From assembly GCF_016735495.2 (NCBI RefSeq), contig NZ_JAERQY020000001.1, forward strand, positions 682,001 to 746,000: 64,000 nucleotides of DNA, given 5' to 3'. The notes below the pieces were generated by a model that worked only from the letters and a program-made list of their open reading frames with translations, did not search any database and was not told where the DNA came from. Source of the stretch: Lysobacter sp. MMG2. Lineage in GTDB: Bacteria > Pseudomonadota > Gammaproteobacteria > Xanthomonadales > Xanthomonadaceae. Both the position numbers and the translations under genes were made by a program. Positions 1 through 64,000 of the stretch are shown here, one piece after another. Position 1 is the first letter of the stretch; each line of letters begins with the position of its first letter.

Positions 1-1493
1 GCAATGCGGTTCGCGGTGCCTTCGGGCATCGCGGCCTGTGCGTTGACGATCGCTTCGAGCCTGTCGTTGACGACGTGCGATTCAGCCGTGGGCGCGGCCG
101 TGACCGATGTGCTCCGTTCGGCGGGGACAGACGCCGCTGCGCTTGAATCCATTGCTTGCGCGGCCGCAAACACCAGAGGAGGACCGGGCCGGACGGGTTC
201 CACGGTCGCGTGAACGGATTCGAGCAGCATCGGCGTAACCGGCCTGGGTGCGGTCGCCGCCGATTCGGCGCTCTCGCTCTCGATGTCTTCGACGAACAGC
301 AGGCCGGCTGCCGCCTCGCTGCCGGCCCGGAATCGATGCGCGAAGCCCGCCTCTGTGCTCGACGGCGCTTCCCACGGGGCGCGGTGGGACTCGTGGTTCG
401 GCTCCCAAGTCCCTTCTCCGGCCAACATCTGCACCTTGGCGCCGATCGCATGCCCGGTCTGTTCGTTCGGGATCGGATCCGAGGGCGGTGCATCCAAGTT
501 CCGGTTATTCATTTTCAGTGTTCTCTGACGTTTTCGCCTCGCGATGCCGGGCAGGAACAGGCCGAATGCGGCAAGGCCGGCGACGGGCAGCACGAGCTTC
601 CATGGAACGGCCGACGCGAACCCCATGCCAGCGCCCTCGCGGCCGATACTGGCCGTAGCTGCCGCCACGACGCTCGAATCCTCAGGTGCTACGGAGGCGC
701 GATTGATTACTGTGGGGGATGGCGCGGGAGGAGTTGCTTCACGACCAACTGCATTGGCGGCAACTACGGGGGCCGGCGCTTGTTGCGTATCGCCGCCGCC
801 CGTTTCCTCGACATCGCGCGTGTCGAAGAAGGACGTCACGTAACTTGGCCGCTCTGAGGCTTTGCGCAGCGGCTCGTCGTTTGCCAAGGGAAGCGGCCCT
901 GCGCTTTCCGTCACCGCATTCGCGGTTACTTCGCCACCCGACTCGACGGGCGTCGCTTGGAGTTCGACCGCTGGACGAACCACGCCCGCGTTCCTCTGGC
1001 GGACACGCACGGCTGAGGTCGTCGCATGCCGCGCACTCCCGGCCCGCCGATCAGCACGGACAGGTCGGGGCGGCGTGGATGGCGGAGGCAATGGCTCCAC
1101 CTTATCGACAGTCTCGGCGACGGGACTGGCGACCTCCGACCAGCCGGCGCCCCCGGGGTATTGCCCGAACCCGCTGATGGGCGCACGAGGCGGCGGACTG
1201 ACGGGTCTTGGCGGAGCGGGTTTCTTGCGCCGCCAGAACATCCACGACCTGCGCTTCGTGGGCTCACCAGCGGTTGGAGCGGTCGGGGTCGGGGTCGCCC
1301 CCTTCGCCGCGCCAAGGTAGGTCGGCGGAGGGGGCTGGCCTTGTTCGACAGTTGCGGAATCCGCGGGGGGCGATGCCGGGGCGGCCCCGTGCATCGAGAA
1401 CATCAGTGCAACGAATGAAGCCGGAACCAGCGTTGCCCTGATGCGCGGAGCAAGCCCGGTCGCAATCCTCCGCCTCTTCCCTGCTGTCGTCAT
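1..1493 (-). CDS. Proline-rich bitopic membrane protein, unknown function (C-terminus beyond left edge)
   Basis: The minus-strand frame from the ATG at 1493 stays open to the window edge (about 497 codons). A TGA lies seven codons upstream in frame, so this is the first possible ATG. The N-terminus has a basic stretch and then a hydrophobic segment (about residues 22-40) ending in a signal-peptide-like region. The next 250 residues are rich in Pro, Ala and Thr. Residues about 300-317 form one clear membrane segment followed by RRKRQR, which predicts a periplasmic N-terminal half and a cytoplasmic C-terminal part. The gene starts 34 bp after the FkbM-type gene, so the two are probably cotranscribed. 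The topology resembles FimV/TspA-type proteins, but I see no LysM or TPR motif. Function unknown. Confidence 0.72.
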   Translation of the reverse strand, partial: MTTAGKRRRIATGLAPRIRATLVPASFVALMFSMHGAAPASPPADSATVEQGQPPPPTYLGAAKGATPTPTAPTAGEPTKRRSWMFWRRKKPAPPRPVSPPPRAPISGFGQYPGGAGWSEVASPVAETVDKVEPLPPPSTPPRPVRADRRAGSARHATTSAVRVRQRNAGVVRPAVELQATPVESGGEVTANAVTESAGPLPLANDEPLRKASERPSYVTSFFDTRDVEETGGGDTQQAPAPVVAANAVGREATPPAPSPTVINRASVAPEDSSVVAAATASIGREGAGMGFASAVPWKLVLPVAGLAAFGLFLPGIARRKRQRTLKMNNRNLDAPPSDPIPNEQTGHAIGAKVQMLAGEGTWEPNHESHRAPWEAPSSTEAGFAHRFRAGSEAAAGLLFVEDIESESAESAATAPRPVTPMLLESVHATVEPVRPGPPLVFAAAQAMDSSAAASVPAERSTSVTAAPTAESHVVNDRLEAIVNAQAAMPEGTANRI

Positions 1494-1527
1494 CCCCGCC
1501 CCCCGCTCCGGTCAGACTCGCCGGCCG

Positions 1528-2289
1528 TTACAGCTCGATCAGTCTCTCGAAGATCACACCGCCTTCCTGAGGTACGGCGATCACGTTCTGATACACGCGA
1601 CCCGGGAAGATGTTGAGCGCGTTACCGACCTGGTTGTTGCGCGAATACAGGTACGGCAGGTGCGACCAGCAGCGGTAGCCGAGGTCCTTCACGCGACGGA
1701 TTTCTTCCTCCGCCATGTCCTGATCGCCCATGCGGAAATACAGGGCCGGGCGGTGCTTGCGGATGGTGGCGGCCGCGCCATCGAGGACCGAGCAAAGCTC
1801 TCCCGCATAGTTGATCTTGAGCAGGTGCAGCGCATCGAGGTTCAGGTCGTCGAGCGTCTTGACCGGCACTCGTTCGCGGCGCTCGCTGACGCTTTCCACG
1901 CTCGGCACCAGCGTGCCGAGTTCGGCCACGCCTTCCATGCGACCCAGCCACATCGGGTGCGTGTGCACATTCGATAGGCCATTGAGCGCGACGTTGGCGC
2001 ACAGCTGCTGCATCACCATGCGGCGCGGTTCGATGACGTGGACCTGGCCACGATCGCCCACGGCGCGCGCGAACCAGAGCGCATGCGCACCGTATTCGCT
2101 GCCCATCTCAAGCACGAACTGGTGGTCGGACACGATCTCGCTGAGCAGGTCGAGCTCCTGTTCGATCCACTCACCGTACTGCGCGAGCGAACGGGAGGCC
2201 GGGCAGCGACCAGGAACGGAATTCATGACGCCGTAGCGCGTCTTCCAGAGCTGGGGAATGCCTTCGGTGGGGCTGTGCAGGTTGTTCAT
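1528..2289 (-). CDS. FkbM-family SAM-dependent methyltransferase (divergent)
   Basis: The 253-residue protein has the start of a Rossmann methyltransferase fold: EMGSEYGAH at 61-69 stands where the glycine-rich SAM loop is expected, and the acidic end of strand 2 is in VIEPRR (85-90). The FkbM signature usually written KIDVEGAE reads KINYAGEL here (158-165), so its conserved acidic residue is changed. Family members usually methylate small molecules, sugars or surface glycans; no substrate can be assigned. It lies 34 bp upstream of the proline-rich membrane protein gene on the same strand, which suggests a shared role. The start at 2289 has only a weak ribosome binding site. Confidence 0.7.
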   Translation of the reverse strand: MNNLHSPTEGIPQLWKTRYGVMNSVPGRCPASRSLAQYGEWIEQELDLLSEIVSDHQFVLEMGSEYGAHALWFARAVGDRGQVHVIEPRRMVMQQLCANVALNGLSNVHTHPMWLGRMEGVAELGTLVPSVESVSERRERVPVKTLDDLNLDALHLLKINYAGELCSVLDGAAATIRKHRPALYFRMGDQDMAEEEIRRVKDLGYRCWSHLPYLYSRNNQVGNALNIFPGRVYQNVIAVPQEGGVIFERLIEL

Positions 2290-2475
2290 GCGGCGACTCA
2301 GGATATGAAACGACAGGGAAACCGACCCGCAAGGGTGCTCGGCTATGGCAACAGATCTTGGAGGTCGAGCGCACCAAGAAAAATGAGAACCGTCTGAAAA
2401 AGCGGCCGGGCGCGGGCGGTGGCAGAAGGGATTGGCTTCACGCTACGCTGCCCAACCCGTCGAATGGATATCGCG

Positions 2476-3513
2476 ATGACACGCCTGCTCCTGGCCCTGT
2501 CACTCACTCTGTATGCCTGCCTCGCGGACGCGGCGGTTCCGATGTGGGGTGCGCGGCAATCCAGCCCCGCCGGCACGGCGCCGTCGCAACTCAAGCCGGG
2601 CGAGTGGATCTGGGGCGGCGACAATCGCGCCGGCCCGCTGGCCGTCGTGGTGAGCCTGTCGGACCAGCGCGCGGTGGTGTACCGCAATGGCATCCCCATC
2701 GGCGTCAGCACGGTCAGTACGGGGCGCAAGGGCTACGAAACCCCGACGGGCGTGTTCACGATCCTCCAAAAGGACAAGGACCATCGCTCCAGCCTCTACA
2801 ACGCCGCACCGATGCCCTACATGCAACGGCTGACGTGGGACGGCGTCGCGCTGCACGCGGGCGGCCTGCCGGGCTATCCGGAATCGCACGGCTGCGTGCA
2901 TCTGCCTTCGGAATTCGCGCGGCTGCTGTTCGACTCGTCGAACATGGGCATGGTCGTGGTCGTTTCGCAGGAAGGCCGTTCGCCGGAAGACACCGCGCAT
3001 CCGGGCGCGCTGATCCCGATCAATCCCAACACGGGCGCCGAGGCCGCGATTCCGCCGCTCCAGGCCGGGCAGAAGTACCGTTGGCGACCGGAAGTGTCGA
3101 CTGAAGGCCCGGTGTCGATCCTGCTCAGTGCAGCCGATGGCCAGGTGATCGTCTATCGCAACGGCATCGAGATCGGCCGCTCGCGCGTGCTGATCCGGCA
3201 GCCGGAACAACCGCTGGGCACGCACGCGTACATCGTCAAGGACGGTTTCATGTCCGGCGACAACCCGCTGCTGCCCGGCACACGGATGCCTAACTGGAGC
3301 ACGATCGGCATTCCGGGCAACGGCCCGGCGGCCGGTCAGCTGCTGGGACCGGAGACGATCGATCGCGTGGTGATTCCGCACGATTTCGTCGCCGCGGTGC
3401 TGCCGCTGCTTACGCCCGGCGTGGTGATGCTGGTCACCGACGAACGCGTGCAGACGCAGACCACCGAAGGCGCCCCGGTGCAGGTGCTCGACTCCGACCC
3501 GCCGGAAACCTGA
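2476..3513 (+). CDS. Secreted L,D-transpeptidase (YkuD domain) with a second degenerate domain copy
   Basis: The chosen start (MTRLLLAL) gives a Sec signal peptide ending near ADA and a 345-residue protein; in-frame ATGs at 2419 and 2464 would only lengthen the N-terminus. Residues about 52-170 form a YkuD domain with catalytic motif SHGCVHLP (Cys140) and the upstream LHAGG histidine (127). Such enzymes cross-link peptidoglycan or attach proteins to it in the periplasm. Residues about 211-326 repeat the same pattern (VIVYRNGIEIG against VVYRNGIPIG in copy one) but lack the HGC motif, so this half is probably non-catalytic. The NTF2-like gene follows 9 bp downstream and is probably cotranscribed. 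Confidence 0.85.
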   Translation: MTRLLLALSLTLYACLADAAVPMWGARQSSPAGTAPSQLKPGEWIWGGDNRAGPLAVVVSLSDQRAVVYRNGIPIGVSTVSTGRKGYETPTGVFTILQKDKDHRSSLYNAAPMPYMQRLTWDGVALHAGGLPGYPESHGCVHLPSEFARLLFDSSNMGMVVVVSQEGRSPEDTAHPGALIPINPNTGAEAAIPPLQAGQKYRWRPEVSTEGPVSILLSAADGQVIVYRNGIEIGRSRVLIRQPEQPLGTHAYIVKDGFMSGDNPLLPGTRMPNWSTIGIPGNGPAAGQLLGPETIDRVVIPHDFVAAVLPLLTPGVVMLVTDERVQTQTTEGAPVQVLDSDPPET

Positions 3514-3522
3514 GGCCTCGCC

Positions 3523-3951
3523 ATGGATCCGATCCTCGCCACCTTGCATGCCTATCGGGACGCCGTGCTGGCGAAGGACGTCGAGGCGTTCGTCCGGCTC
3601 TACGACGACGACCTGCACGTCTTCGACATGTGGGGCGACTGGTCGCTGCGGGGACTCGCCGCGTGGCGGCGCATGGCACAGGGCTGGTTCGGCTCGCTCG
3701 GCGACGAATGCGTTGTGGTCTCGTTCGACGACATCCAGTCATCGAGCGCAGGCGCCATCGCATACGGCCACGCCACCGTCACCTACACCGCGCAGTCGAA
3801 GGACGGCGTCGCCCTGCGCTCGCTGTCGAACCGGATGACGCTGGTGCTGCAACGGCGTGGAGAGGACTGGAAAGTCGTGCACGAGCACACTTCCGCGCCG
3901 ATCGAACACGCAACGCTGAAGGCCGTGTTGCAACGACCGCGCGACGCCTGA
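3523..3951 (+). CDS. NTF2-like (SnoaL/DUF4440-type) protein
   Basis: This 142-residue protein has the SnoaL/DUF4440 pattern. There is an N-terminal helix (YRDAVLAKDVEAF), a Tyr-Asp-Asp segment, a central region with WRRMAQGWF, and a C-terminal beta strand carrying WKVVHEHTS, the usual end of these single-domain cone folds. Family members act as small hydrolases, isomerases or ligand-binding proteins. There is no signal peptide, so it is predicted to be cytoplasmic. It starts 9 bp after the L,D-transpeptidase gene and is probably cotranscribed with it. No specific reaction can be assigned. Confidence 0.72.
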   Translation: MDPILATLHAYRDAVLAKDVEAFVRLYDDDLHVFDMWGDWSLRGLAAWRRMAQGWFGSLGDECVVVSFDDIQSSSAGAIAYGHATVTYTAQSKDGVALRSLSNRMTLVLQRRGEDWKVVHEHTSAPIEHATLKAVLQRPRDA

Positions 3952-3984
3952 GTCGCGCCTCGCGCAACGCACCTCGAAAAGACA

Positions 3985-4010
3985 AAGGCCCGGTCGACTG
4001 ACCGGGCCTT
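3985..4010 (-). terminator. Rho-independent terminator of rhlE
   Basis: A perfect 10-bp stem (AAGGCCCGGT with its complement) closes a 6-base loop. Read on the minus strand it is followed by a T-rich run (CTTTTC). It lies just past the rhlE stop and may also stop transcription arriving from the plus-strand genes. Confidence 0.75.
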
Positions 4011-4037
4011 CGCATCTTCATGCGATGAAGACGTGCC

Positions 4038-5348
4038 TCAACCGTTGGCGACGCCGCTGCGCGAGCCGCGGCCCTGGCCGCCGCCGCGATGCTGCTTCGG
4101 ACCCGCATGCGCGTGGCGCGGCGCAGGCTTGCCGTGCGGACGGTGCGCGGCCTTGCGCGGCGCGCCCTGCTTCTGGCGCGGATTCGGCAGCGGCGCGTTG
4201 AACTGGATCGCGCGGCTCGGCGCGAAGCCCTCCACGACCACCAGCTCGACTTCCGACTTCAGCATGTTCTGCACCTGGCGCAGCAGGCCGCCCTCTTCCG
4301 GCGCGACCAGCGACAGTGCTTCGCCGCTGGCGCCGTTGCGGCCGGTGCGGCCGATGCGGTGCACGTAGTCTTCGGCGACCATCGGCAGGTCGTAGTTGAT
4401 GACCAACGGCAGGTTCGGGATGTCCAGGCCGCGCGCGGCGACGTCGGTGGCCACCAGCACGCGGGCCTTGCCGGCCTTGAACTGGTTCAGCGCCTTCTGA
4501 CGCTGCGCCTGGCTCTTGTTGCCGTGGATCGCGACGGCAACCAGGCCCGACTCTTCCAGCTGCTCGGCCAGGCGGTTGCAACCGTGCTTGGTGCGACCGA
4601 ACACGATGGCCTGGTCGGTGTGGCGCGCGCTCAGGATCGACACCAGCAGGTCACGCTTGCGGGCGACGTCGACCGGATGGGCGCGATGCGTGATCGTCTG
4701 GACCACGGCGTTCTGCGCGGCAACCTGCACCTGCTTCGGCGAGCTCATGAACTCCATGGCGAGCGCCTTGAGCTGCGATTCGAACGTCGCCGAGAACATC
4801 ATCGTCTGGCGATCGCGCGGAAGCTTGCCGAGGATGCGCTTCATCGCCGGCAGGAAGCCCATGTCGAGCATGCGGTCGGCTTCGTCGAGCACCAGCAGCT
4901 CGATCGAATCGAGCTTGACGGTGCCGCGATCCAGATGGTCGATCAGGCGGCCCGGCGTGGCGACGAGCACATCGACGCCACGGCGGAACATCTCCACCTG
5001 CGGGCCCATGCCGGCGCCGCCGAAGATGGCGCTGATGTTCATGCGCAGATGCCTGGCGAAGCCGCGCAGGTTGTCGTTGACCTGCACCGCGAGTTCACGC
5101 GTGGGCACCAGCACCAGCGCGCGCGGACGACGGAAGCCGTTGGGCGAGGTCTGCTTGGACAGGCGGTGCAGCAGCGGCAGGCCGAACGCGGCCGTCTTGC
5201 CGGTGCCGGTCTGGGCGCCGCCCAGCAGGTCGTGGCCGGCCAGCGCCATCGGGATGGCCTGGGCCTGGATCGGCGTCGGGGTGGTGTAGTTCTGTTCGGC
5301 CAGCGCGCGCAGCAGCGCGGGCGAAAGCCCGAGGGTTTCGAACGTCAT
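4038..5348 (-). CDS. rhlE: ATP-dependent RNA helicase RhlE (DEAD-box)
   Basis: All DEAD-box helicase motifs are visible in the 436 residues: Q motif region (TPTPIQAQAI), motif I AQTGTGKT (45-52), TPGR (131-134), DEAD (155-158), SAT (186-188), ARGLD (305-309) and HRIGRTGR (330-337). A basic, Arg/Gly/His-rich tail follows from about residue 385, as is typical of the RhlE branch and used for RNA binding. RhlE proteins remodel RNA structure in ribosome assembly and RNA decay. A good ribosome binding site (GGAG, 9 bases from ATG) supports the start. It is transcribed divergently from the antiporter gene across a 345-bp gap. Confidence 0.93.
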   Translation of the reverse strand: MTFETLGLSPALLRALAEQNYTTPTPIQAQAIPMALAGHDLLGGAQTGTGKTAAFGLPLLHRLSKQTSPNGFRRPRALVLVPTRELAVQVNDNLRGFARHLRMNISAIFGGAGMGPQVEMFRRGVDVLVATPGRLIDHLDRGTVKLDSIELLVLDEADRMLDMGFLPAMKRILGKLPRDRQTMMFSATFESQLKALAMEFMSSPKQVQVAAQNAVVQTITHRAHPVDVARKRDLLVSILSARHTDQAIVFGRTKHGCNRLAEQLEESGLVAVAIHGNKSQAQRQKALNQFKAGKARVLVATDVAARGLDIPNLPLVINYDLPMVAEDYVHRIGRTGRNGASGEALSLVAPEEGGLLRQVQNMLKSEVELVVVEGFAPSRAIQFNAPLPNPRQKQGAPRKAAHRPHGKPAPRHAHAGPKQHRGGGQGRGSRSGVANG

Positions 5349-5693
5349 GCGATGTAGCTCCGTATGCGCGCCATCGCGCCGTGCCGGCTGAACGCAGCAG
5401 GCACGGACGAAACGTCGCGTGATGCCCCCGGCGTTCCCTGAACCGCGCCGGCGGTGATCGTGTTGGCCGGCGACCGGATGCTCCGGGCCGTGTCTGCGCT
5501 ACGAAAGACGTGCGGGATAGAAGCCGTTTGCTCGAACCGCAATGCGGTCCACGGCGGGCATACCTGGGAAACGTACCCTTGCGGGGGAGGCAGCCGTGCG
5601 CTGAACGGGGCGGACTCTACGCGAAAGCGGCCGGTCCCGCCACCCATGTAGGCTGCGCGGGCCGGTGCGATTCATATGGAATGAGGACGAACG
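5349..5693. other. 345-bp divergent intergenic region between rhlE and the antiporter gene
   Basis: No coding frame here is credible. The stretch must hold the promoters for rhlE (minus) and the CPA2 antiporter gene (plus), and it is long for this gene-dense window. It contains several short GC-rich inverted repeats but no hairpin followed by a T-run. A long rhlE leader is possible. I could not identify a convincing promoter or riboswitch. Confidence 0.4.
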
Positions 5694-7520
5694 ATGGCGG
5701 ATGTGGGGTCGAACGATCTGGTCAAGGTGGTGGCCCTGCTTGGGGCGGCCGTGGTGGCGGTGCCCGTGTTCAGGCGCCTGGGGCTGGGCTCGGTGCTGGG
5801 ATACCTGGCCGCCGGGCTGGTGATCGGCCCCTTCGGCCTGGGCTGGTTCTCCGACCCGCAGGCGATCCTGCACGTCGCCGAGCTGGGCGTGGTCATGTTC
5901 CTGTTCCTGATCGGCCTGGAAATGCGCCCCTCGCATCTATGGAGCCTGCGCAAGCAGATCTTCGGGCTGGGCACCCTGCAGATCGTCGCCTGCACCGCCG
6001 CCCTGACCGGCGTGGGCCTGTTGTTCGGCTATGCGCCGGTGGTCGCCTTCATCGGCGCGATGGGCTTCGTGCTGACCTCCACGGCCATCGTGATGCAGCT
6101 GCTGGCCGAGCGTGGCGACATCGCCCTGCCCCCGGGCCAGAAGATCGTGTCCGTGCTGCTGTTCGAGGACCTGCTGATCGTGCCCCTGCTGGTGCTGGTG
6201 GCGCTGCTGTCCCCCGCCGAGCCGAGCGCCGACACCTCGCGCTGGGCCTCGATAGGCATAGGCGCCGGCGTGCTGGCCGCGCTGGTGGCGGCGGGCATCT
6301 GGCTGCTGAACCCGCTGTTCCGGCTGCTCGCAGCGGCCCGGGCGCGCGAAGTGATGACCGCCGCCGCGCTGCTGGTCGTGCTCGGTTCGGCGCTGCTGAT
6401 GCAGTTGGGCGGGTTGTCGATGGCGATGGGCGCCTTCCTGGCCGGCGTGCTGCTTTCCGAATCCACCTTCCGCCATCAGCTTGAGGCCGACGTCGAACCC
6501 TTCCGCGGGCTGCTGTTGGGGCTGTTCTTCCTCGGCGTGGGCATGGCACTGGACCTGGCCGTGGTGCGCGAGAACTGGGTGCAGATCCTCGGCGCCGTGC
6601 TCGCGATGATGGTGGTCAAGGCGCTGTGCATCTATGCGGTCGCGCGACTGTTGGATTCCAGCCATCACGAAGCCCTCGAGCGCGCCACGCTGATGGCGCA
6701 GGGCGGCGAGTTCGCCTTCGTCCTGTACTCCACCGCCGCCGCCAGCGGCGTCATCGCGGCGACGCAGAACGCCAACCTCACCGCCATCGTCGTGCTGTCG
6801 ATGGCGCTGACGCCGCTGGTGACGCTGGCCGTGCGGCCGTGGTTGAAACGCGACGAGGTCACGCTGGGGGACGATGTCGATGTCGCCGACGGCCTGAGCG
6901 GCAGCGTGCTGATGATCGGTTTCGGCCGGTTTGGCCAGGTGGTCAGCCAGTCGCTGCTCGCGCGCGGCGTGGACGTGACCATCATCGACAACGACGTGGA
7001 GATGATCCGCAGCGCCAGCACCTTCGGATTCAAGATCTACTACGGCGATGGCACGCGCCTGGACGTGCTGCGTGCGTCCGGTGCGCATACCGCGCAGGTG
7101 ATCGCGGTGTGCATCGACAACAAGGATGCCGCCAACCGCATCGTCGAAGTGGCCAAGGCGGAATTCAGCCAGGCCCGGCTGTTGGTGCGTTCCTACGATC
7201 GCGAGCATTCGTTGGAGCTGATCAATGCCGGCGTCGACGTGCAGGTGCGCGAGACGTTCGAGTCGGCGATGAAGTTCGGCCATGCCGCGCTGTGCCAGCT
7301 CGGCGTGCCGAAGGAGGACGCGCTGGAGATCGTCGAGGACGTCCGCCGTCGCGATGCCGAACGCGTGCAGTTGGAGTTGTCCGAAGGCCTGCGCGCGGGC
7401 ACGAGGCTCCTCATCGGCAACGTGGCGCACGGGCCGACGCCGACGCCGTTCACCCGTCCTCGGCATGCGGCCACGCCCCTTACCGCGGAAACCGCGGAGG
7501 CGACGCGCGAACCGTCCTGA
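5694..7520 (+). CDS. CPA2-family monovalent cation:proton antiporter with RCK/TrkA-N domain (KefB/KefC-like)
   Basis: The 608-residue protein has about 12 hydrophobic segments over the first 390 residues with family features (GPFGLG near 45, ELGVVMFLFLIGLEM near 65-80). A cytoplasmic RCK (TrkA-N) domain follows, with nucleotide-binding pattern GFGRFGQVV, the acidic IIDND at the end of the second strand, and YYGDGT. This is the build of K+/H+ antiporters such as KefB, KefC and YbaL. It has no clear glutathione-gating features, so ion specificity is open. The start is preceded by GAGG. An inverted repeat follows the stop, before the convergent beta-CASP gene. Confidence 0.87.
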   Translation: MADVGSNDLVKVVALLGAAVVAVPVFRRLGLGSVLGYLAAGLVIGPFGLGWFSDPQAILHVAELGVVMFLFLIGLEMRPSHLWSLRKQIFGLGTLQIVACTAALTGVGLLFGYAPVVAFIGAMGFVLTSTAIVMQLLAERGDIALPPGQKIVSVLLFEDLLIVPLLVLVALLSPAEPSADTSRWASIGIGAGVLAALVAAGIWLLNPLFRLLAAARAREVMTAAALLVVLGSALLMQLGGLSMAMGAFLAGVLLSESTFRHQLEADVEPFRGLLLGLFFLGVGMALDLAVVRENWVQILGAVLAMMVVKALCIYAVARLLDSSHHEALERATLMAQGGEFAFVLYSTAAASGVIAATQNANLTAIVVLSMALTPLVTLAVRPWLKRDEVTLGDDVDVADGLSGSVLMIGFGRFGQVVSQSLLARGVDVTIIDNDVEMIRSASTFGFKIYYGDGTRLDVLRASGAHTAQVIAVCIDNKDAANRIVEVAKAEFSQARLLVRSYDREHSLELINAGVDVQVRETFESAMKFGHAALCQLGVPKEDALEIVEDVRRRDAERVQLELSEGLRAGTRLLIGNVAHGPTPTPFTRPRHAATPLTAETAEATREPS

Positions 7521-7537
7521 TCGCGCGCGCCCGCATT

Positions 7538-7563
7538 GCATCCCGGCACACGTGCCGGGATGC
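7538..7563. terminator. Inverted repeat between convergent genes (probable bidirectional terminator)
   Basis: A perfect 11-bp stem (GCATCCCGGCA) closes a CACG loop just after the antiporter stop and six bases before the end of the convergent beta-CASP gene. There is no T-run on either side, so intrinsic termination is uncertain. Confidence 0.5.
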
Positions 7564-7568
7564 GCGCC

Positions 7569-8957
7569 TCACACCTGCAACGTCAAGCCCGGCCGCGCCA
7601 GCGTGGCGTGCATGCCCCAGGCATCGCCGATCTCGCCGGCCAGCGCTTCGCGCGCGCGATCCTCGCCGTGCACCAGCGCCAATGGCGGATGCGCGATGCC
7701 CTCGCCGCCGGCGATGGCGCCATACCAGGCCATCAAACCGCGCTGATCGGTATGCGCCGAAAGCCCGCCGACCGTATGTCGCTGCGCGTTCACGCGCACA
7801 TCGTGTCCATGGATGCGCACCCAACGCGCACCATCGACCAACCGCCGGCCGAGCGTGCCTTCGGCCTGGTAACCGACGAACACCACATGCGTCTGGCGCC
7901 GGTCCAGGCGATGGCGGAAGTGATGCAGGATCCGCCCTGCGTTCGCCATGCCGGAGCCGGCGATCACGATCGCCCCGCGCTCGATCCGGTTGATCGCCAT
8001 GGACTCATCGCGCGTCTGCGTGAAATGCAGATTGGGCAGACGGAACGGCGTGGGCTTGTCGCGCCACACGCGCTGCGCATCCTCGTCGAAGAGGTCGGCA
8101 TGGCGGTCGTAGATCGCCACCACCTTCTGCGCCATGGGGCTGTCCAGGAAGATGCTCCAGCGCGCCAGGTTCCATTCGTCCCAGTGGCGCGCGAACCAGT
8201 ACAGCAATTCCTGGCTGCGCCCCACGGCGAAGGCCGGGATCAGCACGTTGCCGCCTTCGCGCCAGGCCGTGTCGAGGATGGTGCCCAGTTCGCGGATCGT
8301 CTCGGCGCGATCGCGGTGCAGTCGATCCCCGTACGTCGACTCCATCAGCACCAGGTCGGCGCGGTCGATCGGGGCGGGGTCGCGCAGGATCGGCGTGCCC
8401 TTCGGCCCCAGGTCGCCGGAAAAGAGCAACCTGCGACCGTCCGCTTCCAGCTCGACGCTGGAGGAACCGAGGATATGTCCGGCCTCGCGGAACGTGAGTT
8501 CGACTCCCGGCAGGATCTGCGTGCGCGTGTCATAGCGCAGCGGGCGCACCAACGCCATCGCCGACTGCACGTCCTCGCGCGTGAACAGCGGCAGCGCCTG
8601 CGGTTCGCCGTCGTGGCGGTAGCGGTTGTGACGCTCCGCCTCGCCCTCCGAAATGGACGCGGCGTCCATCAGCATCACCGGCATGAGGTCGGCGGTCGCC
8701 TCCTGCGCGAAGATCGGTCCGCGAAAACCGCGCGCGACCAGCAGCGGCACGCGGCCGATGTGGTCGATATGCGCGTGGCTGATGACCAGCGCATCGATGG
8801 CCGCCGGTTCGAACGGAAACGGCTCGGTATTGCGGCGCTCGGCCTCGGGACTTCCCTGGATCATCCCGCAGTCGAGCAGCACGCGCCGTCCGGCCGCCTC
8901 GACTTCATGCAGCGAGCCGGTGACTTCACCGGCTGCCCCGTGAAAATGCACACGCAT
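7569..8957 (-). CDS. MBL-fold beta-CASP RNA metallohydrolase (CPSF-like)
   Basis: The 462-residue protein has the zinc signature HAHIDH (61-66), downstream metal ligands in EAGHILGS and FSGDLG, and the beta-CASP insert with its C-terminal motif LSAHTDQ. This is the architecture of the CPSF73/Ysh1-type nucleases found widely in bacteria. Expected role: metal-dependent RNA cleavage or trimming in the cytoplasm. GAGG lies 6 bases before the ATG. A small membrane protein, a thioredoxin-like protein and other genes follow upstream on the same strand, but spacing does not prove one operon. Confidence 0.88.
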   Translation of the reverse strand: MRVHFHGAAGEVTGSLHEVEAAGRRVLLDCGMIQGSPEAERRNTEPFPFEPAAIDALVISHAHIDHIGRVPLLVARGFRGPIFAQEATADLMPVMLMDAASISEGEAERHNRYRHDGEPQALPLFTREDVQSAMALVRPLRYDTRTQILPGVELTFREAGHILGSSSVELEADGRRLLFSGDLGPKGTPILRDPAPIDRADLVLMESTYGDRLHRDRAETIRELGTILDTAWREGGNVLIPAFAVGRSQELLYWFARHWDEWNLARWSIFLDSPMAQKVVAIYDRHADLFDEDAQRVWRDKPTPFRLPNLHFTQTRDESMAINRIERGAIVIAGSGMANAGRILHHFRHRLDRRQTHVVFVGYQAEGTLGRRLVDGARWVRIHGHDVRVNAQRHTVGGLSAHTDQRGLMAWYGAIAGGEGIAHPPLALVHGEDRAREALAGEIGDAWGMHATLARPGLTLQV

Positions 8958-9012
8958 GTTTCGCCTCGTCGCGTTGTAACCGCGACCAAGCTACCACGGC
9001 GTACGGCATGCC

Positions 9013-9330
9013 TCAGGACGCAGGCGGCACGATGCGTTCTTCGCGCACGACCGTCCCGTCGGCGCGGACATCGCGATAGACCACGCTCTCCGCGGGCCAA
9101 CCATAGTCGCGCGGATCACGCGGGTATTCCCTCCAGGCCGCAAGCAGATCGACGTTCTGCTTCTCGATCGCCTCCAGGCTGCGCGCGATGCGGCGCAACA
9201 AGCCCTTGATGCCGAACACCGCGAACGGCACCAGGATCCACAGGATCGACAGGATCAGGCCGAAGGCGAAGATGCAGAACCACAGGAAGGTGTTGGCGTT
9301 GTAGGCCGCGTTGGCGACGGTGCTGTCCAT
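9013..9330 (-). CDS. Small single-pass membrane protein, unknown function
   Basis: Starting at ATG 9330, after an ACGGAGCG ribosome binding site, the product has 105 residues. A strongly hydrophobic segment spans about residues 12-38 (WFCIFAFGLILSILW is part of it). An amphipathic basic helix (RRIARSLEAIEKQN) and a polar tail with YPRDPRDYGWP follow. A longer frame starting at 9468 adds 46 low-quality residues and is not preferred. No family recognised. Confidence 0.6.
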   Translation of the reverse strand: MDSTVANAAYNANTFLWFCIFAFGLILSILWILVPFAVFGIKGLLRRIARSLEAIEKQNVDLLAAWREYPRDPRDYGWPAESVVYRDVRADGTVVREERIVPPAS

Positions 9331-9486
9331 CGTGCGCTCCGTGGTGTGGGACGTGACGGTGGAAGTCTTGGTGAGCGCGCGTGATTCCAACGTGCAATCC
9401 GGCGTGAGATGTGCGTGACGAAGGATGGCGCGATGGCGACGGTTCAGCCTCCGCATCAACGAAGGCATGCACGCGCGCGGCGCGCC

Positions 9487-9810
9487 TCATTCGATGGCGT
9501 CGAGCGCCTGGCGGATTTCGTCCGCGTGCGAAGGACGCACGATGCGCGCGACCTCTTCGCCATCGCGGAGCACGATCAGCGTCGGCCACAACTTCACCCG
9601 GTACGAACGCCCGAGCGGACGACCGGGACCGTCTTCGACCTTGACGTGGCGAACGTCGTCGCGCGGCGCGAGCACCGCCTCGATGAACGGCTGCGCGCCG
9701 GTGCAGTAGCCGCACCAGTTCGTGCCGAATTCCAGCACCGACACGCCGGCCCAGGCATCGACCTGCGCGCGTGCGGGTTCGTCGTCGGTGTAGGTGCGCA
9801 CGTAGCTCAT
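9487..9810 (-). CDS. Thioredoxin-family protein with WCGYC active site
   Basis: The 107-residue product begins at ATG 9810; the open frame extends upstream, but that part reads as noncoding. LEFGTNWCGYC matches the thioredoxin active-site region, with Tyr in place of the usual Pro between the cysteines. LWPTLIVLRDG supplies the cis-proline loop. There is no signal peptide, so it is probably a cytoplasmic thiol-disulfide exchange protein. It lies 26 bp after the end of the alpha/beta hydrolase gene on the same strand. Confidence 0.82.
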   Translation of the reverse strand: MSYVRTYTDDEPARAQVDAWAGVSVLEFGTNWCGYCTGAQPFIEAVLAPRDDVRHVKVEDGPGRPLGRSYRVKLWPTLIVLRDGEEVARIVRPSHADEIRQALDAIE

Positions 9811-9836
9811 CGGGCGCAAGCAGACGCGATGGTGCG

Positions 9837-10952
9837 TTACTTCGCCGTGACGCTCGCGCCGTCCTGCGCGAGCGGGCGCGCGTAGTGCACCAGGCTCAAC
9901 AGCAGCTTGCCGGGCTCCTCCCACGGGATCATGTGCGAGGCGTTCTCGAACCACACGCCCTGCTTGTATGGCGCCCTGACCTGCTTCAGCCATGCATCGG
10001 TGGGCTCGGAAGGCGTGGTGTAGTCGTGGCGTCCCATGAACATCAGCACGGGAATCGGAAAGTCGCGCACGCCGGACATGTCGACCTTCAGGAATTCCGG
10101 CAGGATGCGCCCCAGCGTGAACACGTTCCCGCCGTCCACCGCGCAGCGTTCGGCGTCGGTGTACTCCGGCGAGAGCAACGGCGCGCGATAGAAGTAAGTG
10201 GATTCGTCACGGTACGCGGTGAGGCCGCCGTAGTACTGCGCCCACTTGCGTGCGGCGATGATGCGCTCGCGCGTGATCGGCTGGTCGCCCGGATACGGCG
10301 CGATGGCCTCCATCTCGCGCACCGCCTCGGCGTTGCCCTTGGCCTTCGCGGTGGCCATGGCGTAGTCGAAGCTGATGCGTTCGTTCTCGCGCACGTTGAT
10401 GACCTGGCCCACGCCGATGTAGGCATGGAACAGATCCGGCCGCTTCAGCGCCGCCTGCATGGAGATGATCGTGCCCCAGCTGTGCCCCATCAGGATGAGC
10501 TTGCGCTTGCCGTAACGCTTGCGTACGTCCTGCGCCATCGCGATCACGTCGTCGACGAAGTTGGGAATGTGGATGGTGTCGGCGACCCGGGCCTCGTCGT
10601 TGGCAACGAAGGTCCTGCCCGCGCCGCGCTGGTCGTACGTCACCATCGTGAAGTACTCCTCCAGCGGGCGCTGGAACTGCCACAGCGTCGGCGTCAGTGG
10701 CGAGGCCGGGCCGCCGTGCACGAACAGGATGATCGGGTTGGCGCGGTCCTGGCCGCGCACGTTCACCCATTGCTCCACGCCGTTGAGGGCGACCTTGTAC
10801 GACTCCTGCACGCCGTTGGGCGCGACGATGCGGCCCAGGTCGGCCACGATCTTGCGCGCCGGCTCGTAGGCGGCGGTGTCGCGGCAGGTCTGTGCGTGCA
10901 CGCTCGTGGCGGCGCTCGCAGCAATCAGCACGGCAATCAGGAATCCCTTCAC
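9837..10952 (-). CDS. Secreted alpha/beta hydrolase, proline iminopeptidase-like (S33)
   Basis: The GTG at 10952 starts a 371-residue protein with a clean signal peptide (FLIAVLIAASAATSVHA). Mature features are FVHGGPASP (oxyanion-hole HGGP), YDQRGAGRT and the nucleophile elbow GHSWGT, and the late GRHDYTTP and NASHMIPWEEP segments that carry the catalytic Asp and His. HGGP, DQRG and GHSWG together are typical of S33 proline iminopeptidases and tricorn-interacting factors. Expected role: periplasmic or secreted cleavage of N-terminal residues from peptides, or hydrolysis of an ester or amide; substrate unknown. Confidence 0.85.
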   Translation of the reverse strand: MKGFLIAVLIAASAATSVHAQTCRDTAAYEPARKIVADLGRIVAPNGVQESYKVALNGVEQWVNVRGQDRANPIILFVHGGPASPLTPTLWQFQRPLEEYFTMVTYDQRGAGRTFVANDEARVADTIHIPNFVDDVIAMAQDVRKRYGKRKLILMGHSWGTIISMQAALKRPDLFHAYIGVGQVINVRENERISFDYAMATAKAKGNAEAVREMEAIAPYPGDQPITRERIIAARKWAQYYGGLTAYRDESTYFYRAPLLSPEYTDAERCAVDGGNVFTLGRILPEFLKVDMSGVRDFPIPVLMFMGRHDYTTPSEPTDAWLKQVRAPYKQGVWFENASHMIPWEEPGKLLLSLVHYARPLAQDGASVTAK

Positions 10953-11037
10953 GTTCCAACCCCGGTGTCCGAAGAACGCCGGAGCTTAGGCAGCCGTCCT
11001 CACGGCGACAAGTGACGGTCGTCCCGCGACGCGAAGT

Positions 11038-12126
11038 TCACCGGGCCGGAATGCGGAATCGCGACAGCGTCCAGCGCGTCACGTCCTCTTCCCATTCGTC
11101 GCCCTTCATCGGCGTGATCGGCAGCGCGAGATTGGCCACGATCATCCACTCGCCCTGCACCGCCGTGGCGGCCGGGAACAGCAACCCGCGCGGCGCGCCG
11201 TCGTGCAGCCCCTGGAACGAGCCGGCGCGCACGCGCACGCGGCCGTTTTCGTCCAGCGCCACCACGGTGTCGGTCTGGTTGGAAGCCACCCACAGCAGGC
11301 CATCGTGGAAGATCAGGCCGTCGGCGCCGTAGACGCTCTCGGCCAGGACGCTGACGGGGCCCGACGGCATGTCCATGCGCAGCACGCGACCATCGCCGGC
11401 ATTGTTGATGTACATGCGCGACTCGTCCGTATTGAACGCCAGGCCGTTGGCGCCGAACGGCAGCGCGCCGGTCGTGCCCAGCAGCGGATCGCGCGAGATC
11501 GCCACGACCGTGCACGGCGCGCAGGTCGTGGCCTTCTCGATGCGATAGATCGCACCCTGGAAGGAATCGGAGACGTACAGGTTGCCCGCGCGATCGAACA
11601 CCATGCCGTTGATCGCCGGAAAGCCCTTGGCGCCGAAGGTGATGGCGTCGCGACTGCCGTCGGGGTTGTCGATCTGGCGCGCGCTCGGTTCCGGCGGCGT
11701 GAGCGCCTTGAACGACAACACGTCCTGGATCGGCGTATCCGCATCGAAGCGCACGGGAAGTCGCTGGAGTTTCGAAGCGCCGAAGTTCAGTACGTAGACG
11801 TGGCCGTCGCGGACCTCCACGCCGGTGAGAGGCGTGGCGCCGAACGCGCGGCTCGCCAGCAGCCGGCCTTGCGCGGAGTAACGCAGCAGACGGTTGTTGC
11901 GCGCGCTTTCGGGCTCGCGCGCATCGAAGGTGCTGACGAAGATCTCGCCGGTGGCCGGATCGACGGCGAGGCCTTCGGGCTGGCGCACGCCGTCGGGCAG
12001 ATCGATGAAGTGCTCCACCGGCACGAGGACGGGCCCGGTGTCGGCCGCGCCGGCCAGGCCTGCCCACGCAAGCAGCCAGGGCAGCATCCACAGACCGTGG
12101 CGGCGGATCGGGTTCGAAGCGTGCAT
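11038..12126 (-). CDS. Secreted SMP-30/gluconolactonase-like beta-propeller protein
   Basis: ATG 12126, after GGAGG, gives 362 residues with a signal peptide (WMLPWLLAWAGLAGAA). The open frame runs further upstream to 12312, but that part lacks coding character. The body has repeated propeller blades of NHL/SMP-30 type: PEGLAVDPATGEIFV, FDRAGNLYVSDSF and ANGLAFNTDESRMYI, each with the Gly-Leu-(Val/Ala)-(Phe/Val)-Asp spacing. Such proteins bind a divalent metal and hydrolyse lactones, or act as sensors. It is exported; the substrate is unknown. It is divergent from the first M13 peptidase gene. Confidence 0.78.
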   Translation of the reverse strand: MHASNPIRRHGLWMLPWLLAWAGLAGAADTGPVLVPVEHFIDLPDGVRQPEGLAVDPATGEIFVSTFDAREPESARNNRLLRYSAQGRLLASRAFGATPLTGVEVRDGHVYVLNFGASKLQRLPVRFDADTPIQDVLSFKALTPPEPSARQIDNPDGSRDAITFGAKGFPAINGMVFDRAGNLYVSDSFQGAIYRIEKATTCAPCTVVAISRDPLLGTTGALPFGANGLAFNTDESRMYINNAGDGRVLRMDMPSGPVSVLAESVYGADGLIFHDGLLWVASNQTDTVVALDENGRVRVRAGSFQGLHDGAPRGLLFPAATAVQGEWMIVANLALPITPMKGDEWEEDVTRWTLSRFRIPAR

Positions 12127-12387
12127 GCGGAGCCTCCGGCGGAACCTGCGATTGGGCCGATGGTGGGCCGGTCGAGGGTGGCGGGATTGGACGGCCGTGC
12201 GGGCCACGGGCTTTGCAGGATCGGCCGTCCCGGGCGGGAGTGTCCCGCCGCTGTACGAACAAACCCCAAGGCCCCCGTCATCGTGACCTTCGACACCCTC
12301 GGCTCGGGACAATCGGGTCTAATGTCGCCCGGTGCCCCGGTCCGGGGCCTGTCCCAACTCACCAATGCCTGCCGGCTGGAGCCCTCC

Positions 12388-14493
12388 GTGAGCCTCAAGA
12401 AACCGCAAGTCCTCGTTCTGTCCCTGGCTGTCGTCGCCGCGCTGACCGCGTGCGGCAAGAAGGAAGAGGCCGCCGCACCGGCCGCCGATGCCGCCAAACC
12501 TGCGCAGCCGGCCGCCTACACGCTCGACGAGGGCAAGCTCCCCGGCGTGAACCGCTTCGCCGCGTCCGACCTGGACACCACCAAGAACGCCTGCGATGAC
12601 TTCGGTGGCTACGTCAACGGCAAGTGGCTCGCCGCCAACGCCATCCCGGGCGACCGCACCTCGTGGGGCGCGTTCGAGATGCTCGATGAGCGCTCCACCG
12701 CCGTGCAGCGCCAGCTGGCCGAGCAGGCCGGCGCCGACACCAACGCCAAGGGCGTGGAAAAGATCGTCGGCGACTTCTGGGCCACCGGCATGGACGCGGC
12801 CAAGATCAACCAGCAGGGCATCGCTCCGCTGAAGCCGCAGCTCGACGCCATCGCCGCGCTCGACAGCCAGGAAAAGATCGCCGACTACCTGCGCACCAGC
12901 GCGGCGAAGGGCGAGAACGTGCTGTTCGGCTTCGGTCCGGAAGCGGATTTCAAGGATTCCCGGAACAACATCGCCTACGCCTCGCAGGGCGGCCTGGGCC
13001 TGCCGGACAAGCCGTACTACTTCGACGCCGACAAGAAGGACAAGCTGGCCGCCTACGAGCAGCACGTCGCCAAGGTGCTCGAACTCAGCGGCATTCCCAC
13101 CGCCGACGCCGCCAAGCAGGCCAAGGACGTGATCGCGTTCGAGACGCGCCTGGCGCGCGCCTCGCTCGACAAGAAGACGCTGCAGCGCGACGTCTCGCTG
13201 TACTACAACCCGATCAGCCCGGCCGACGCCGACAAGCTGGCGCCGAACTTCCCGTGGACGAAGTTCTTCGAATCGCAGGGCGTCGCCACGCCGGCGATGT
13301 TCTCCCTCGCCATGCCGGCCTTCCACCAGGAGGTCAGCAAGATGCTCGCCGACGTACCGGCCGAGCAGTGGCAGTCGTACCTGCGCTTCCACACCGTCGA
13401 CTCGGCTTCGCCGTACCTGTCGGATGCGTTCGTCGAAGAGAACTTCAACTTCTACAACAAGACCCTGCGCGGTCAGAAGGAACTGAAGGAACGCGGCAAG
13501 CGCGTGCTCGACGTGATCGAGAGCGAGGCCGGCGAAGCGCTGGGCCAGATGTACGTGAAGGTGGCCTTCCCGCCGGAGTCGAAGGCGCGCATGGAGGAGC
13601 TGGTGAAGAACCTCTCCGAGTCGCTGAAGACGCGCATCGAGCACCTGGCGTGGATGGGCGACGACACCAAGAAGAAGGCGATGGAGAAGTGGGCCGCCTT
13701 CACCCCCAAGATCGGCTACCCGGACAAGTGGCGCGACTGGACGGGCCTGGACACCACCCGCGACAGCTACATCGGCAACGTGCTGGCCGCCAACGAGTTC
13801 AACTACAAGTGGGAACTGGGCAAGATCGGCAAGCCGGTCGATCGCACCGAATGGGGCATGCCGCCGCAGATGGTGAACGCCTACTACAACCCGCTGCAGA
13901 ACGAGATCGTCTTCCCGGCCGCGATCCTGCAGCCGCCGTTCTTCGATCCGAACGCGGATGACGCGGCCAACTACGGCGGCATCGGCGCGGTGATCGGCCA
14001 CGAGATGACGCACGGCTACGACGACCAGGGCAGCCGTTTCGGTGCCAGCGGCAACTTCGAGAACTGGTGGACCGACGCCGATTCCAAGGGCTTCTCCGGC
14101 CGCACCGAAAAGCTCGTGCAGCAGTTCGACACCTACCGCACCGACGCGGGCGGCAAGGTCGACGGCAAGCTGACGCTGGGCGAGAACATCGCCGACCTCG
14201 GTGGCCTGGCCACGGCCTACGACGCCATGAAGAAGGCGACCGAAGGCAAGCCGGACCCGATGACCGACGGCCTGACGCGCGACCAGCGCTTCTTCCTCAA
14301 CTGGGGCACCGTGTGGCGCCGCAACTTCACCCCGGAAGAGCTGAAGCTGCGCCTGGCCACCGACGAGCACGCTCCCGCCACGTTCCGCGCGATCGGCGCG
14401 CCGTCGAACCTGCCGGCGTTCGCCGCGGCGTTCTCGTGCAAGCCGGGTCAGCCGATGGTGCGCGAGGCCGACAAGCAGGTCGTGATCTGGTAA
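12388..14493 (+). CDS. M13-family zinc metallopeptidase, lipoprotein (PepO/neprilysin-like), copy 1
   Basis: GTG 12388, preceded by TGGAG, gives a 701-residue protein whose N-terminus is a lipoprotein signal (VAALTAC, Cys near residue 21) and an Ala-rich linker. Without this GTG the open frame would run back over 1 kb of antisense sequence. Zinc and catalytic motifs are HEMTH (538-542) and ENIADLGG (599-606); NAYYNP near 490 and the Cys-containing C-terminal segment are also family traits. M13 enzymes cut oligopeptides. Anchoring as a lipoprotein suggests periplasmic or surface peptide degradation. A second M13 gene follows after a terminator, so the two are transcribed separately. Confidence 0.9.
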   Translation: MSLKKPQVLVLSLAVVAALTACGKKEEAAAPAADAAKPAQPAAYTLDEGKLPGVNRFAASDLDTTKNACDDFGGYVNGKWLAANAIPGDRTSWGAFEMLDERSTAVQRQLAEQAGADTNAKGVEKIVGDFWATGMDAAKINQQGIAPLKPQLDAIAALDSQEKIADYLRTSAAKGENVLFGFGPEADFKDSRNNIAYASQGGLGLPDKPYYFDADKKDKLAAYEQHVAKVLELSGIPTADAAKQAKDVIAFETRLARASLDKKTLQRDVSLYYNPISPADADKLAPNFPWTKFFESQGVATPAMFSLAMPAFHQEVSKMLADVPAEQWQSYLRFHTVDSASPYLSDAFVEENFNFYNKTLRGQKELKERGKRVLDVIESEAGEALGQMYVKVAFPPESKARMEELVKNLSESLKTRIEHLAWMGDDTKKKAMEKWAAFTPKIGYPDKWRDWTGLDTTRDSYIGNVLAANEFNYKWELGKIGKPVDRTEWGMPPQMVNAYYNPLQNEIVFPAAILQPPFFDPNADDAANYGGIGAVIGHEMTHGYDDQGSRFGASGNFENWWTDADSKGFSGRTEKLVQQFDTYRTDAGGKVDGKLTLGENIADLGGLATAYDAMKKATEGKPDPMTDGLTRDQRFFLNWGTVWRRNFTPEELKLRLATDEHAPATFRAIGAPSNLPAFAAAFSCKPGQPMVREADKQVVIW

Positions 14494-14542
14494 TCGTGTA
14501 AGCCAAAGCGCAAGACACGGCCGCACTCGTCGTCGGCCGCGC

Positions 14543-14573
14543 GAAGGCCCGGGCTCCCCGGGCCTTCTTTTTT
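14543..14573 (+). terminator. Rho-independent terminator of M13 peptidase copy 1
   Basis: A perfect 11-bp stem (GAAGGCCCGGG) with a CTC loop is followed by a T-rich run (TTCTTTTTT). It lies 50 bp after the stop codon and separates the two M13 genes. Confidence 0.88.
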
Positions 14574-14733
14574 CCGAAGCTGCGATGGCCGCCGCGCGCG
14601 CTTCCTTCGCCCCTTCGGCGACCGCAGGGAGAAGGGAAAGGCCGGTGAATGCGGCGATGTCGCGTGAACGGCCCGCCTCACACGTCCATTGCTAGACTCC
14701 GGCCACCTTGCCCTCCCCCGGTACGGAGCCGCC

Positions 14734-16737
14734 ATGAACCTTCGTCCGCTCGTCTGCGCTCTGGCCGTCTGCCTGATCGCCATCCCCCACGCCGAGGCCC
14801 AGAAGAAGCGCGCCACCAAGCCCAAGGCGCCGGCCGCGGCGACCGCCTGCAGCGACTTCTACGCCAACGCCAATGCCGACTGGCTGCGCAGCAACACGAC
14901 GCCGCCCGCGTCGGGCTCGGTGTCGGCGCTGGAGCAACTCGCCGCGCGAGCACGCCAGCAGCAGCTGGACCTGCTCGACGCCGCATCGAAATCGCCGCAG
15001 AACAACGTGCAGAAGCTGCTGGGCGATTTCTGGGCGAGCGGCCTGGACGAAGCAGCGGTGGAACGCGATGGTGCACAGCCGATCGCGCCGCTGCTCGCGC
15101 GCATCGACGCGATCAAGAGCGCCAAGGACATTCCGCCCGCGATCGCCGCGCTGCACCAGGTGGGCATCCCGGTGGTGTTCAACTTCGGCGCCGATGTCGA
15201 CCTGGACGATCTGAACCGCCACATCGGTTACTTCGCACAGGGCGGGCTCGGCCTTCCCGATCCGGCGTACTACACGCGCAACGACGCCGACACGCAGGCG
15301 CTGATGGGGCGCTATCGCAATTACGTCGAACAGATCCTCGCACTCACCGGCACGCCGCAGGCGCAGATCAAGACCGATGCGCAGGCGGTGCTGGATCTGG
15401 AGACGCGCATCGCGAGCGCATCGAAGTCCTTGGTCGACCTGCGCGACCCGCGGCGGAACTTCGCGCCGGTCGACACCAAGTCGCTGGCAAAGCAATACAA
15501 GCGCCTGCAACTGGGCGATTTCCTCAAGGTCCAGGGCGTGACCGACGACCGCGTGTCGATGGCGAACCCGCAACTGTTCTCGCAACTGGACAACCTCGTC
15601 GGCAGTCTCAAGCCGGCGCAATGGAAGGCGTACCTGCGCTGGCGCGTCGGCGATGCGATGGCGCCGTACCTGGCCAAGCCGTTCCGCGATGCGGACTTCG
15701 AATTCCGCGGCCGTGTGCTGCGCGGACTCGCTGCCCCGCCGACACGACCGCAGCAGGTGCTCGACGCGATCACGCTCGCCGCCGGCCCGATGGTGGGCCG
15801 CGAGTACGCCGCGCGTTACTACTCTCCGGCCACCGACAAGCGCGCCGAAGACATCGCCGCGCAGATCCGTAACGCGCTCGGCCAGGCACTGGATCGCGAC
15901 ACGCGCTTCAGCCCCGCCACGAAGGCCGAAGCCAAGGCGAAACTCGACAAGCTGAAGATCGAAGTCGGTACGCCCAATCGCGATCTGGACTACACCGTGC
16001 AGCCGATGGGTCGCGGCAGTTTCGGCAGCAACATGCTGATCGCCTCGACCTGGCGCCATCGCGAGGAAATGAAGCGCATCGGTCGCGGCAACGCCGACCG
16101 TCGCTGGGACGTGTTGCCGCAGGATCCTTCGCTGGCCTACGACATCACGCAGAACCGCTTGATCGTGACCGCCGCGATGCTGCAACCGCCGGTGTTCGAC
16201 ACCTCCAAGGACGCGGCGTGGCTGTATGGCTCCTACGGCGCGCTGGTCGGGCACGAGCTCAGCCACGGTTTCGACAACCGCGGACGTTACGTCGATGCGA
16301 AGCAGGAACTGCGCGACTGGTGGACGCCGACCGAAACCTCGGCGTGGGACGCGTTGAGCAAGCGCGTCGCCGCGCAGTACTCGGGCTTCGACTATCCGGA
16401 CCTGAAGGGCACGCGCGTCAACGGCACGCAGACGGCGGACGAGAACATCGCCGATCTGATCGGCGTGGAACTCGCATCCTCGGCCCACCGCGCGGCCGAG
16501 CCTTCGGCAGCGAAGACCGCGCAACAGTCGCTCTACAAGGGCTGGGCCTCGTTGTGGCCGCAGCGGATGACGGCGGAGGTCGCGCAGCAGCGCGCCGCCA
16601 CGAGCGTGCATGCCCCCGGGCAATGGCGCACGAATGGACCATTGCGCAACGAAGCGCCGTTCGGAGAGGCGTTCGCGTGCAAGGCCGGCACGCCGATGCA
16701 GCTGGCTGCGGACCAGCAGATAAGAGTGTTTCCGTAA
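14734..16737 (+). CDS. M13-family zinc metallopeptidase, secreted, copy 2
   Basis: ATG 14734, after ACGGAG, gives 667 residues with a cleavable signal peptide (ALAVCLIAIPHAEAQ) instead of the lipobox of copy 1. Active-site motifs are HELSH (507-511), with one conservative change from copy 1, and ENIADLIG (570-577). The family segment ITQNRLIV stands where copy 1 has NEIVFPAA. Overall similarity to copy 1 is clear but diverged, pointing to an old duplication. Expected role: periplasmic or secreted endopeptidase acting on oligopeptides, with a different location from copy 1. Confidence 0.88.
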   Translation: MNLRPLVCALAVCLIAIPHAEAQKKRATKPKAPAAATACSDFYANANADWLRSNTTPPASGSVSALEQLAARARQQQLDLLDAASKSPQNNVQKLLGDFWASGLDEAAVERDGAQPIAPLLARIDAIKSAKDIPPAIAALHQVGIPVVFNFGADVDLDDLNRHIGYFAQGGLGLPDPAYYTRNDADTQALMGRYRNYVEQILALTGTPQAQIKTDAQAVLDLETRIASASKSLVDLRDPRRNFAPVDTKSLAKQYKRLQLGDFLKVQGVTDDRVSMANPQLFSQLDNLVGSLKPAQWKAYLRWRVGDAMAPYLAKPFRDADFEFRGRVLRGLAAPPTRPQQVLDAITLAAGPMVGREYAARYYSPATDKRAEDIAAQIRNALGQALDRDTRFSPATKAEAKAKLDKLKIEVGTPNRDLDYTVQPMGRGSFGSNMLIASTWRHREEMKRIGRGNADRRWDVLPQDPSLAYDITQNRLIVTAAMLQPPVFDTSKDAAWLYGSYGALVGHELSHGFDNRGRYVDAKQELRDWWTPTETSAWDALSKRVAAQYSGFDYPDLKGTRVNGTQTADENIADLIGVELASSAHRAAEPSAAKTAQQSLYKGWASLWPQRMTAEVAQQRAATSVHAPGQWRTNGPLRNEAPFGEAFACKAGTPMQLAADQQIRVFP

Positions 16738-16789
16738 TCCGCCTTCGCTTCAGTCCAGTACTCGAAGCGACGGCGCGCGTTCTTGGACC

Positions 16790-17449
16790 TCAGCGCACCA
16801 CGCGCATGCGCGGCGGTCCACCCTTGCGCCGGAACGGCGGCTGCCCGCGCCAGTAGCGGATCAGCAGCCAGCCGAACAGCATGCCGCCCAGGTGGGCGAA
16901 ATGCGCCACGCCCGGCATCGCGTTGGTGATGCCCAGCAGCAGCTCGATCGCGCCGTAGACGATGACCAGCGTGCGCGCCTTCATCGGGATCGGCGGAATC
17001 AGCAGCATCACGCGCTGGTTCGGGAAGAGCATGCCGTACGCCAGCAGCAGTCCAAAGATGCCGCCGGAGGCGCCGACGGTCGGATACGCGGCGCCGCCCT
17101 GCGACACCATCCAGACACCGACTCCAAGCTGGCACAGCGCCGCGCCGACGATGCAGACCAGGTAATACGTCAGGTAGCGGCGATCGCCCCACACGTGCTC
17201 CAGCGGCGCGCCGAACATCGCCAGCGCCAGCATGTTGAACAGCAGGTGGGCGAAACCGCCGTGCATGAAGCCGTAGGTGATCAGCTGCCACGGCATGAAC
17301 TCGACGCCGTACAGCTCGGCATCGTTGTGCGGCGGCCACAGCATGAACTGCGCGAGCGCGACGTCGCCGATGGCGAGCTGCAGCACGAACACCAGTCCGT
17401 TGGCGATCAGCAGGGCCTTGGTGACGGGGGGAAGGTTGGAAAACATCAC
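16790..17449 (-). CDS. Rhomboid-family intramembrane serine protease
   Basis: The 219-residue protein has six hydrophobic segments and all the rhomboid catalytic elements: HLLFN (68-72) in the second helix, GASGG (126-130, nucleophile Ser128) and AHLGG with His186 in the last helix. The family cleaves membrane proteins within or near the bilayer. The short basic tail (RRKGGPPRMRVVR) is cytoplasmic by the positive-inside rule. Two adjacent ATGs (17449 and 17446) are possible starts. No partner or substrate is indicated by neighbours. Confidence 0.9.
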   Translation of the reverse strand: MMFSNLPPVTKALLIANGLVFVLQLAIGDVALAQFMLWPPHNDAELYGVEFMPWQLITYGFMHGGFAHLLFNMLALAMFGAPLEHVWGDRRYLTYYLVCIVGAALCQLGVGVWMVSQGGAAYPTVGASGGIFGLLLAYGMLFPNQRVMLLIPPIPMKARTLVIVYGAIELLLGITNAMPGVAHFAHLGGMLFGWLLIRYWRGQPPFRRKGGPPRMRVVR

Positions 17450-17546
17450 GACTCCTCGGGTGCGCTACATGGTAGCCGGCGCGAAGCCGCGCGGGTGCGT
17501 GTGGACGATCGTGCGCTGCCGGACGCTCCGGCCTTCGGCCAGCGGG

Positions 17547-17984
17547 TCAGCGCCCGGCCTGGCGACGCCTGGGAGCGGCCTTCGCGGCCGGCCTGGCGGG
17601 CTTTTCCGCCGCGCTGCGCCGCGCAGCCGCACGGGGCGCGGGCGTGGGCATGCCCCACATTTGTTCGTCGAGCGTCGCCGCGGCGCGTTGGCCCTTCACG
17701 CGGCCGCCCTCGATGCGCACGCCTTCGGCGCGCAGGCGCTGGCTCTGCTCGCGGAATCCGCGCGAACCTTCGGGAAACGCGATGCGCCCGTCCGAACGCA
17801 GCACCCGATGCCACGGCAGGCCCGGATCCTCGTTCTGCCCAAGCAGCCTCGCCACGAGCCGCGCTCGGCCCGGCAATCCGGCGCGCCGCGCGACCTCGCC
17901 GTAGCCGGCAACCTCGCCTGCGGGGATCGCGCGGATCGCGGCGAGAATACGTCGATGCGATTCGTCGGCAGGCGACTTGCTCAT
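17547..17984 (-). CDS. Alkyltransferase-like protein (ATL, MGMT DNA-binding-domain homologue)
   Basis: From ATG 17984 the 145-residue product has the DNA-binding half of O6-methylguanine methyltransferase, including the arginine-finger region (GLPGRARLVARLLG). The active-site PCHR is replaced by PWHR (57-60), the hallmark of ATL proteins. They bind O6-alkylguanine without removing it and hand lesions to nucleotide excision repair. From about residue 105 there is an added basic Ala/Arg/Lys/Pro tail (RAAARRSAAEKPARPAAK within it) not needed for the fold. The gene is divergent from the unknown gene at 18023 with only 38 bp between starts. Confidence 0.87.
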   Translation of the reverse strand: MSKSPADESHRRILAAIRAIPAGEVAGYGEVARRAGLPGRARLVARLLGQNEDPGLPWHRVLRSDGRIAFPEGSRGFREQSQRLRAEGVRIEGGRVKGQRAAATLDEQMWGMPTPAPRAAARRSAAEKPARPAAKAAPRRRQAGR

Positions 17985-18022
17985 CGCGGTAGCATAACGG
18001 CTTCCCCCGGAAGGAGCCGCCC

Positions 18023-18433
18023 GTGCGCAACTTCGACTCGATCCGCCGCCACCTCCAGGCCGCGAAATTCCGCCTGACCGATCATGACGTGGACGTCGTG
18101 TGCATCGAGCTCTCACTCGAGCACGGCACGCGCCACCAGGCGATCTTCCTCTCCGAACTGGACGACGATGACGGTCGTCCCTACCTGCGCGTCAGCACCG
18201 CGGTCGCGCCGATCACCGGCCTGGACGCGAAGAAGGCGCTGATCTTCAACTGGCAGAGCCGCGTGGGCTACCTCGCCATCGGCGACCTCGATGGCGTGCC
18301 GCATCTGCAACTGTGCGAGAACCGCCCCTACGACGGCCTGGATGCGTCGGAGATCGATCGGCTGGTGCTGGAGATCGGCGGCCTGGGTGATCGCATGGAG
18401 CGGATGCTGTCGGCGGGTGGCGATCTGTTCTGA
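18023..18433 (+). CDS. Conserved-type hypothetical protein, 136 aa, acidic and soluble
   Basis: A GTG start with an AAGGAG ribosome binding site 8 bases upstream makes the start secure. The product has no signal peptide or membrane segment. It shows alternating beta and helix segments (VDVVCIELSLEHG, YLRVSTAVAPI, KALIFNWQSRVGYLAI), and then LHLQLCENRP-like text and a C-terminal helix (IDRLVLEIGGLGDRMERML). The shape recalls YbjN/secretion-chaperone-like folds, but this is only an impression. It starts 38 bp from the divergent ATL gene and ends directly before the (GGGATTC)10 run. Confidence 0.65.
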   Translation: MRNFDSIRRHLQAAKFRLTDHDVDVVCIELSLEHGTRHQAIFLSELDDDDGRPYLRVSTAVAPITGLDAKKALIFNWQSRVGYLAIGDLDGVPHLQLCENRPYDGLDASEIDRLVLEIGGLGDRMERMLSAGGDLF

Positions 18434-18439
18434 TTCTTC

Positions 18440-18509
18440 GGGATTCGGGATTCGGGATTCGGGATTCGGGATTCGGGATTCGGGATTCGGGATTCGGGAT
18501 TCGGGATTC
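18440..18509. repeat. Perfect tandem heptamer (GGGATTC) x10
   Basis: Ten uninterrupted copies of the 7-mer GGGATTC begin seven bases after the stop of the gene ending at 18433 and end 20 bases before a terminator hairpin. A 7-base unit cycles through all frames, so the run has no stop on some frames and mimics a peptide repeat (NPESRIP) on the minus strand; I do not consider that coding. Diverged GAATCTC/GAATCCC copies follow at about 18560-18580. Short runs of this heptamer are common between genes in Xanthomonadaceae. Confidence 0.95.
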
Positions 18510-18528
18510 GCAGGATCATGCAAACAAG

Positions 18529-18557
18529 AAGCCCGCCGATGGCGGGCTTTTGCTTTT
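18529..18557. terminator. Bidirectional Rho-independent terminator
   Basis: Stem AAGCCCGCC with a GAT loop and its complement is followed on the plus strand by TTTTGCTTTT. On the minus strand the tail is also T-rich (CTTCTTGTTT). It serves the unknown gene ending at 18433 and the convergent phosphate transporter gene. Confidence 0.82.
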
Positions 18558-18586
18558 ACGAATCTCCAATCTCGAATCCCGGCGTC

Positions 18587-19714
18587 TCACGCCCAGCCGA
18601 ACATCCGGAACATCTCAAAGCACAGATACGCGATGCCGCCGGCGGCGGGAATCGTCAGGATCCACGCCCAGATCATCTTCTCCACCACGGTCCACTTGAT
18701 GGCGTTGAAGCGCTTGGCCGTGCCCACGCCCATGATCGCGGACGAAATATTGTGCGTGGTCGAGACCGGAATACCCAACGTGGACGCCGCCATGATCACC
18801 GAGGCCGCGCTGGTTTCCGCGGCGAAGCCGTTGATCGGATGCAGCTTCACCAGCTTGTGGCCGAGCGTCTTGATGATGCGCCAGCCGCCCGCGGCGGTGC
18901 CGGCGGCCATCACGATGGCGCACGTCAGCTTGATCCACAGGTCGATGTCGTTGTGTTCCAGCGCGTTCTTCGAGGGATGCAGGAATGCCAGCCACGACGG
19001 CAGGTTGTCCAGCGTGCCCGCCGACTGCGCCCCCACCAGCGCCAGCGCGATGATGCCCATGGTCTTCTGCGCATCGTTCATGCCGTGCGCGAAGCCCATG
19101 CCGGCGGCGGAGGCGAGCTGCGCTTTGCCGAAGAACGCGTTTACCCAACGCGGACGCGCCATGCGCGCGAGGAAGCCGCCGCTACGCGCCATGAACGAAA
19201 TGATCGCGAACAGCAGTCCCATCACCAGGAAGCCGGCGGCGAAGCCCAGCAGCGGCGAGGACACCATCGGCACGATGACCTTCCACAGCACGCCGGCGCT
19301 CTTGTACCAGGGGTCGGCCGGATGCGACCAGATCACCGAGTGCCAGTTGTTGCTCGCCGCGGCCACCGCCGCGCCGCACAGACCGCCGATCAGCGCGTGC
19401 GAGGACGAGGACGGCAGGCCCTTCCACCACGTGATCAGGTTCCACACGATCGCGCCCAGCAGCGCGCACAGGATCAGCTGCGAAGTGACTTCGACCACGC
19501 CCGTGTCGAGCAGGCCGGAGGCGATCGTCTTGGCGACGGCCGTGCCCCACAGCGCACCGAGCAGGTTGGTGATCGCCGCCAGTGCCACCGCCTGCATCGG
19601 CGAGAGCACCTTGGTCGCGACGACGGTCGCGATGGAGTTGGCGGTGTCGTGGAAGCCGTTGATGTACTCGAACGCGAGCGCCGCGAACACCACGACCAGG
19701 ACCAGGGTCAGCAT
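18587..19714 (-). CDS. pit: Low-affinity inorganic phosphate transporter, PiT family
   Basis: The 375-residue membrane protein carries both copies of the PiT signature: GFHDTANSIAT near residue 20 and GMNDAQKTMGI in the second half; PVSTTHN follows later. About ten hydrophobic helices flank them. PiT proteins import phosphate with a proton or cation, often as a neutral metal-phosphate complex. The DUF47 gene lies 12 bp upstream on the same strand; this DUF47-pit pair is widespread, and the partner is thought to modulate transport. I did not find a convincing Pho box upstream. Confidence 0.92.
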   Translation of the reverse strand: MLTLVLVVVFAALAFEYINGFHDTANSIATVVATKVLSPMQAVALAAITNLLGALWGTAVAKTIASGLLDTGVVEVTSQLILCALLGAIVWNLITWWKGLPSSSSHALIGGLCGAAVAAASNNWHSVIWSHPADPWYKSAGVLWKVIVPMVSSPLLGFAAGFLVMGLLFAIISFMARSGGFLARMARPRWVNAFFGKAQLASAAGMGFAHGMNDAQKTMGIIALALVGAQSAGTLDNLPSWLAFLHPSKNALEHNDIDLWIKLTCAIVMAAGTAAGGWRIIKTLGHKLVKLHPINGFAAETSAASVIMAASTLGIPVSTTHNISSAIMGVGTAKRFNAIKWTVVEKMIWAWILTIPAAGGIAYLCFEMFRMFGWA

Positions 19715-19726
19715 CGGCCCGGCCCC

Positions 19727-20353
19727 TTACGAGTTCTTCAACACGATTTCGTAGGCGACCACGCCGGCTTCGCGGCAGCGGTCGATGGCCTTCTCCAGGA
19801 TCTCGAAGAACTCCTTGAGCAGGAACATCTGCAGGTTGTCCAGGCGGCCGGAATAGATGTCGCGGTACAGCTCGAGCATCAGGCGGTCGGCTTCGTTCTC
19901 CAGGGAGCGCAGCTGGTCGTTGAGCGCCTTCATCGGCTCCAGCTTGAGGTGGCGCAGCTGCTGCACCATCTGCACGACCACGGCCGAGGCCTGCTCGAGC
20001 ATCGCCGCGCGCGGCGCGAAGTCGATGTGCTCCAGGTGGCGCGTGGCGAGCGAATAGCGGTCGGCGAACTTCTCGACCTGCTTGGGAATCTTGTACAGCG
20101 CCGAGGCCAGGGCTTCGATGTCCTCGCGCTCGATCGGGGTGATGAAGCTGTTGACCAGCTCCTGGCTGATCTTGTCGGAGGCGTCGCGTTCGCGCTGGCG
20201 GGCCAGCTTGAAGGCGTCCAGCGCGGGCTGGCGATCGGCGGCCTTGAGCATCGCGTGGAGGGCCTTGGTGCTGTCGTGGGCGGCGACGGCGGCCTCCTCC
20301 AGCAGCGTATAGAACTGGTTGCCTTGGCCGAAGATCGTTTGCAGGGAGAACAT
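19727..20353 (-). CDS. DUF47 (PhoU-like) regulator of Pit transporter
   Basis: The 208-residue protein is almost entirely helical, with heptad-like spacing and family motifs (EEAAVAAHDSTKAL, ERDASDKISQEL, TPIEREDIEAL). This is the DUF47/TIGR00153 pattern, a fold related to PhoU. Products are cytoplasmic and are thought to control the adjacent PiT phosphate transporter. It is the first gene of a two-gene unit with pit (12-bp gap). A G-rich ribosome binding site precedes the ATG. Confidence 0.88.
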   Translation of the reverse strand: MFSLQTIFGQGNQFYTLLEEAAVAAHDSTKALHAMLKAADRQPALDAFKLARQRERDASDKISQELVNSFITPIEREDIEALASALYKIPKQVEKFADRYSLATRHLEHIDFAPRAAMLEQASAVVVQMVQQLRHLKLEPMKALNDQLRSLENEADRLMLELYRDIYSGRLDNLQMFLLKEFFEILEKAIDRCREAGVVAYEIVLKNS

Positions 20354-20601
20354 GCTGAGGGGGCCTCGTGATGCCGGAACGCCCGGCTCGGTGGGGACTG
20401 CGGGGCGAATTATGACGGTTTGGCGTCAAAGGCGCGCGCCCATGCGGCGGTTGAAATTGGCGGGCCTGCTACCATCCCTTGGCTTTCCCCCTCCTTGCCC
20501 CCTTCAGATCTGATGGACGACGACCCAGAACGGCCGCCCAGCGCCGCCACGCCCCCTCACGGCGCGTGCACTCCAGCCTGCCATCCTGAGGTACGGACCG
20601 C

Positions 20602-21939
20602 ATGCTGGAACTCCTGATCGTCATTGCCCTGATCGTCCTCAACGCCTTCTTCGCGATGTCGGAGATGGCGCTGATGACCTCGCGCAAGATCAAGCTCAAG
20701 CAGATGTCCGAGACGAGCCGCGGCGCCCAGGTGGCGCTGGAGCTGGCTGAGCACCCCGACAATCTGCTGTCCACCGTGCAGGTGGGCATCACCTCCATCG
20801 GCATCCTCACCGGCACCTTCGGCGGCGAGTCCATCGGCCTGGCCATCGCCGGCTGGGTGCAGGGCGTGTGGCCCAATGCCGCCCAGTACGCCCGCCCGAT
20901 CGGCCTGGGCACGGCGGTCACGCTGATCACGGCCGCCTCGGTGATCTTCGGCGAGCTGATCCCCAAGCGCCTGGCCCTCACCGCGTCCGAGCGCATCGCC
21001 TGCGCGGTCGCGATCCCGTTGTACTGGCTGTCGCGCATCGCGCGCCCCGCCGTCGCGGGCCTGGGCGCGATCAACCGTTTTTTCCTGCGCATGTTCGGCG
21101 TGAAGGACGACGCACGCAGCGAGATCAGCGAAGAGGAAATCCGCCTGCTGGTGAGCGAAAGCCACGAGCAGGGCGTGATCGACAACGACGAGCGCAAGAT
21201 GATGAACCGCGTGCTCGGCCTGGGCGACCGCACCGCCGAAAGCCTGATGACGCCGCGCACGCGCATCGCCTGGCTGGACGCGTCCGTCGACTTCGCGCAG
21301 AACCTGGAGTCGATGCGGCAGACGCCGTTCTCGCGCTATCCGGTGTACCGCCACAACGACAGTGAAGTGCTGGGCATCCTGGAAGTGAAGTCGCTGCTGG
21401 ACCGCCTCGACGAGAAGGCGCCGGACCTGTTCAAGGAGCTGCGCGAGCCGTTGTTCGTCTCCGAGTCCACGCACGCGATGAAGCTGCTGGAGATCTTCCG
21501 CGAGGAACAGCAATCGCTCGCGCTCGTGGTGGACGAATACGGCGACATCAGCGGCGTGGTCACCATCGCCGACCTGATGGACGCCGTGGTCGGCCGCGTG
21601 CATTCCGTCGGCGTGCCCGGCGGCGAGGCCGAGGACGATAACAACGCGCCGGTGGTGGAACGTCCGGATGGCTCGTTCCTGCTCGACGGCTCGCTGCCGG
21701 TGGAAGACCTGCGCGAGCTGATCGGCGGCGGTCGCCTGCCCGACGAGGACGAGCACGACTTCCACACCGCGGCGGGCATGGTGATCGCGCATTTCGGCCG
21801 AATTCCCTATGTCGGCGAGCATTTCGACTGGGCGCAGTGGCGTATCGAAGTCGTGGACCTGGACGGCCCGCGCATCGACAAGCTGCTGCTTTCCCGACGC
21901 CCCGAACCGGAGCCGGTGACGGATGACACCTCCGGCTGA
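20602..21939 (+). CDS. CNNM/CorC-type membrane protein with paired CBS domains (HlyC/CorC family)
   Basis: The 445-residue protein has an N-terminal DUF21 (CNNM) transmembrane region (about residues 1-180, starting LLIVIALIVLNAFFAMSEMAL). Two CBS domains follow (VMTPRTRIAWLD-type start and VVDEYGDISGVVTI), then a CorC_HlyC C-terminal domain (DGSLPVEDLRELI). Proteins of this build are linked to Mg2+/Co2+ efflux and membrane resistance. The ExoD-like gene overlaps the 3' end by 17 bp, implying a two-gene operon with coupled translation. Confidence 0.88.
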   Translation: MLELLIVIALIVLNAFFAMSEMALMTSRKIKLKQMSETSRGAQVALELAEHPDNLLSTVQVGITSIGILTGTFGGESIGLAIAGWVQGVWPNAAQYARPIGLGTAVTLITAASVIFGELIPKRLALTASERIACAVAIPLYWLSRIARPAVAGLGAINRFFLRMFGVKDDARSEISEEEIRLLVSESHEQGVIDNDERKMMNRVLGLGDRTAESLMTPRTRIAWLDASVDFAQNLESMRQTPFSRYPVYRHNDSEVLGILEVKSLLDRLDEKAPDLFKELREPLFVSESTHAMKLLEIFREEQQSLALVVDEYGDISGVVTIADLMDAVVGRVHSVGVPGGEAEDDNNAPVVERPDGSFLLDGSLPVEDLRELIGGGRLPDEDEHDFHTAAGMVIAHFGRIPYVGEHFDWAQWRIEVVDLDGPRIDKLLLSRRPEPEPVTDDTSG

Positions 21940-22564
21940 CCGCGATCGCCACGAATACCGCGAGGCGGGTACGCGGGCGTTGCTGGACGTGTTCGCCGCG
22001 GGTGATCCCAACGAGCAGCTGCGCATGGGCGACGTGCTGCACGGCCTGGGCGACCGTTCGTTCGGCATGCTGCTGTTCGTCTCGACGATCCCGGCGTTCA
22101 TTCCGATTCCCGGCGTCGGCGGCGCGGTCAGCGGGCCGCTGGTGATCCTGATCGGACTGCAGTTGCTGATCGGCCTGCGCCAGCCGTGGTTGCCGAAGTT
22201 CCTCGCGCGACGCGGCCCGCACCGTCATGCGATGGCGCGATTCCGCGATCTGCTGGCGCCGTGGCTGACGCGGCTGGAGAAGGTCGTGAAGCCGCGCCTG
22301 CCGGTGCTGCTCGACCACCGCCTCGCCGATTTCTTCACCGGCCTGCTGCTGTTGCTGCTGGGCCTGCTGCTGTCGCTGCCGATTCCCTTCACGAACTATC
22401 TGTTCGGTGCATTGCTGCTGCTGTTCGCACTCGCATTGCTGGAGCGCGACGGCTGGCTGCTGTGCGCGGCGTGGGGTGCGGGCGTCGTGGCGATCACGGT
22501 GTTCGGCGTGCTGTCAGGAAGCCTGGCCGCGGTCGCCGCGCGTTGGATCGACATGCTGTTCTGA
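21923..22564 (+). CDS. ExoD-family exopolysaccharide synthesis membrane protein
   Basis: The 213-residue protein matches the ExoD family pattern. A soluble N-terminal part with LRMGDVLHGLGDRSFGMLLF leads into a glycine/proline loop (IPIPGVGGAVSGPL) and four or more hydrophobic segments in the C-terminal half. ExoD affects exopolysaccharide production and alkaline tolerance in rhizobia; the molecular role is not known. It overlaps the CorC-like gene by 17 bp and is presumably translated with it. No polysaccharide genes lie nearby. Confidence 0.82.
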   Translation: MTPPADRDRHEYREAGTRALLDVFAAGDPNEQLRMGDVLHGLGDRSFGMLLFVSTIPAFIPIPGVGGAVSGPLVILIGLQLLIGLRQPWLPKFLARRGPHRHAMARFRDLLAPWLTRLEKVVKPRLPVLLDHRLADFFTGLLLLLLGLLLSLPIPFTNYLFGALLLLFALALLERDGWLLCAAWGAGVVAITVFGVLSGSLAAVAARWIDMLF

Positions 22565-22632
22565 CTTCAGTGCCCTCTCCGCCCACCGGAGAGGGGTTGG
22601 AGTGAAAGCAAGCCAGCCACGCTGACAGCCAA

Positions 22633-22679
22633 CCCTCATCCGCCTGCCGGCACCTTCTCCCGCAAGCGGGAGAGGGGCT
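22633..22679. repeat. Dispersed intergenic repeat, copy 1 (with hairpin)
   Basis: A 27-base block (22633-22659, starting CCCTCATCCGCC) is identical to 63026-63052. Here it runs into a hairpin (CTCTCCCGC-type arms around GCAA; bases about 22655-22675). It sits between convergent genes, as mobile REP-like elements often do. Confidence 0.75.
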
Positions 22680-22725
22680 TCATCTGGGTGGTTGTCGTAG
22701 CGGCCTCGAACTTCTCATCCAACAA

Positions 22726-22752
22726 AAAGGCCCCGCAATGCGGGGGCCTTTC
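22726..22752 (-). terminator. Rho-independent terminator of purA
   Basis: An imperfect GC-rich stem (AAAGGCCCCGCA pairing with TGCGGGGGCCTTT, one bulged G) is followed on the minus strand by TTTTT. It lies 23 bp past the purA stop. Confidence 0.82.
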
Positions 22753-22774
22753 GTTCTTTCGATCGACGCTTCGC

Positions 22775-24307
<1,533 letters not shown>

Positions 24308-24493
24308 TCAGGAACGGATCCACCACAGCGACAGCAGGCCCAGCCCGACCACGATCGCGCCCACCACCCGCAGGTGGCGGTCCGGCATGGCGTGGAGCTG
24401 TTCGGCGGCCCGTTTCCAGCCGCGCGGGGCGACGAACAGGAACAGCCCTTCCAGCACCGCCACCAGGCACAGGGCCGAGACCAGTTCGAGCAT
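24308..24493 (-). CDS. DUF2065 (YjeT-like) small membrane protein
   Basis: The 61-residue product has two hydrophobic segments (ELVSALCLVAVLEGLFLFVAP and VVGAIVVGLGLLSLWWI) around a short basic loop with GWKRAAEQL. This size, topology and the position directly after hflC and before purA match YjeT/DUF2065. It is an inner-membrane protein of unknown function. The gene begins 9 bp after hflC and belongs to the hfl operon. Confidence 0.8.
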   Translation of the reverse strand: MLELVSALCLVAVLEGLFLFVAPRGWKRAAEQLHAMPDRHLRVVGAIVVGLGLLSLWWIRS

Positions 24494-24502
24494 GTGGGCC
24501 GG

Positions 24503-25366
24503 TCAGCGGTCCGAACGCAGGTACTGCAGGAACGGGTCGTCGCGGTCGAGCACGACCACGCCGTCGCCATCCGCGAACGCCTTGCGGTACGCCTCCAGGC
24601 TGCGCTGGAACGCGTAGAAACTCGGGTCCTTGTTCGCGGCCTGCGCATACAGGCGGGTCGCCTCGGCATCGCCCTCGCCGCGCAGCTTCTGCGCGTCGCG
24701 CTCGGCCTCGGCCACGATCACCTGCTTGTCGCGATCGGCCTGGGCACGGATGGCCTGTGCCTGCTCCACACCCTCGGCGCGCAGCTGGCTGGCCACCTGC
24801 AGGCGCTGGCTGCGCATCTGGTTGTAAACCGAGCCGACCACGTTGCTGTCCTGCGGCAGCTCGATGCGCTTGATGCGGATATCGACGATCTTCACGCCCA
24901 GCGTCTGGGCGCCTTGGTTGATGGCGTCGAGCTGGCGACCGATCACCGAAGTGCGGTCGCCCGACACCACCTGCTGCAGCGTGCGCGAGTTGATCTCGTT
25001 GCGCAGCGAGTCGCGGATGATCGGCGCCAGGCGCTCGACTGCGGTGGTCTCATCGCCGCCGGTGGCGCGGTAGAAAGCGCGCAGGTCATGGATGCGGCCC
25101 AACGCGAAGAAGTCGACGCTGACGTTCTGCTTGTCGGCGGTGAGGTAACGCTCCGGTTCGGCATCGAGCACTTGCAGTCGACGGTCGAACACGCGCGAGG
25201 TTTCCACCAGCGGCCACTTGAAGTGCAGGCCCGGACCGATGTCGGTACGCACCACGCGACCGAGGTTCAGCACGATCGCGCTGTGGCCTTCGCCGACCAC
25301 GAACACCGAGCCGAGCAATGCGAACAGGGCCGCGACGACGGCGGCGATCCACAGGGAGAATTTCAT
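24503..25366 (-). CDS. hflC: HflC, SPFH/prohibitin-family modulator of FtsH protease
   Basis: The 287-residue protein has one N-terminal membrane helix (AAVVAALFALLGSVFVVGEG), an SPFH/band-7 domain, and a long charged coiled coil (about residues 170-255, rich in Glu, Ala, Gln and Arg). HflC pairs with HflK to form a large periplasmic-side cage around FtsH. The ATG overlaps the hflK stop (ATGA) and has a strong GAGGAGGTGA ribosome binding site inside hflK, showing tight coupling. ftsH itself is encoded at 31.1-33.0 kb. Confidence 0.93.
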   Translation of the reverse strand: MKFSLWIAAVVAALFALLGSVFVVGEGHSAIVLNLGRVVRTDIGPGLHFKWPLVETSRVFDRRLQVLDAEPERYLTADKQNVSVDFFALGRIHDLRAFYRATGGDETTAVERLAPIIRDSLRNEINSRTLQQVVSGDRTSVIGRQLDAINQGAQTLGVKIVDIRIKRIELPQDSNVVGSVYNQMRSQRLQVASQLRAEGVEQAQAIRAQADRDKQVIVAEAERDAQKLRGEGDAEATRLYAQAANKDPSFYAFQRSLEAYRKAFADGDGVVVLDRDDPFLQYLRSDR

Positions 25367-26484
25367 CGCGTCACCTCCTCGCGTCCGGTCGGCCGGGGCG
25401 AGCGTGCGGGGCGTCCCGTGTCAGCGGGCTCGGGGGTGATGGTCGGCGTCAGCAGGTCCGGCGTGAGCAGCGGCGAGCTCGGTGTCGCGGGCGCGGCACG
25501 CTTGTCGCCCATCGGCACGTAGATCAGCTGGCGCGAATCGCCGCCGATGATCGTGCGGCTGCCGGCGAGCACGTCCTGCACGGTGTCCAGCCACAGGCGC
25601 TTGCGCGTGACCTCGGGGGCGTTCTTGTACTGGTCCACCAGCAACGAGAAGCGCGTCGCGTCGCCCTCGGCGCGGGCCACCGAAGCCGCCTTGTAGCCCT
25701 CGGCGGCGGCGCGTACGCGCGAGGCCTCACCGCGCGCTTCCGGCACGATCTGCTTGGCGTACGCCTGGGCCTGGTTGATCGCCGTGGTCTTCTCGGAGGC
25801 GGCGCGCTGCACTTCGTCGAACGCGTCCTTCACCTCGTCCGGCGGACGGGCGTTGGGCAGGTTGAGTTCGGTCACGACCAAGCCGGTGCGGTAATCCTGC
25901 AACGAAGCCTGCAGGCGCTGGCGCACCGTGGTGGTGAGCTCGGAGCGCGCATTGAGCACGGTGTCCAGGTCGGAGCGGCCGACCTGTTCGCGCACGGCGC
26001 TCTGCGCGGCTTCCTTCAGGACACGGTCGGCGTCGCGCGAACCGAACAGGTACATCTGCGGATCGCCGATGCGGTACTGAACGTTGATCTCGACGTTCAC
26101 CATGTTCGCATCGCGGGTGAACACCGGGACGGTGTCGCTGTAGGCGTTGCTCTGCGTGGCGTTGACCTTGGTCACGCGCTCGATCGGCCACGGCGCCTTG
26201 AAGTGCGGTCCGGGCTGCAGCACGCGCGAGAACTGGCCGAAGCGCAGGACCACGCCGCGCTCCTGCTCGGTCACCAGGACGAAGCAGTTGAACACCAGCC
26301 AGAGGCCGAAGACGATGCCGACCCAGCGCAGGATGCTGCCGCCGCCACCGCCACCACCGCCGCCTCCGAAGAGGCCGCGCAGCGGATCGAGCAAGGCGTC
26401 GAGGCCGCGCCCACCGGGCCTGCGGCGCGGGGTTCGTCCGTTCGAACCGCCGGAATTGTCACTGCCAGGGGTGTTCCAGGCCAT
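25363..26484 (-). CDS. hflK: HflK, SPFH-family modulator of FtsH protease
   Basis: The 373-residue protein starts with a Gly/Arg/Pro-rich cytoplasmic region that includes ten glycines in a row, as in other HflK proteins. A membrane helix (ILRWVGIVFGLWLVFNCFVL) follows, then an SPFH domain and a coiled-coil region. The C-terminal tail is proline-rich. With HflC it regulates FtsH-mediated turnover of membrane proteins. It shares four bases with hflC. A good sigma70-like promoter lies 55-83 bp upstream, so hflKC may be transcribed independently of hflX. Confidence 0.93.
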   Translation of the reverse strand: MAWNTPGSDNSGGSNGRTPRRRPGGRGLDALLDPLRGLFGGGGGGGGGGSILRWVGIVFGLWLVFNCFVLVTEQERGVVLRFGQFSRVLQPGPHFKAPWPIERVTKVNATQSNAYSDTVPVFTRDANMVNVEINVQYRIGDPQMYLFGSRDADRVLKEAAQSAVREQVGRSDLDTVLNARSELTTTVRQRLQASLQDYRTGLVVTELNLPNARPPDEVKDAFDEVQRAASEKTTAINQAQAYAKQIVPEARGEASRVRAAAEGYKAASVARAEGDATRFSLLVDQYKNAPEVTRKRLWLDTVQDVLAGSRTIIGGDSRQLIYVPMGDKRAAPATPSSPLLTPDLLTPTITPEPADTGRPARSPRPTGREEVTR

Positions 26485-26538
26485 GCCTGCTCCAAGAAGG
26501 GGGTGCGCGTCCGCATTCAGGCGCGCTGACGTGCGTCG

Positions 26539-26567
26539 ATTCTAGGTGGGGGTGCGGTGTGCCTCAA
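26539..26567 (-). promoter_or_regulatory. Predicted sigma70-type promoter of hflKC
   Basis: On the minus strand TTGAGG (26567-26562) and TAGAAT (26544-26539) are separated by 17 bases, close to the sigma70 consensus. The predicted start lies about 45-50 bp before the hflK ATG. Confidence 0.5.
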
Positions 26568-26597
26568 GCAAGGCGCGTCGGAACGCGCCCAAGCCGC

Positions 26598-27977
26598 TCA
26601 GGCCGCATCTTCGTCGTCCTGCTCGGGCAAAAGCGGCCGCAAGGCTTCGCCATGCGCCTGCACGAACAGCCGCTGCGCATCGGCCAACGGCAGGTCCACG
26701 CGGATCCGCCAGCCGTGCTCGTCGTGATCCTCGCCGCGCACCGCGCCCAGATCGTGCAGGCGAGCGCGCAGTTTCGCGGCCTGCGGCGGCAGGCGCACCT
26801 CACCGACGACGTGGCGCAGCTCCAGGGCTTCGGCCAGGGCCTGCCGCAGCAGATCCAGGCCGGTGCCGTCGCGCGCGGACAGCCATACGCGCACCCGGCC
26901 TTCGGCCGGGCGGTCGATGCGCGGCTGCACCGGCTCGCTGCCGTCGCCGTTGCCGAGGCGGTCGATCTTGTTGAACACCAGCAGTTGCGGCAGATCGCCG
27001 GCGCCGATGTCCTTGAGCACTTCATCGACCTGGGCGATGCGCTCGTCGCGCAGCGGATCGGCCGCGTCGACGACGTGCAGCAGCAGGTCGGCCTCGCGCG
27101 ATTCGGAAAGGGTCGAACGGAACGCCGCGACCAGCTCGTGCGGCAGATCGCGCACGAAACCGACCGTATCGGCCAGCACCACGCCGCCGCCGGAGAGCTC
27201 GATGCGGCGCACCGTCGGGTCCAGCGTCGCGAACAACTGGTCGGCGGCGTAGGCATCCGCGCCGGTCAATGCGTTGAACAGGGTCGACTTGCCGGCGTTG
27301 GTGTAGCCGACCAGCGCCACGCGCGGCAGCTCGCTGCGCACGCGCGCGCGACGCATCTGCGTGCGCTGCACTTCCACTTTTTCCAGGCGCTTCTGCAGCT
27401 GTTCCAGGCGCTTCTGCAGAAGGCGGCGGTCGGTCTCCAGCTGGGTTTCGCCGGGGCCGCGCAGGCCGATCGAACCACCGCGCTGACGCTCCAGGTGGGT
27501 CCAGCCGCGCACCAGGCGTGTGGACATGTGCTTGAGCTGTGCGAGCTCGACCTGCAGCTTGCCGTCATGGCTGTGGGCGCGCTGGGCGAAGATGTCCAGG
27601 ATCAATCCGGTGCGGTCGACCACACGGCGCTGCAGCGCCTTCTCGAGGTTGCGCTCCTGGCCGGGCGACAGCGGGTGGTTGATGAGGATAAGGTCCGCGC
27701 CGGTGGCGTCCGCGGCGGCCTTCACCTCTTCCAGCTTGCCGCTGCCGATCAGCATGGCGGCGTTGGGGCGGTCGATGCGCGCGGTCAGCACCGCGGCGAC
27801 CGTGGCGCCGGCGGAGCGTGCGAGGTCGGCGAACTCCTCCAGCAATCCCTCGTCCGGCGGACCGCCGGCGTGGGGTTGGATCAGGAGGGCGTGCTCGCCT
27901 TTGCGGGATCGTTCGAACAAACGGGTCAACCTGTGCGGGGGCAGGATGACAAGATGGGCGCCGACCCGCGGCCGCAC
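26598..27977 (-). CDS. hflX: HflX, ribosome-associated GTPase
   Basis: The protein has an N-terminal glycine-rich nucleotide/ribosome-binding domain (LLIQPHAGG, GSGKLEEVK), a helical linker with paired RRLLQKRLEQL repeats, and an Obg-type GTPase domain (GYTNAGKST P-loop, DTVGFVRDLP switch II, NKID). HflX splits stalled ribosomes in stress. The first in-frame start is GTG 27977, with no clear ribosome binding site. TTG 27920 (FERSRKGEHALL follows) would give the more usual family start, so the first 19 residues are doubtful. It lies 57 bp downstream of hfq. Confidence 0.92.
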   Translation of the reverse strand: MRPRVGAHLVILPPHRLTRLFERSRKGEHALLIQPHAGGPPDEGLLEEFADLARSAGATVAAVLTARIDRPNAAMLIGSGKLEEVKAAADATGADLILINHPLSPGQERNLEKALQRRVVDRTGLILDIFAQRAHSHDGKLQVELAQLKHMSTRLVRGWTHLERQRGGSIGLRGPGETQLETDRRLLQKRLEQLQKRLEKVEVQRTQMRRARVRSELPRVALVGYTNAGKSTLFNALTGADAYAADQLFATLDPTVRRIELSGGGVVLADTVGFVRDLPHELVAAFRSTLSESREADLLLHVVDAADPLRDERIAQVDEVLKDIGAGDLPQLLVFNKIDRLGNGDGSEPVQPRIDRPAEGRVRVWLSARDGTGLDLLRQALAEALELRHVVGEVRLPPQAAKLRARLHDLGAVRGEDHDEHGWRIRVDLPLADAQRLFVQAHGEALRPLLPEQDDEDAA

Positions 27978-28034
27978 AAGGGCCGCAGGTCATCGGCAAG
28001 CCGGCGTACGCCGCCGGCCCGCCCGGGCGACGCC

Positions 28035-28310
28035 TTATTCGGCCTCGTCGGAGCCCTCGCCGCCGCCTTCGGCGGACTGGACGTAGCCGCCACCCGGCCC
28101 CACGCGCACGTTGCGCGCCGGCACGACGGTGGAAATGGCGTGCTTGTAGACCATCTGGCTCACGGTGTTGCGCAGCAGGACCACGAACTGGTCGAAGGAT
28201 TCGATCGTGCCCTGCAGCTTGATGCCGTTGACCAGATAGACCGAAACCGGCACTCGTTCGCGTCGTAGCGCGTTCAGGAAAGGATCCTGCAAAGACTGTC
28301 CCTTGGACAT
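28035..28310 (-). CDS. hfq: RNA chaperone Hfq
   Basis: The 91-residue protein has the Sm1 motif ([20 protein letters not shown] around residues 15-35) and the Sm2 motif with YKHAIST near residue 55. The disordered tail after residue 70 is Gly/Glu-rich. Hfq hexamers pair small RNAs with messages. The gene order miaA-hfq-hflX is conserved. GGGGAA precedes the ATG and TATAAC lies 24-29 bp upstream. Confidence 0.97.
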
Positions 28311-28333
28311 ACGTAGTTCCCCAACTCGTTCTA

Positions 28334-28339
28334 GTTATA
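28334..28339 (-). promoter_or_regulatory. Candidate -10 element for hfq
   Basis: TATAAC on the minus strand lies in a locally AT-rich patch (GTTCTAGTTATAAGG) in the miaA-hfq gap and would place transcription start about 17 bp before the hfq ATG. No clear -35 is visible. Confidence 0.35.
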
Positions 28340-28434
28340 AGGGTCGGCGCGCGGGACGCCGTATCGCCGGCTGTCCCCGCAGCGGCGACCGCCCGATGGT
28401 AGCGCAAACCCGGTTCGGTGCACGCGCACCGGAT

Positions 28435-29412
28435 TCAACCCCTGGTCGAAGCGGCGGCGTCGTGCATGAAAGCCGCCCGCGCCGCCTCCAGCGACTCGCG
28501 CTGGCGCAGCGGATCGAACCAGCGCGCGTCGAGTTCGCCGCGCAACCAGGTGAACTGCCGCTTGGCGAGCTGGCGGGTGGCATAGACGCCGCGGTCGCGG
28601 AATTCCGCCGGATCGGTCGCGCCGTCCAGATGCTCCCAGGCCTGGCGATAACCCACGGCGCGCAGGGCCGGCAGGTCCAGCGGCGCCGAGTGGTCGCGCA
28701 GCTGCGGGATCGCGCGCAGCGCCCTCGCCTCGTCGAGGAAACCGTCGGCCAGCATCAGGTCGAACCGCCGCGCGATCCGCTCGTGCAGCTCCGCACGATC
28801 CTCAGGTGCCAGCACCAGCTTGAGCACGCGGACCGGCAGGCGCGGAAGCTGCGAGACCTCCCGCCGCCAGTCGCTGATGGTGCGGCCGGACAGGCGGAAC
28901 ACTTCCAGCGCTCGCTGGATACGCTGGGCGTCGGTGGCGTGGATCCGCGCCGCGGCGTCGGGATCGATCTGCGCCAGTTCCGCATGCATCGCCGCCCAGC
29001 CACGCGACTGCGCCTCGGCCTCGAGCCGGGCGCGCATGTCCGCGTCGGCCTCGGGCATGGGCGACAGGCCCTGCAGCAGCGCGTGGAAGTACAGGCCCGT
29101 GCCGCCGGCGAGGATCGGCAATCGTCCCCGGGCCAGGATGTCCGTCACGGCGCGGCGCCCGTCCTGGGCGAACTCCGCCGCCGAGTACGGCTGCCACGGC
29201 TCGCGCAAGTCGATCAGGTGGTGCGGCACGCGCGCGCGCTCGGCCGGTGTCGGCTTGGCCGATCCGATGTCCAGCCGCCGATACACCAGGGCCGAGTCCA
29301 CGCTGACGATCTCGCCGCCGAAACGCTCCGCCCAGTCGAGCGCGAGCGCGGTCTTGCCCGAGGCGGTCGGGCCCATCAGGGCAATCGCGAGGGGGCGCGT
29401 GTCGGCGGGCAT
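28435..29412 (-). CDS. miaA: tRNA dimethylallyltransferase MiaA
   Basis: ATG 29412 gives 325 residues, the usual length; the frame continues upstream into the repeat array but that part is noncoding. Motifs: P-loop GPTASGKT (14-21), the DSALVYR segment (DSxQVYR in most homologues), [10 protein letters not shown] near 105, and the C-terminal [12 protein letters not shown]. It adds an isopentenyl group to A37 of UNN-decoding tRNAs. It is the first gene of the miaA-hfq-hflX series. The four-unit repeat array lies immediately upstream and may hold its promoter. Confidence 0.94.
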
Positions 29413-29476
29413 GTCGGGCGCGGCGTGTCGGGGGCGTAGCCTCGCACAGCCGCCGTCGTCGGGGAACCTCGCCGCG

Positions 29477-29579
29477 CTTTCCACACAAGGTGTGGAGAAC
29501 CGCTGGGGCAAGGCTGTTGATAACGTGCTGCAGCCCTGATGCCGCAAGGGCTCCCGGGAGTCTGGCGAAATTTTGGCCA
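29477..29579 (+). repeat. DnaA-box-like repeat unit 0 (most diverged)
   Basis: The unit starts CTTTCCACAC-AAGG-TGTGGAGAA, an inverted pair of CCACA cores, then has GTTGATAAC, a TGCAGCCCTGATG block matching TGCATCCCTTGCG of units 2 and 3, and ends with a near-palindromic tail TGGCGAAATTTTGGCCA whose first base is 86 bp after the unit start. Confidence 0.7.
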
Positions 29580-29590
29580 ACCCCCGCCCG

Positions 29591-29693
29591 CTATCCACAT
29601 TGCCTGTGGACAAGCCTGCGGACAGCGGTGTGGAGAGCGGCCGCATAGCTCGGCGTGGCGCGGCCTCGTGCAGGTCTGGCTAAAAAATCACCA
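29591..29693 (+). repeat. DnaA-box-like repeat unit 1
   Basis: The core is CTATCCACA, a 5-base spacer, then CTGTGGACAA; the complement of TGTGGACAA is TTGTCCACA. CTGCGGACAG and GTGTGGAG follow. Both 9-mers differ by one base from the DnaA box TTATCCACA. The tail TGGCTAAAAAATC starts 86 bp after the core. The first 45 bp are nearly identical to units 2 and 3. Confidence 0.85.
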
Positions 29694-29774
29694 GCGATGA
29701 GGCTTGACGAACGCCGCACTTTCGGCCGTGTCGTCGACATCGACCCCGCCCGGTTTCGGATGCAACCAACGCGA

Positions 29775-29877
29775 CTATCCACACAGCCTGTGGACAAACC
29801 TGCGGACAGTCGTGTGGAGACACGCCTGCATCCCTTGCGACACAAGCATTGCAAGAGGGTTGGCGAAAAATTGATCG
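29775..29877 (+). repeat. DnaA-box-like repeat unit 2
   Basis: The core CTATCCACA, spacer CAGCC and TGTGGACAA form a 6-bp inverted repeat (TCCACA/TGTGGA). CTGCGGACAG and CGTGTGGAGA come next, and TGCATCCCTTGCG is shared with unit 3. The A-rich tail TGGCGAAAAATTG starts 86 bp after the core. Confidence 0.87.
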
Positions 29878-29923
29878 CAGAAATCGTTTGACTCGCGTGT
29901 CGATTTCGGCATCACCGCATGCG

Positions 29924-30026
29924 CTATCCACACGCCCTGTGGACAAGCATGCGGACAGCCGTGTGCGTATCACGCTGCATCCCTTGCGCACCAAGGCAGG
30001 CAGCGTGTTTGCTCAAAAAATCGCCA
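29924..30026 (+). repeat. DnaA-box-like repeat unit 3
   Basis: Core CTATCCACA, spacer CGCCC, TGTGGACAA, then ATGCGGACAG and CGTGTG. TGCATCCCTTGCG is as in unit 2, and the tail TGCTCAAAAAATC again starts exactly 86 bp after the core. The unit ends nine bases before the folP stop codon. Confidence 0.87.
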
Positions 30027-30035
30027 GGCGGCGGA

Positions 30036-30935
30036 TCATTCGTCGTCGGGCCACTTCGGCATCGACGACGCCGGCTTCGCCCGCGGCATCGCCTGCGAAG
30101 CGACGGCGTTCCACACCTTCAACGCATCCACGGTCGCGGCGACGTCGTGCACGCGCAGCAGTTTCGCGCCGCGCTGCGCGGCGATGAGGTGCGCGGCGAC
30201 CGAGCCGATGGCGCGATCGCGTGGATCGCTGCGCCCCACCAGTTCGCCGATGGTGCGCTTGCGCGACAGGCCCGCGAGCACGGGCACGCCCAGTTCGACG
30301 AAACGCTCCAACTGCGCGAGCAGGACCAGGTTGTGCTGTGTGTCCTTACCGAAACCGAAGCCGGGATCGACGACGATCTTCTTCTTCGCGATGCCCGCCA
30401 TCTCGGCGGCGAAAATGCGCTCGGCGAGGAAGCGGTGCACCTGCGCGACGACATCGTCATAGTGCGGCGCCTCCTGCATCGAACGCGGCTCGCCCTGCAT
30501 GTGCATCAGCACGACCGGCACGCCGAGCGCGGCGGCCGCGTCGAGCGCGCCGTCGCGGCGCAGTGCATAGACGTCGTTGATCATGCCCGCGCCGGCTTGC
30601 ACTGCGGCACGCATCACCTCCGGCTTGGAGGTGTCGATACTGAGCGGCAGTTGCGTTTCCTTCGCCAGGCGCTCGATGACGGGAATCGTGCGGCGGAGTT
30701 CTTCCTCGACGGACACTTCGGCTGCGCCCGGACGCGTGGATTCGCCGCCGACATCGAGCAGGTCCGCGCCCTCCTCCGCCAGCTTCAGGCCGTGCGCGAC
30801 CGCGGCTTCGAGCGTGTCGTGCGCACCGCCGTCGGAGAACGAATCCGGTGTGACATTGACGATGCCCATGACGCGCGGGCGGTCGAGGACCAGCGGGCGG
30901 CCGTTGCAGTCGAGAGTGAGCGTGGTGTCGAACAT
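30036..30935 (-). CDS. folP: Dihydropteroate synthase
   Basis: From ATG 30935 the product has 299 residues. MGIVNVTPDSFSDGG (about 23-37), the DVGGESTRPGA segment with the pterin-site Arg, DPGFGFGK and the late GLSRKR are all present. It condenses p-aminobenzoate with hydroxymethyl-dihydropterin pyrophosphate in folate synthesis and is the sulfonamide target. The leader just before the ATG consists of GGGATTC heptamers, so the ribosome binding site is poor. It follows ftsH, as in enterobacteria, but a terminator lies between them. Confidence 0.95.
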   Translation of the reverse strand: MFDTTLTLDCNGRPLVLDRPRVMGIVNVTPDSFSDGGAHDTLEAAVAHGLKLAEEGADLLDVGGESTRPGAAEVSVEEELRRTIPVIERLAKETQLPLSIDTSKPEVMRAAVQAGAGMINDVYALRRDGALDAAAALGVPVVLMHMQGEPRSMQEAPHYDDVVAQVHRFLAERIFAAEMAGIAKKKIVVDPGFGFGKDTQHNLVLLAQLERFVELGVPVLAGLSRKRTIGELVGRSDPRDRAIGSVAAHLIAAQRGAKLLRVHDVAATVDALKVWNAVASQAMPRAKPASSMPKWPDDE

Positions 30936-30939
30936 GGGC

Positions 30940-30959
30940 GGGATTCGGGATCGGGATTC
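30940..30959. repeat. Three degenerate GGGATTC heptamers before folP
   Basis: Two full GGGATTC copies flank a shortened GGGATC copy, starting five bases upstream of the folP ATG. The same heptamer forms the ten-copy run at 18440-18509. Confidence 0.8.
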
Positions 30960-31004
30960 GGGGGAATCGTATCGCTTCCTTCGGGCTGCGATCCGCACAA
31001 AGAA

Positions 31005-31030
31005 AAACGGCACCGTTGCCGGTGCCGTTT
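31005..31030 (-). terminator. Rho-independent terminator of ftsH
   Basis: A perfect 11-bp stem (AAACGGCACCG) closes a TTGC loop and is followed on the minus strand by TTTTTC. It lies 28 bp past the ftsH stop and separates it from folP. Confidence 0.87.
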
Positions 31031-31057
31031 CGAATCCCGAATCAGGAATCCCTGCTG

Positions 31058-32959
<1,902 letters not shown>

Positions 32960-33054
32960 TCAGTTCCTACCTGGCGCCGGTGGCGCGTTGCAGCGGGGGC
33001 GGCGCCCTGCCGTGGATCGGCGGTCGCCGTACAACAATGGGGTCCGTTCCAACC

Positions 33055-33702
33055 TTACTTCATTACCGCACGCTTGCCCTGTGCCAGCGCATAGACCTCG
33101 GGCGACCGCTTGCGCGAGGCCTCCGGTTTGCGGATCACGACCTTGTCATAGCGCCGGCGCAGCTCCTTGACGTATTCGTCGAAGCCCACGCCCTGGAACA
33201 GCTTGATCAGGAAGTTGCCCCCGGTGCGAAGGTGCCGGTCGGCGAAGTCCATCGCCAGTTCCGAGAGGTACATCGCCCGGGGCATGTCGACAGCATCCAC
33301 GCCACTCTTATTGGGGGCCATGTCGGACAGGACAAGGTCCACGGTCTGGCCGTTCAGCGCGGCCACCAACTGGGATAGGACCGCATCCTCCCTGAAATCC
33401 CCATGAAGGAATTCGACCCCGGCCAGAGAGGGCATTTCCAGGATGTCCAGGGCGATGACCCGCCCGGGGCGGGCAGCATCGAGACGGTCGAGCTCCTGGC
33501 GGACCCACTGCGACCAGCCGCCGGGAGCCGCGCCGAGGTCGACCACGACCATGCCCGGCTTGAGCAGGCGGTCGCGCTCGACCAGTTCCTCCAGCTTGTA
33601 GGCCGCGCGCGAGCGCAGGCCTTCGGCCTTGGCCTTCTTAACGAAGGGGTCGGAAAAGTGTTCCTTGAGCCAGCGCTGGCTGGATTTGCTGCGGCTCGCC
33701 AT
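33055..33702 (-). CDS. rlmE: 23S rRNA 2'-O-ribose methyltransferase RlmE (FtsJ)
   Basis: ATG 33702 gives 215 residues; upstream in-frame codons run into the divergent yhbY leader. Motifs: SAM site [16 protein letters not shown], the catalytic Lys in [11 protein letters not shown], Asp in [11 protein letters not shown], Lys in FLIKLFQG and the late Arg-Lys-Pro-Glu-Ala-Ser-Arg. It methylates U2552 of 23S rRNA late in large-subunit assembly. The rlmE-ftsH order with divergent yhbY is the classic arrangement. Confidence 0.95.
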
Positions 33703-33775
33703 CGGCCGGCGTCGGGGGTGAGCGTGGGGGCCGTCATGATACCCTGCGCGGCCCCCCTGAGTTTTCAGTATCCCG

Positions 33776-34081
33776 ATGCAAACCGTCCTGACCGCCACCC
33801 AGACCCGCTTCCTGCGGGGCCAGGCCCACGACCTGAAGGCGATGCTCCAGGTGGGCGGCAAGGGAATCACCGATGCGCTGGTGGCCGAAATCGACCTGGC
33901 GCTGGAGCATCACGAGCTGATCAAGGTGAAGGTGGGCGCCGAGGACCGGGACGCCCGCGACGCAATGATCGATGAGATCGCCCAGCGTACGGGGGCCGCC
34001 CTGGTCCAGCGTATCGGTCACACGGCCGTGCTGTACCGGCCGAGCAAGGACAAGCGCCAGATCGTCCTGCCGCGGGCCTGA
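33776..34081 (+). CDS. yhbY: YhbY-family CRM-domain RNA-binding protein
   Basis: The 101-residue protein is a single CRM domain. It starts [17 protein letters not shown], has the GxxG-type loop VGGKGITDA near residue 27, and continues with [12 protein letters not shown] and [16 protein letters not shown]. YhbY binds pre-50S ribosomal particles. It is divergent from rlmE, which methylates the same subunit; the two starts are 73 bp apart and share a promoter region. Confidence 0.92.
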
Positions 34082-34138
34082 CGGCCGGCGCGGCGGCCCC
34101 GGGTTGGCGCCCTGCGCTCCCGTCCCCATCTCGCCCCC

Positions 34139-34513
34139 ATGCAGCTCAATCTCGAACACCCCGATCACGAGTTCTACCTGCGCGGCGCCGACGGCGTCTC
34201 CGCGCGGGTGAACGAACGCACCCTCGCGTCCAGCTTCGTCCTCTCGCCCAACCGCCTGCTCGAAGACTGGCCGGTGCGCGACGTGAAGGCGCTGACGCCG
34301 TCGGACATGGACGCCGTGCTCGCGCTGGACCCGGAAGTGATCCTGCTCGGCAGCGGCGCGACACAGGCTTTTCCCCCTGCCTCGGTGCTGGCCGCATGCC
34401 TGAAGCGTGGCGTGGGGCTGGAGACCATGACCAATGCCGCCGCCGCGCGCACTTATAACGTGCTGGCGAGCGAGGGCCGGCGCGTCGTCGCCGCGTTCGT
34501 CCTGGCCGGCTAG
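34139..34513 (+). CDS. Mth938-like (DUF498) domain protein
   Basis: The 124-residue protein has the Mth938/NDUFAF3-like pattern: an N-terminal strand pair, SSFVLSPNRLLEDWPV, the central EVILLGSGATQAFPP and the late GVGLETMTNAAAARTYNVLASEGR. This small alpha/beta fold is found in bacteria and in a mitochondrial complex I assembly factor; its bacterial role is not settled. Its stop codon overlaps that of the convergent EEP gene within a CTAG palindrome. Confidence 0.85.
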   Translation: MQLNLEHPDHEFYLRGADGVSARVNERTLASSFVLSPNRLLEDWPVRDVKALTPSDMDAVLALDPEVILLGSGATQAFPPASVLAACLKRGVGLETMTNAAAARTYNVLASEGRRVVAAFVLAG

Positions 34514-35409
34514 TCGCCCAAGCGCGGGGCGAATGGCAACCGCGCCCAGATTCCGAAATGGTCCGACGCCCACCGCCCGTCCGCATCGGGCGTGTCGAGG
34601 ATGCGTCGCGCCTGCGCTGTTCCGAATGCACCTTGCTGCGCGTGGATCCGATCGATCCGCGCGGGCGGATTGAAACGCGCGTTGAGCGTGGCGTGTGCGT
34701 CGCCTTCGACCGCGACTCCCGCATGCGCGGCCGCGTAGGCATCGACGAAGCGAGCGCGCAATGGCGCCATCTCCGCCGTTCCCACCGTCGTGTTGAAGTC
34801 GCCGCCTATCACCACCGGGGCGTCGCCGCGCGTGACCTCGACGAACGCCATCAGATCCGCGATCTGACGCGCCCGCGTGGCGCCGCTGCGATCTTCGAAG
34901 TCCAGGTGCACGACGTACAGATTGACGGGATGTCCTTGCACGTTCGTGCGCACCCAGCCTGCGATGCGATAGGCGCCGTCGGGTTGCAGGCGGCGGAAGC
35001 CGCGCAGCGTCGCCGGCTCGCGGGTCAGGATCGCATTGCCGTAACGGCGCGCGGGGTCGGTCGCATCCACCGACACGAAGAACGCGTGGTAGCCCAGCGC
35101 ATCGGCCAGGGCCTGCGCCTGGTTCGGCAGCCTTTCGTCCTGCAGGACCTCCTGCAACAAGATGGCGTCGGGCGAAAGCCGGCGCAGTTCGGCCTCGATC
35201 ATCGCTTGGCGATGCGGCCAGTCCTCGCGGTCATGCCAGAGGTTGAGGGTGACGACATCGAGGGCCGGCGCTTCATCGCGCGGCGATGTCGTCGCCGCAC
35301 ACGCGGCGAGCATCCACGCCATCGCCACCGTACACGCGCACTTCCACGCCTGCCGCACGAAGCCCGAGCGGTGAACTGTGTGTCCGCATTGCGCGGACGT
35401 CGCACTCAT
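34510..35409 (-). CDS. Endonuclease/exonuclease/phosphatase-family lipoprotein
   Basis: From ATG 35409, which overlaps the nlpD stop (ATGA), the product has 299 residues with a lipoprotein signal (AWMLAAC). EEP-fold motifs follow: TLNLWHD, ILLQEVL (metal-binding Glu), YVVHLDF, GGDFNTT and, near the end, WASDHFGIWA carrying the catalytic Asp-His. Relatives cleave nucleic acids, phospholipids or inositol phosphates. Lipid anchoring places it in the envelope, so a phosphodiesterase acting on lipid or extracellular nucleic acid is likely. It occupies the position after nlpD where many gammaproteobacteria carry rpoS. Confidence 0.85.
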   Translation of the reverse strand: MSATSAQCGHTVHRSGFVRQAWKCACTVAMAWMLAACAATTSPRDEAPALDVVTLNLWHDREDWPHRQAMIEAELRRLSPDAILLQEVLQDERLPNQAQALADALGYHAFFVSVDATDPARRYGNAILTREPATLRGFRRLQPDGAYRIAGWVRTNVQGHPVNLYVVHLDFEDRSGATRARQIADLMAFVEVTRGDAPVVIGGDFNTTVGTAEMAPLRARFVDAYAAAHAGVAVEGDAHATLNARFNPPARIDRIHAQQGAFGTAQARRILDTPDADGRWASDHFGIWARLPFAPRLGD

Positions 35410-36170
35410 CGCTTGGGCAGGTACTGCAGCGGATCGACCGGCTTGCCGTTGTAGCGCACTTCGAAATGCAGCATCTCGCGCGGCGCGCCGCTGCGGCCCA
35501 TCTCGGCGATCTGCTGGCCCGAGCGCACCAGCTGGCCTTCGTTGACCAGGCGATTGCGGTTGTGCCCGTAGGCCGACAGCCACTGCTCGTTGTGCTTGAT
35601 GATGATCAACTCGCCATAGCCGACCAGGCCCGAGCCCGAATACACCACCACGCCGTCGGCGGCCGCGCGCACCGGCGCGCCGCTGGCGCCGCCGATGTCG
35701 ATGCCCTGCTTGGTCGGCTCGCCGGTGACGTAGCGGCCGATCAGTTCGCCGTCGGCCGGCCAGCGCCATTTGATGTCGCTCACCACCGGCGCGGCGGGCT
35801 TGGGTGCGGCCGGCGTGGTGGCGGGCGGCGCGGTTCCGGTTGCAGGCTTCGTCGGCGTGCTGGCCGGCGGACGCGTCGTGGCGGTGCTGCCGCCCTTGCC
35901 CGCCGGATACAGGCGCAGTCGCTGTCCGGGATAGATGGTGTACGGCGGATCGATGCCGTTCCACGCCGCCAGGTCCTGCGCGCGAATGCCATTGCGCGAG
36001 GCGATGGCGAACAGCGTCTCGCCCCGCTTCACCGTGACGGCGACGCCCGGTCGCGGACGCGACGGCGCCTGCGAGGATGCGCCTGGCTCGCGGTAGACCT
36101 TCGCGGTCCCGCAGCCGCCCATGACGAGGGCGATCAACGTGGCGGCAACGATTCGCGATGTTCCGGTCAT
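35406..36170 (-). CDS. nlpD: NlpD-like lipoprotein (LysM + degenerate M23), amidase activator
   Basis: ATG 36170 with GAGAGGA upstream gives 254 residues: lipobox ALVMGGC, a LysM repeat (VKRGETLFAIASRNGI), a Pro/Thr/Ala linker (about 95-135), and an M23 (LytM) domain. The first zinc ligand region reads GIDIGG rather than HxxxD, as in E. coli NlpD, so the domain probably does not cut peptidoglycan but activates the AmiC-type amidase during cell separation. It lies in surE-pcm-yqaA-nlpD order and overlaps the EEP gene by four bases. Confidence 0.9.
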   Translation of the reverse strand: MTGTSRIVAATLIALVMGGCGTAKVYREPGASSQAPSRPRPGVAVTVKRGETLFAIASRNGIRAQDLAAWNGIDPPYTIYPGQRLRLYPAGKGGSTATTRPPASTPTKPATGTAPPATTPAAPKPAAPVVSDIKWRWPADGELIGRYVTGEPTKQGIDIGGASGAPVRAAADGVVVYSGSGLVGYGELIIIKHNEQWLSAYGHNRNRLVNEGQLVRSGQQIAEMGRSGAPREMLHFEVRYNGKPVDPLQYLPKR

Positions 36171-36178
36171 GCGTCCTC

Positions 36179-36793
36179 TCATCCGAACTGCGCCTTCCAC
36201 ACCAGCCATCCGATCACGGCCACCAGCAGCACCAATGCGATCCAGCCGATCGGCTCGATGTAACGCCGCAGCGCCGCCTCGGCGCGCACGCCGCCGATGC
36301 GGATCACCAGCGCGATCAGATACACACGCTTGCCTCGACCGATCAGCATGCTCAGCACGTACTGCGGCATCGGCACGCCGACGATACCCGAGGCCCATGT
36401 GAAGACCTTCATCGGAATCGGCGCGAACCCGCCCACCACCAGCAGCCAGAACACCGCCCAGGGCGACTCGGCCATCTTGGCCTGCACCGTGGCGATGCCC
36501 GATTCGATGCCGCCCAGCATGCCCATCGCGGCAAACAGCGGCTTGACCGCCTCGAACGCGAAGTGGCCCAGCGCGTAGCCGACCAGCGCCCCCACCATCG
36601 AGCCGGCCAGGCTGATCGTCGCGAACCAGAACCCGCGCCGCGGCTGCGCCACGCACATCGGCGCCAGCATGACCTCGGGCATCACCGGGAAGATGATCGC
36701 CTCGATGAAACTCAGCCCGACCAGATAAGCCGGTGCGTGGCGATGGCGGGCCCAGACGAGCGCCCGTTCGTACAACGGTCCGAAGATCTTCAA
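36179..36793 (-). CDS. YqaA-like DedA-family membrane protein
   Basis: The 204-residue protein has four to five hydrophobic segments and the DedA/SNARE-associated features EAIIFPVMPEVMLAP near residue 30 and GGFAPIPMKVFTWASG near residue 120. DedA proteins are linked to membrane lipid scrambling and proton-motive-force maintenance; YqaA itself is little studied. It is inserted between pcm and nlpD, 8 bp before the nlpD start. This placement is frequent in xanthomonads but absent from the enterobacterial cluster. Confidence 0.87.
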   Translation of the reverse strand: MKIFGPLYERALVWARHRHAPAYLVGLSFIEAIIFPVMPEVMLAPMCVAQPRRGFWFATISLAGSMVGALVGYALGHFAFEAVKPLFAAMGMLGGIESGIATVQAKMAESPWAVFWLLVVGGFAPIPMKVFTWASGIVGVPMPQYVLSMLIGRGKRVYLIALVIRIGGVRAEAALRRYIEPIGWIALVLLVAVIGWLVWKAQFG

Positions 36794-36870
36794 ACGGCGG
36801 CCCCTGCTGGTGTCGTCGGTATGCGGTGGTCAGTGTCTTGCGTCGATGCGGAACACGGCCTGTCGGTGCG

Positions 36871-37548
36871 TCAGTCGACCATGCCCGACAGCAGCGGCAC
36901 GAACACCACCGGCGCCAGTGATTCCTGCGTGACGTTGCCGTCGGCGTCCTTGCGCAGCTTGAGCAGCGACTGCGAACCGGCCCCGCCGACGGGCGCGACC
37001 AGCGTGCCGCCCGCGGCGAGCTGGCTGGTCAGGGCTTCCACCAGCGCGGGCGCGGCGGCGGTGACGATGATCGCGTCGAACGGACCGTTCTCCGGCCAGC
37101 CGATGCGGCCGTCGTCGTGCTTGCTGCGCACGTTCATGCCGAGCTGACGGAAACGCTTGCGCGCGGTGCGCAGCAGCTCGCCGATGCGTTCGACCGTGTG
37201 CACTTCCAGCCCCAGCGCGGCGAGCACGGCGGCCTGGTAGCCCGAGCCGGTGCCTATCTCCAGCACCTTCTTCGGTTCGGTTTCCAGCAGTGCCTCGGTC
37301 ATCTTCGCCACCACCCACGGTTGCGAGATGGTCTGGCCGTGGCCGATGGGCAGCGCCGTGTCTTCGTAGGCACGCGTGGCGAGCGCTTCGTCGACGAACA
37401 GATGGCGCGGCACCGTGCGTATCGCGTTGAGCACGCGCTCGTCGCGGATGCCGTTTTCGCGCAGGCGGTCGACCAGCCGGTCGCGCACGCGCTGCGAAGT
37501 CATTCCGGAGCCGATCGCCTCCGGCTGCAACCGCATGCGCAGCGTCAT
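36871..37548 (-). CDS. pcm: Protein-L-isoaspartate O-methyltransferase
   Basis: ATG 37548 overlaps the surE stop (ATGA), giving 225 residues. Motifs: [20 protein letters not shown] (the PIMT signature), SAM site [14 protein letters not shown] and a later GGTLVAPVG. It methylates isoaspartate in aged proteins so that they can revert. Translation is probably coupled to surE, whose product acts in the same stress and stationary-phase setting. The upstream frame beyond 37548 is the shadow of surE. Confidence 0.95.
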
Positions 37549-38348
37549 GCGGTGCGCTCCGGGTTGCGACTGGCGGGATGGCCGAGCGAAGTCGCCAGGC
37601 CGTCGACCCAGCTCGCCACCTGGTCCAGCGCGTGATAGCGCGTCAGGTCGACCTGGATCGGCGTGATCGAAATGTGGCCGGTGCGCACGGCGTGGAAATC
37701 GGTGCCGGGGCCGGCATCCTGCTCGGCGCCGGCCGGGCCGATCCACCACCACTGGCGTCCGCGCGGGTCCTGCTGCGGGATGCAGGCCTCGGCGCGATGG
37801 CGGTTGCCCAGGCGCGTGACTTCGAAGCCGCGCACCTCCGACCAGGGCACGTCGGGCACGTTCACGTTGAGGATGGTGTCGGCCGGCAGCGGGTCCACGC
37901 GCAGGCGGGCGATGATTTCCGCCGCCGCACGCGCCGCGGTTTCGTAATGCTTGCCGGTGTGGTCCACGGTCTGCAGCGACATCGCCACCGCCGGCAGGCC
38001 GAGGAAGCGCCCTTCCATCGCCGCGGCGACGGTGCCGGAATAGATCACGTCGTCGCCCAGGTTGGCGGTGTTGTTGATCCCGGAGACGACGATGTCCGGT
38101 TCCGCCTCGAGCATCCCCGTGATGGCCACATGCACGCAGTCGGTGGGCGTGCCGAACACGCGCCAGGTCGAACCGTCGAGCTGCTGCACGCGCACGGGCG
38201 CGTCCAGGGTGAGTGAGTTGCTGGCGCCTGAACGGTCGCGATCGGGCGCCACCACCAGGACTTCGTGGCCCGCCGCACGCAGCCCTTCGGCCAGGACGCG
38301 GATGCCCGGCGCGTCGACGCCGTCGTCGTTGCTCACCAGAACTCGCAT
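37545..38348 (-). CDS. surE: 5'/3'-nucleotidase SurE
   Basis: The 267-residue protein starts with the metal-binding NDDG (7-10) and has [13 protein letters not shown], the [22 protein letters not shown] segment and the late ITPIQVDLT. SurE is a metal-dependent nucleoside monophosphate phosphatase also active on short polyphosphate. It heads the surE-pcm-yqaA-nlpD-EEP operon. A near-consensus -10 (TATGAT) lies upstream, and GGGAG precedes the ATG. Confidence 0.95.
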
Positions 38349-38416
38349 GGACTCCCTTGTTGCGCTTGCCGGATCGTGAAGCCGGCGCGAGCCTGGCCCG
38401 CGCCGCGCGAGGGCCC

Positions 38417-38422
38417 ATCATA
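38417..38422 (-). promoter_or_regulatory. Candidate -10 element of the surE operon
   Basis: TATGAT on the minus strand, one base from TATAAT, lies about 70 bp before the surE ATG in the divergent surE/smrA gap. No strong -35 is visible. Confidence 0.38.
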
Positions 38423-38484
38423 GCCGATGCCGCCCACCGCTCCGGAGGCCGCCGGCACGGTCTGAAGCACGGTCTGCGAATGGC

Positions 38485-38512
38485 TTGCGGTATGGGCCGA
38501 CGACGCTAGGCT
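38485..38512 (+). promoter_or_regulatory. Candidate promoter of smrA, possibly giving a leaderless transcript
   Basis: TTGCGG and TAGGCT are separated by 16 bases. The -10 ends only six bases before the smrA ATG, so transcription would begin at or very near the start codon. Confidence 0.35.
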
Positions 38513-38518
38513 TGTCGC

Positions 38519-39088
38519 ATGTCCGAACGACGAGACGATGACGAAGACGACGCCGCGCTGTTCCGCTCGGCGATCGGGCCGGTGCGGCCGATGCGCGACA
38601 CCGCACCGCCGCCGTCTGCGCCCCGGCCACGTCCTCGCGCCCGCATGGCCGAGCGCGACGAGGCGCGTGCGCGCGAGGAGTTCCGCCATGCGCTGGAGGA
38701 CACCCTGCTGGAAGCCGGCGATGCCCTCAGCTACCGTCGCGACGAGGCGACGCCGCGCCTGCTGCAGAAGCTCAAGCGCGGCGAGATCGCAGTGCAGGAG
38801 GAACTGGACCTGCACGGCGCCGATTCGCGCGAGGCCGAGCAACTGGTGCGCGCCTTCCTGCACGACGCCCGCCAGCACGGCGTGGGGTGCGTGCGGATCG
38901 TGCACGGGAAGGGATTGCACGGCGCCGCCTCGATCGCATCCGGCGGCATGCCGGTACTCAAGAACCTGGTGGACCGCATGCTGCGGCATCGCGCCGACGT
39001 GCTCGCGTTCCACTCCGCGCCGCCGGCGCAGGGCGGCACCGGTGCGGTGTTGGTGCTGCTCGCGCCCCGCCGCCTGCGCTCGCCCTGA
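38519..39088 (+). CDS. Smr-domain protein (SmrA-like endonuclease)
   Basis: The 189-residue protein has a charged, proline-rich N-terminal part and a C-terminal Smr domain with its three landmarks: LDLHG (about 97-101), the VHGKGLHG loop and the GTGAVLVLL end. Smr domains are related to MutS2 C-termini and act as nicking or RNA-cleaving endonucleases; the short SmrA type has been tied to rescue of collided ribosomes. It is transcribed opposite to its flanking genes surE and the small lipoprotein. Confidence 0.88.
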   Translation: MSERRDDDEDDAALFRSAIGPVRPMRDTAPPPSAPRPRPRARMAERDEARAREEFRHALEDTLLEAGDALSYRRDEATPRLLQKLKRGEIAVQEELDLHGADSREAEQLVRAFLHDARQHGVGCVRIVHGKGLHGAASIASGGMPVLKNLVDRMLRHRADVLAFHSAPPAQGGTGAVLVLLAPRRLRSP

Positions 39089-39155
39089 ACCGCCTTGTCC
39101 GGATCAGGCGGCGGCTATCGCCGTCGGTGCGAGGCCGAAGGGCGCCGAGCAGGGT

Positions 39156-39398
39156 TTACTTCGGCTGTCCGGATTCCTGGGCAATCTGCGCAGCCGACTT
39201 GCGCGGCAAGTTCACCCAGACCACTTCGAGGCCGCGGCGACGGGCGACGCGCTCGACATAGGCCATGTACTCCTCGTCGGCGTCCATGATCGACGGCGAA
39301 CGGGGTTCGGGAACGTAGGTGCTCTTGGCTTCCATGCCCGCGCAGGCGGACAGGCCTACCGCGGACAGCAACACGGCCATGCGTAGCGATGCGTTCAT
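39156..39398 (-). CDS. Small lipoprotein, unknown function
   Basis: ATG 39398 with a GGAGATG ribosome binding site gives 80 residues. LLSAVGLSAC is a good lipobox (Cys17), so the mature protein has about 64 residues. It is polar and includes DADEEYMAYVERVARRRG and a WVNLP segment. It is predicted to be a membrane-anchored peptide in the envelope. It lies between truD and smrA and is convergent with smrA. No family recognised. Confidence 0.7.
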   Translation of the reverse strand: MNASLRMAVLLSAVGLSACAGMEAKSTYVPEPRSPSIMDADEEYMAYVERVARRRGLEVVWVNLPRKSAAQIAQESGQPK

Positions 39399-39554
39399 GA
39401 CGACATCTCCATGACGTGGTCGCCGCATCCCTCGGATGCAGCGGCAGCGCGCGCGAGCACGCTGCAATTCCGGCTTATACGCCCGCCCTCGAATGGGACC
39501 AGTGCCGCCAGGTGCTTTCCGACGAACGGTTGGAAAGCCGGCGTGAAGCGTGCT

Positions 39555-40613
39555 TCAGCCCGCGCGCCCGACGGCCTGGACGTCGCCGAGTTCGGCCAGC
39601 ACTACCGTGGCGTAAGCGCCCGGCGGGAGCGCGAATACCAACTCCAGAACGCTTTCCTCACGCCATGCCCACGTCAGGTCGGCGGGCTTCAGGCGCAACG
39701 CGCGCCGCTCCTGGCGCAGCCCTTCGGCTTCCAGGCCGGTTCGCAGCGCCAGCGCTTCCTCATCGGCGAGCGCCGCCTGCTCCAGTTGCGCCGCCGTTCC
39801 GGTCGTGCGCGATTCGCCGCGGCCCCACAGCGGGCCGGTCGGATGGATGTCGAACGCGGCCAAACGCTGCGCCAAGGCGTCGTCGAACGGCTCGGGGCCG
39901 AACACGCTGCGGCTGCCGTCGAGCATCCACACCTCGCCGTCCAGCGGCGTGTCCCAGCATGCTTCGCGCACGCGCTGCGCGAGCACGCGGTTGAACAATT
40001 CCGAACGCGCCGCCGACACCAGCAACGTGCGCTGCTCACGACGCACGCGACGACCGGCGAACATCGCCCGCGCGTTGGCGACGTTGTCGCCGTCGCGGCC
40101 GAAGCGCTGCTCGCCGAAGTAATTGGGAACGCCGCGCGCGGCGATCGCATGCAGGCGTTGCTCGATCGCGCCGCGTTCGCCCACCACGTCGCGCAGCGCC
40201 AGCACGAAGCGATTGCCCGCCAGCGCACCGCGCGGCAGCTTCTTCGCATGCCAGGCGTGCTCCACCACCGTCAGCCGCTCCTCGCCTTCGGCGAAGTCCA
40301 GCGTTGCCAGGTCCGGCGCGACTTTCTTGGGCAGGTGCACGGTGAAGCGCTGGCGCGTGACCGCATGGCGGTCCTTCAGGCCCGCATAGCCGATGCCGAC
40401 CTCGCCCACGCCGGCCCATTGCGCGATGCGCTTGGCGGCGAAAGCAGTGTTCATGCCGCGCTTTTCGATGGTGAGCAGCAAGTGCTCGCCGCTGCCGCTG
40501 GGCTCGAAGCCGGGCAGCTCCTCAACGAAGAAATCCTCCGGCGCCACGCGCATGCGCGCGGTCAGCACCGCATCGCCGTGCGCGCGCGCGAGTTCGTTGC
40601 CGCGATCGTTCAC
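39555..40613 (-). CDS. truD: tRNA pseudouridine(13) synthase TruD
   Basis: The GTG at 40613 overlaps the ispF stop (GTGA) and gives 352 residues, the normal length; the frame further upstream is antisense noise over isp[15 protein letters not shown] holds the catalytic Asp81. The [14 protein letters not shown] motif and the family C-terminus with GTVWG-like PLWGRGE are present. TruD makes pseudouridine 13 in tRNA-Glu. It is translationally coupled to ispF in the ftsB-ispD-ispF-truD series. Confidence 0.94.
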
Positions 40614-41089
40614 GGCTTCACCAGCAGGCACACGGCCATCGCCGCGATGCCCTCGCCGCGCCCGGTGAATCCCAGCTTTTCGCTGGTGGTCGCCTTGATG
40701 CTGATGGCCTCGATGTCCACGCCCAGGTCCTGCGCGAGCAGCTCGCGCATCGCCGCCGCATGCGGGCCGACCTTCGGCCGCTCGCACACCACGGTCACAT
40801 CGCAATTGCCGAGGCGCCAGCCACGCTCGCGCGCGAGCGCGTCGCAGTGGCGCAGGAAGGCGCGGCTGTCGGCGCCCTTCCATTGCGGGTCACTGGGCGG
40901 GAAATGCTTGCCGATGTCGCCCAGCGCCAGCGCACCGAGGATCGCATCGCACAGTGCGTGGATGACCACGTCGCCGTCGGAATGCGCGACGACGCCGCGA
41001 TCGTGCGGCACGCGCACCCCGCCGAGCACGACGTGGTCGCCTTCACCGAAGGCGTGGACGTCGTAGCCCTGGCCGATGCGGATGTTCAT
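40610..41089 (-). CDS. ispF: 2-C-methyl-D-erythritol 2,4-cyclodiphosphate synthase
   Basis: The 159-residue protein has the zinc-binding YDVH (9-12), the [14 protein letters not shown] segment with His42, and the C-terminal [16 protein letters not shown] signature. It performs the fifth step of the MEP isoprenoid pathway. Its start overlaps the stop of the unknown secreted-protein gene upstream, and its stop overlaps truD, so the whole group is coupled. Confidence 0.96.
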
Positions 41090-41532
41090 TTCGACAACAG
41101 CGCCTTGAGCATGCGCTCGTGGTTGATCATGCCACCCAGTCGCGACATGCCCACCTGCACGTCCGGATTCTCCACCACTCCGCCCATCGCCAGCTCGCCC
41201 AGCGTCTTGAAGGCGTTGCCGAAGCCTTCGGAACCTTCGCTCACGATGGTCTGGCGCGCCAGCGCGGTGCAGTCCACGGCGATCAGGCGCTCGAAGATGG
41301 CGGCTGCATCCTTCTCCAGCTTGGCGCGATCGTCGGCGTCGATCCGCGTCATCGCCTGCAGATCAGGATGCACGGAGATCGCCGCGTAGATCCATTGGAC
41401 CAGCACGCGCCGGTCGTCCTGCGTGGCCGAGGTCTTCAGGCAGGCCGACAAGGCCTCGCCGGACTGCCCGGCCTGCGCGGTCGCGCCGCACGTTCCCACC
41501 AGCAATAACAGCGTCGCAATGATTCGCTTCAT
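41086..41532 (-). CDS. Secreted protein of unknown function between ispD and ispF
   Basis: ATG 41532 overlaps the ispD stop, and its own stop overlaps the ispF ATG (both ATGA). The 148-residue product has a clear signal peptide ([18 protein letters not shown]). The mature part is mostly helical with two cysteines ([14 protein letters not shown]) that could form a disulfide, and a Gly/Met-rich C-terminal half. No family recognised. Its fusion into the ispDF transcript is unusual because the usual arrangement has ispD and ispF adjacent or fused. Confidence 0.75.
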
Positions 41533-42242
41533 ACGGACTCCCCCTGTTCCGTCGTGTGGTGTTTCCGGATTTCGAACAGCAATTCCATCAGGCGCAGATC
41601 GGTAGGCGTGGTGACCTTGAGGTTGTCCTCGCGGCCTTCGACCAGAAGCGGGCGCACGCCGGCACGCTCCATCGCCATCGCTTCGTCGGTGACGACGACA
41701 CCGTCGGCTCGCGCACGTTCCAGCGCGGCCGTGAGCGCGCCACGGCGGAACGCCTGCGGCGTGAATGCACGCCACAACCGCTCGCGCGGTTCGGTGGACT
41801 GGATGCGGCCGCTCTCGTCGGCACGCTTGAGCGTGTCGCGCACCGGCGCGCCGAGGATCGCGCCATCGCCCTGTTCGGCGATGGCGATCAGTCTGTCCAG
41901 ATCGACCGCGTGCAGGTTGGGGCGCGCGGCGTCGTGCACGAGGATCAGCGTGTCGTCGCCGACGCCCGCCGGCAATGCCTGCAGCGCGGCCAACACCGAA
42001 TCGGCGCGTTCTCCGCCGCCCACACAGCGCAGCACCGGCTTGCCTTGCAACGAAGTCCAGCCCGGCCAGTGCGCGTCATGCGCCGACAAGGCGGCCATCG
42101 CGCCGGCCACGCGCGGGTGCGCGAGCAACGCGTGCAGTGCGTGTGCGATCAACGGCTGGCCGGCGACTTCGAGATACTGCTTGGGAATCTCACCGCCGAA
42201 ACGCGTGCCGCGGCCGGCGGCGGGGAGCACCGCCCAGATCAC
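41529..42242 (-). CDS. ispD: 2-C-methyl-D-erythritol 4-phosphate cytidylyltransferase
   Basis: The 237-residue protein has the CTP-binding loop [11 protein letters not shown] (about 7-17) with KQYLEVAG, the VHDAARP segment and the later [11 protein letters not shown] and [10 protein letters not shown]. It makes CDP-methylerythritol in the MEP pathway. The start overlaps the ftsB stop (ATGA), as is common for ftsB-ispD. The product acts two steps before IspF, which is encoded one gene downstream. Confidence 0.95.
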
Positions 42243-42583
42243 GGTGCCGGCGCCTGCGCGTCGTCGCCGGAAGGCGGTGCGTCGGCGGGCTCAGTCGAGC
42301 CCTCGGGCTCGACCACGCGATAGAACGTCTCGCCGGGCTTGATCATGCCCAGCTCGTTGCGGGCGCGCTCCTCGACGGCGGCTTCACCGGACTTGAGGTC
42401 CTCCACTTCCGCCGCGAGCGCGTCGTTGCGCTGCTGCAATCCCGCGTTCTCGCGCGTCTGCTGCTGCACCTGCGTCTCCAGGCGGGCGACCGAGCGGCTG
42501 CCGCCCTCGCCCACCCAGAGCCGGTACTGGAGGAACGCCAGCAACCCGGCTAGCACCACCAGCAGCAGTCGCAACCAGCGCAT
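42239..42583 (-). CDS. ftsB: Cell division protein FtsB
   Basis: The 114-residue protein has one N-terminal membrane helix ([20 protein letters not shown]) and a coiled coil with heptad spacing ([22 protein letters not shown] lies in it). The conserved [14 protein letters not shown] segment follows, then a short acidic, proline-rich tail. FtsB forms the FtsQLB complex that triggers septal peptidoglycan synthesis. It is found 17 bp after eno and overlaps ispD, the standard eno-ftsB-ispD order. Confidence 0.92.
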
Positions 42584-42600
42584 GCGCGCGAGCCCGGGCC

Positions 42601-44827
<2,227 letters not shown>

Positions 44828-44924
44828 GCGTTGCTCCCGTTGATCGTCATCCCGGTGGAGACGCGGACCCGACCGGCGGATCCAGACTCCAGAGAATGAT
44901 CGTCGCTGCAAAGATCAAAATGGA

Positions 44925-44969
44925 TCCCGGCTTTCGCCGGGACGACGGGCGGGAGCGCGGCTCCCGCCC
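44925..44969. repeat. Two adjacent hairpins in the pyrG-kdsA gap (REP-like)
   Basis: TCCCGGC-TTTC-GCCGGGA (44925-44942) is followed directly by a perfect 10-bp stem GGGCGGGAGC with a GCG loop (44947-44969). The first hairpin, with flanking GGATCCCGG text, resembles common intergenic repeats of proteobacteria. Neither has a T-run on the minus strand. Confidence 0.6.
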
Positions 44970-44978
44970 GATGCTGCG

Positions 44979-46874
<1,896 letters not shown>

Positions 46875-47114
46875 TCAGCGCTCGTCCTCTTCCTCCGGCT
46901 CACGGGTCGGATCGGCCTTGGCCTTGTCCTTCTTGCCGGCCTTGGATTGATCGGCCTTGGGCGCGTCGGCCTTCTGCTCGGCCTTGCCGCGCGAGTCCTG
47001 TGCCTGCGCGCGCTTGGCGGCGTCGGCCTGCGGATCGGACTGCTGCTGGGCGAGCGCCGGCACGGCCAGGGCCATGGCGATCAGGGCGGGAAGCACGAGT
47101 TTGCGGATCTTCAT
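46875..47114 (-). CDS. Small secreted Lys/Ala/Asp-rich protein, unknown function
   Basis: ATG 47114, with GGAGG ten bases upstream, gives 79 residues: a textbook signal peptide (LVLPALIAMALAVPALAQ) and a mature part of about 55 residues. The mature part is rich in Lys, Ala, Asp and Gln (KADAPKADQSKAGKKDKAK in the middle) with an acidic end. It is predicted to be disordered and periplasmic or secreted. The terminator directly after it shows that it is a separate transcription unit, divergent from parE. Confidence 0.7.
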   Translation of the reverse strand: MKIRKLVLPALIAMALAVPALAQQQSDPQADAAKRAQAQDSRGKAEQKADAPKADQSKAGKKDKAKADPTREPEEEDER

Positions 47115-47365
47115 CGGGGAACGACCTCCAGGAACGGGAGAACGGCGGGGACCGGCGGGGCCGGGAGCGCCAGGCGGCACCCTACCCCATGGCGCCCAGC
47201 CTGCACTGAACGGGGCGCTCACCGCCCTCAATGGGGGCGCGGGGCTCCAGCGCAAGGCGGTGATCGCGACGGCGAGCCCGGTCCTGCGAGGCCGGTTGCG
47301 TCCGCGGTTGTATTTCCGGCGCCGGCCGCCGACCATCCCCGCTCCCGCCTCGTCGTCGCAGAAAA

Positions 47366-49273
47366 ATGAGTTCCCGTTACAACGCCGCAGACATCGAAGT
47401 CCTTTCCGGCCTTGACCCCGTCAAGCGCCGCCCCGGCATGTACACCGACACCTCGCGCCCGAACCATCTGGCGCAGGAGGTCATCGACAACGCGGTCGAC
47501 GAGGCCCTGGCCGGCCACGCCCGCACCATCGAAGTGACGCTGCACAACGACGGCAGTTGCTCCGTATCCGACGACGGCCGCGGCATGCCGGTGGACATCC
47601 ACCCGGAGGAGAAGATCCCCGGCGTCGAACTGATCCTCACGCGCCTGCACGCGGGCGGCAAGTTCAGCAACAAGAACTACACCTTCTCCGGCGGCCTGCA
47701 CGGCGTCGGGGTCAGCGTGGTGAACGCGCTGTCCAGGCACGTCGAGGTGAAGATCAAGCGCGACGGCAACGAATACCGCATGACTTTCAAGGACGGCGAC
47801 CGCGCCACGCCGCTGGAGGTCGTCGGCACCGTCGGCAAGAAGAACACCGGCACGCGCGTGCATTTCTGGCCGGACGCGAAGTATTTCGACACGCCCAAGT
47901 TCAACCTGCGCGCCCTGCGTCACCTGCTGCGCGCCAAGGCCGTGCTGTGCCCGGGCCTCACCGTCAAGCTGTTCGATGAAGCCAGCGAAGAGCGCAACGA
48001 GTGGTATTACGAGGACGGCCTGCGCGATTACCTGCGCGGCGAATTGGCCGAACGCGAGCTGCTGCCGCCGGAGCTGTTCGTCGGCAAGTTGACCAAGGAC
48101 ACCGAGACCGCCGACTGGGCCGTGGCCTGGGTCGTCGAAGGCGAGCTGGTGCAGGAAAGCTACGTCAACCTGATTCCGACCGCGCAGCACGGCACGCACG
48201 TCAACGGCCTGCGCACCGGCTTCACCGATGCGCTGCGCGAGTTCTGCGACTTCCGCAACCTGCTGCCGCGCGGCGTGAAGCTGGCACCGGAAGACGTGTG
48301 GGACCGCGTCGCCTTCGTGCTCAGCATCAAGATGACCGACCCGCAGTTCAGCGGGCAGACCAAGGAACGCCTGTCCTCGCGCCAGGCCGCGGGCTTCGTC
48401 GAAGGCGCGGCGCACGATGCGTTCTCGCTGTGGCTGAACCAGCACGTCGAGATGGGCGAGAAGATCGCGCAGCTCGCCATCGAACGCGCCGCCGCGCGTT
48501 TGAAGACCGAGAAGCAGGTCGTCCGCAAGAAGGTCACGCAGGGCCCGGCCCTGCCGGGCAAGCTGGCCGACTGCGCCAGCCAGGACCTGTCGCGCACCGA
48601 ACTGTTTCTGGTGGAAGGTGACTCGGCCGGCGGCAGCGCGCGCCAGGCGCGCGACAAGGATTTCCAGGCGATCCTCCCGCTGCGCGGCAAGATCCTCAAC
48701 ACCTGGGAAGTCGCCTCCGGCAGCGTGCTCGCTTCGCAGGAAGTGCATGACCTGGCCGTCGCCATCGGCTGCGATCCGGGCAAGGACGATCTGTCGGGCC
48801 TGCGCTACGGCAAGGTGATCATCCTGGCCGACGCCGACTCCGACGGCCTGCACATCGCCACGCTGCTGAGCGCGCTGTTCCTCAAGCATTTCCCGTCGCT
48901 GGTCGCGGCCGGGCACGTGTTCGTCGCGATGCCGCCGCTGTTCCGCGTGGACATCGGCAAGCACGTGTTCTACGCGCTGGACGAAGAAGAGAAGCGCATC
49001 CTGCTGGAGAAGATCGAGCGCGAGAAGGGCGACCGCAAGAAGGGTTACAGCGGCCAGATCAACACCACCCGCTTCAAGGGTCTGGGCGAGATGAACCCCT
49101 CGCAGTTGCGCGAATCGACCATCCATCCGGACACGCGCCGCCTCGTGCAGCTCACCGTGGACGACGACACGCAGACGCATTCGCTGATGGACATGTTGCT
49201 GGCGAAGAAGCGCGCCGGCGACCGCAAGCAGTGGCTGGAGACCAAGGGCGACCTGGCGACGCTGGAAGTGTGA
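47366..49273 (+). CDS. parE: DNA topoisomerase IV subunit B
   Basis: The 635-residue protein has the GHKL ATPase features (VIDNAVDEALAGHA, DDGRGMPVD, GGLHGVGVSVVNALS) and the TOPRIM region (LVEGDSAGGSA and, later, ILADADSDGLHI). It has the ParE rather than GyrB length, lacking the GyrB insert. It decatenates sister chromosomes together with ParC, which is not in this window. No strong ribosome binding site precedes the ATG. It stands alone, between the divergent small secreted-protein gene and the lipoprotein pair. Confidence 0.95.
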   Translation: MSSRYNAADIEVLSGLDPVKRRPGMYTDTSRPNHLAQEVIDNAVDEALAGHARTIEVTLHNDGSCSVSDDGRGMPVDIHPEEKIPGVELILTRLHAGGKFSNKNYTFSGGLHGVGVSVVNALSRHVEVKIKRDGNEYRMTFKDGDRATPLEVVGTVGKKNTGTRVHFWPDAKYFDTPKFNLRALRHLLRAKAVLCPGLTVKLFDEASEERNEWYYEDGLRDYLRGELAERELLPPELFVGKLTKDTETADWAVAWVVEGELVQESYVNLIPTAQHGTHVNGLRTGFTDALREFCDFRNLLPRGVKLAPEDVWDRVAFVLSIKMTDPQFSGQTKERLSSRQAAGFVEGAAHDAFSLWLNQHVEMGEKIAQLAIERAAARLKTEKQVVRKKVTQGPALPGKLADCASQDLSRTELFLVEGDSAGGSARQARDKDFQAILPLRGKILNTWEVASGSVLASQEVHDLAVAIGCDPGKDDLSGLRYGKVIILADADSDGLHIATLLSALFLKHFPSLVAAGHVFVAMPPLFRVDIGKHVFYALDEEEKRILLEKIEREKGDRKKGYSGQINTTRFKGLGEMNPSQLRESTIHPDTRRLVQLTVDDDTQTHSLMDMLLAKKRAGDRKQWLETKGDLATLEV

Positions 49274-49363
49274 TTCGATAGCGCCGGGGCGGGGAGCCCC
49301 ATCGCGATAACCGCCTGCGCATGAGGCCGGGCGGACAATCTCATGGAACACAAGGGGGAGCTT

Positions 49364-51013
49364 GTGCATAAGAGAAATGGACGAATCCTGGCGACGCTGG
49401 CCGTCGCCTTCTCGGTGGCCGCCTGTGGTGGCGGTGGTGGCGGGGGCGGCGGCAATCAGAGCGTCCCGCCGCCCGCACCGACGCCGACCCCTTCCACGGC
49501 GACGGTGACGATCACGCCCAAGGGGCCGATCGTGCACAACGACTACACCGGCGTCTCGTTCACCACGATGGCCGAGGGCACGGTGGCGGCCACCAACCTC
49601 GCCCCGGGCGAGAGCATCTACCTGCGTCTGCGCGACACGAACAACACCCTCGCCATGCCGGCGACGCAACCGGTGACGCCGAACCAACCGTTCAAGTTCG
49701 CGCTCGGGCCGAAGGGCGAGCTGATGCCCAGCGACTACTCCGGCCAGATCGAGTTCACCGCCTGCCGCGACGCCCAGTGCACCAGCATGTACGGCCCGCC
49801 GGTCAGCGTGGCCTACAGCCTCGACATCTGGACGCTGGGCGAATGGGAGACGATCCAGCGCGATGCCACGCATGCCGGCTTCGTGCCCACGACCATCGAC
49901 ACCACCCGCCTGAACCTGATCTGGGATTGGCGTCCGCCGCCCCCCACGGGCGCCGTGCTCGACACCTTCATCACGCGTCCGGCCACCGACGGCGACGGCG
50001 TGGCCGTGCTCGCCGGCTATAACCGTCCCAGCGGCCCGCAGGAGGCCGCGCTGTACTCGATCCATGAGCACAGCGGCAAGACGCGCTGGTCCTATGCGAT
50101 TCCGTCGGGGACGTATGCGCAGGCACCCGCCACCGGGGTCGGGCAGGTCTTCCTGCAGACGCTCAACAGCCCCACCCTGCTGACGTCCTTCGACCCGCAC
50201 ACCGGCGCCGTGAAGTACTCCATCGGATCGGGCGCAGGCACGGGCACGCAGACGCTGGCGCCTACCAGCTACGCCAACCTCAGCTTTTACAACGCCGGCC
50301 CGAACGGATCGGAACTCCACTCGATCGATAACGTCAGCGGCACACTGCGCTGGTCGCGCCCGCGCACCACCAACCTGCAGGCGGGCACGCCGACGGTGCG
50401 CACGGGCGAGGTGATCTACCAGAGCGGAAACAAGATCGAAATCGTGGACATCCTGACCGGCGCGCCGCGCGGCACGATCAACGATCCCAGTTCCGACGGC
50501 GCCAGCAGCGCGTTTGCGCGTTCCATCGTCGCCCTGGGTTCGCGCGGCAATGCGATCGCCGTTTCGTACAACAGCGCGACCGGTGCGCATCCGCTGTCGA
50601 GCTTCAACCTCGACGGCCGGCGCTGGGAGTGGTCGACCTCCGCCTCGTACCGCAGCTTCGCGGTGTCCGACGGCATGGTCTACGCGTACCGCGAAGGTGC
50701 GCCGGTGCCTACGCTCGATGCGATCGACGAAGCCACCGGCACGGTGAGCTGGTCGTGGAGCCCGCAGGCCATCGACGCCCAGGTGCGTACGACGGGCAAC
50801 ATCATGCTGACGCGGAACCTGGTGTTCATCAGCACCGAGGGCAATGGCGGCGACAGCTACGTCTGGGCGATCGATCGCGCCACCCGCCTGCCGGCCTGGC
50901 GCTATCCGGGCGGTGGCTACGTGATCATGTCCGGCGGCCGCACGATCTTCGTGCTGACGGGTCCGGGCAATGGCCGTCCGCCCGAACTGCTGCGTGCATT
51001 CCGGGTGCAATGA
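49364..51013 (+). CDS. Gly-tethered lipoprotein with PQQ-type beta-propeller, copy 1
   Basis: I chose GTG 49364 over ATG 49343 because the downstream paralogue has the same leader (ACAAGGGGGA) followed by GTG. The product has 549 residues: lipobox FSVAAC (Cys21), nine glycines, a Pro/Thr linker, a roughly 120-residue beta domain ending ACRDAQCTS with two cysteines, then GEWETIQRDATHAGFVP and PQQ-like propeller blades (GKTRWSYAIP, SGTLRWSRPR, TGTVSWSW). A glycine run after the lipid-bearing Cys is typical of surface-exposed lipoproteins. Function unknown; a scaffold or binding role is more likely than catalysis. Confidence 0.8.
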   Translation: MHKRNGRILATLAVAFSVAACGGGGGGGGGNQSVPPPAPTPTPSTATVTITPKGPIVHNDYTGVSFTTMAEGTVAATNLAPGESIYLRLRDTNNTLAMPATQPVTPNQPFKFALGPKGELMPSDYSGQIEFTACRDAQCTSMYGPPVSVAYSLDIWTLGEWETIQRDATHAGFVPTTIDTTRLNLIWDWRPPPPTGAVLDTFITRPATDGDGVAVLAGYNRPSGPQEAALYSIHEHSGKTRWSYAIPSGTYAQAPATGVGQVFLQTLNSPTLLTSFDPHTGAVKYSIGSGAGTGTQTLAPTSYANLSFYNAGPNGSELHSIDNVSGTLRWSRPRTTNLQAGTPTVRTGEVIYQSGNKIEIVDILTGAPRGTINDPSSDGASSAFARSIVALGSRGNAIAVSYNSATGAHPLSSFNLDGRRWEWSTSASYRSFAVSDGMVYAYREGAPVPTLDAIDEATGTVSWSWSPQAIDAQVRTTGNIMLTRNLVFISTEGNGGDSYVWAIDRATRLPAWRYPGGGYVIMSGGRTIFVLTGPGNGRPPELLRAFRVQ

Positions 51014-51235
51014 ACGCCCTACCCGCCCCGGGCGCCGCGCGCATGATCCGTGCCGCCCGTGGTGCATCGTGCGGTCTGCGCGAATCGGTAAAGGCCGCAT
51101 CGCCTGCGGCCGCAATGCAGGCTGCATCGATGAAGTTGGACGAGCGGTAACGCGGTATCGGGGCCGGGGGCCCCTCGTCGAACCGTCCGAGCATGAAGCC
51201 GGCTGTGCATCACTTATGGACACAAGGGGGAACGG

Positions 51236-52882
51236 GTGAAGTTGAGGCATGCATTGGGTGCGACGTGCGTCATCGTGTCGCTGGTCGGTTGCGGCGGCGG
51301 TGGTGGCGGCGGCGGAAATGACGGCGGCGCCAACAACGGCCAGCCCAGCCCGGGCGGCACGCCGCCCACGGGAACGCTAGCCAGCGTCGATATCGCGCTG
51401 ACGACGCCACCGATCCTGGAAACCTTGCCCCTCGGGTACATCAACACGGTGACGGTGGAAGGCACCTGGACCGGGCGCAACCTGGGCAACGGCGCCGTCT
51501 ACGTGAAAGTCACCGACGACGCCGGCGCCACCACATACAAGATGCCGGCACCGCAGGCCGCACCTGGCGGCACGTTCCAGATCCTGCTGGAAGTCCCGGC
51601 GTCCCACTCGGTCGTGGAGCGATCCGGCACACTCTCGTTCACCGCCTGCGGCGACGCGAACTGCGCCACGCCGTACACGGGCGTGGCGGGCAAGCTGGAC
51701 TACCGCGTGCTGTTCTCCGACATCGGCGAATGGGAGACGATGGGGCGCGACGGCACGCACCGCAGCTATGTTCCGATCACGATCGACCCGACGCGCATCG
51801 AGGAGGCCTGGGAATGGACGTTCCCGAAGGACGCCGCGGCACGCCAGGCCATGCTCACCCGACCGGCCACCATCGTCGGCACGGTATTCGTCACCGGCTT
51901 CAACTTGACCAACGACCGCAGCCAGTACGGCCACACCCTGTTTGCGCTGGACGAGGCGACCGGGAAGGTGAAGTGGTCCTTTCCGGTGGAGGGACATGCA
52001 CTTGCGCCCGGCGCGGCTCGCGGCCGCGTCGTGCAACCCGCACTCGACAGCAGCGCCATGCTCACCGTGCTTGATGCGGCGCTCGGAAAGAAGCGCTTCA
52101 CGCACGGACAGTCCACGGCGAACGCGTCCACGCTGGTGCCATCGTTTTACGACCGCAAGGCGTTCTTCATGGGCGGTGACACGGGCAACGAAATACGCAG
52201 CATCGACCTCCACACCGGCGCGCTCGACTGGTCGCGCCCGCGTATCGGGATGCAGACCACCACGCTGGCCGTGGACGGCGCCCATGTCTACTACCACACG
52301 GGCTCCGAGTTGGAGATCCTCGACCGTGGCTTCGGCTCCCGGTATGCCCTGATCACGGACCCCGCCTCGGATGGGGCGTTCGTTCCCGGCCCCACCGCTC
52401 CGATGCTGGGCTCGCAGGGCAATGTGATCGTCCGCTCCTGGCACGGCGCGACCCACACCGCCAAACTCACCAGCTTCGACATTGCAAGCCGGCAATGGGC
52501 GTGGTCGACGGTGGACTCGTACACGACCCCACTCGCCGTCGGCAAAGACATGGTGTACGCCTACCGCGAAGCGATCTCGATGCCCCTGGTGCATGCCATC
52601 GACGAGAGTACGGGCAACGTGATGTGGAATTGGATACCGCCCGCCCCGAGCCAGACCAATGTCGCCGGCAACCTCGTCGCGACCGACAACCTGCTGTTCG
52701 CGAGCACCTCTGGCGCCTACTCAGCCTGGACATGGGCCATCGACCTCAGCACGCGCCAGGTCGTGTGGCAGTATCCGGCCAGTGGCTATGTCGTCATCTC
52801 TGCCAACCGCATGATGTACCTGCTGGCAGACAAGCCAAACCTGCGAACGCCGGAAAAGATCGTGGCATTCCGCCTGCGCTGA
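51236..52882 (+). CDS. Gly-tethered lipoprotein with PQQ-type beta-propeller, copy 2
   Basis: GTG 51236 after AAGGGGGAACGG gives 548 residues, one fewer than copy 1. Lipobox VSLVGC (Cys19) is followed by eight glycines and a Gly/Pro/Asn linker. The middle beta domain has the paired cysteines (ACGDANCAT), then GEWETMGRDGTHRSYVP, matching copy 1 motif for motif, and propeller blades (GKVKWSFPVEG, TGALDWSRPR, TGNVMWNW). Clear tandem duplication with strong divergence. A stem-loop follows the stop. Probably surface-exposed or periplasmic; partner unknown. Confidence 0.82.
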   Translation: MKLRHALGATCVIVSLVGCGGGGGGGGNDGGANNGQPSPGGTPPTGTLASVDIALTTPPILETLPLGYINTVTVEGTWTGRNLGNGAVYVKVTDDAGATTYKMPAPQAAPGGTFQILLEVPASHSVVERSGTLSFTACGDANCATPYTGVAGKLDYRVLFSDIGEWETMGRDGTHRSYVPITIDPTRIEEAWEWTFPKDAAARQAMLTRPATIVGTVFVTGFNLTNDRSQYGHTLFALDEATGKVKWSFPVEGHALAPGAARGRVVQPALDSSAMLTVLDAALGKKRFTHGQSTANASTLVPSFYDRKAFFMGGDTGNEIRSIDLHTGALDWSRPRIGMQTTTLAVDGAHVYYHTGSELEILDRGFGSRYALITDPASDGAFVPGPTAPMLGSQGNVIVRSWHGATHTAKLTSFDIASRQWAWSTVDSYTTPLAVGKDMVYAYREAISMPLVHAIDESTGNVMWNWIPPAPSQTNVAGNLVATDNLLFASTSGAYSAWTWAIDLSTRQVVWQYPASGYVVISANRMMYLLADKPNLRTPEKIVAFRLR

Positions 52883-52890
52883 TATGCGTG

Positions 52891-52917
52891 GGGCGCTGCC
52901 CTTACGGGACAGCGCCC
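52891..52917. terminator. Stem-loop between convergent lipoprotein and hutG-like genes
   Basis: GGGCGCTG and its complement, extended by CCC/GGG with one bulged A, form a stable hairpin between the two convergent stops. The tail is only weakly T-rich (GTTGTT). Confidence 0.6.
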
Positions 52918-52922
52918 GTTGT

Positions 52923-53720
52923 TCAGGCCAGCGTCGCCGCCAGCAAGCGACGCAATAGGGCCTGCAGCACCGTCGCCTTGCCGGACTCGTAGGCGAACGT
53001 GTCCTCGTCCATGTAGTTGCGCTGGCTGATCTCCAACTGCACGGCCTCCACGCCACGCGCGGGCTGGCCGTAGTGGCGCGTGATGTAGCCGCCCTTGAAA
53101 CGGCCGTTGACGACGTGGTCGTAGTCGATCTGACCCGACAGCACGGCTTCGAGCCGCTGCTGCAGCGCCGGCGAGCAACTCGCGCCGCTCGACGTGCCCA
53201 GGTTGAGGTCCGGCAGCCGTCCTTCGAACAGGAACGGCAGGTCGCTGCCGCGGATCGAATGGCCTTCCCACAACACGACACGGCCGTGCTGCGCGCGGAT
53301 GCGTTCGATCTCGCCGGCCAGCGCATCGTGGTACGGGCGCCAGTAGCGCTCCACGCGCTGTGCGACCTCGGCTTCGTCCGGCGCCTGGCCGTCGAGATAA
53401 ACCGCTTCGCCCGTGAACTGCACCGCCGGGCACAGGCCGGTCGTGTTCTGGCCGGGGTACAGCGAGGTGTCGTCCGGCGGGCGGTTCAGATCGACCACGT
53501 AGCGCGAATGGCGCGGCACGATGACCGACGCGCCCAGCTCGCGCGCGAAATCGTACAGCACCGATACGTGCCAGTCCGTGTCCGGCGCGCGACGCGCCGA
53601 GGGCACCATGCGCGCTGCCAGTTCGTCGGGAATGTGGCTGCCGTCGTGCGGCAGGCTCACCAGCAGCGGCGCGGTGCCGCGATGCAGGGTGAAGATGTCG
53701 GAGTCGTGTGGAACGTTCAT
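52923..53720 (-). CDS. N-formylglutamate amidohydrolase family protein
   Basis: The 265-residue protein matches the HutG/FGase family: LLVSLPHDGSHIP at the start (metal-binding His), DTDWHVSVLYDFA, VDLNRPPDDTSLYP, the WEGHSIRG segment and the late EISQRNYMDE. N-formylglutamate deformylase releases formate and glutamate at the end of one histidine-degradation route. No other hut gene is nearby, so the true substrate is uncertain. It is the last gene of the DUF418-oxidase-gor-hutG unit, 36 bp after gor. Confidence 0.85.
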   Translation of the reverse strand: MNVPHDSDIFTLHRGTAPLLVSLPHDGSHIPDELAARMVPSARRAPDTDWHVSVLYDFARELGASVIVPRHSRYVVDLNRPPDDTSLYPGQNTTGLCPAVQFTGEAVYLDGQAPDEAEVAQRVERYWRPYHDALAGEIERIRAQHGRVVLWEGHSIRGSDLPFLFEGRLPDLNLGTSSGASCSPALQQRLEAVLSGQIDYDHVVNGRFKGGYITRHYGQPARGVEAVQLEISQRNYMDEDTFAYESGKATVLQALLRRLLAATLA

Positions 53721-53756
53721 CGTGTCGTGCTCGATTGCTGGCGTTGCGCGGCATGC

Positions 53757-55121
53757 TCAACGCATCAGCACCACTTCCTCGGCGCTGGTCGGGTGGATCG
53801 CGACGGTGTCGCGCAGATCGTCCAGGGTGATGCCGCGCCGCAGCGCGACGGCAAAGCCCTGCAGTATTTCGTCCGCCGCCTCGCCCAGCAGGTGGATGCC
53901 AACCACCCGGCGTTCGGCGTCCACGCACACCAGTTTGAACAGGCTGCGCTGCGGGATGTCGGCCAGCGCGGCGAGCATCGGCCGGAAGCCGGCGCGGAAG
54001 ACCTGCACCGCGTCGCCGTGCAGCGCGCGCGCCTCCATTTCGGTCAAGCCCACCTGCGCCAGCGGCGGATGCGAGAACACCACGGTCGGGATGTTTCGTG
54101 CGTCGAGCAGCGCGGTGGCACCGCCGTACAGGCGATCCATCAACCGGCGCGCGGCGGCGATGGCGACCGGCGTCAGCTGCGCATTCGAGGTGATGTCGCC
54201 GACGGCGTAGATGCCGTCGACATTGGTCGCGTGGCGCTCGTCCACCGCGACCTGGCCGCCCGCCTCGGTGACCACGCCGGCGCGTTCCAGCTGCAGCCGC
54301 TCGCTGTTGGGGCGGCGGCCGATGGCGAACAGCACGGCGTCGAACGCCTCGCTGAGCGAGCCGTCTTCGCAGCGCACGCGCGTGCGCGCACCGTCCTTCT
54401 CCAGCGCGGAGACCGAATGGCCGAAATGCAGGCGCAGGCCGGATTGCCGGTAATCCTCGGCGAGCTGCTCGGCCAGTTCCTGATCGAAGCCGGCCAGCAA
54501 CCGTTGTCCGCGCCCGAACAGTTCGACGCGACTGCCCAGCCCCTGCAGCAGACCGGCGAGCTCCACCGCGATGTAGCCCGCGCCGACCACCGCCACGCGC
54601 TCCGGCGCGGCGCGCCACTGGAAGAAATCGTCGGACACCGCGGCCAGGTCGGCGCCGGGGATCTCCGGTCGCTGCGGCCTTCCGCCGGTGGCGATGAGGA
54701 TGCGCTGGCCGCGCAGCAGCGTGCCGTTCTCGCATTCCACCGTGCGCGCGTCGACGAAGCGCCCGAAACTGGGGACCACCATGATCCCGGCCGCATCGAG
54801 ACGGCGTCGGTAACTGGCATGGATGCCGGCGATGTAACGCTCGCGGTGGACGATGAACTCCGGCCAGTCCAGCGTGCAGGCATCCGCCGGCCCGACGTCG
54901 AAGCCGAGCGTGTGCGCCAGGCGCAGGCGACCGGCGACTTCGGCCGCCAGCCACATCGCCTTCTTCGGCACGCAGCCGACATTGACGCAGGTGCCGCCGA
55001 GCAGGTGCGGCTCCAGCAGCGCGACACGCGCGCCGTGCTCGGCCGCGCGAAACGCGCCGGCCAGGCCACCGGAACCACCGCCGATGACGATCAGGTCGAA
55101 GCCGCTGGCGTGCGCGTTCAT
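53757..55121 (-). CDS. gor: Glutathione-disulfide reductase
   Basis: ATG 55121 overlaps the stop of the upstream oxidase gene (ATGA), giving 454 residues. FAD motif IGGGSGGLAG, redox pair GGTCVNVGCVPKK (Cys45, Cys50), NADPH motif GAGYIAVELAG, DITSNAQLTPVA and the C-terminal HPTSAEE with the catalytic His-Glu of the partner subunit are all present. The enzyme restores reduced glutathione using NADPH. It is cotranscribed with an FAD-linked amino-acid oxidase, an uncommon partner. Confidence 0.93.
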   Translation of the reverse strand: MNAHASGFDLIVIGGGSGGLAGAFRAAEHGARVALLEPHLLGGTCVNVGCVPKKAMWLAAEVAGRLRLAHTLGFDVGPADACTLDWPEFIVHRERYIAGIHASYRRRLDAAGIMVVPSFGRFVDARTVECENGTLLRGQRILIATGGRPQRPEIPGADLAAVSDDFFQWRAAPERVAVVGAGYIAVELAGLLQGLGSRVELFGRGQRLLAGFDQELAEQLAEDYRQSGLRLHFGHSVSALEKDGARTRVRCEDGSLSEAFDAVLFAIGRRPNSERLQLERAGVVTEAGGQVAVDERHATNVDGIYAVGDITSNAQLTPVAIAAARRLMDRLYGGATALLDARNIPTVVFSHPPLAQVGLTEMEARALHGDAVQVFRAGFRPMLAALADIPQRSLFKLVCVDAERRVVGIHLLGEAADEILQGFAVALRRGITLDDLRDTVAIHPTSAEEVVLMR

Positions 55122-56374
55122 TCCAGGCGCTCGAGTGCGTAGGGCGAAGGATCGATCGCCGGCGTGCGTCCGGCGATGAGGTCGGCGACCAGCTGGCCCG
55201 TCGCCGCGCTCATGCTCACGCCCATCATGCCGTGCCCGGTGGCAGCGATCACGCGCGGGTTGCCCGGCACGCGGCCGATGATGGGGACGTCGTCGCAGCT
55301 CATCGGCCTCCAGCCGAACCATTGTTCGTGCTTCTGCGCCCCATAGGGTTCGTGCAGGTATTCGGCGGCGCCGCGTTCGAGCGCGGCGAGCCGTCGCGGA
55401 TTGAGCGAATCGTCATAACCGCTGAATTCCATGGTGCTGCCCAGGCGGAACCCGCTGTCCCAGGCGGTCACGCAGACCTGGCGTTCGCGCAGCACCAGCG
55501 GCCGGCGCGGCACGCGTGAGGGGCTGGAGTACGTGATCGAGTAACCCTTGCCCGGCTGGATCGCGCCCTTCAGTGCCGGCGCGCCGATCGCATCGGCCAG
55601 CTTGGGCGACCATGCGCCCAGCGCCATGACCATCTCGCGCGCCATCACGTCGCCCTGCGCGGTCGATACGCGCACGCCCTCGCCTTCCTCGCGCACGCCG
55701 GTGAAGGCGCAATGCTCCACGACGGTACCGCCGCGTTCGCGCACCACGCGTGCGAGTTCGCCGACGTAGCGATCCGGACGCAGGACGGCGTCGCCGTCGA
55801 AGCGGATCGCGCCTGCGACACCGGGCTTGAGCGCGGGTTCCATGCGCTCGTAGGTGCCGCCATCGACCACGTCCACGCGCACGCCCAGTTCGCGCAGGAA
55901 ATCGATCTCTTCCTGGGCGTGCTGGAATTCGTGCTCATCGCGGAAGACGTAATCCTCGCCCGAGGGGGCGAACTCGCAGGCGAGGCGGTAGTCGCGAACC
56001 CAGTCGGCCAGGCGCTCGCGCGAATCGTTGAGGATGGCCGACTTCGCGCGTGCGCTGCTGCGCCAGTCGCGATCGTTGCACCGTCCCGCGAAGCGCAGCA
56101 ACCACGACCACAGCCGCGGATCGAACCGGGGGGCGACGTAAAGCGGTGCGTCAGGCGTGAGCATCCAGCGCAGCGCGCGCAGCACCACGCCCGGCGCGGC
56201 CAGCGGTGGCGCGTGGCTGGGCGTGATGGTGCCGCAGTTGCCGTGCGAACTTCCGCCGCCGACGCGGCCGGCGTCGATCACGCGGACACTGCGTCCGCTC
56301 TCCAGCAGAGCCAGGGCGCTGGCCAGACCGATCACGCCTGCGCCGACGATCACTACATCTTCGCGCTGTTCCAT
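55118..56374 (-). CDS. FAD-dependent D-amino-acid dehydrogenase-like oxidoreductase (DadA-type)
   Basis: The 418-residue protein opens with the FAD dinucleotide fold VIVGAGVIGLASAL and GGGSSHGNCGTITPSHA, typical of DadA. The DAO-family features are FDGDAVLRPDRYVGEL in the middle and GMMGVSMSAATGQLVADLI at the end. Homologues deaminate D-amino acids at the membrane or oxidise hydroxyproline-type substrates; no alanine racemase gene is adjacent, so the substrate is open. It lies 9 bp after the DUF418 gene and overlaps gor. Confidence 0.87.
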   Translation of the reverse strand: MEQREDVVIVGAGVIGLASALALLESGRSVRVIDAGRVGGGSSHGNCGTITPSHAPPLAAPGVVLRALRWMLTPDAPLYVAPRFDPRLWSWLLRFAGRCNDRDWRSSARAKSAILNDSRERLADWVRDYRLACEFAPSGEDYVFRDEHEFQHAQEEIDFLRELGVRVDVVDGGTYERMEPALKPGVAGAIRFDGDAVLRPDRYVGELARVVRERGGTVVEHCAFTGVREEGEGVRVSTAQGDVMAREMVMALGAWSPKLADAIGAPALKGAIQPGKGYSITYSSPSRVPRRPLVLRERQVCVTAWDSGFRLGSTMEFSGYDDSLNPRRLAALERGAAEYLHEPYGAQKHEQWFGWRPMSCDDVPIIGRVPGNPRVIAATGHGMMGVSMSAATGQLVADLIAGRTPAIDPSPYALERLE

Positions 56375-56383
56375 GAGGCGAGT

Positions 56384-57652
56384 TTAGAGGCTGAGGGCGG
56401 CCGCGGGCCGCATCGGTGGAAATCGCCCATAGGTGCAAGCCCGCCACAGCCATTCCACGGGCCCGAAGCGGAAGCGCGCCAGCCACCAGCGACTGGCCAG
56501 TACCTGCAATGCGAACACGACCACCACCCCGAGCAACTGCCAGCGGCGCGGCACCTGTTCCCACAGGCCCAGACCGTAGCCGTAGAACACCAGCGTGCCG
56601 ATCACGGACTGCAACAGATAGTTCGTCAGCGCCATGCGGCCGGCCGGTGCCACCACGCCGAGGAGGCGAGCGCCGGTGGCGGTGGCCAGCGCGCGGATCG
56701 TCCATGCCAGGTAGCCCAGGCTCATCAGCGGCGAGGCGAGCAGCATCAGCGACGCCGCGATCATCGAGCGGGCGCCATCGCCTTCCCAGTCGAACGTCAC
56801 GGTGATCGACGCGCTCACCAGCGCCATCGCCACGCCCGCGGGGAACGCGACCCAGCGCAGGCCGCGATGCAGCCGCGCATGCGCAGCGGGGCTGGCGATC
56901 GCGCCGCTGCGCAGCAGCCATGCGCCAAGCAGGAACATGCCGACCGCGAAGGCCTGGAACACCAGCGTCTCGTCCAGGTTGTGAAGCAAGTACCGCGCGC
57001 GCATCTGGGTCGCGTCCCACCACGAGCCGGCCGAGTACGCGGCGATCTCGGCGGCGCGCCATGCCTGTTCGTTGGCCAGACGCGCGGCCTGGCCCGGCTC
57101 GTCGCCCGGCGACGCAGCCGGCCCCAGCCCATGCATCAGTCCGCCCATCAGCAGCAGCGACAGCGCCGGCAGTCCGTACAACGCCGCCCCCCAGCGCCCC
57201 TGGCGTTCGGGTTCGGCGTCGCGGAACCAGAGCAGGGCGAACGCGCCGATGGCGTAGCTCACCAGGATGTCGCCGGCCCAGATCAGCAGCGCGTGCACCA
57301 GTCCGATCACCATCAGTCCGATCGACCTGCGCAGGTACAGCGGGCGGAAATTGCGACCGGCCGTGCGCGCACGTTCGTCCATCAGCGCGAAGCCCATGCC
57401 GAACAGCAGCGCGAACAGCACCCAGAACTTGCCCTGCACGAACACATAGACCAGCCACGACAGCGCGTGGTCGAGCGGCGCCTGCGCGGGATCGATGCCC
57501 GCGCCCATGTCGGGCAGCGGGCGGCTGAAGTACTCCACGTTCATCAGGCCGATGCCGAGCAGCGCCAGCCCGCGCAGCACGTCCAGCGACCGCAACCGAT
57601 CCGGCGCCGGCGTCGGCGCGACCGCTGCATCCCGCGAATGCGTCATTCCCAT
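56384..57652 (-). CDS. DUF418-domain membrane protein
   Basis: The 422-residue protein begins DRLRSLDVLRGLALLGIGLMN, the usual opening of DUF418/acyltransferase-3-like membrane proteins. It has about ten hydrophobic segments. The C-terminal DUF418 portion includes GRMALTNYLLQSVIGTLVFYGYGLGL and GPVEWLWRACTYG. Function is not known; relatives are suspected of transporting or modifying small molecules. It is the first gene of the four-gene unit ending in the hutG-like gene. Confidence 0.87.
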   Translation of the reverse strand: MGMTHSRDAAVAPTPAPDRLRSLDVLRGLALLGIGLMNVEYFSRPLPDMGAGIDPAQAPLDHALSWLVYVFVQGKFWVLFALLFGMGFALMDERARTAGRNFRPLYLRRSIGLMVIGLVHALLIWAGDILVSYAIGAFALLWFRDAEPERQGRWGAALYGLPALSLLLMGGLMHGLGPAASPGDEPGQAARLANEQAWRAAEIAAYSAGSWWDATQMRARYLLHNLDETLVFQAFAVGMFLLGAWLLRSGAIASPAAHARLHRGLRWVAFPAGVAMALVSASITVTFDWEGDGARSMIAASLMLLASPLMSLGYLAWTIRALATATGARLLGVVAPAGRMALTNYLLQSVIGTLVFYGYGLGLWEQVPRRWQLLGVVVVFALQVLASRWWLARFRFGPVEWLWRACTYGRFPPMRPAAALSL

Positions 57653-57818
57653 CCCGCTCTCACCCGCATGCCGTCCCCCGTCGCTTTGCGATTAGAGCAT
57701 GCGGCTTTCGCTGGATCCTGCGTCGAATCTCCGCTGGGCATTGGGAACTGCACGCGGCGTCGTGTCGGAATCCACCGCGTCGCAGAGCGCCGCCACGGAT
57801 CATGCCGCCGCAAACGCA

Positions 57819-57842
57819 GACGGCCCGCTTGCGCGGGCCGTC
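57819..57842 (-). terminator. Hairpin terminator after slyD
   Basis: A perfect 10-bp stem (GACGGCCCGC) closes a TTGC loop 22 bp past the slyD stop. The minus-strand tail (TGCGTTTGC) is only weakly T-rich. Confidence 0.65.
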
Positions 57843-57864
57843 GGGTGTCGCGGTGAGCGAAGGC

Positions 57865-58344
57865 TCAGTGCTGGTGGCCGCCTTCGCCGTGCACGTGGCC
57901 GTGCTCGATCTCTTCCGCCGAGGCTTCGCGCACGTCGGTGATCTCGATGGCGAAGTGCAGGTCCTTGCCGGCCATCGGGTGGTTGAGGTCGACGTCGACC
58001 ACGCTCATGCCGACCTTCTGGATGGTGACGGCGCGCGGACCGAAATTGGTCGGCAGCACGGCCTGCATGCCCGGCTCCAGGCGGGCGCCCTTGAAGTGCT
58101 TCTTCGGCACGCGCTGGGTCAGGCCCTCGCGGCGCTCGCCGTAGGCTTCGGCGGCGACCACGTCGACTTCGAACTTCTCACCGGCCTCGCGACCTTCCAT
58201 CGCCTTCTCCAGGCCCGGAATGATGTTGCCGTGGCCGATCAGGATCGCCAGCGGCTCGCGGCCCTCGGAGGTTTCCAGCGGCTCCTGGCCGACTTCGGAA
58301 ACGGTGTAGTGGAAGAGGACGACGCGGTCTTTCTCGATCTTCAT
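57865..58344 (-). CDS. slyD: FKBP-type peptidyl-prolyl isomerase SlyD
   Basis: ATG 58344 gives 159 residues. The FKBP domain carries VVLFHYTVSEVGQEPLE and the IIPGLEKAMEGREAGE loop. An inserted IF (insert-in-flap) domain follows (VPKKHFKG, LNHPMAGKDLHFAIEI), then a metal-binding tail rich in histidine (HGHVHGEGGHQH). SlyD folds proteins and helps deliver nickel. It is divergent from the first NlpC/P60 gene. Confidence 0.92.
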   Translation of the reverse strand: MKIEKDRVVLFHYTVSEVGQEPLETSEGREPLAILIGHGNIIPGLEKAMEGREAGEKFEVDVVAAEAYGERREGLTQRVPKKHFKGARLEPGMQAVLPTNFGPRAVTIQKVGMSVVDVDLNHPMAGKDLHFAIEITDVREASAEEIEHGHVHGEGGHQH

Positions 58345-58435
58345 GGAATGGAACTCGGCTGTTGGCCGCGACGGCGGCGGCACGGGTGCGGCGGCAGGCT
58401 TGCCGTCGACGACATGAACGGCCAAAGTACCGGCC

Positions 58436-58993
58436 GTGACGAAAGCTCGGCATTATCCCGGCAAGCTCTTTCCCGCGCCAGCACGCGGCGTCTCCTTCTT
58501 TCTATTGGCCCTGGTCGTGGCCGCTCTGGCCGGATGCGGCGGCGGGCGCGAGACCGTGCGCCGCGCCCCACCGCCGGCGCAGCGCGCCTGGCCGGTCGTG
58601 GCGCCGGAAAATCCGGCCGCGGCCAATGCGGTCCTGATGCGGGCGATCAGCCTGGTCGGCACGCCCTACCGGTACGGCGGCAACACGCCCGAGAGCGGCT
58701 TCGACTGCAGCGGGCTGGTCAACTACGTCTACCGCGACACGCTGGCGCTGAGCCTGCCGCGGACCTCGCGCGACCTGGCGGCCTTCCAGGGCCCCAAAAT
58801 CGTGCCCGACCGCCTCGCCGCGGGTGACCTGGTCTTCTTCGGCCAGAGCGGCAACGTCAGCCATGTGGGCATCTACGTCGGCGAAGGTCGCTTCGTCCAC
58901 GCCCCCAGCACCGGCGGTACGGTCCGCCTGGACCACCTGGACGGCAGCTACTGGCGCGACCACTACACGGGCGCCAAACGGGTCCTGCGCTGA
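58436..58993 (+). CDS. NlpC/P60-family cell-wall hydrolase, lipoprotein
   Basis: The start at 58436 gives 185 residues with lipobox VAALAGC. The catalytic domain follows a Pro/Ala linker: GTPYRYGGNTPESGFDCSGLV (Cys nucleophile in FDCSGL), VSHVGIYVG (His) and the later FVHAPSTGG. Such enzymes cut gamma-D-glutamyl-diamino acid bonds in peptidoglycan stem peptides. A related, signal-peptide-bearing gene follows 128 bp downstream on the same strand, so the pair is a tandem of paralogues with different anchoring. Confidence 0.9.
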   Translation: MTKARHYPGKLFPAPARGVSFFLLALVVAALAGCGGGRETVRRAPPPAQRAWPVVAPENPAAANAVLMRAISLVGTPYRYGGNTPESGFDCSGLVNYVYRDTLALSLPRTSRDLAAFQGPKIVPDRLAAGDLVFFGQSGNVSHVGIYVGEGRFVHAPSTGGTVRLDHLDGSYWRDHYTGAKRVLR

Positions 58994-59121
58994 GGCTTCC
59001 CGGTGATCGGCCAGTGAAGCCGCTGGCACGATTTGTGACCTGGCGCGAATTCACGTAACGAAAAATTTACGAAATACGAACGACATTCGTCGCTTAGACA
59101 GGCATCATCCCCGGCGACTCG

Positions 59122-59820
59122 ATGTGTGATGACTGCGTGATGCCCCATTCGACCCCAGGCGCCAACCTCGCCCCGACCAGCCGCAACCGGCATTCCGCCC
59201 GGTTCGCGCTCGCTGCGGCACTGGCCCTGCTGGCCGCTCCGGCTATCGCGCAACAGATGCCGTCCTCGTCCCTGGCCGGCGATTCCGCCGACGGCCCGGC
59301 ACCCGTCGCTCATACCGCGCTGCCGGAATCGATGAACCTGTCCGATCGCGCCCTGCTCCTGGCGACGGACCTGAACCGCCTGCTGGCGCCCACCGCCTCG
59401 GCGAACGATCCGGTGGCGCAGCTGCCGGCCGAGAAGCAGAGCAAGATCAAGACCGTCCTGACGCGCGCCATGGCGCTGCTGGGCACGCCCTACCGCTGGG
59501 GCGGCAGCGACCCCGACAAGGGTTTCGACTGCAGCGGCCTGGTCGGCTACGTGTTCCGCAACGCCCTGGGCATCGAACTGCCGCGCGTTTCGCGCGAGAT
59601 GGCCAAGAGCGGCGAGCTGATCGCCGATCGCGCCAAGCTCAACGAGGGCGACCTGGTGTTCTTCGGCCGCCGCGGCCGGGTGGACCACGTCGGCATCTAC
59701 GTCGGCGAAGGCCGCTTCGTCCATGCCCCCAGCCGTGGCAAGGACGTCCAGGTCTCCAGCCTGGAAACCGGCTACTGGAGCCAGAAGTTCATGGAAGCGC
59801 GCCGGATCGAAGGCATCTGA
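59122..59820 (+). CDS. NlpC/P60-family cell-wall hydrolase, secreted
   Basis: The 232-residue frame has a signal peptide ([17 protein letters not shown]) and no lipobox. ATG 59140 is an alternative start. A roughly 75-residue spacer precedes the NlpC/P60 domain: GTPYRWGGSDPDKGFDCSGLV, VDHVGIYVG and FVHAPSRGKDV. The catalytic segments match the upstream paralogue closely. Predicted role: endopeptidase trimming of peptidoglycan in the periplasm or outside the cell. It is preceded by an AT-rich leader and followed by a strong terminator. Confidence 0.9.
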   Translation: MCDDCVMPHSTPGANLAPTSRNRHSARFALAAALALLAAPAIAQQMPSSSLAGDSADGPAPVAHTALPESMNLSDRALLLATDLNRLLAPTASANDPVAQLPAEKQSKIKTVLTRAMALLGTPYRWGGSDPDKGFDCSGLVGYVFRNALGIELPRVSREMAKSGELIADRAKLNEGDLVFFGRRGRVDHVGIYVGEGRFVHAPSRGKDVQVSSLETGYWSQKFMEARRIEGI

Positions 59821-59843
59821 CGCTTCCCGCTACCGAATTCACG

Positions 59844-59869
59844 AAGGCCGCCCCTGGGGCGGCCTTTTT
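59844..59869 (+). terminator. Rho-independent terminator after the second NlpC/P60 gene
   Basis: Stem AAGGCCGCC with a 5-base loop and its complement is followed by TTTTTC. It lies 24 bp after the stop and faces the convergent thioesterase gene. Confidence 0.85.
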
Positions 59870-59880
59870 CTTGGGCCGTA

Positions 59881-60381
59881 TCAGGCGGCGTCGTTCACCG
59901 CGGCCAGCCGTTCGACGGTCTGCTCGATGCCCTTGCTCAGCTCCATCACCTTGAGCGCGTACTCGGCCAGGCGCTTGTCGTCGTCGTTGACCGGCGTCCA
60001 GGCCGGCACGGGCGTGGGCTTGCCCTCCACCGCGTCCAGCGCGACGAAGACGATGATGCAGTGGGTGCACAGGCGCTCCTGCTCCGGCCCTTCCATCGGG
60101 TCGCGCGCCTTCACGTCGATGGCGAAGTGCATGCTCGATGTGCCGGTGTGGACCAGCTTGGTGTGCACGGTCACCAGATCGGAGATGCGGATCGGGGCGA
60201 CGAAGCGGATGCCGCCCACCGCGACCGTCACGCTGTAGCGGCCGCTCCAGCCGACCGCTGCGGCGTAGCCGGCCTGGTCGATCCATTTCATCACCATGCC
60301 GCCGTGGACCTTGCCGCCGTAGTTAACGTCGGTCGGCTCGGCGAGGAACCGCAGGTTGAGTTCACGCTGACGTCCGCTCAT
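59881..60381 (-). CDS. Acyl-CoA thioesterase (hotdog fold, YciA-like)
   Basis: ATG 60381 overlaps the stop of the FMN reductase gene (ATGA), giving 166 residues. The hotdog-fold segment VNYGGKVHGGMVMKWIDQAGYAAA (split here as VNYGGKVHGG and MKWIDQAG) is the acyl-CoA thioesterase hallmark, and FVAPIRISDLV follows. The C-terminal helical part carries PVPAWTPV. Such enzymes release CoA from acyl-CoAs in the cytoplasm. Coupled to the upstream reductase; the link between the two is unknown. Confidence 0.88.
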   Translation of the reverse strand: MSGRQRELNLRFLAEPTDVNYGGKVHGGMVMKWIDQAGYAAAVGWSGRYSVTVAVGGIRFVAPIRISDLVTVHTKLVHTGTSSMHFAIDVKARDPMEGPEQERLCTHCIIVFVALDAVEGKPTPVPAWTPVNDDDKRLAEYALKVMELSKGIEQTVERLAAVNDAA

Positions 60382-60983
60382 GCCACTGCTCCCGTCGGGT
60401 TGTTCACGTTCGCGCCTGCATGGCGCACCACTGCCGCACCGACGTTGTGCACGCCGGCACGCAGCCGGTCGTCGGTGAGGACGCCGTAATCGGGCAGCTT
60501 GTCCGCCGCCTGCCCCACCGCCACCTGCTGCGGCACCACCAGCAGGCCGAGCTTGGCCAGCGCATCGCGCAGCACCAGCAATGAACGCAATCCGCCCAGC
60601 GGACCGGGCGAGGCGGAGACGATTCCCGCCACCTTGTCCTGGAACAACGACACGCCCGTGCGACCCGATTCGGTCGGCCGCGAGATCCAGTCCAGCGTGT
60701 TCTTCACCAGCGCGGGCATCGAGCCGTTGTACTCCGGCGTGCTGATCAGCAGGCCGTCGTGACGCCCCATCAGCGATTGCAGCGCGCGCACGGCATCGGG
60801 GACGCCGCTGGCCTCGATGTCGCCGTCGTAGATCGGCAGCGGGTAGTCGCGCAGTTCGATCAGCGTGACCTGCGCGCCGGCCCGGCGCGCGCCTTCGGCC
60901 AGCACGTGCACCAGGCGCCGGTTGTACGAGCCCTGGCGCAGGCTGCCGGCGAAGGCGAGCAGGCGGGGCGGGTGGTCGGACAT
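60378..60983 (-). CDS. NADPH-dependent FMN reductase family protein
   Basis: From ATG 60983, with GGAG six bases upstream, the product has 201 residues. AFAGSLRQGSYNRRL at the start binds the FMN phosphate, and STPEYNGSMPALVKNTLDW holds the flavin ring, as in SsuE/ChrR/ArsH-type reductases. Expected role: NADPH-dependent reduction of FMN or quinones in the cytoplasm. A start at 60995 (four residues longer) is also possible. It overlaps the thioesterase gene by four bases. Confidence 0.87.
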   Translation of the reverse strand: MSDHPPRLLAFAGSLRQGSYNRRLVHVLAEGARRAGAQVTLIELRDYPLPIYDGDIEASGVPDAVRALQSLMGRHDGLLISTPEYNGSMPALVKNTLDWISRPTESGRTGVSLFQDKVAGIVSASPGPLGGLRSLLVLRDALAKLGLLVVPQQVAVGQAADKLPDYGVLTDDRLRAGVHNVGAAVVRHAGANVNNPTGAVA

Positions 60984-61125
60984 CGCGGGCTCCATCGCAT
61001 GGGGGCGTTCGATTATGCGCGGCGACCCGTGCTTGCGGCGGGCACGTTGCGGCGGGCGCGCTTGCTCCCGGCCCGCTTGCGCGCGATCCTCGCCGCCAAC
61101 GAAGCGACGGACGGGAGACGCCGCG

Positions 61126-62529
<1,404 letters not shown>

Positions 62530-62530
<1 letters not shown>

Positions 62531-63018
62531 TGCCGTACATGCCCATCGTGGCCACGCTCGGCTACGTGCTCTCGCCCGACGGCCGCGAAGTGCTGATGGT
62601 CCATCGCAACGCACGACCGGACGACCACCAGCTCGGCAAGTACAACGGCCTGGGTGGCAAGATCGAACGCGACGAGGACGTCGTGGCCGGCATGCGCCGC
62701 GAGATCCTCGAGGAAGCCGGCATCGAGTGCGAAGCGATGCAGCTGCGCGGCACGATCAGCTGGCCCGGCTTCGGCAAGCACGGCGAGGACTGGCTGGGCT
62801 TCGTGTTCGTCATCACGCGCTTCAGCGGCACGCCGCACGCGAGCAACCCGGAAGGCACGCTGGAATGGGTGCCGATCGAGCGCCTGGACGAGCTGCCGAT
62901 GTGGGAAGGCGACCGCAACTTCCTGCCGCTGGTGTTCGACGACGACCCGCGCGCGTTCCACGGCGTGATGCCGTATCGCGATGGGCGCATGAAGTCGTGG
63001 GCGTATTCGCGGATCTAG
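62530..63018 (+). CDS. Nudix hydrolase, MutT-like (8-oxo-dGTP diphosphatase type)
   Basis: The 162-residue protein has a complete Nudix box at 43-65 fitting GX5EX7REUXEEXGU (REILEEAGI at its end). The N-terminal HRNARPDDHQLGKYNGLGG resembles MutT/MTH1-like enzymes. The C-terminal EWVPIERLDELPMWEGDRNFLP is common in the 8-oxo-dGTP group. Likely role: removing oxidised nucleotides. The ATG overlaps the stop of the metallo-beta-lactamase gene by one base. Confidence 0.88.
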
Positions 63019-63025
63019 CGCCCTG

Positions 63026-63080
63026 CCCTCATCCGCCTGCCGGCACCTTCTCAGCTCTGCAGAGAGGGGGTGGGGTGAGG
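63026..63080. repeat. Dispersed intergenic repeat, copy 2
   Basis: Bases 63026-63052 are identical to 22633-22659. Here the following text is a different inverted repeat (CTCAGCTCTGCAGAG) and a GGGGTGAGGGTG tail. The element sits between the convergent Nudix and GNAT genes. Confidence 0.75.
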
Positions 63081-63099
63081 GTGTCGGAGCGGCAATCGC

Positions 63100-63531
63100 T
63101 CAGGTCGCTGCGTTCCCGTTCTCGACCTGATATTCCATGTTGATCGAATACGGCGTCTCGACGAAGCCGTACTTCGCATACAGGAATTTCGCATCCCCAT
63201 CGGCCACCAGCGACACCACCGCAGACACCGGCGCGTTCGCACGCAGCCAGTCGTTGAGCGCGGCCATGATGCGCCGACCCAGCCCGTGCCCCTGATACTC
63301 GGGCACGACGGCGATATCGACCACGATGAAGAAGCAACCGCCGTCGCCGATGACGCGACCCATGCCGACCACCAGGCCTTCGTCGAGCAGGCTCACGCCG
63401 TAGAGCGTGTGCGGCAGGCCAAGCCTTGCGGCCTCGATGGTCCGTGTCGCCATGCCCGCCTGCGCGCGCAGGCGGCAGTAATCCTCCGCGCCGGGGAACC
63501 GTTCGACCAGTTCCACCTGCGCCGCGTCCAT
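63100..63531 (-). CDS. GNAT-family N-acetyltransferase
   Basis: The 143-residue protein has the GNAT acetyl-CoA-binding core VVDIAVVPEYQGHGLGRRIM (Q/R-x-x-G-x-G/A loop as QGHGLG) and the late LYAKYGFVETP. The family transfers acetyl groups from acetyl-CoA to amines; the substrate is unknown. Its ATG overlaps the stop of the symporter gene by one base (TGATG), so it is likely cotranscribed with and translated after the symporter. Confidence 0.88.
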   Translation of the reverse strand: MDAAQVELVERFPGAEDYCRLRAQAGMATRTIEAARLGLPHTLYGVSLLDEGLVVGMGRVIGDGGCFFIVVDIAVVPEYQGHGLGRRIMAALNDWLRANAPVSAVVSLVADGDAKFLYAKYGFVETPYSINMEYQVENGNAAT

Positions 63532-64000
63532 CAGCCGGCGTCCCGCGCGCCGCGCACTTCGGCCTTCTCGCCTTCGGCGATGCCGAGGTTGCTCGAGGCG
63601 GCTTCGTACACGTCGCGGTCGAGCAGGCCCGATTCCTTCGCCACCAGCACCGGCACCACCATCTGGCCGGTCACGTTGGTCATCGTGCGCATCATGTCGA
63701 GTACGCGATCGATGGCGACCAGATAACCGATGCCTTCCAGCGGCAGACCCGCCGCCGACAGCACCAGCGTGACCATCACGATCGCCGTGCCCGGCACGCC
63801 GGCGGTGCCGAAACTGCCGAGCACCGAGGCGATGAGGATGGTGATGTACTGGCTCGGCTCCAGGTGCAGGCCGAAGTACTGCGCGACGAACATCGAGGTC
63901 AGCGCGGGATAGATCGCGCCGCAGCCGTCCATCTTGATGCTCGCGCCCAGCGGCACGGCGAAGGCGGCGTAGTCCTTGTCCACGCCCAGGTTGTGCGTGA
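63531..64000 (-). CDS. Dicarboxylate/amino-acid:cation symporter (DAACS family), C-terminal part; start beyond right edge
   Basis: The frame is open to the right edge, so the N-terminal half is missing. Visible family elements are the ASIKMDGCGAIYPAL helix entry, the hairpin-2 GTAGVPG loop, LPLEGIGYLVAIDRVLDMMRT and MTNVTGQ, where many members have NVTGD with a substrate-binding Asp. The protein would import glutamate, aspartate or C4-dicarboxylates with Na+ or H+ across the inner membrane. The tail is acidic and polar. The GNAT gene follows with a one-base overlap. Confidence 0.88.
   Translation of the reverse strand, partial: THNLGVDKDYAAFAVPLGASIKMDGCGAIYPALTSMFVAQYFGLHLEPSQYITILIASVLGSFGTAGVPGTAIVMVTLVLSAAGLPLEGIGYLVAIDRVLDMMRTMTNVTGQMVVPVLVAKESGLLDRDVYEAASSNLGIAEGEKAEVRGARDAG

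Follow-up and report, generated by a model that had tools for sequence, protein, structure and literature searches.

What is a tandem array of DnaA-box-like sequences doing between the genes folP and miaA of Lysobacter sp. MMG2? The array lies in the window, by which we mean the whole stretch of DNA analysed (64,000 nucleotides). An initial annotation had read it as a cluster of DnaA sites possibly serving titration, reactivation or replication control. Comparison across genomes strongly supports a cluster of predicted DnaA sites for replication control, and among the options listed reactivation fits best, because box order, orientation and spacing are those of the Escherichia coli DARS core. 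Judging from sequence, and with a probability that we put at roughly 0.7, we propose that the array represents four tandem DnaA-reactivating (DARS-type) units. Such units probably take part in deciding the timing of chromosome copying.

The four direct repeats are real and begin exactly where first described (Table 1). With offsets counted from the first base of box I, every unit follows one plan: box I at 0, then box II at +14 on the other strand, facing box I head to head across a 5-bp spacer. Boxes III and IV follow at +26 and +38, oriented as box II and keeping a 12-bp period. The inverted pair had been recognised from the outset, but its TGTGG lies exactly 5 bases downstream in all four units rather than 4-5, and the estimate of up to eight DnaA sites was too low, as each unit holds the further boxes at +26 and +38. 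Box I is CTTTCCACA in one unit and CTATCCACA in three. Box III (+26) is weak throughout and, in unit 1, barely recognisable as a box. Units 2, 3 and 4, not units 1-3 as initially proposed, resemble each other most; unit 1, which starts 114 bp before unit 2, is divergent. The A-rich tail reported at a fixed 86 bp does keep a fixed phase, since its offset is constant in all four units, with a slightly different figure: the 15-mer GNNNAWWWWWTNNNC begins at +87 and an A/T run at +91 in each.

Table 1. The DnaA-box array and its neighbouring genes (positions in the window)
Feature	Position	Strand	Details
hfq	28310-28035	-	after miaA on the minus strand
miaA	28435..29412	-	translation and start choice; NCBIfam TIGR00174 and NF001602 name miaA/hfq; similarity to E. 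coli miaA and hfq
folP-miaA intergenic gap with array	29413..30035	none	gene limits; both flanking genes on the minus strand
Unit 1	29477..29578	+	box I 29477-29485, box II 29491-29499, very weak box III 29503-29511, box IV 29515-29523, palindrome 29564-29578
Unit 2	29591..29692	+	box I 29591-29599, box II 29605-29613, box III 29617-29625, box IV 29629-29637, palindrome 29678-29692
Unit 3	29775..29876	+	box I 29775-29783, box II 29789-29797, box III 29801-29809, box IV 29813-29821, palindrome 29862-29876
Unit 4	29924..30025	+	box I 29924-29932, box II 29938-29946, box III 29950-29958, weak box IV 29962-29970, palindrome 30011-30025
folP (dihydropteroate synthase)	30036..30935	-	named by NCBIfam TIGR01496 and NF008004
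ftsH	32959-31058	-	before folP on the minus strand

Chance does not account for this arrangement. Allowing up to one mismatch per box, nine boxes were counted in the gap, whereas 500 dinucleotide shuffles gave 0.30 on average and never more than 3. Four head-to-head pairs in the gap have a 5-bp spacer, an arrangement that none of those shuffles produced; chance can thus be excluded. Box density reaches 14.4 per kb in the gap, compared with 0.17 per kb in the remaining window. Open reading frames of 80-112 amino acids overlap the gap, and none was taken for a gene. Across the MMG2 genome, five sites fit the pattern TCCACAN{0,16}TGTGGA, all with a spacer of 5: the four array units and one site upstream of priA. 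The same pattern written backwards, used as a control, finds four matches.

Within the family, it is the spacer rather than the number of matches that stands out. Over 149 genomes the pattern totals 516 matches against 431 for the backwards control, only a little above on totals, and genome by genome it is higher in 76, equal in 28 and lower in 45. Among the 36 family genomes for which places were listed, spacer 5 accounts for 89 of 120 sites, or 72 of 103 once arrays are merged, related genomes not being independent of one another. Class-wide, the corresponding figure is 32 of 75 sites among the matches listed from 56 genomes. The signal of the pattern is its concentration on one spacer, not the total of its matches.

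The folP-miaA gap itself had been named beforehand as the place to look for conservation, and the outcome was mostly positive. A DNA search of the 149 family genomes gave matches in 28, and folP and/or miaA was present in 21 of the 30 loci fetched from it. Searches with FolP and MiaA then provided 81 gaps from the 149 genomes (80 relatives and the window). This set leaves out four longer gaps (G019, G080, G122, G146), six of about 60-150 bp (G043, G072, G099, G109, G117, G125), gaps of 40 bp or less, and genomes with folP and miaA on different contigs, far apart or not found (judged by eye); many family genomes have almost no gap between the two genes. Under a fixed geometric rule devised for the analysis, 40 of the 81 gaps contain units, 101 in total, and the other 41 contain none. 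The near-86-bp phasing extends to most of these, the Fis-type 15-mer described below lying at +85 to +87 in 68 of the 101. Measured in bits per base, conservation is 1.44 for box I and 1.82 for box II, about 0.8 for boxes III and IV and 1.13 for the tail, then falls to 0.14 beyond the tail.

Unit number and strand differ between relatives. There are four units in MMG2 and nine or ten in one relative, Lysobacter antibioticus HS124 (G116), whose gap has 10 head-to-head pairs, 9 of them units by the geometric rule. The folP of this strain (G116:C77:51962-52895) matches in two separate pieces, and may therefore be broken or misassembled. Further relatives include L. niastensis (G078), L. changpingensis (G148) and Vulcaniibacterium tengchongense (G052). 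In 15 of the 40 gaps with units, a pair of them is spaced at 114-115 bp. The last unit lies downstream of folP, 113-203 bp from its stop, in 27 of the 40, and the first unit starts less than 100 bp from miaA in 12 and more than 1.4 kb from it in 24. These distances indicate that units keep to folP more than to the start of miaA.

The tail, left unexplained by the initial annotation, is a palindrome that fits a loose Fis consensus, about eight helical turns from box I. Besides the phased copies in folP-miaA units, the 15-mer was found elsewhere within 130 bp three times. In 200 rounds of shuffling the units beyond base 48, an average of 0.05 units, and never more than 1, had it at +85 to +87. 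The MMG2 genome encodes a Fis homologue (E 7.8e-20, 49% identity over residues 22-97 of E. coli Fis). The stricter Fis consensus is given as GnnYAnnnnnTRnnC (PMC8682772), from which the palindrome departs: G occupies position 4 in 53% of folP-miaA units and in 68% of priA sites, and replaces T at position 11 in 35% of priA sites. Because of these departures, another protein could read the palindrome.

The second home of the unit lies upstream of priA, where a single unit of the same plan occurs in 34 of 34 genomes examined, given a spacer-5 site among the listed matches. In 29 listed genomes, all 27 that have a spacer-5 site have one adjacent to priA, the other two being G005 and G035. The remaining seven of the 34 are MMG2, whose priA is named by NCBIfam (47% identity to E. 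coli PriA), together with G064, G006, G071, G105, G138 and G133, chosen as single-contig or for a closed folP-miaA gap. Measured to where the priA match starts, the head-to-head pair lies 110-201 bp upstream in 33 genomes and 365 bp upstream in one (G006). The 15-mer of the unit lies at +85 to +87 in all 34, starting at +86 in 25, and fits the consensus at 8 or more of 9 positions, with all 9 in 20 sites (better of two orientations); a score of at least 8 of 9 elsewhere in the unit occurs in three of the 34. Outside the family, eight spacer-5 loci have flanks available; one of them, in a genome from another family of the class, has the pair beside priA, and the best 15-mer score at +83 to +89 is 6 to 9 of 9. 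The initial annotation had counted dispersal of the repeat without conservation at miaA against its own reading; the repeat does occur in a few other places, above all upstream of priA, and the folP-miaA site recurs.

Units or head-to-head pairs also lie at other loci. Several Lysobacter genomes carry a further single unit (loci L130, L142, L150, L151, L153, L161, L193) beside a gene that we take to be response-regulator-like. Lysobacter enzymogenes ATCC 29487 and Lysobacter sp. yr284 (L147, L148) have another four-unit tandem array, and the 8-kb loci of these second arrays contain no folP or miaA match. The closed-gap genomes G064 and G006 (L181, L186, L269, L270) have pairs of units elsewhere, 114 and 116 bp apart; their minus-strand 15-mer, at +86/87, scores 8 or 9 of 9. 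Rhodocyclaceae and Azovibrio genomes (L137, L139, L152) have a spacer-5 head-to-head DnaA-box pair between two genes, presumably xseA and an exbB-type gene. Roseateles, Acidovorax and Thauera (L132, L133, L135) share a spacer-5 unit without a single difference in its first 48 bases, which suggests a mobile or plasmid-borne copy. A metagenome-assembled genome of the Steroidobacteraceae (L126) has a unit with the 15-mer at +86 (9 of 9), and we assume the gene beside it to be hemW-like.

Position on the chromosome says little about function. In nine single-contig genomes with at least one unit in the gap, the folP-miaA locus lies 0.265-0.333 of the genome length from dnaA (G105 0.289, G129 0.330, G138 0.333, G065 0.329, G038 0.275, G083 0.265, G133 0.299, G101 0.281, G096 0.280). 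The distance is 0.244-0.364 in four single-contig genomes without units and 0.42 in two with a closed gap, so that all 15 single-contig relatives fall between 0.24 and 0.42. Since unit-less genomes have the locus at similar distances from dnaA, this is weak evidence. The priA unit lies 0.078-0.151 of the genome from dnaA in five genomes. Map distances given for E. coli are about 0.33 for DARS1, 0.21 for DARS2 and 0.10 for datA (PMC4585315).

A dense cluster of boxes could also serve as a DnaA sink or datA-like site, which would titrate DnaA or promote ATP hydrolysis after its own replication and so lower free ATP-DnaA. The density given above is in keeping with this, the differing unit number between relatives suits titration, and datA, likewise an intergenic DnaA-box cluster, lies about 6.5 kb from miaA-hfq in E. 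coli (L115, E. coli 4388000-4406000; datA coordinate from PMC11317965). Even so, we consider this reading unlikely. In place of the 0/+14/+26 geometry, datA has a head-to-head offset of 12, and it is described as depending on an IHF site between its boxes (PMC5742627); the array shows neither the box order of datA nor an IHF site between DnaA boxes, an exact IHF consensus being absent from the MMG2 gap and present in one of the 81 gaps. Identification of the array with datA by synteny with miaA was dropped on geometry, and the shared neighbourhood is possibly a coincidence. Moreover, a pure sink would need neither the fixed head-to-head spacer nor the palindrome kept at +85 to +87, both of which are seen at two separate loci. 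It is this specific geometry that favours the DARS-type reading.

DnaA-dependent control of transcription, of the miaA-hfq operon here and of priA at the second locus, appears improbable. It would accord with the 12 gaps in which the first unit is close to miaA, with the distances upstream of priA given above, and with the binding of E. coli DnaA upstream of genes, uvrB at DARS1 among those listed (PMC11317965). Against it, units lie far from miaA in 24 of the 40 gaps and close to the folP stop in 27, unit number and strand vary, and a simple scan of the gap found no sigma-70-like promoter or terminator; for priA alone, transcription control is a possible reading. Because the units keep to folP, we prefer the DARS-type reading to operon control. 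A dispersed repeat without a replication function (REP- or MITE-like), or an RNA element, is very improbable: some genera do have several unit loci per genome, with tandem expansion, but the folP-miaA and priA positions recur across genera, conservation is concentrated on box I, box II and the tail and all but vanishes beyond, a search of Rfam with 29200-30300 gave no match up to E = 1, and an RNA role was dropped because RNAalifold on 21 units recovered only the box I/II palindrome and no covarying pair.

If the units are of DARS type, DnaA at box I would face DnaA at box II head to head, as the boxes themselves do, and boxes III and IV would extend the DnaA oligomer in the orientation of box II. 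By analogy with the E. coli sites, the head-to-head contact would weaken the binding of ADP in ADP-DnaA, and the freed DnaA could reload with ATP and initiate replication. A DNA-bending protein, most likely Fis or similar, may bind the palindrome and stimulate the reaction, and a helper of the Fis type would link it to growth phase. With more than one unit in tandem, the site would have a greater local capacity. Several observations count against the DARS-type reading: the gap has no IHF consensus, box III is weak in unit 1, the corresponding motif of DARS2 lies at another distance, the palindrome fits the stricter Fis consensus in part, and 41 gaps hold no units.

In the open-licence literature, judged from titles, abstract starts and term counts, we found nothing published on DARS, or on clusters of DnaA boxes, for Lysobacter or Xanthomonas; as the search covered open-licence papers only, DARS-like sequences in this family may have been noted before. 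What we regard as new is the repeated array with its fixed palindrome. The published DARS work that we found concerns E. coli and its two single, rather different sites. A clean modular plan, combined with natural variation in copy number among close relatives, makes it testable which parts of a unit are needed. It likewise makes testable whether dosage sets the timing of initiation, and which protein reads the palindrome.

Among known E. coli systems, oriC resembles the array in its many DnaA boxes and A/T-rich stretches. It differs in that the array is not beside dnaA, which is on another contig, and in that E. coli oriC has no strong 0/14/26 match; mapping of GC skew, as the initial annotation had suggested, showed no clear switch within the window. 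DARS1 reads TTATCCACT-5-TGTGGATAA-3-TGTGTATTA and DARS2 TTATTCACC-5-TGTGGATAG-3-TGTGAAGAA, both with offsets 0/14/26, in line with the description of their core boxes I-III as having one spacing at both sites, with box I opposite (PMC5742627). The same spacing is found for boxes I and II in all four MMG2 units, and for a convincing box III in units 2 to 4 only. For DARS1 and DARS2, a published list gives double boxes that correspond to the tandem boxes II-III (PMC11317965). The head-to-head arrangement of boxes I and II is described as characteristic of DARS and functionally essential, and sequences similar to DARS as present in many proteobacterial species (PMC10380432). We defined a strong head-to-head pair by at least 15 of 18 matches, with at least 7 of 9 in each box. 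Our E. coli sample comprised 111 kb in 13 stretches, covering 16 DnaA-bound regions (ChIP-seq, Table 1 of PMC11317965) and the priA and fis regions. Here, strong pairs at offset 14 occurred only in DARS1 and DARS2, and none was found at oriC, at datA or in the priA region.

DARS1 (bioD-uvrB) is like the array in its boxes at 0 (+), +14 (-) and +26 (-), its intergenic location and its position about 0.33 of the genome from oriC. It also has TTGGCG with the first G at +86, the start of the palindrome in 25 of the 34 priA sites (+87 in the MMG2 array). It differs in being single copy, with a better box III and only half of the palindrome. Equating the tail with a piece of DARS1 was rejected: nothing beyond the TTGGCG half (at +84) matches, and DARS1 has a negative matrix score, so we keep the likeness as a hint only.

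DARS2 (rppH-mutH) shares the core spacing and carries a similar motif, TTGGCGAAAGATCAACCAA. This motif ranks second of all sequence windows in 42.5 kb of E. coli with a matrix from the priA sites, the top match lying elsewhere in the same stretch, and second and fourth (two strands) with a matrix from the folP-miaA units. DARS2 is reported to be activated by Fis and IHF (PMC4245941; PMC8682772) and to require Fis at FBS2-3 (PMC4245941), and the Fis-consensus-like palindrome of all four MMG2 units is a candidate accessory site. Its distance, however, is unlike that in DARS2, where the motif lies at +184. DARS2 also requires IHF sites, whereas DARS1 is described as needing no IHF (PMC5742627); the missing consensus in the array gap is hence an argument against regulation by IHF as in DARS2, and does not count against a site of the DARS1 type. 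Further, DARS2 has one core and a weaker second 0/14/26 match (20 of 27, at L114:4451), in contrast to the four-unit tandem array.

Taking these likenesses together, we speculate, tentatively and with more doubt than conviction, that the unit is an ancient module of gammaproteobacterial DnaA recharging, in which a head-to-head DnaA pair spaced by 5 bp is flanked by boxes at a 12-bp period, with a Fis-type palindrome fixed some eight turns away. The family home of such a module would be upstream of priA, and it would have been amplified in Lysobacter-type bacteria to as many as nine or ten units, copy number setting recharging capacity. The palindrome would then be a third general DARS component, partly hidden in the divergent DARS1 and DARS2 of E. 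coli.
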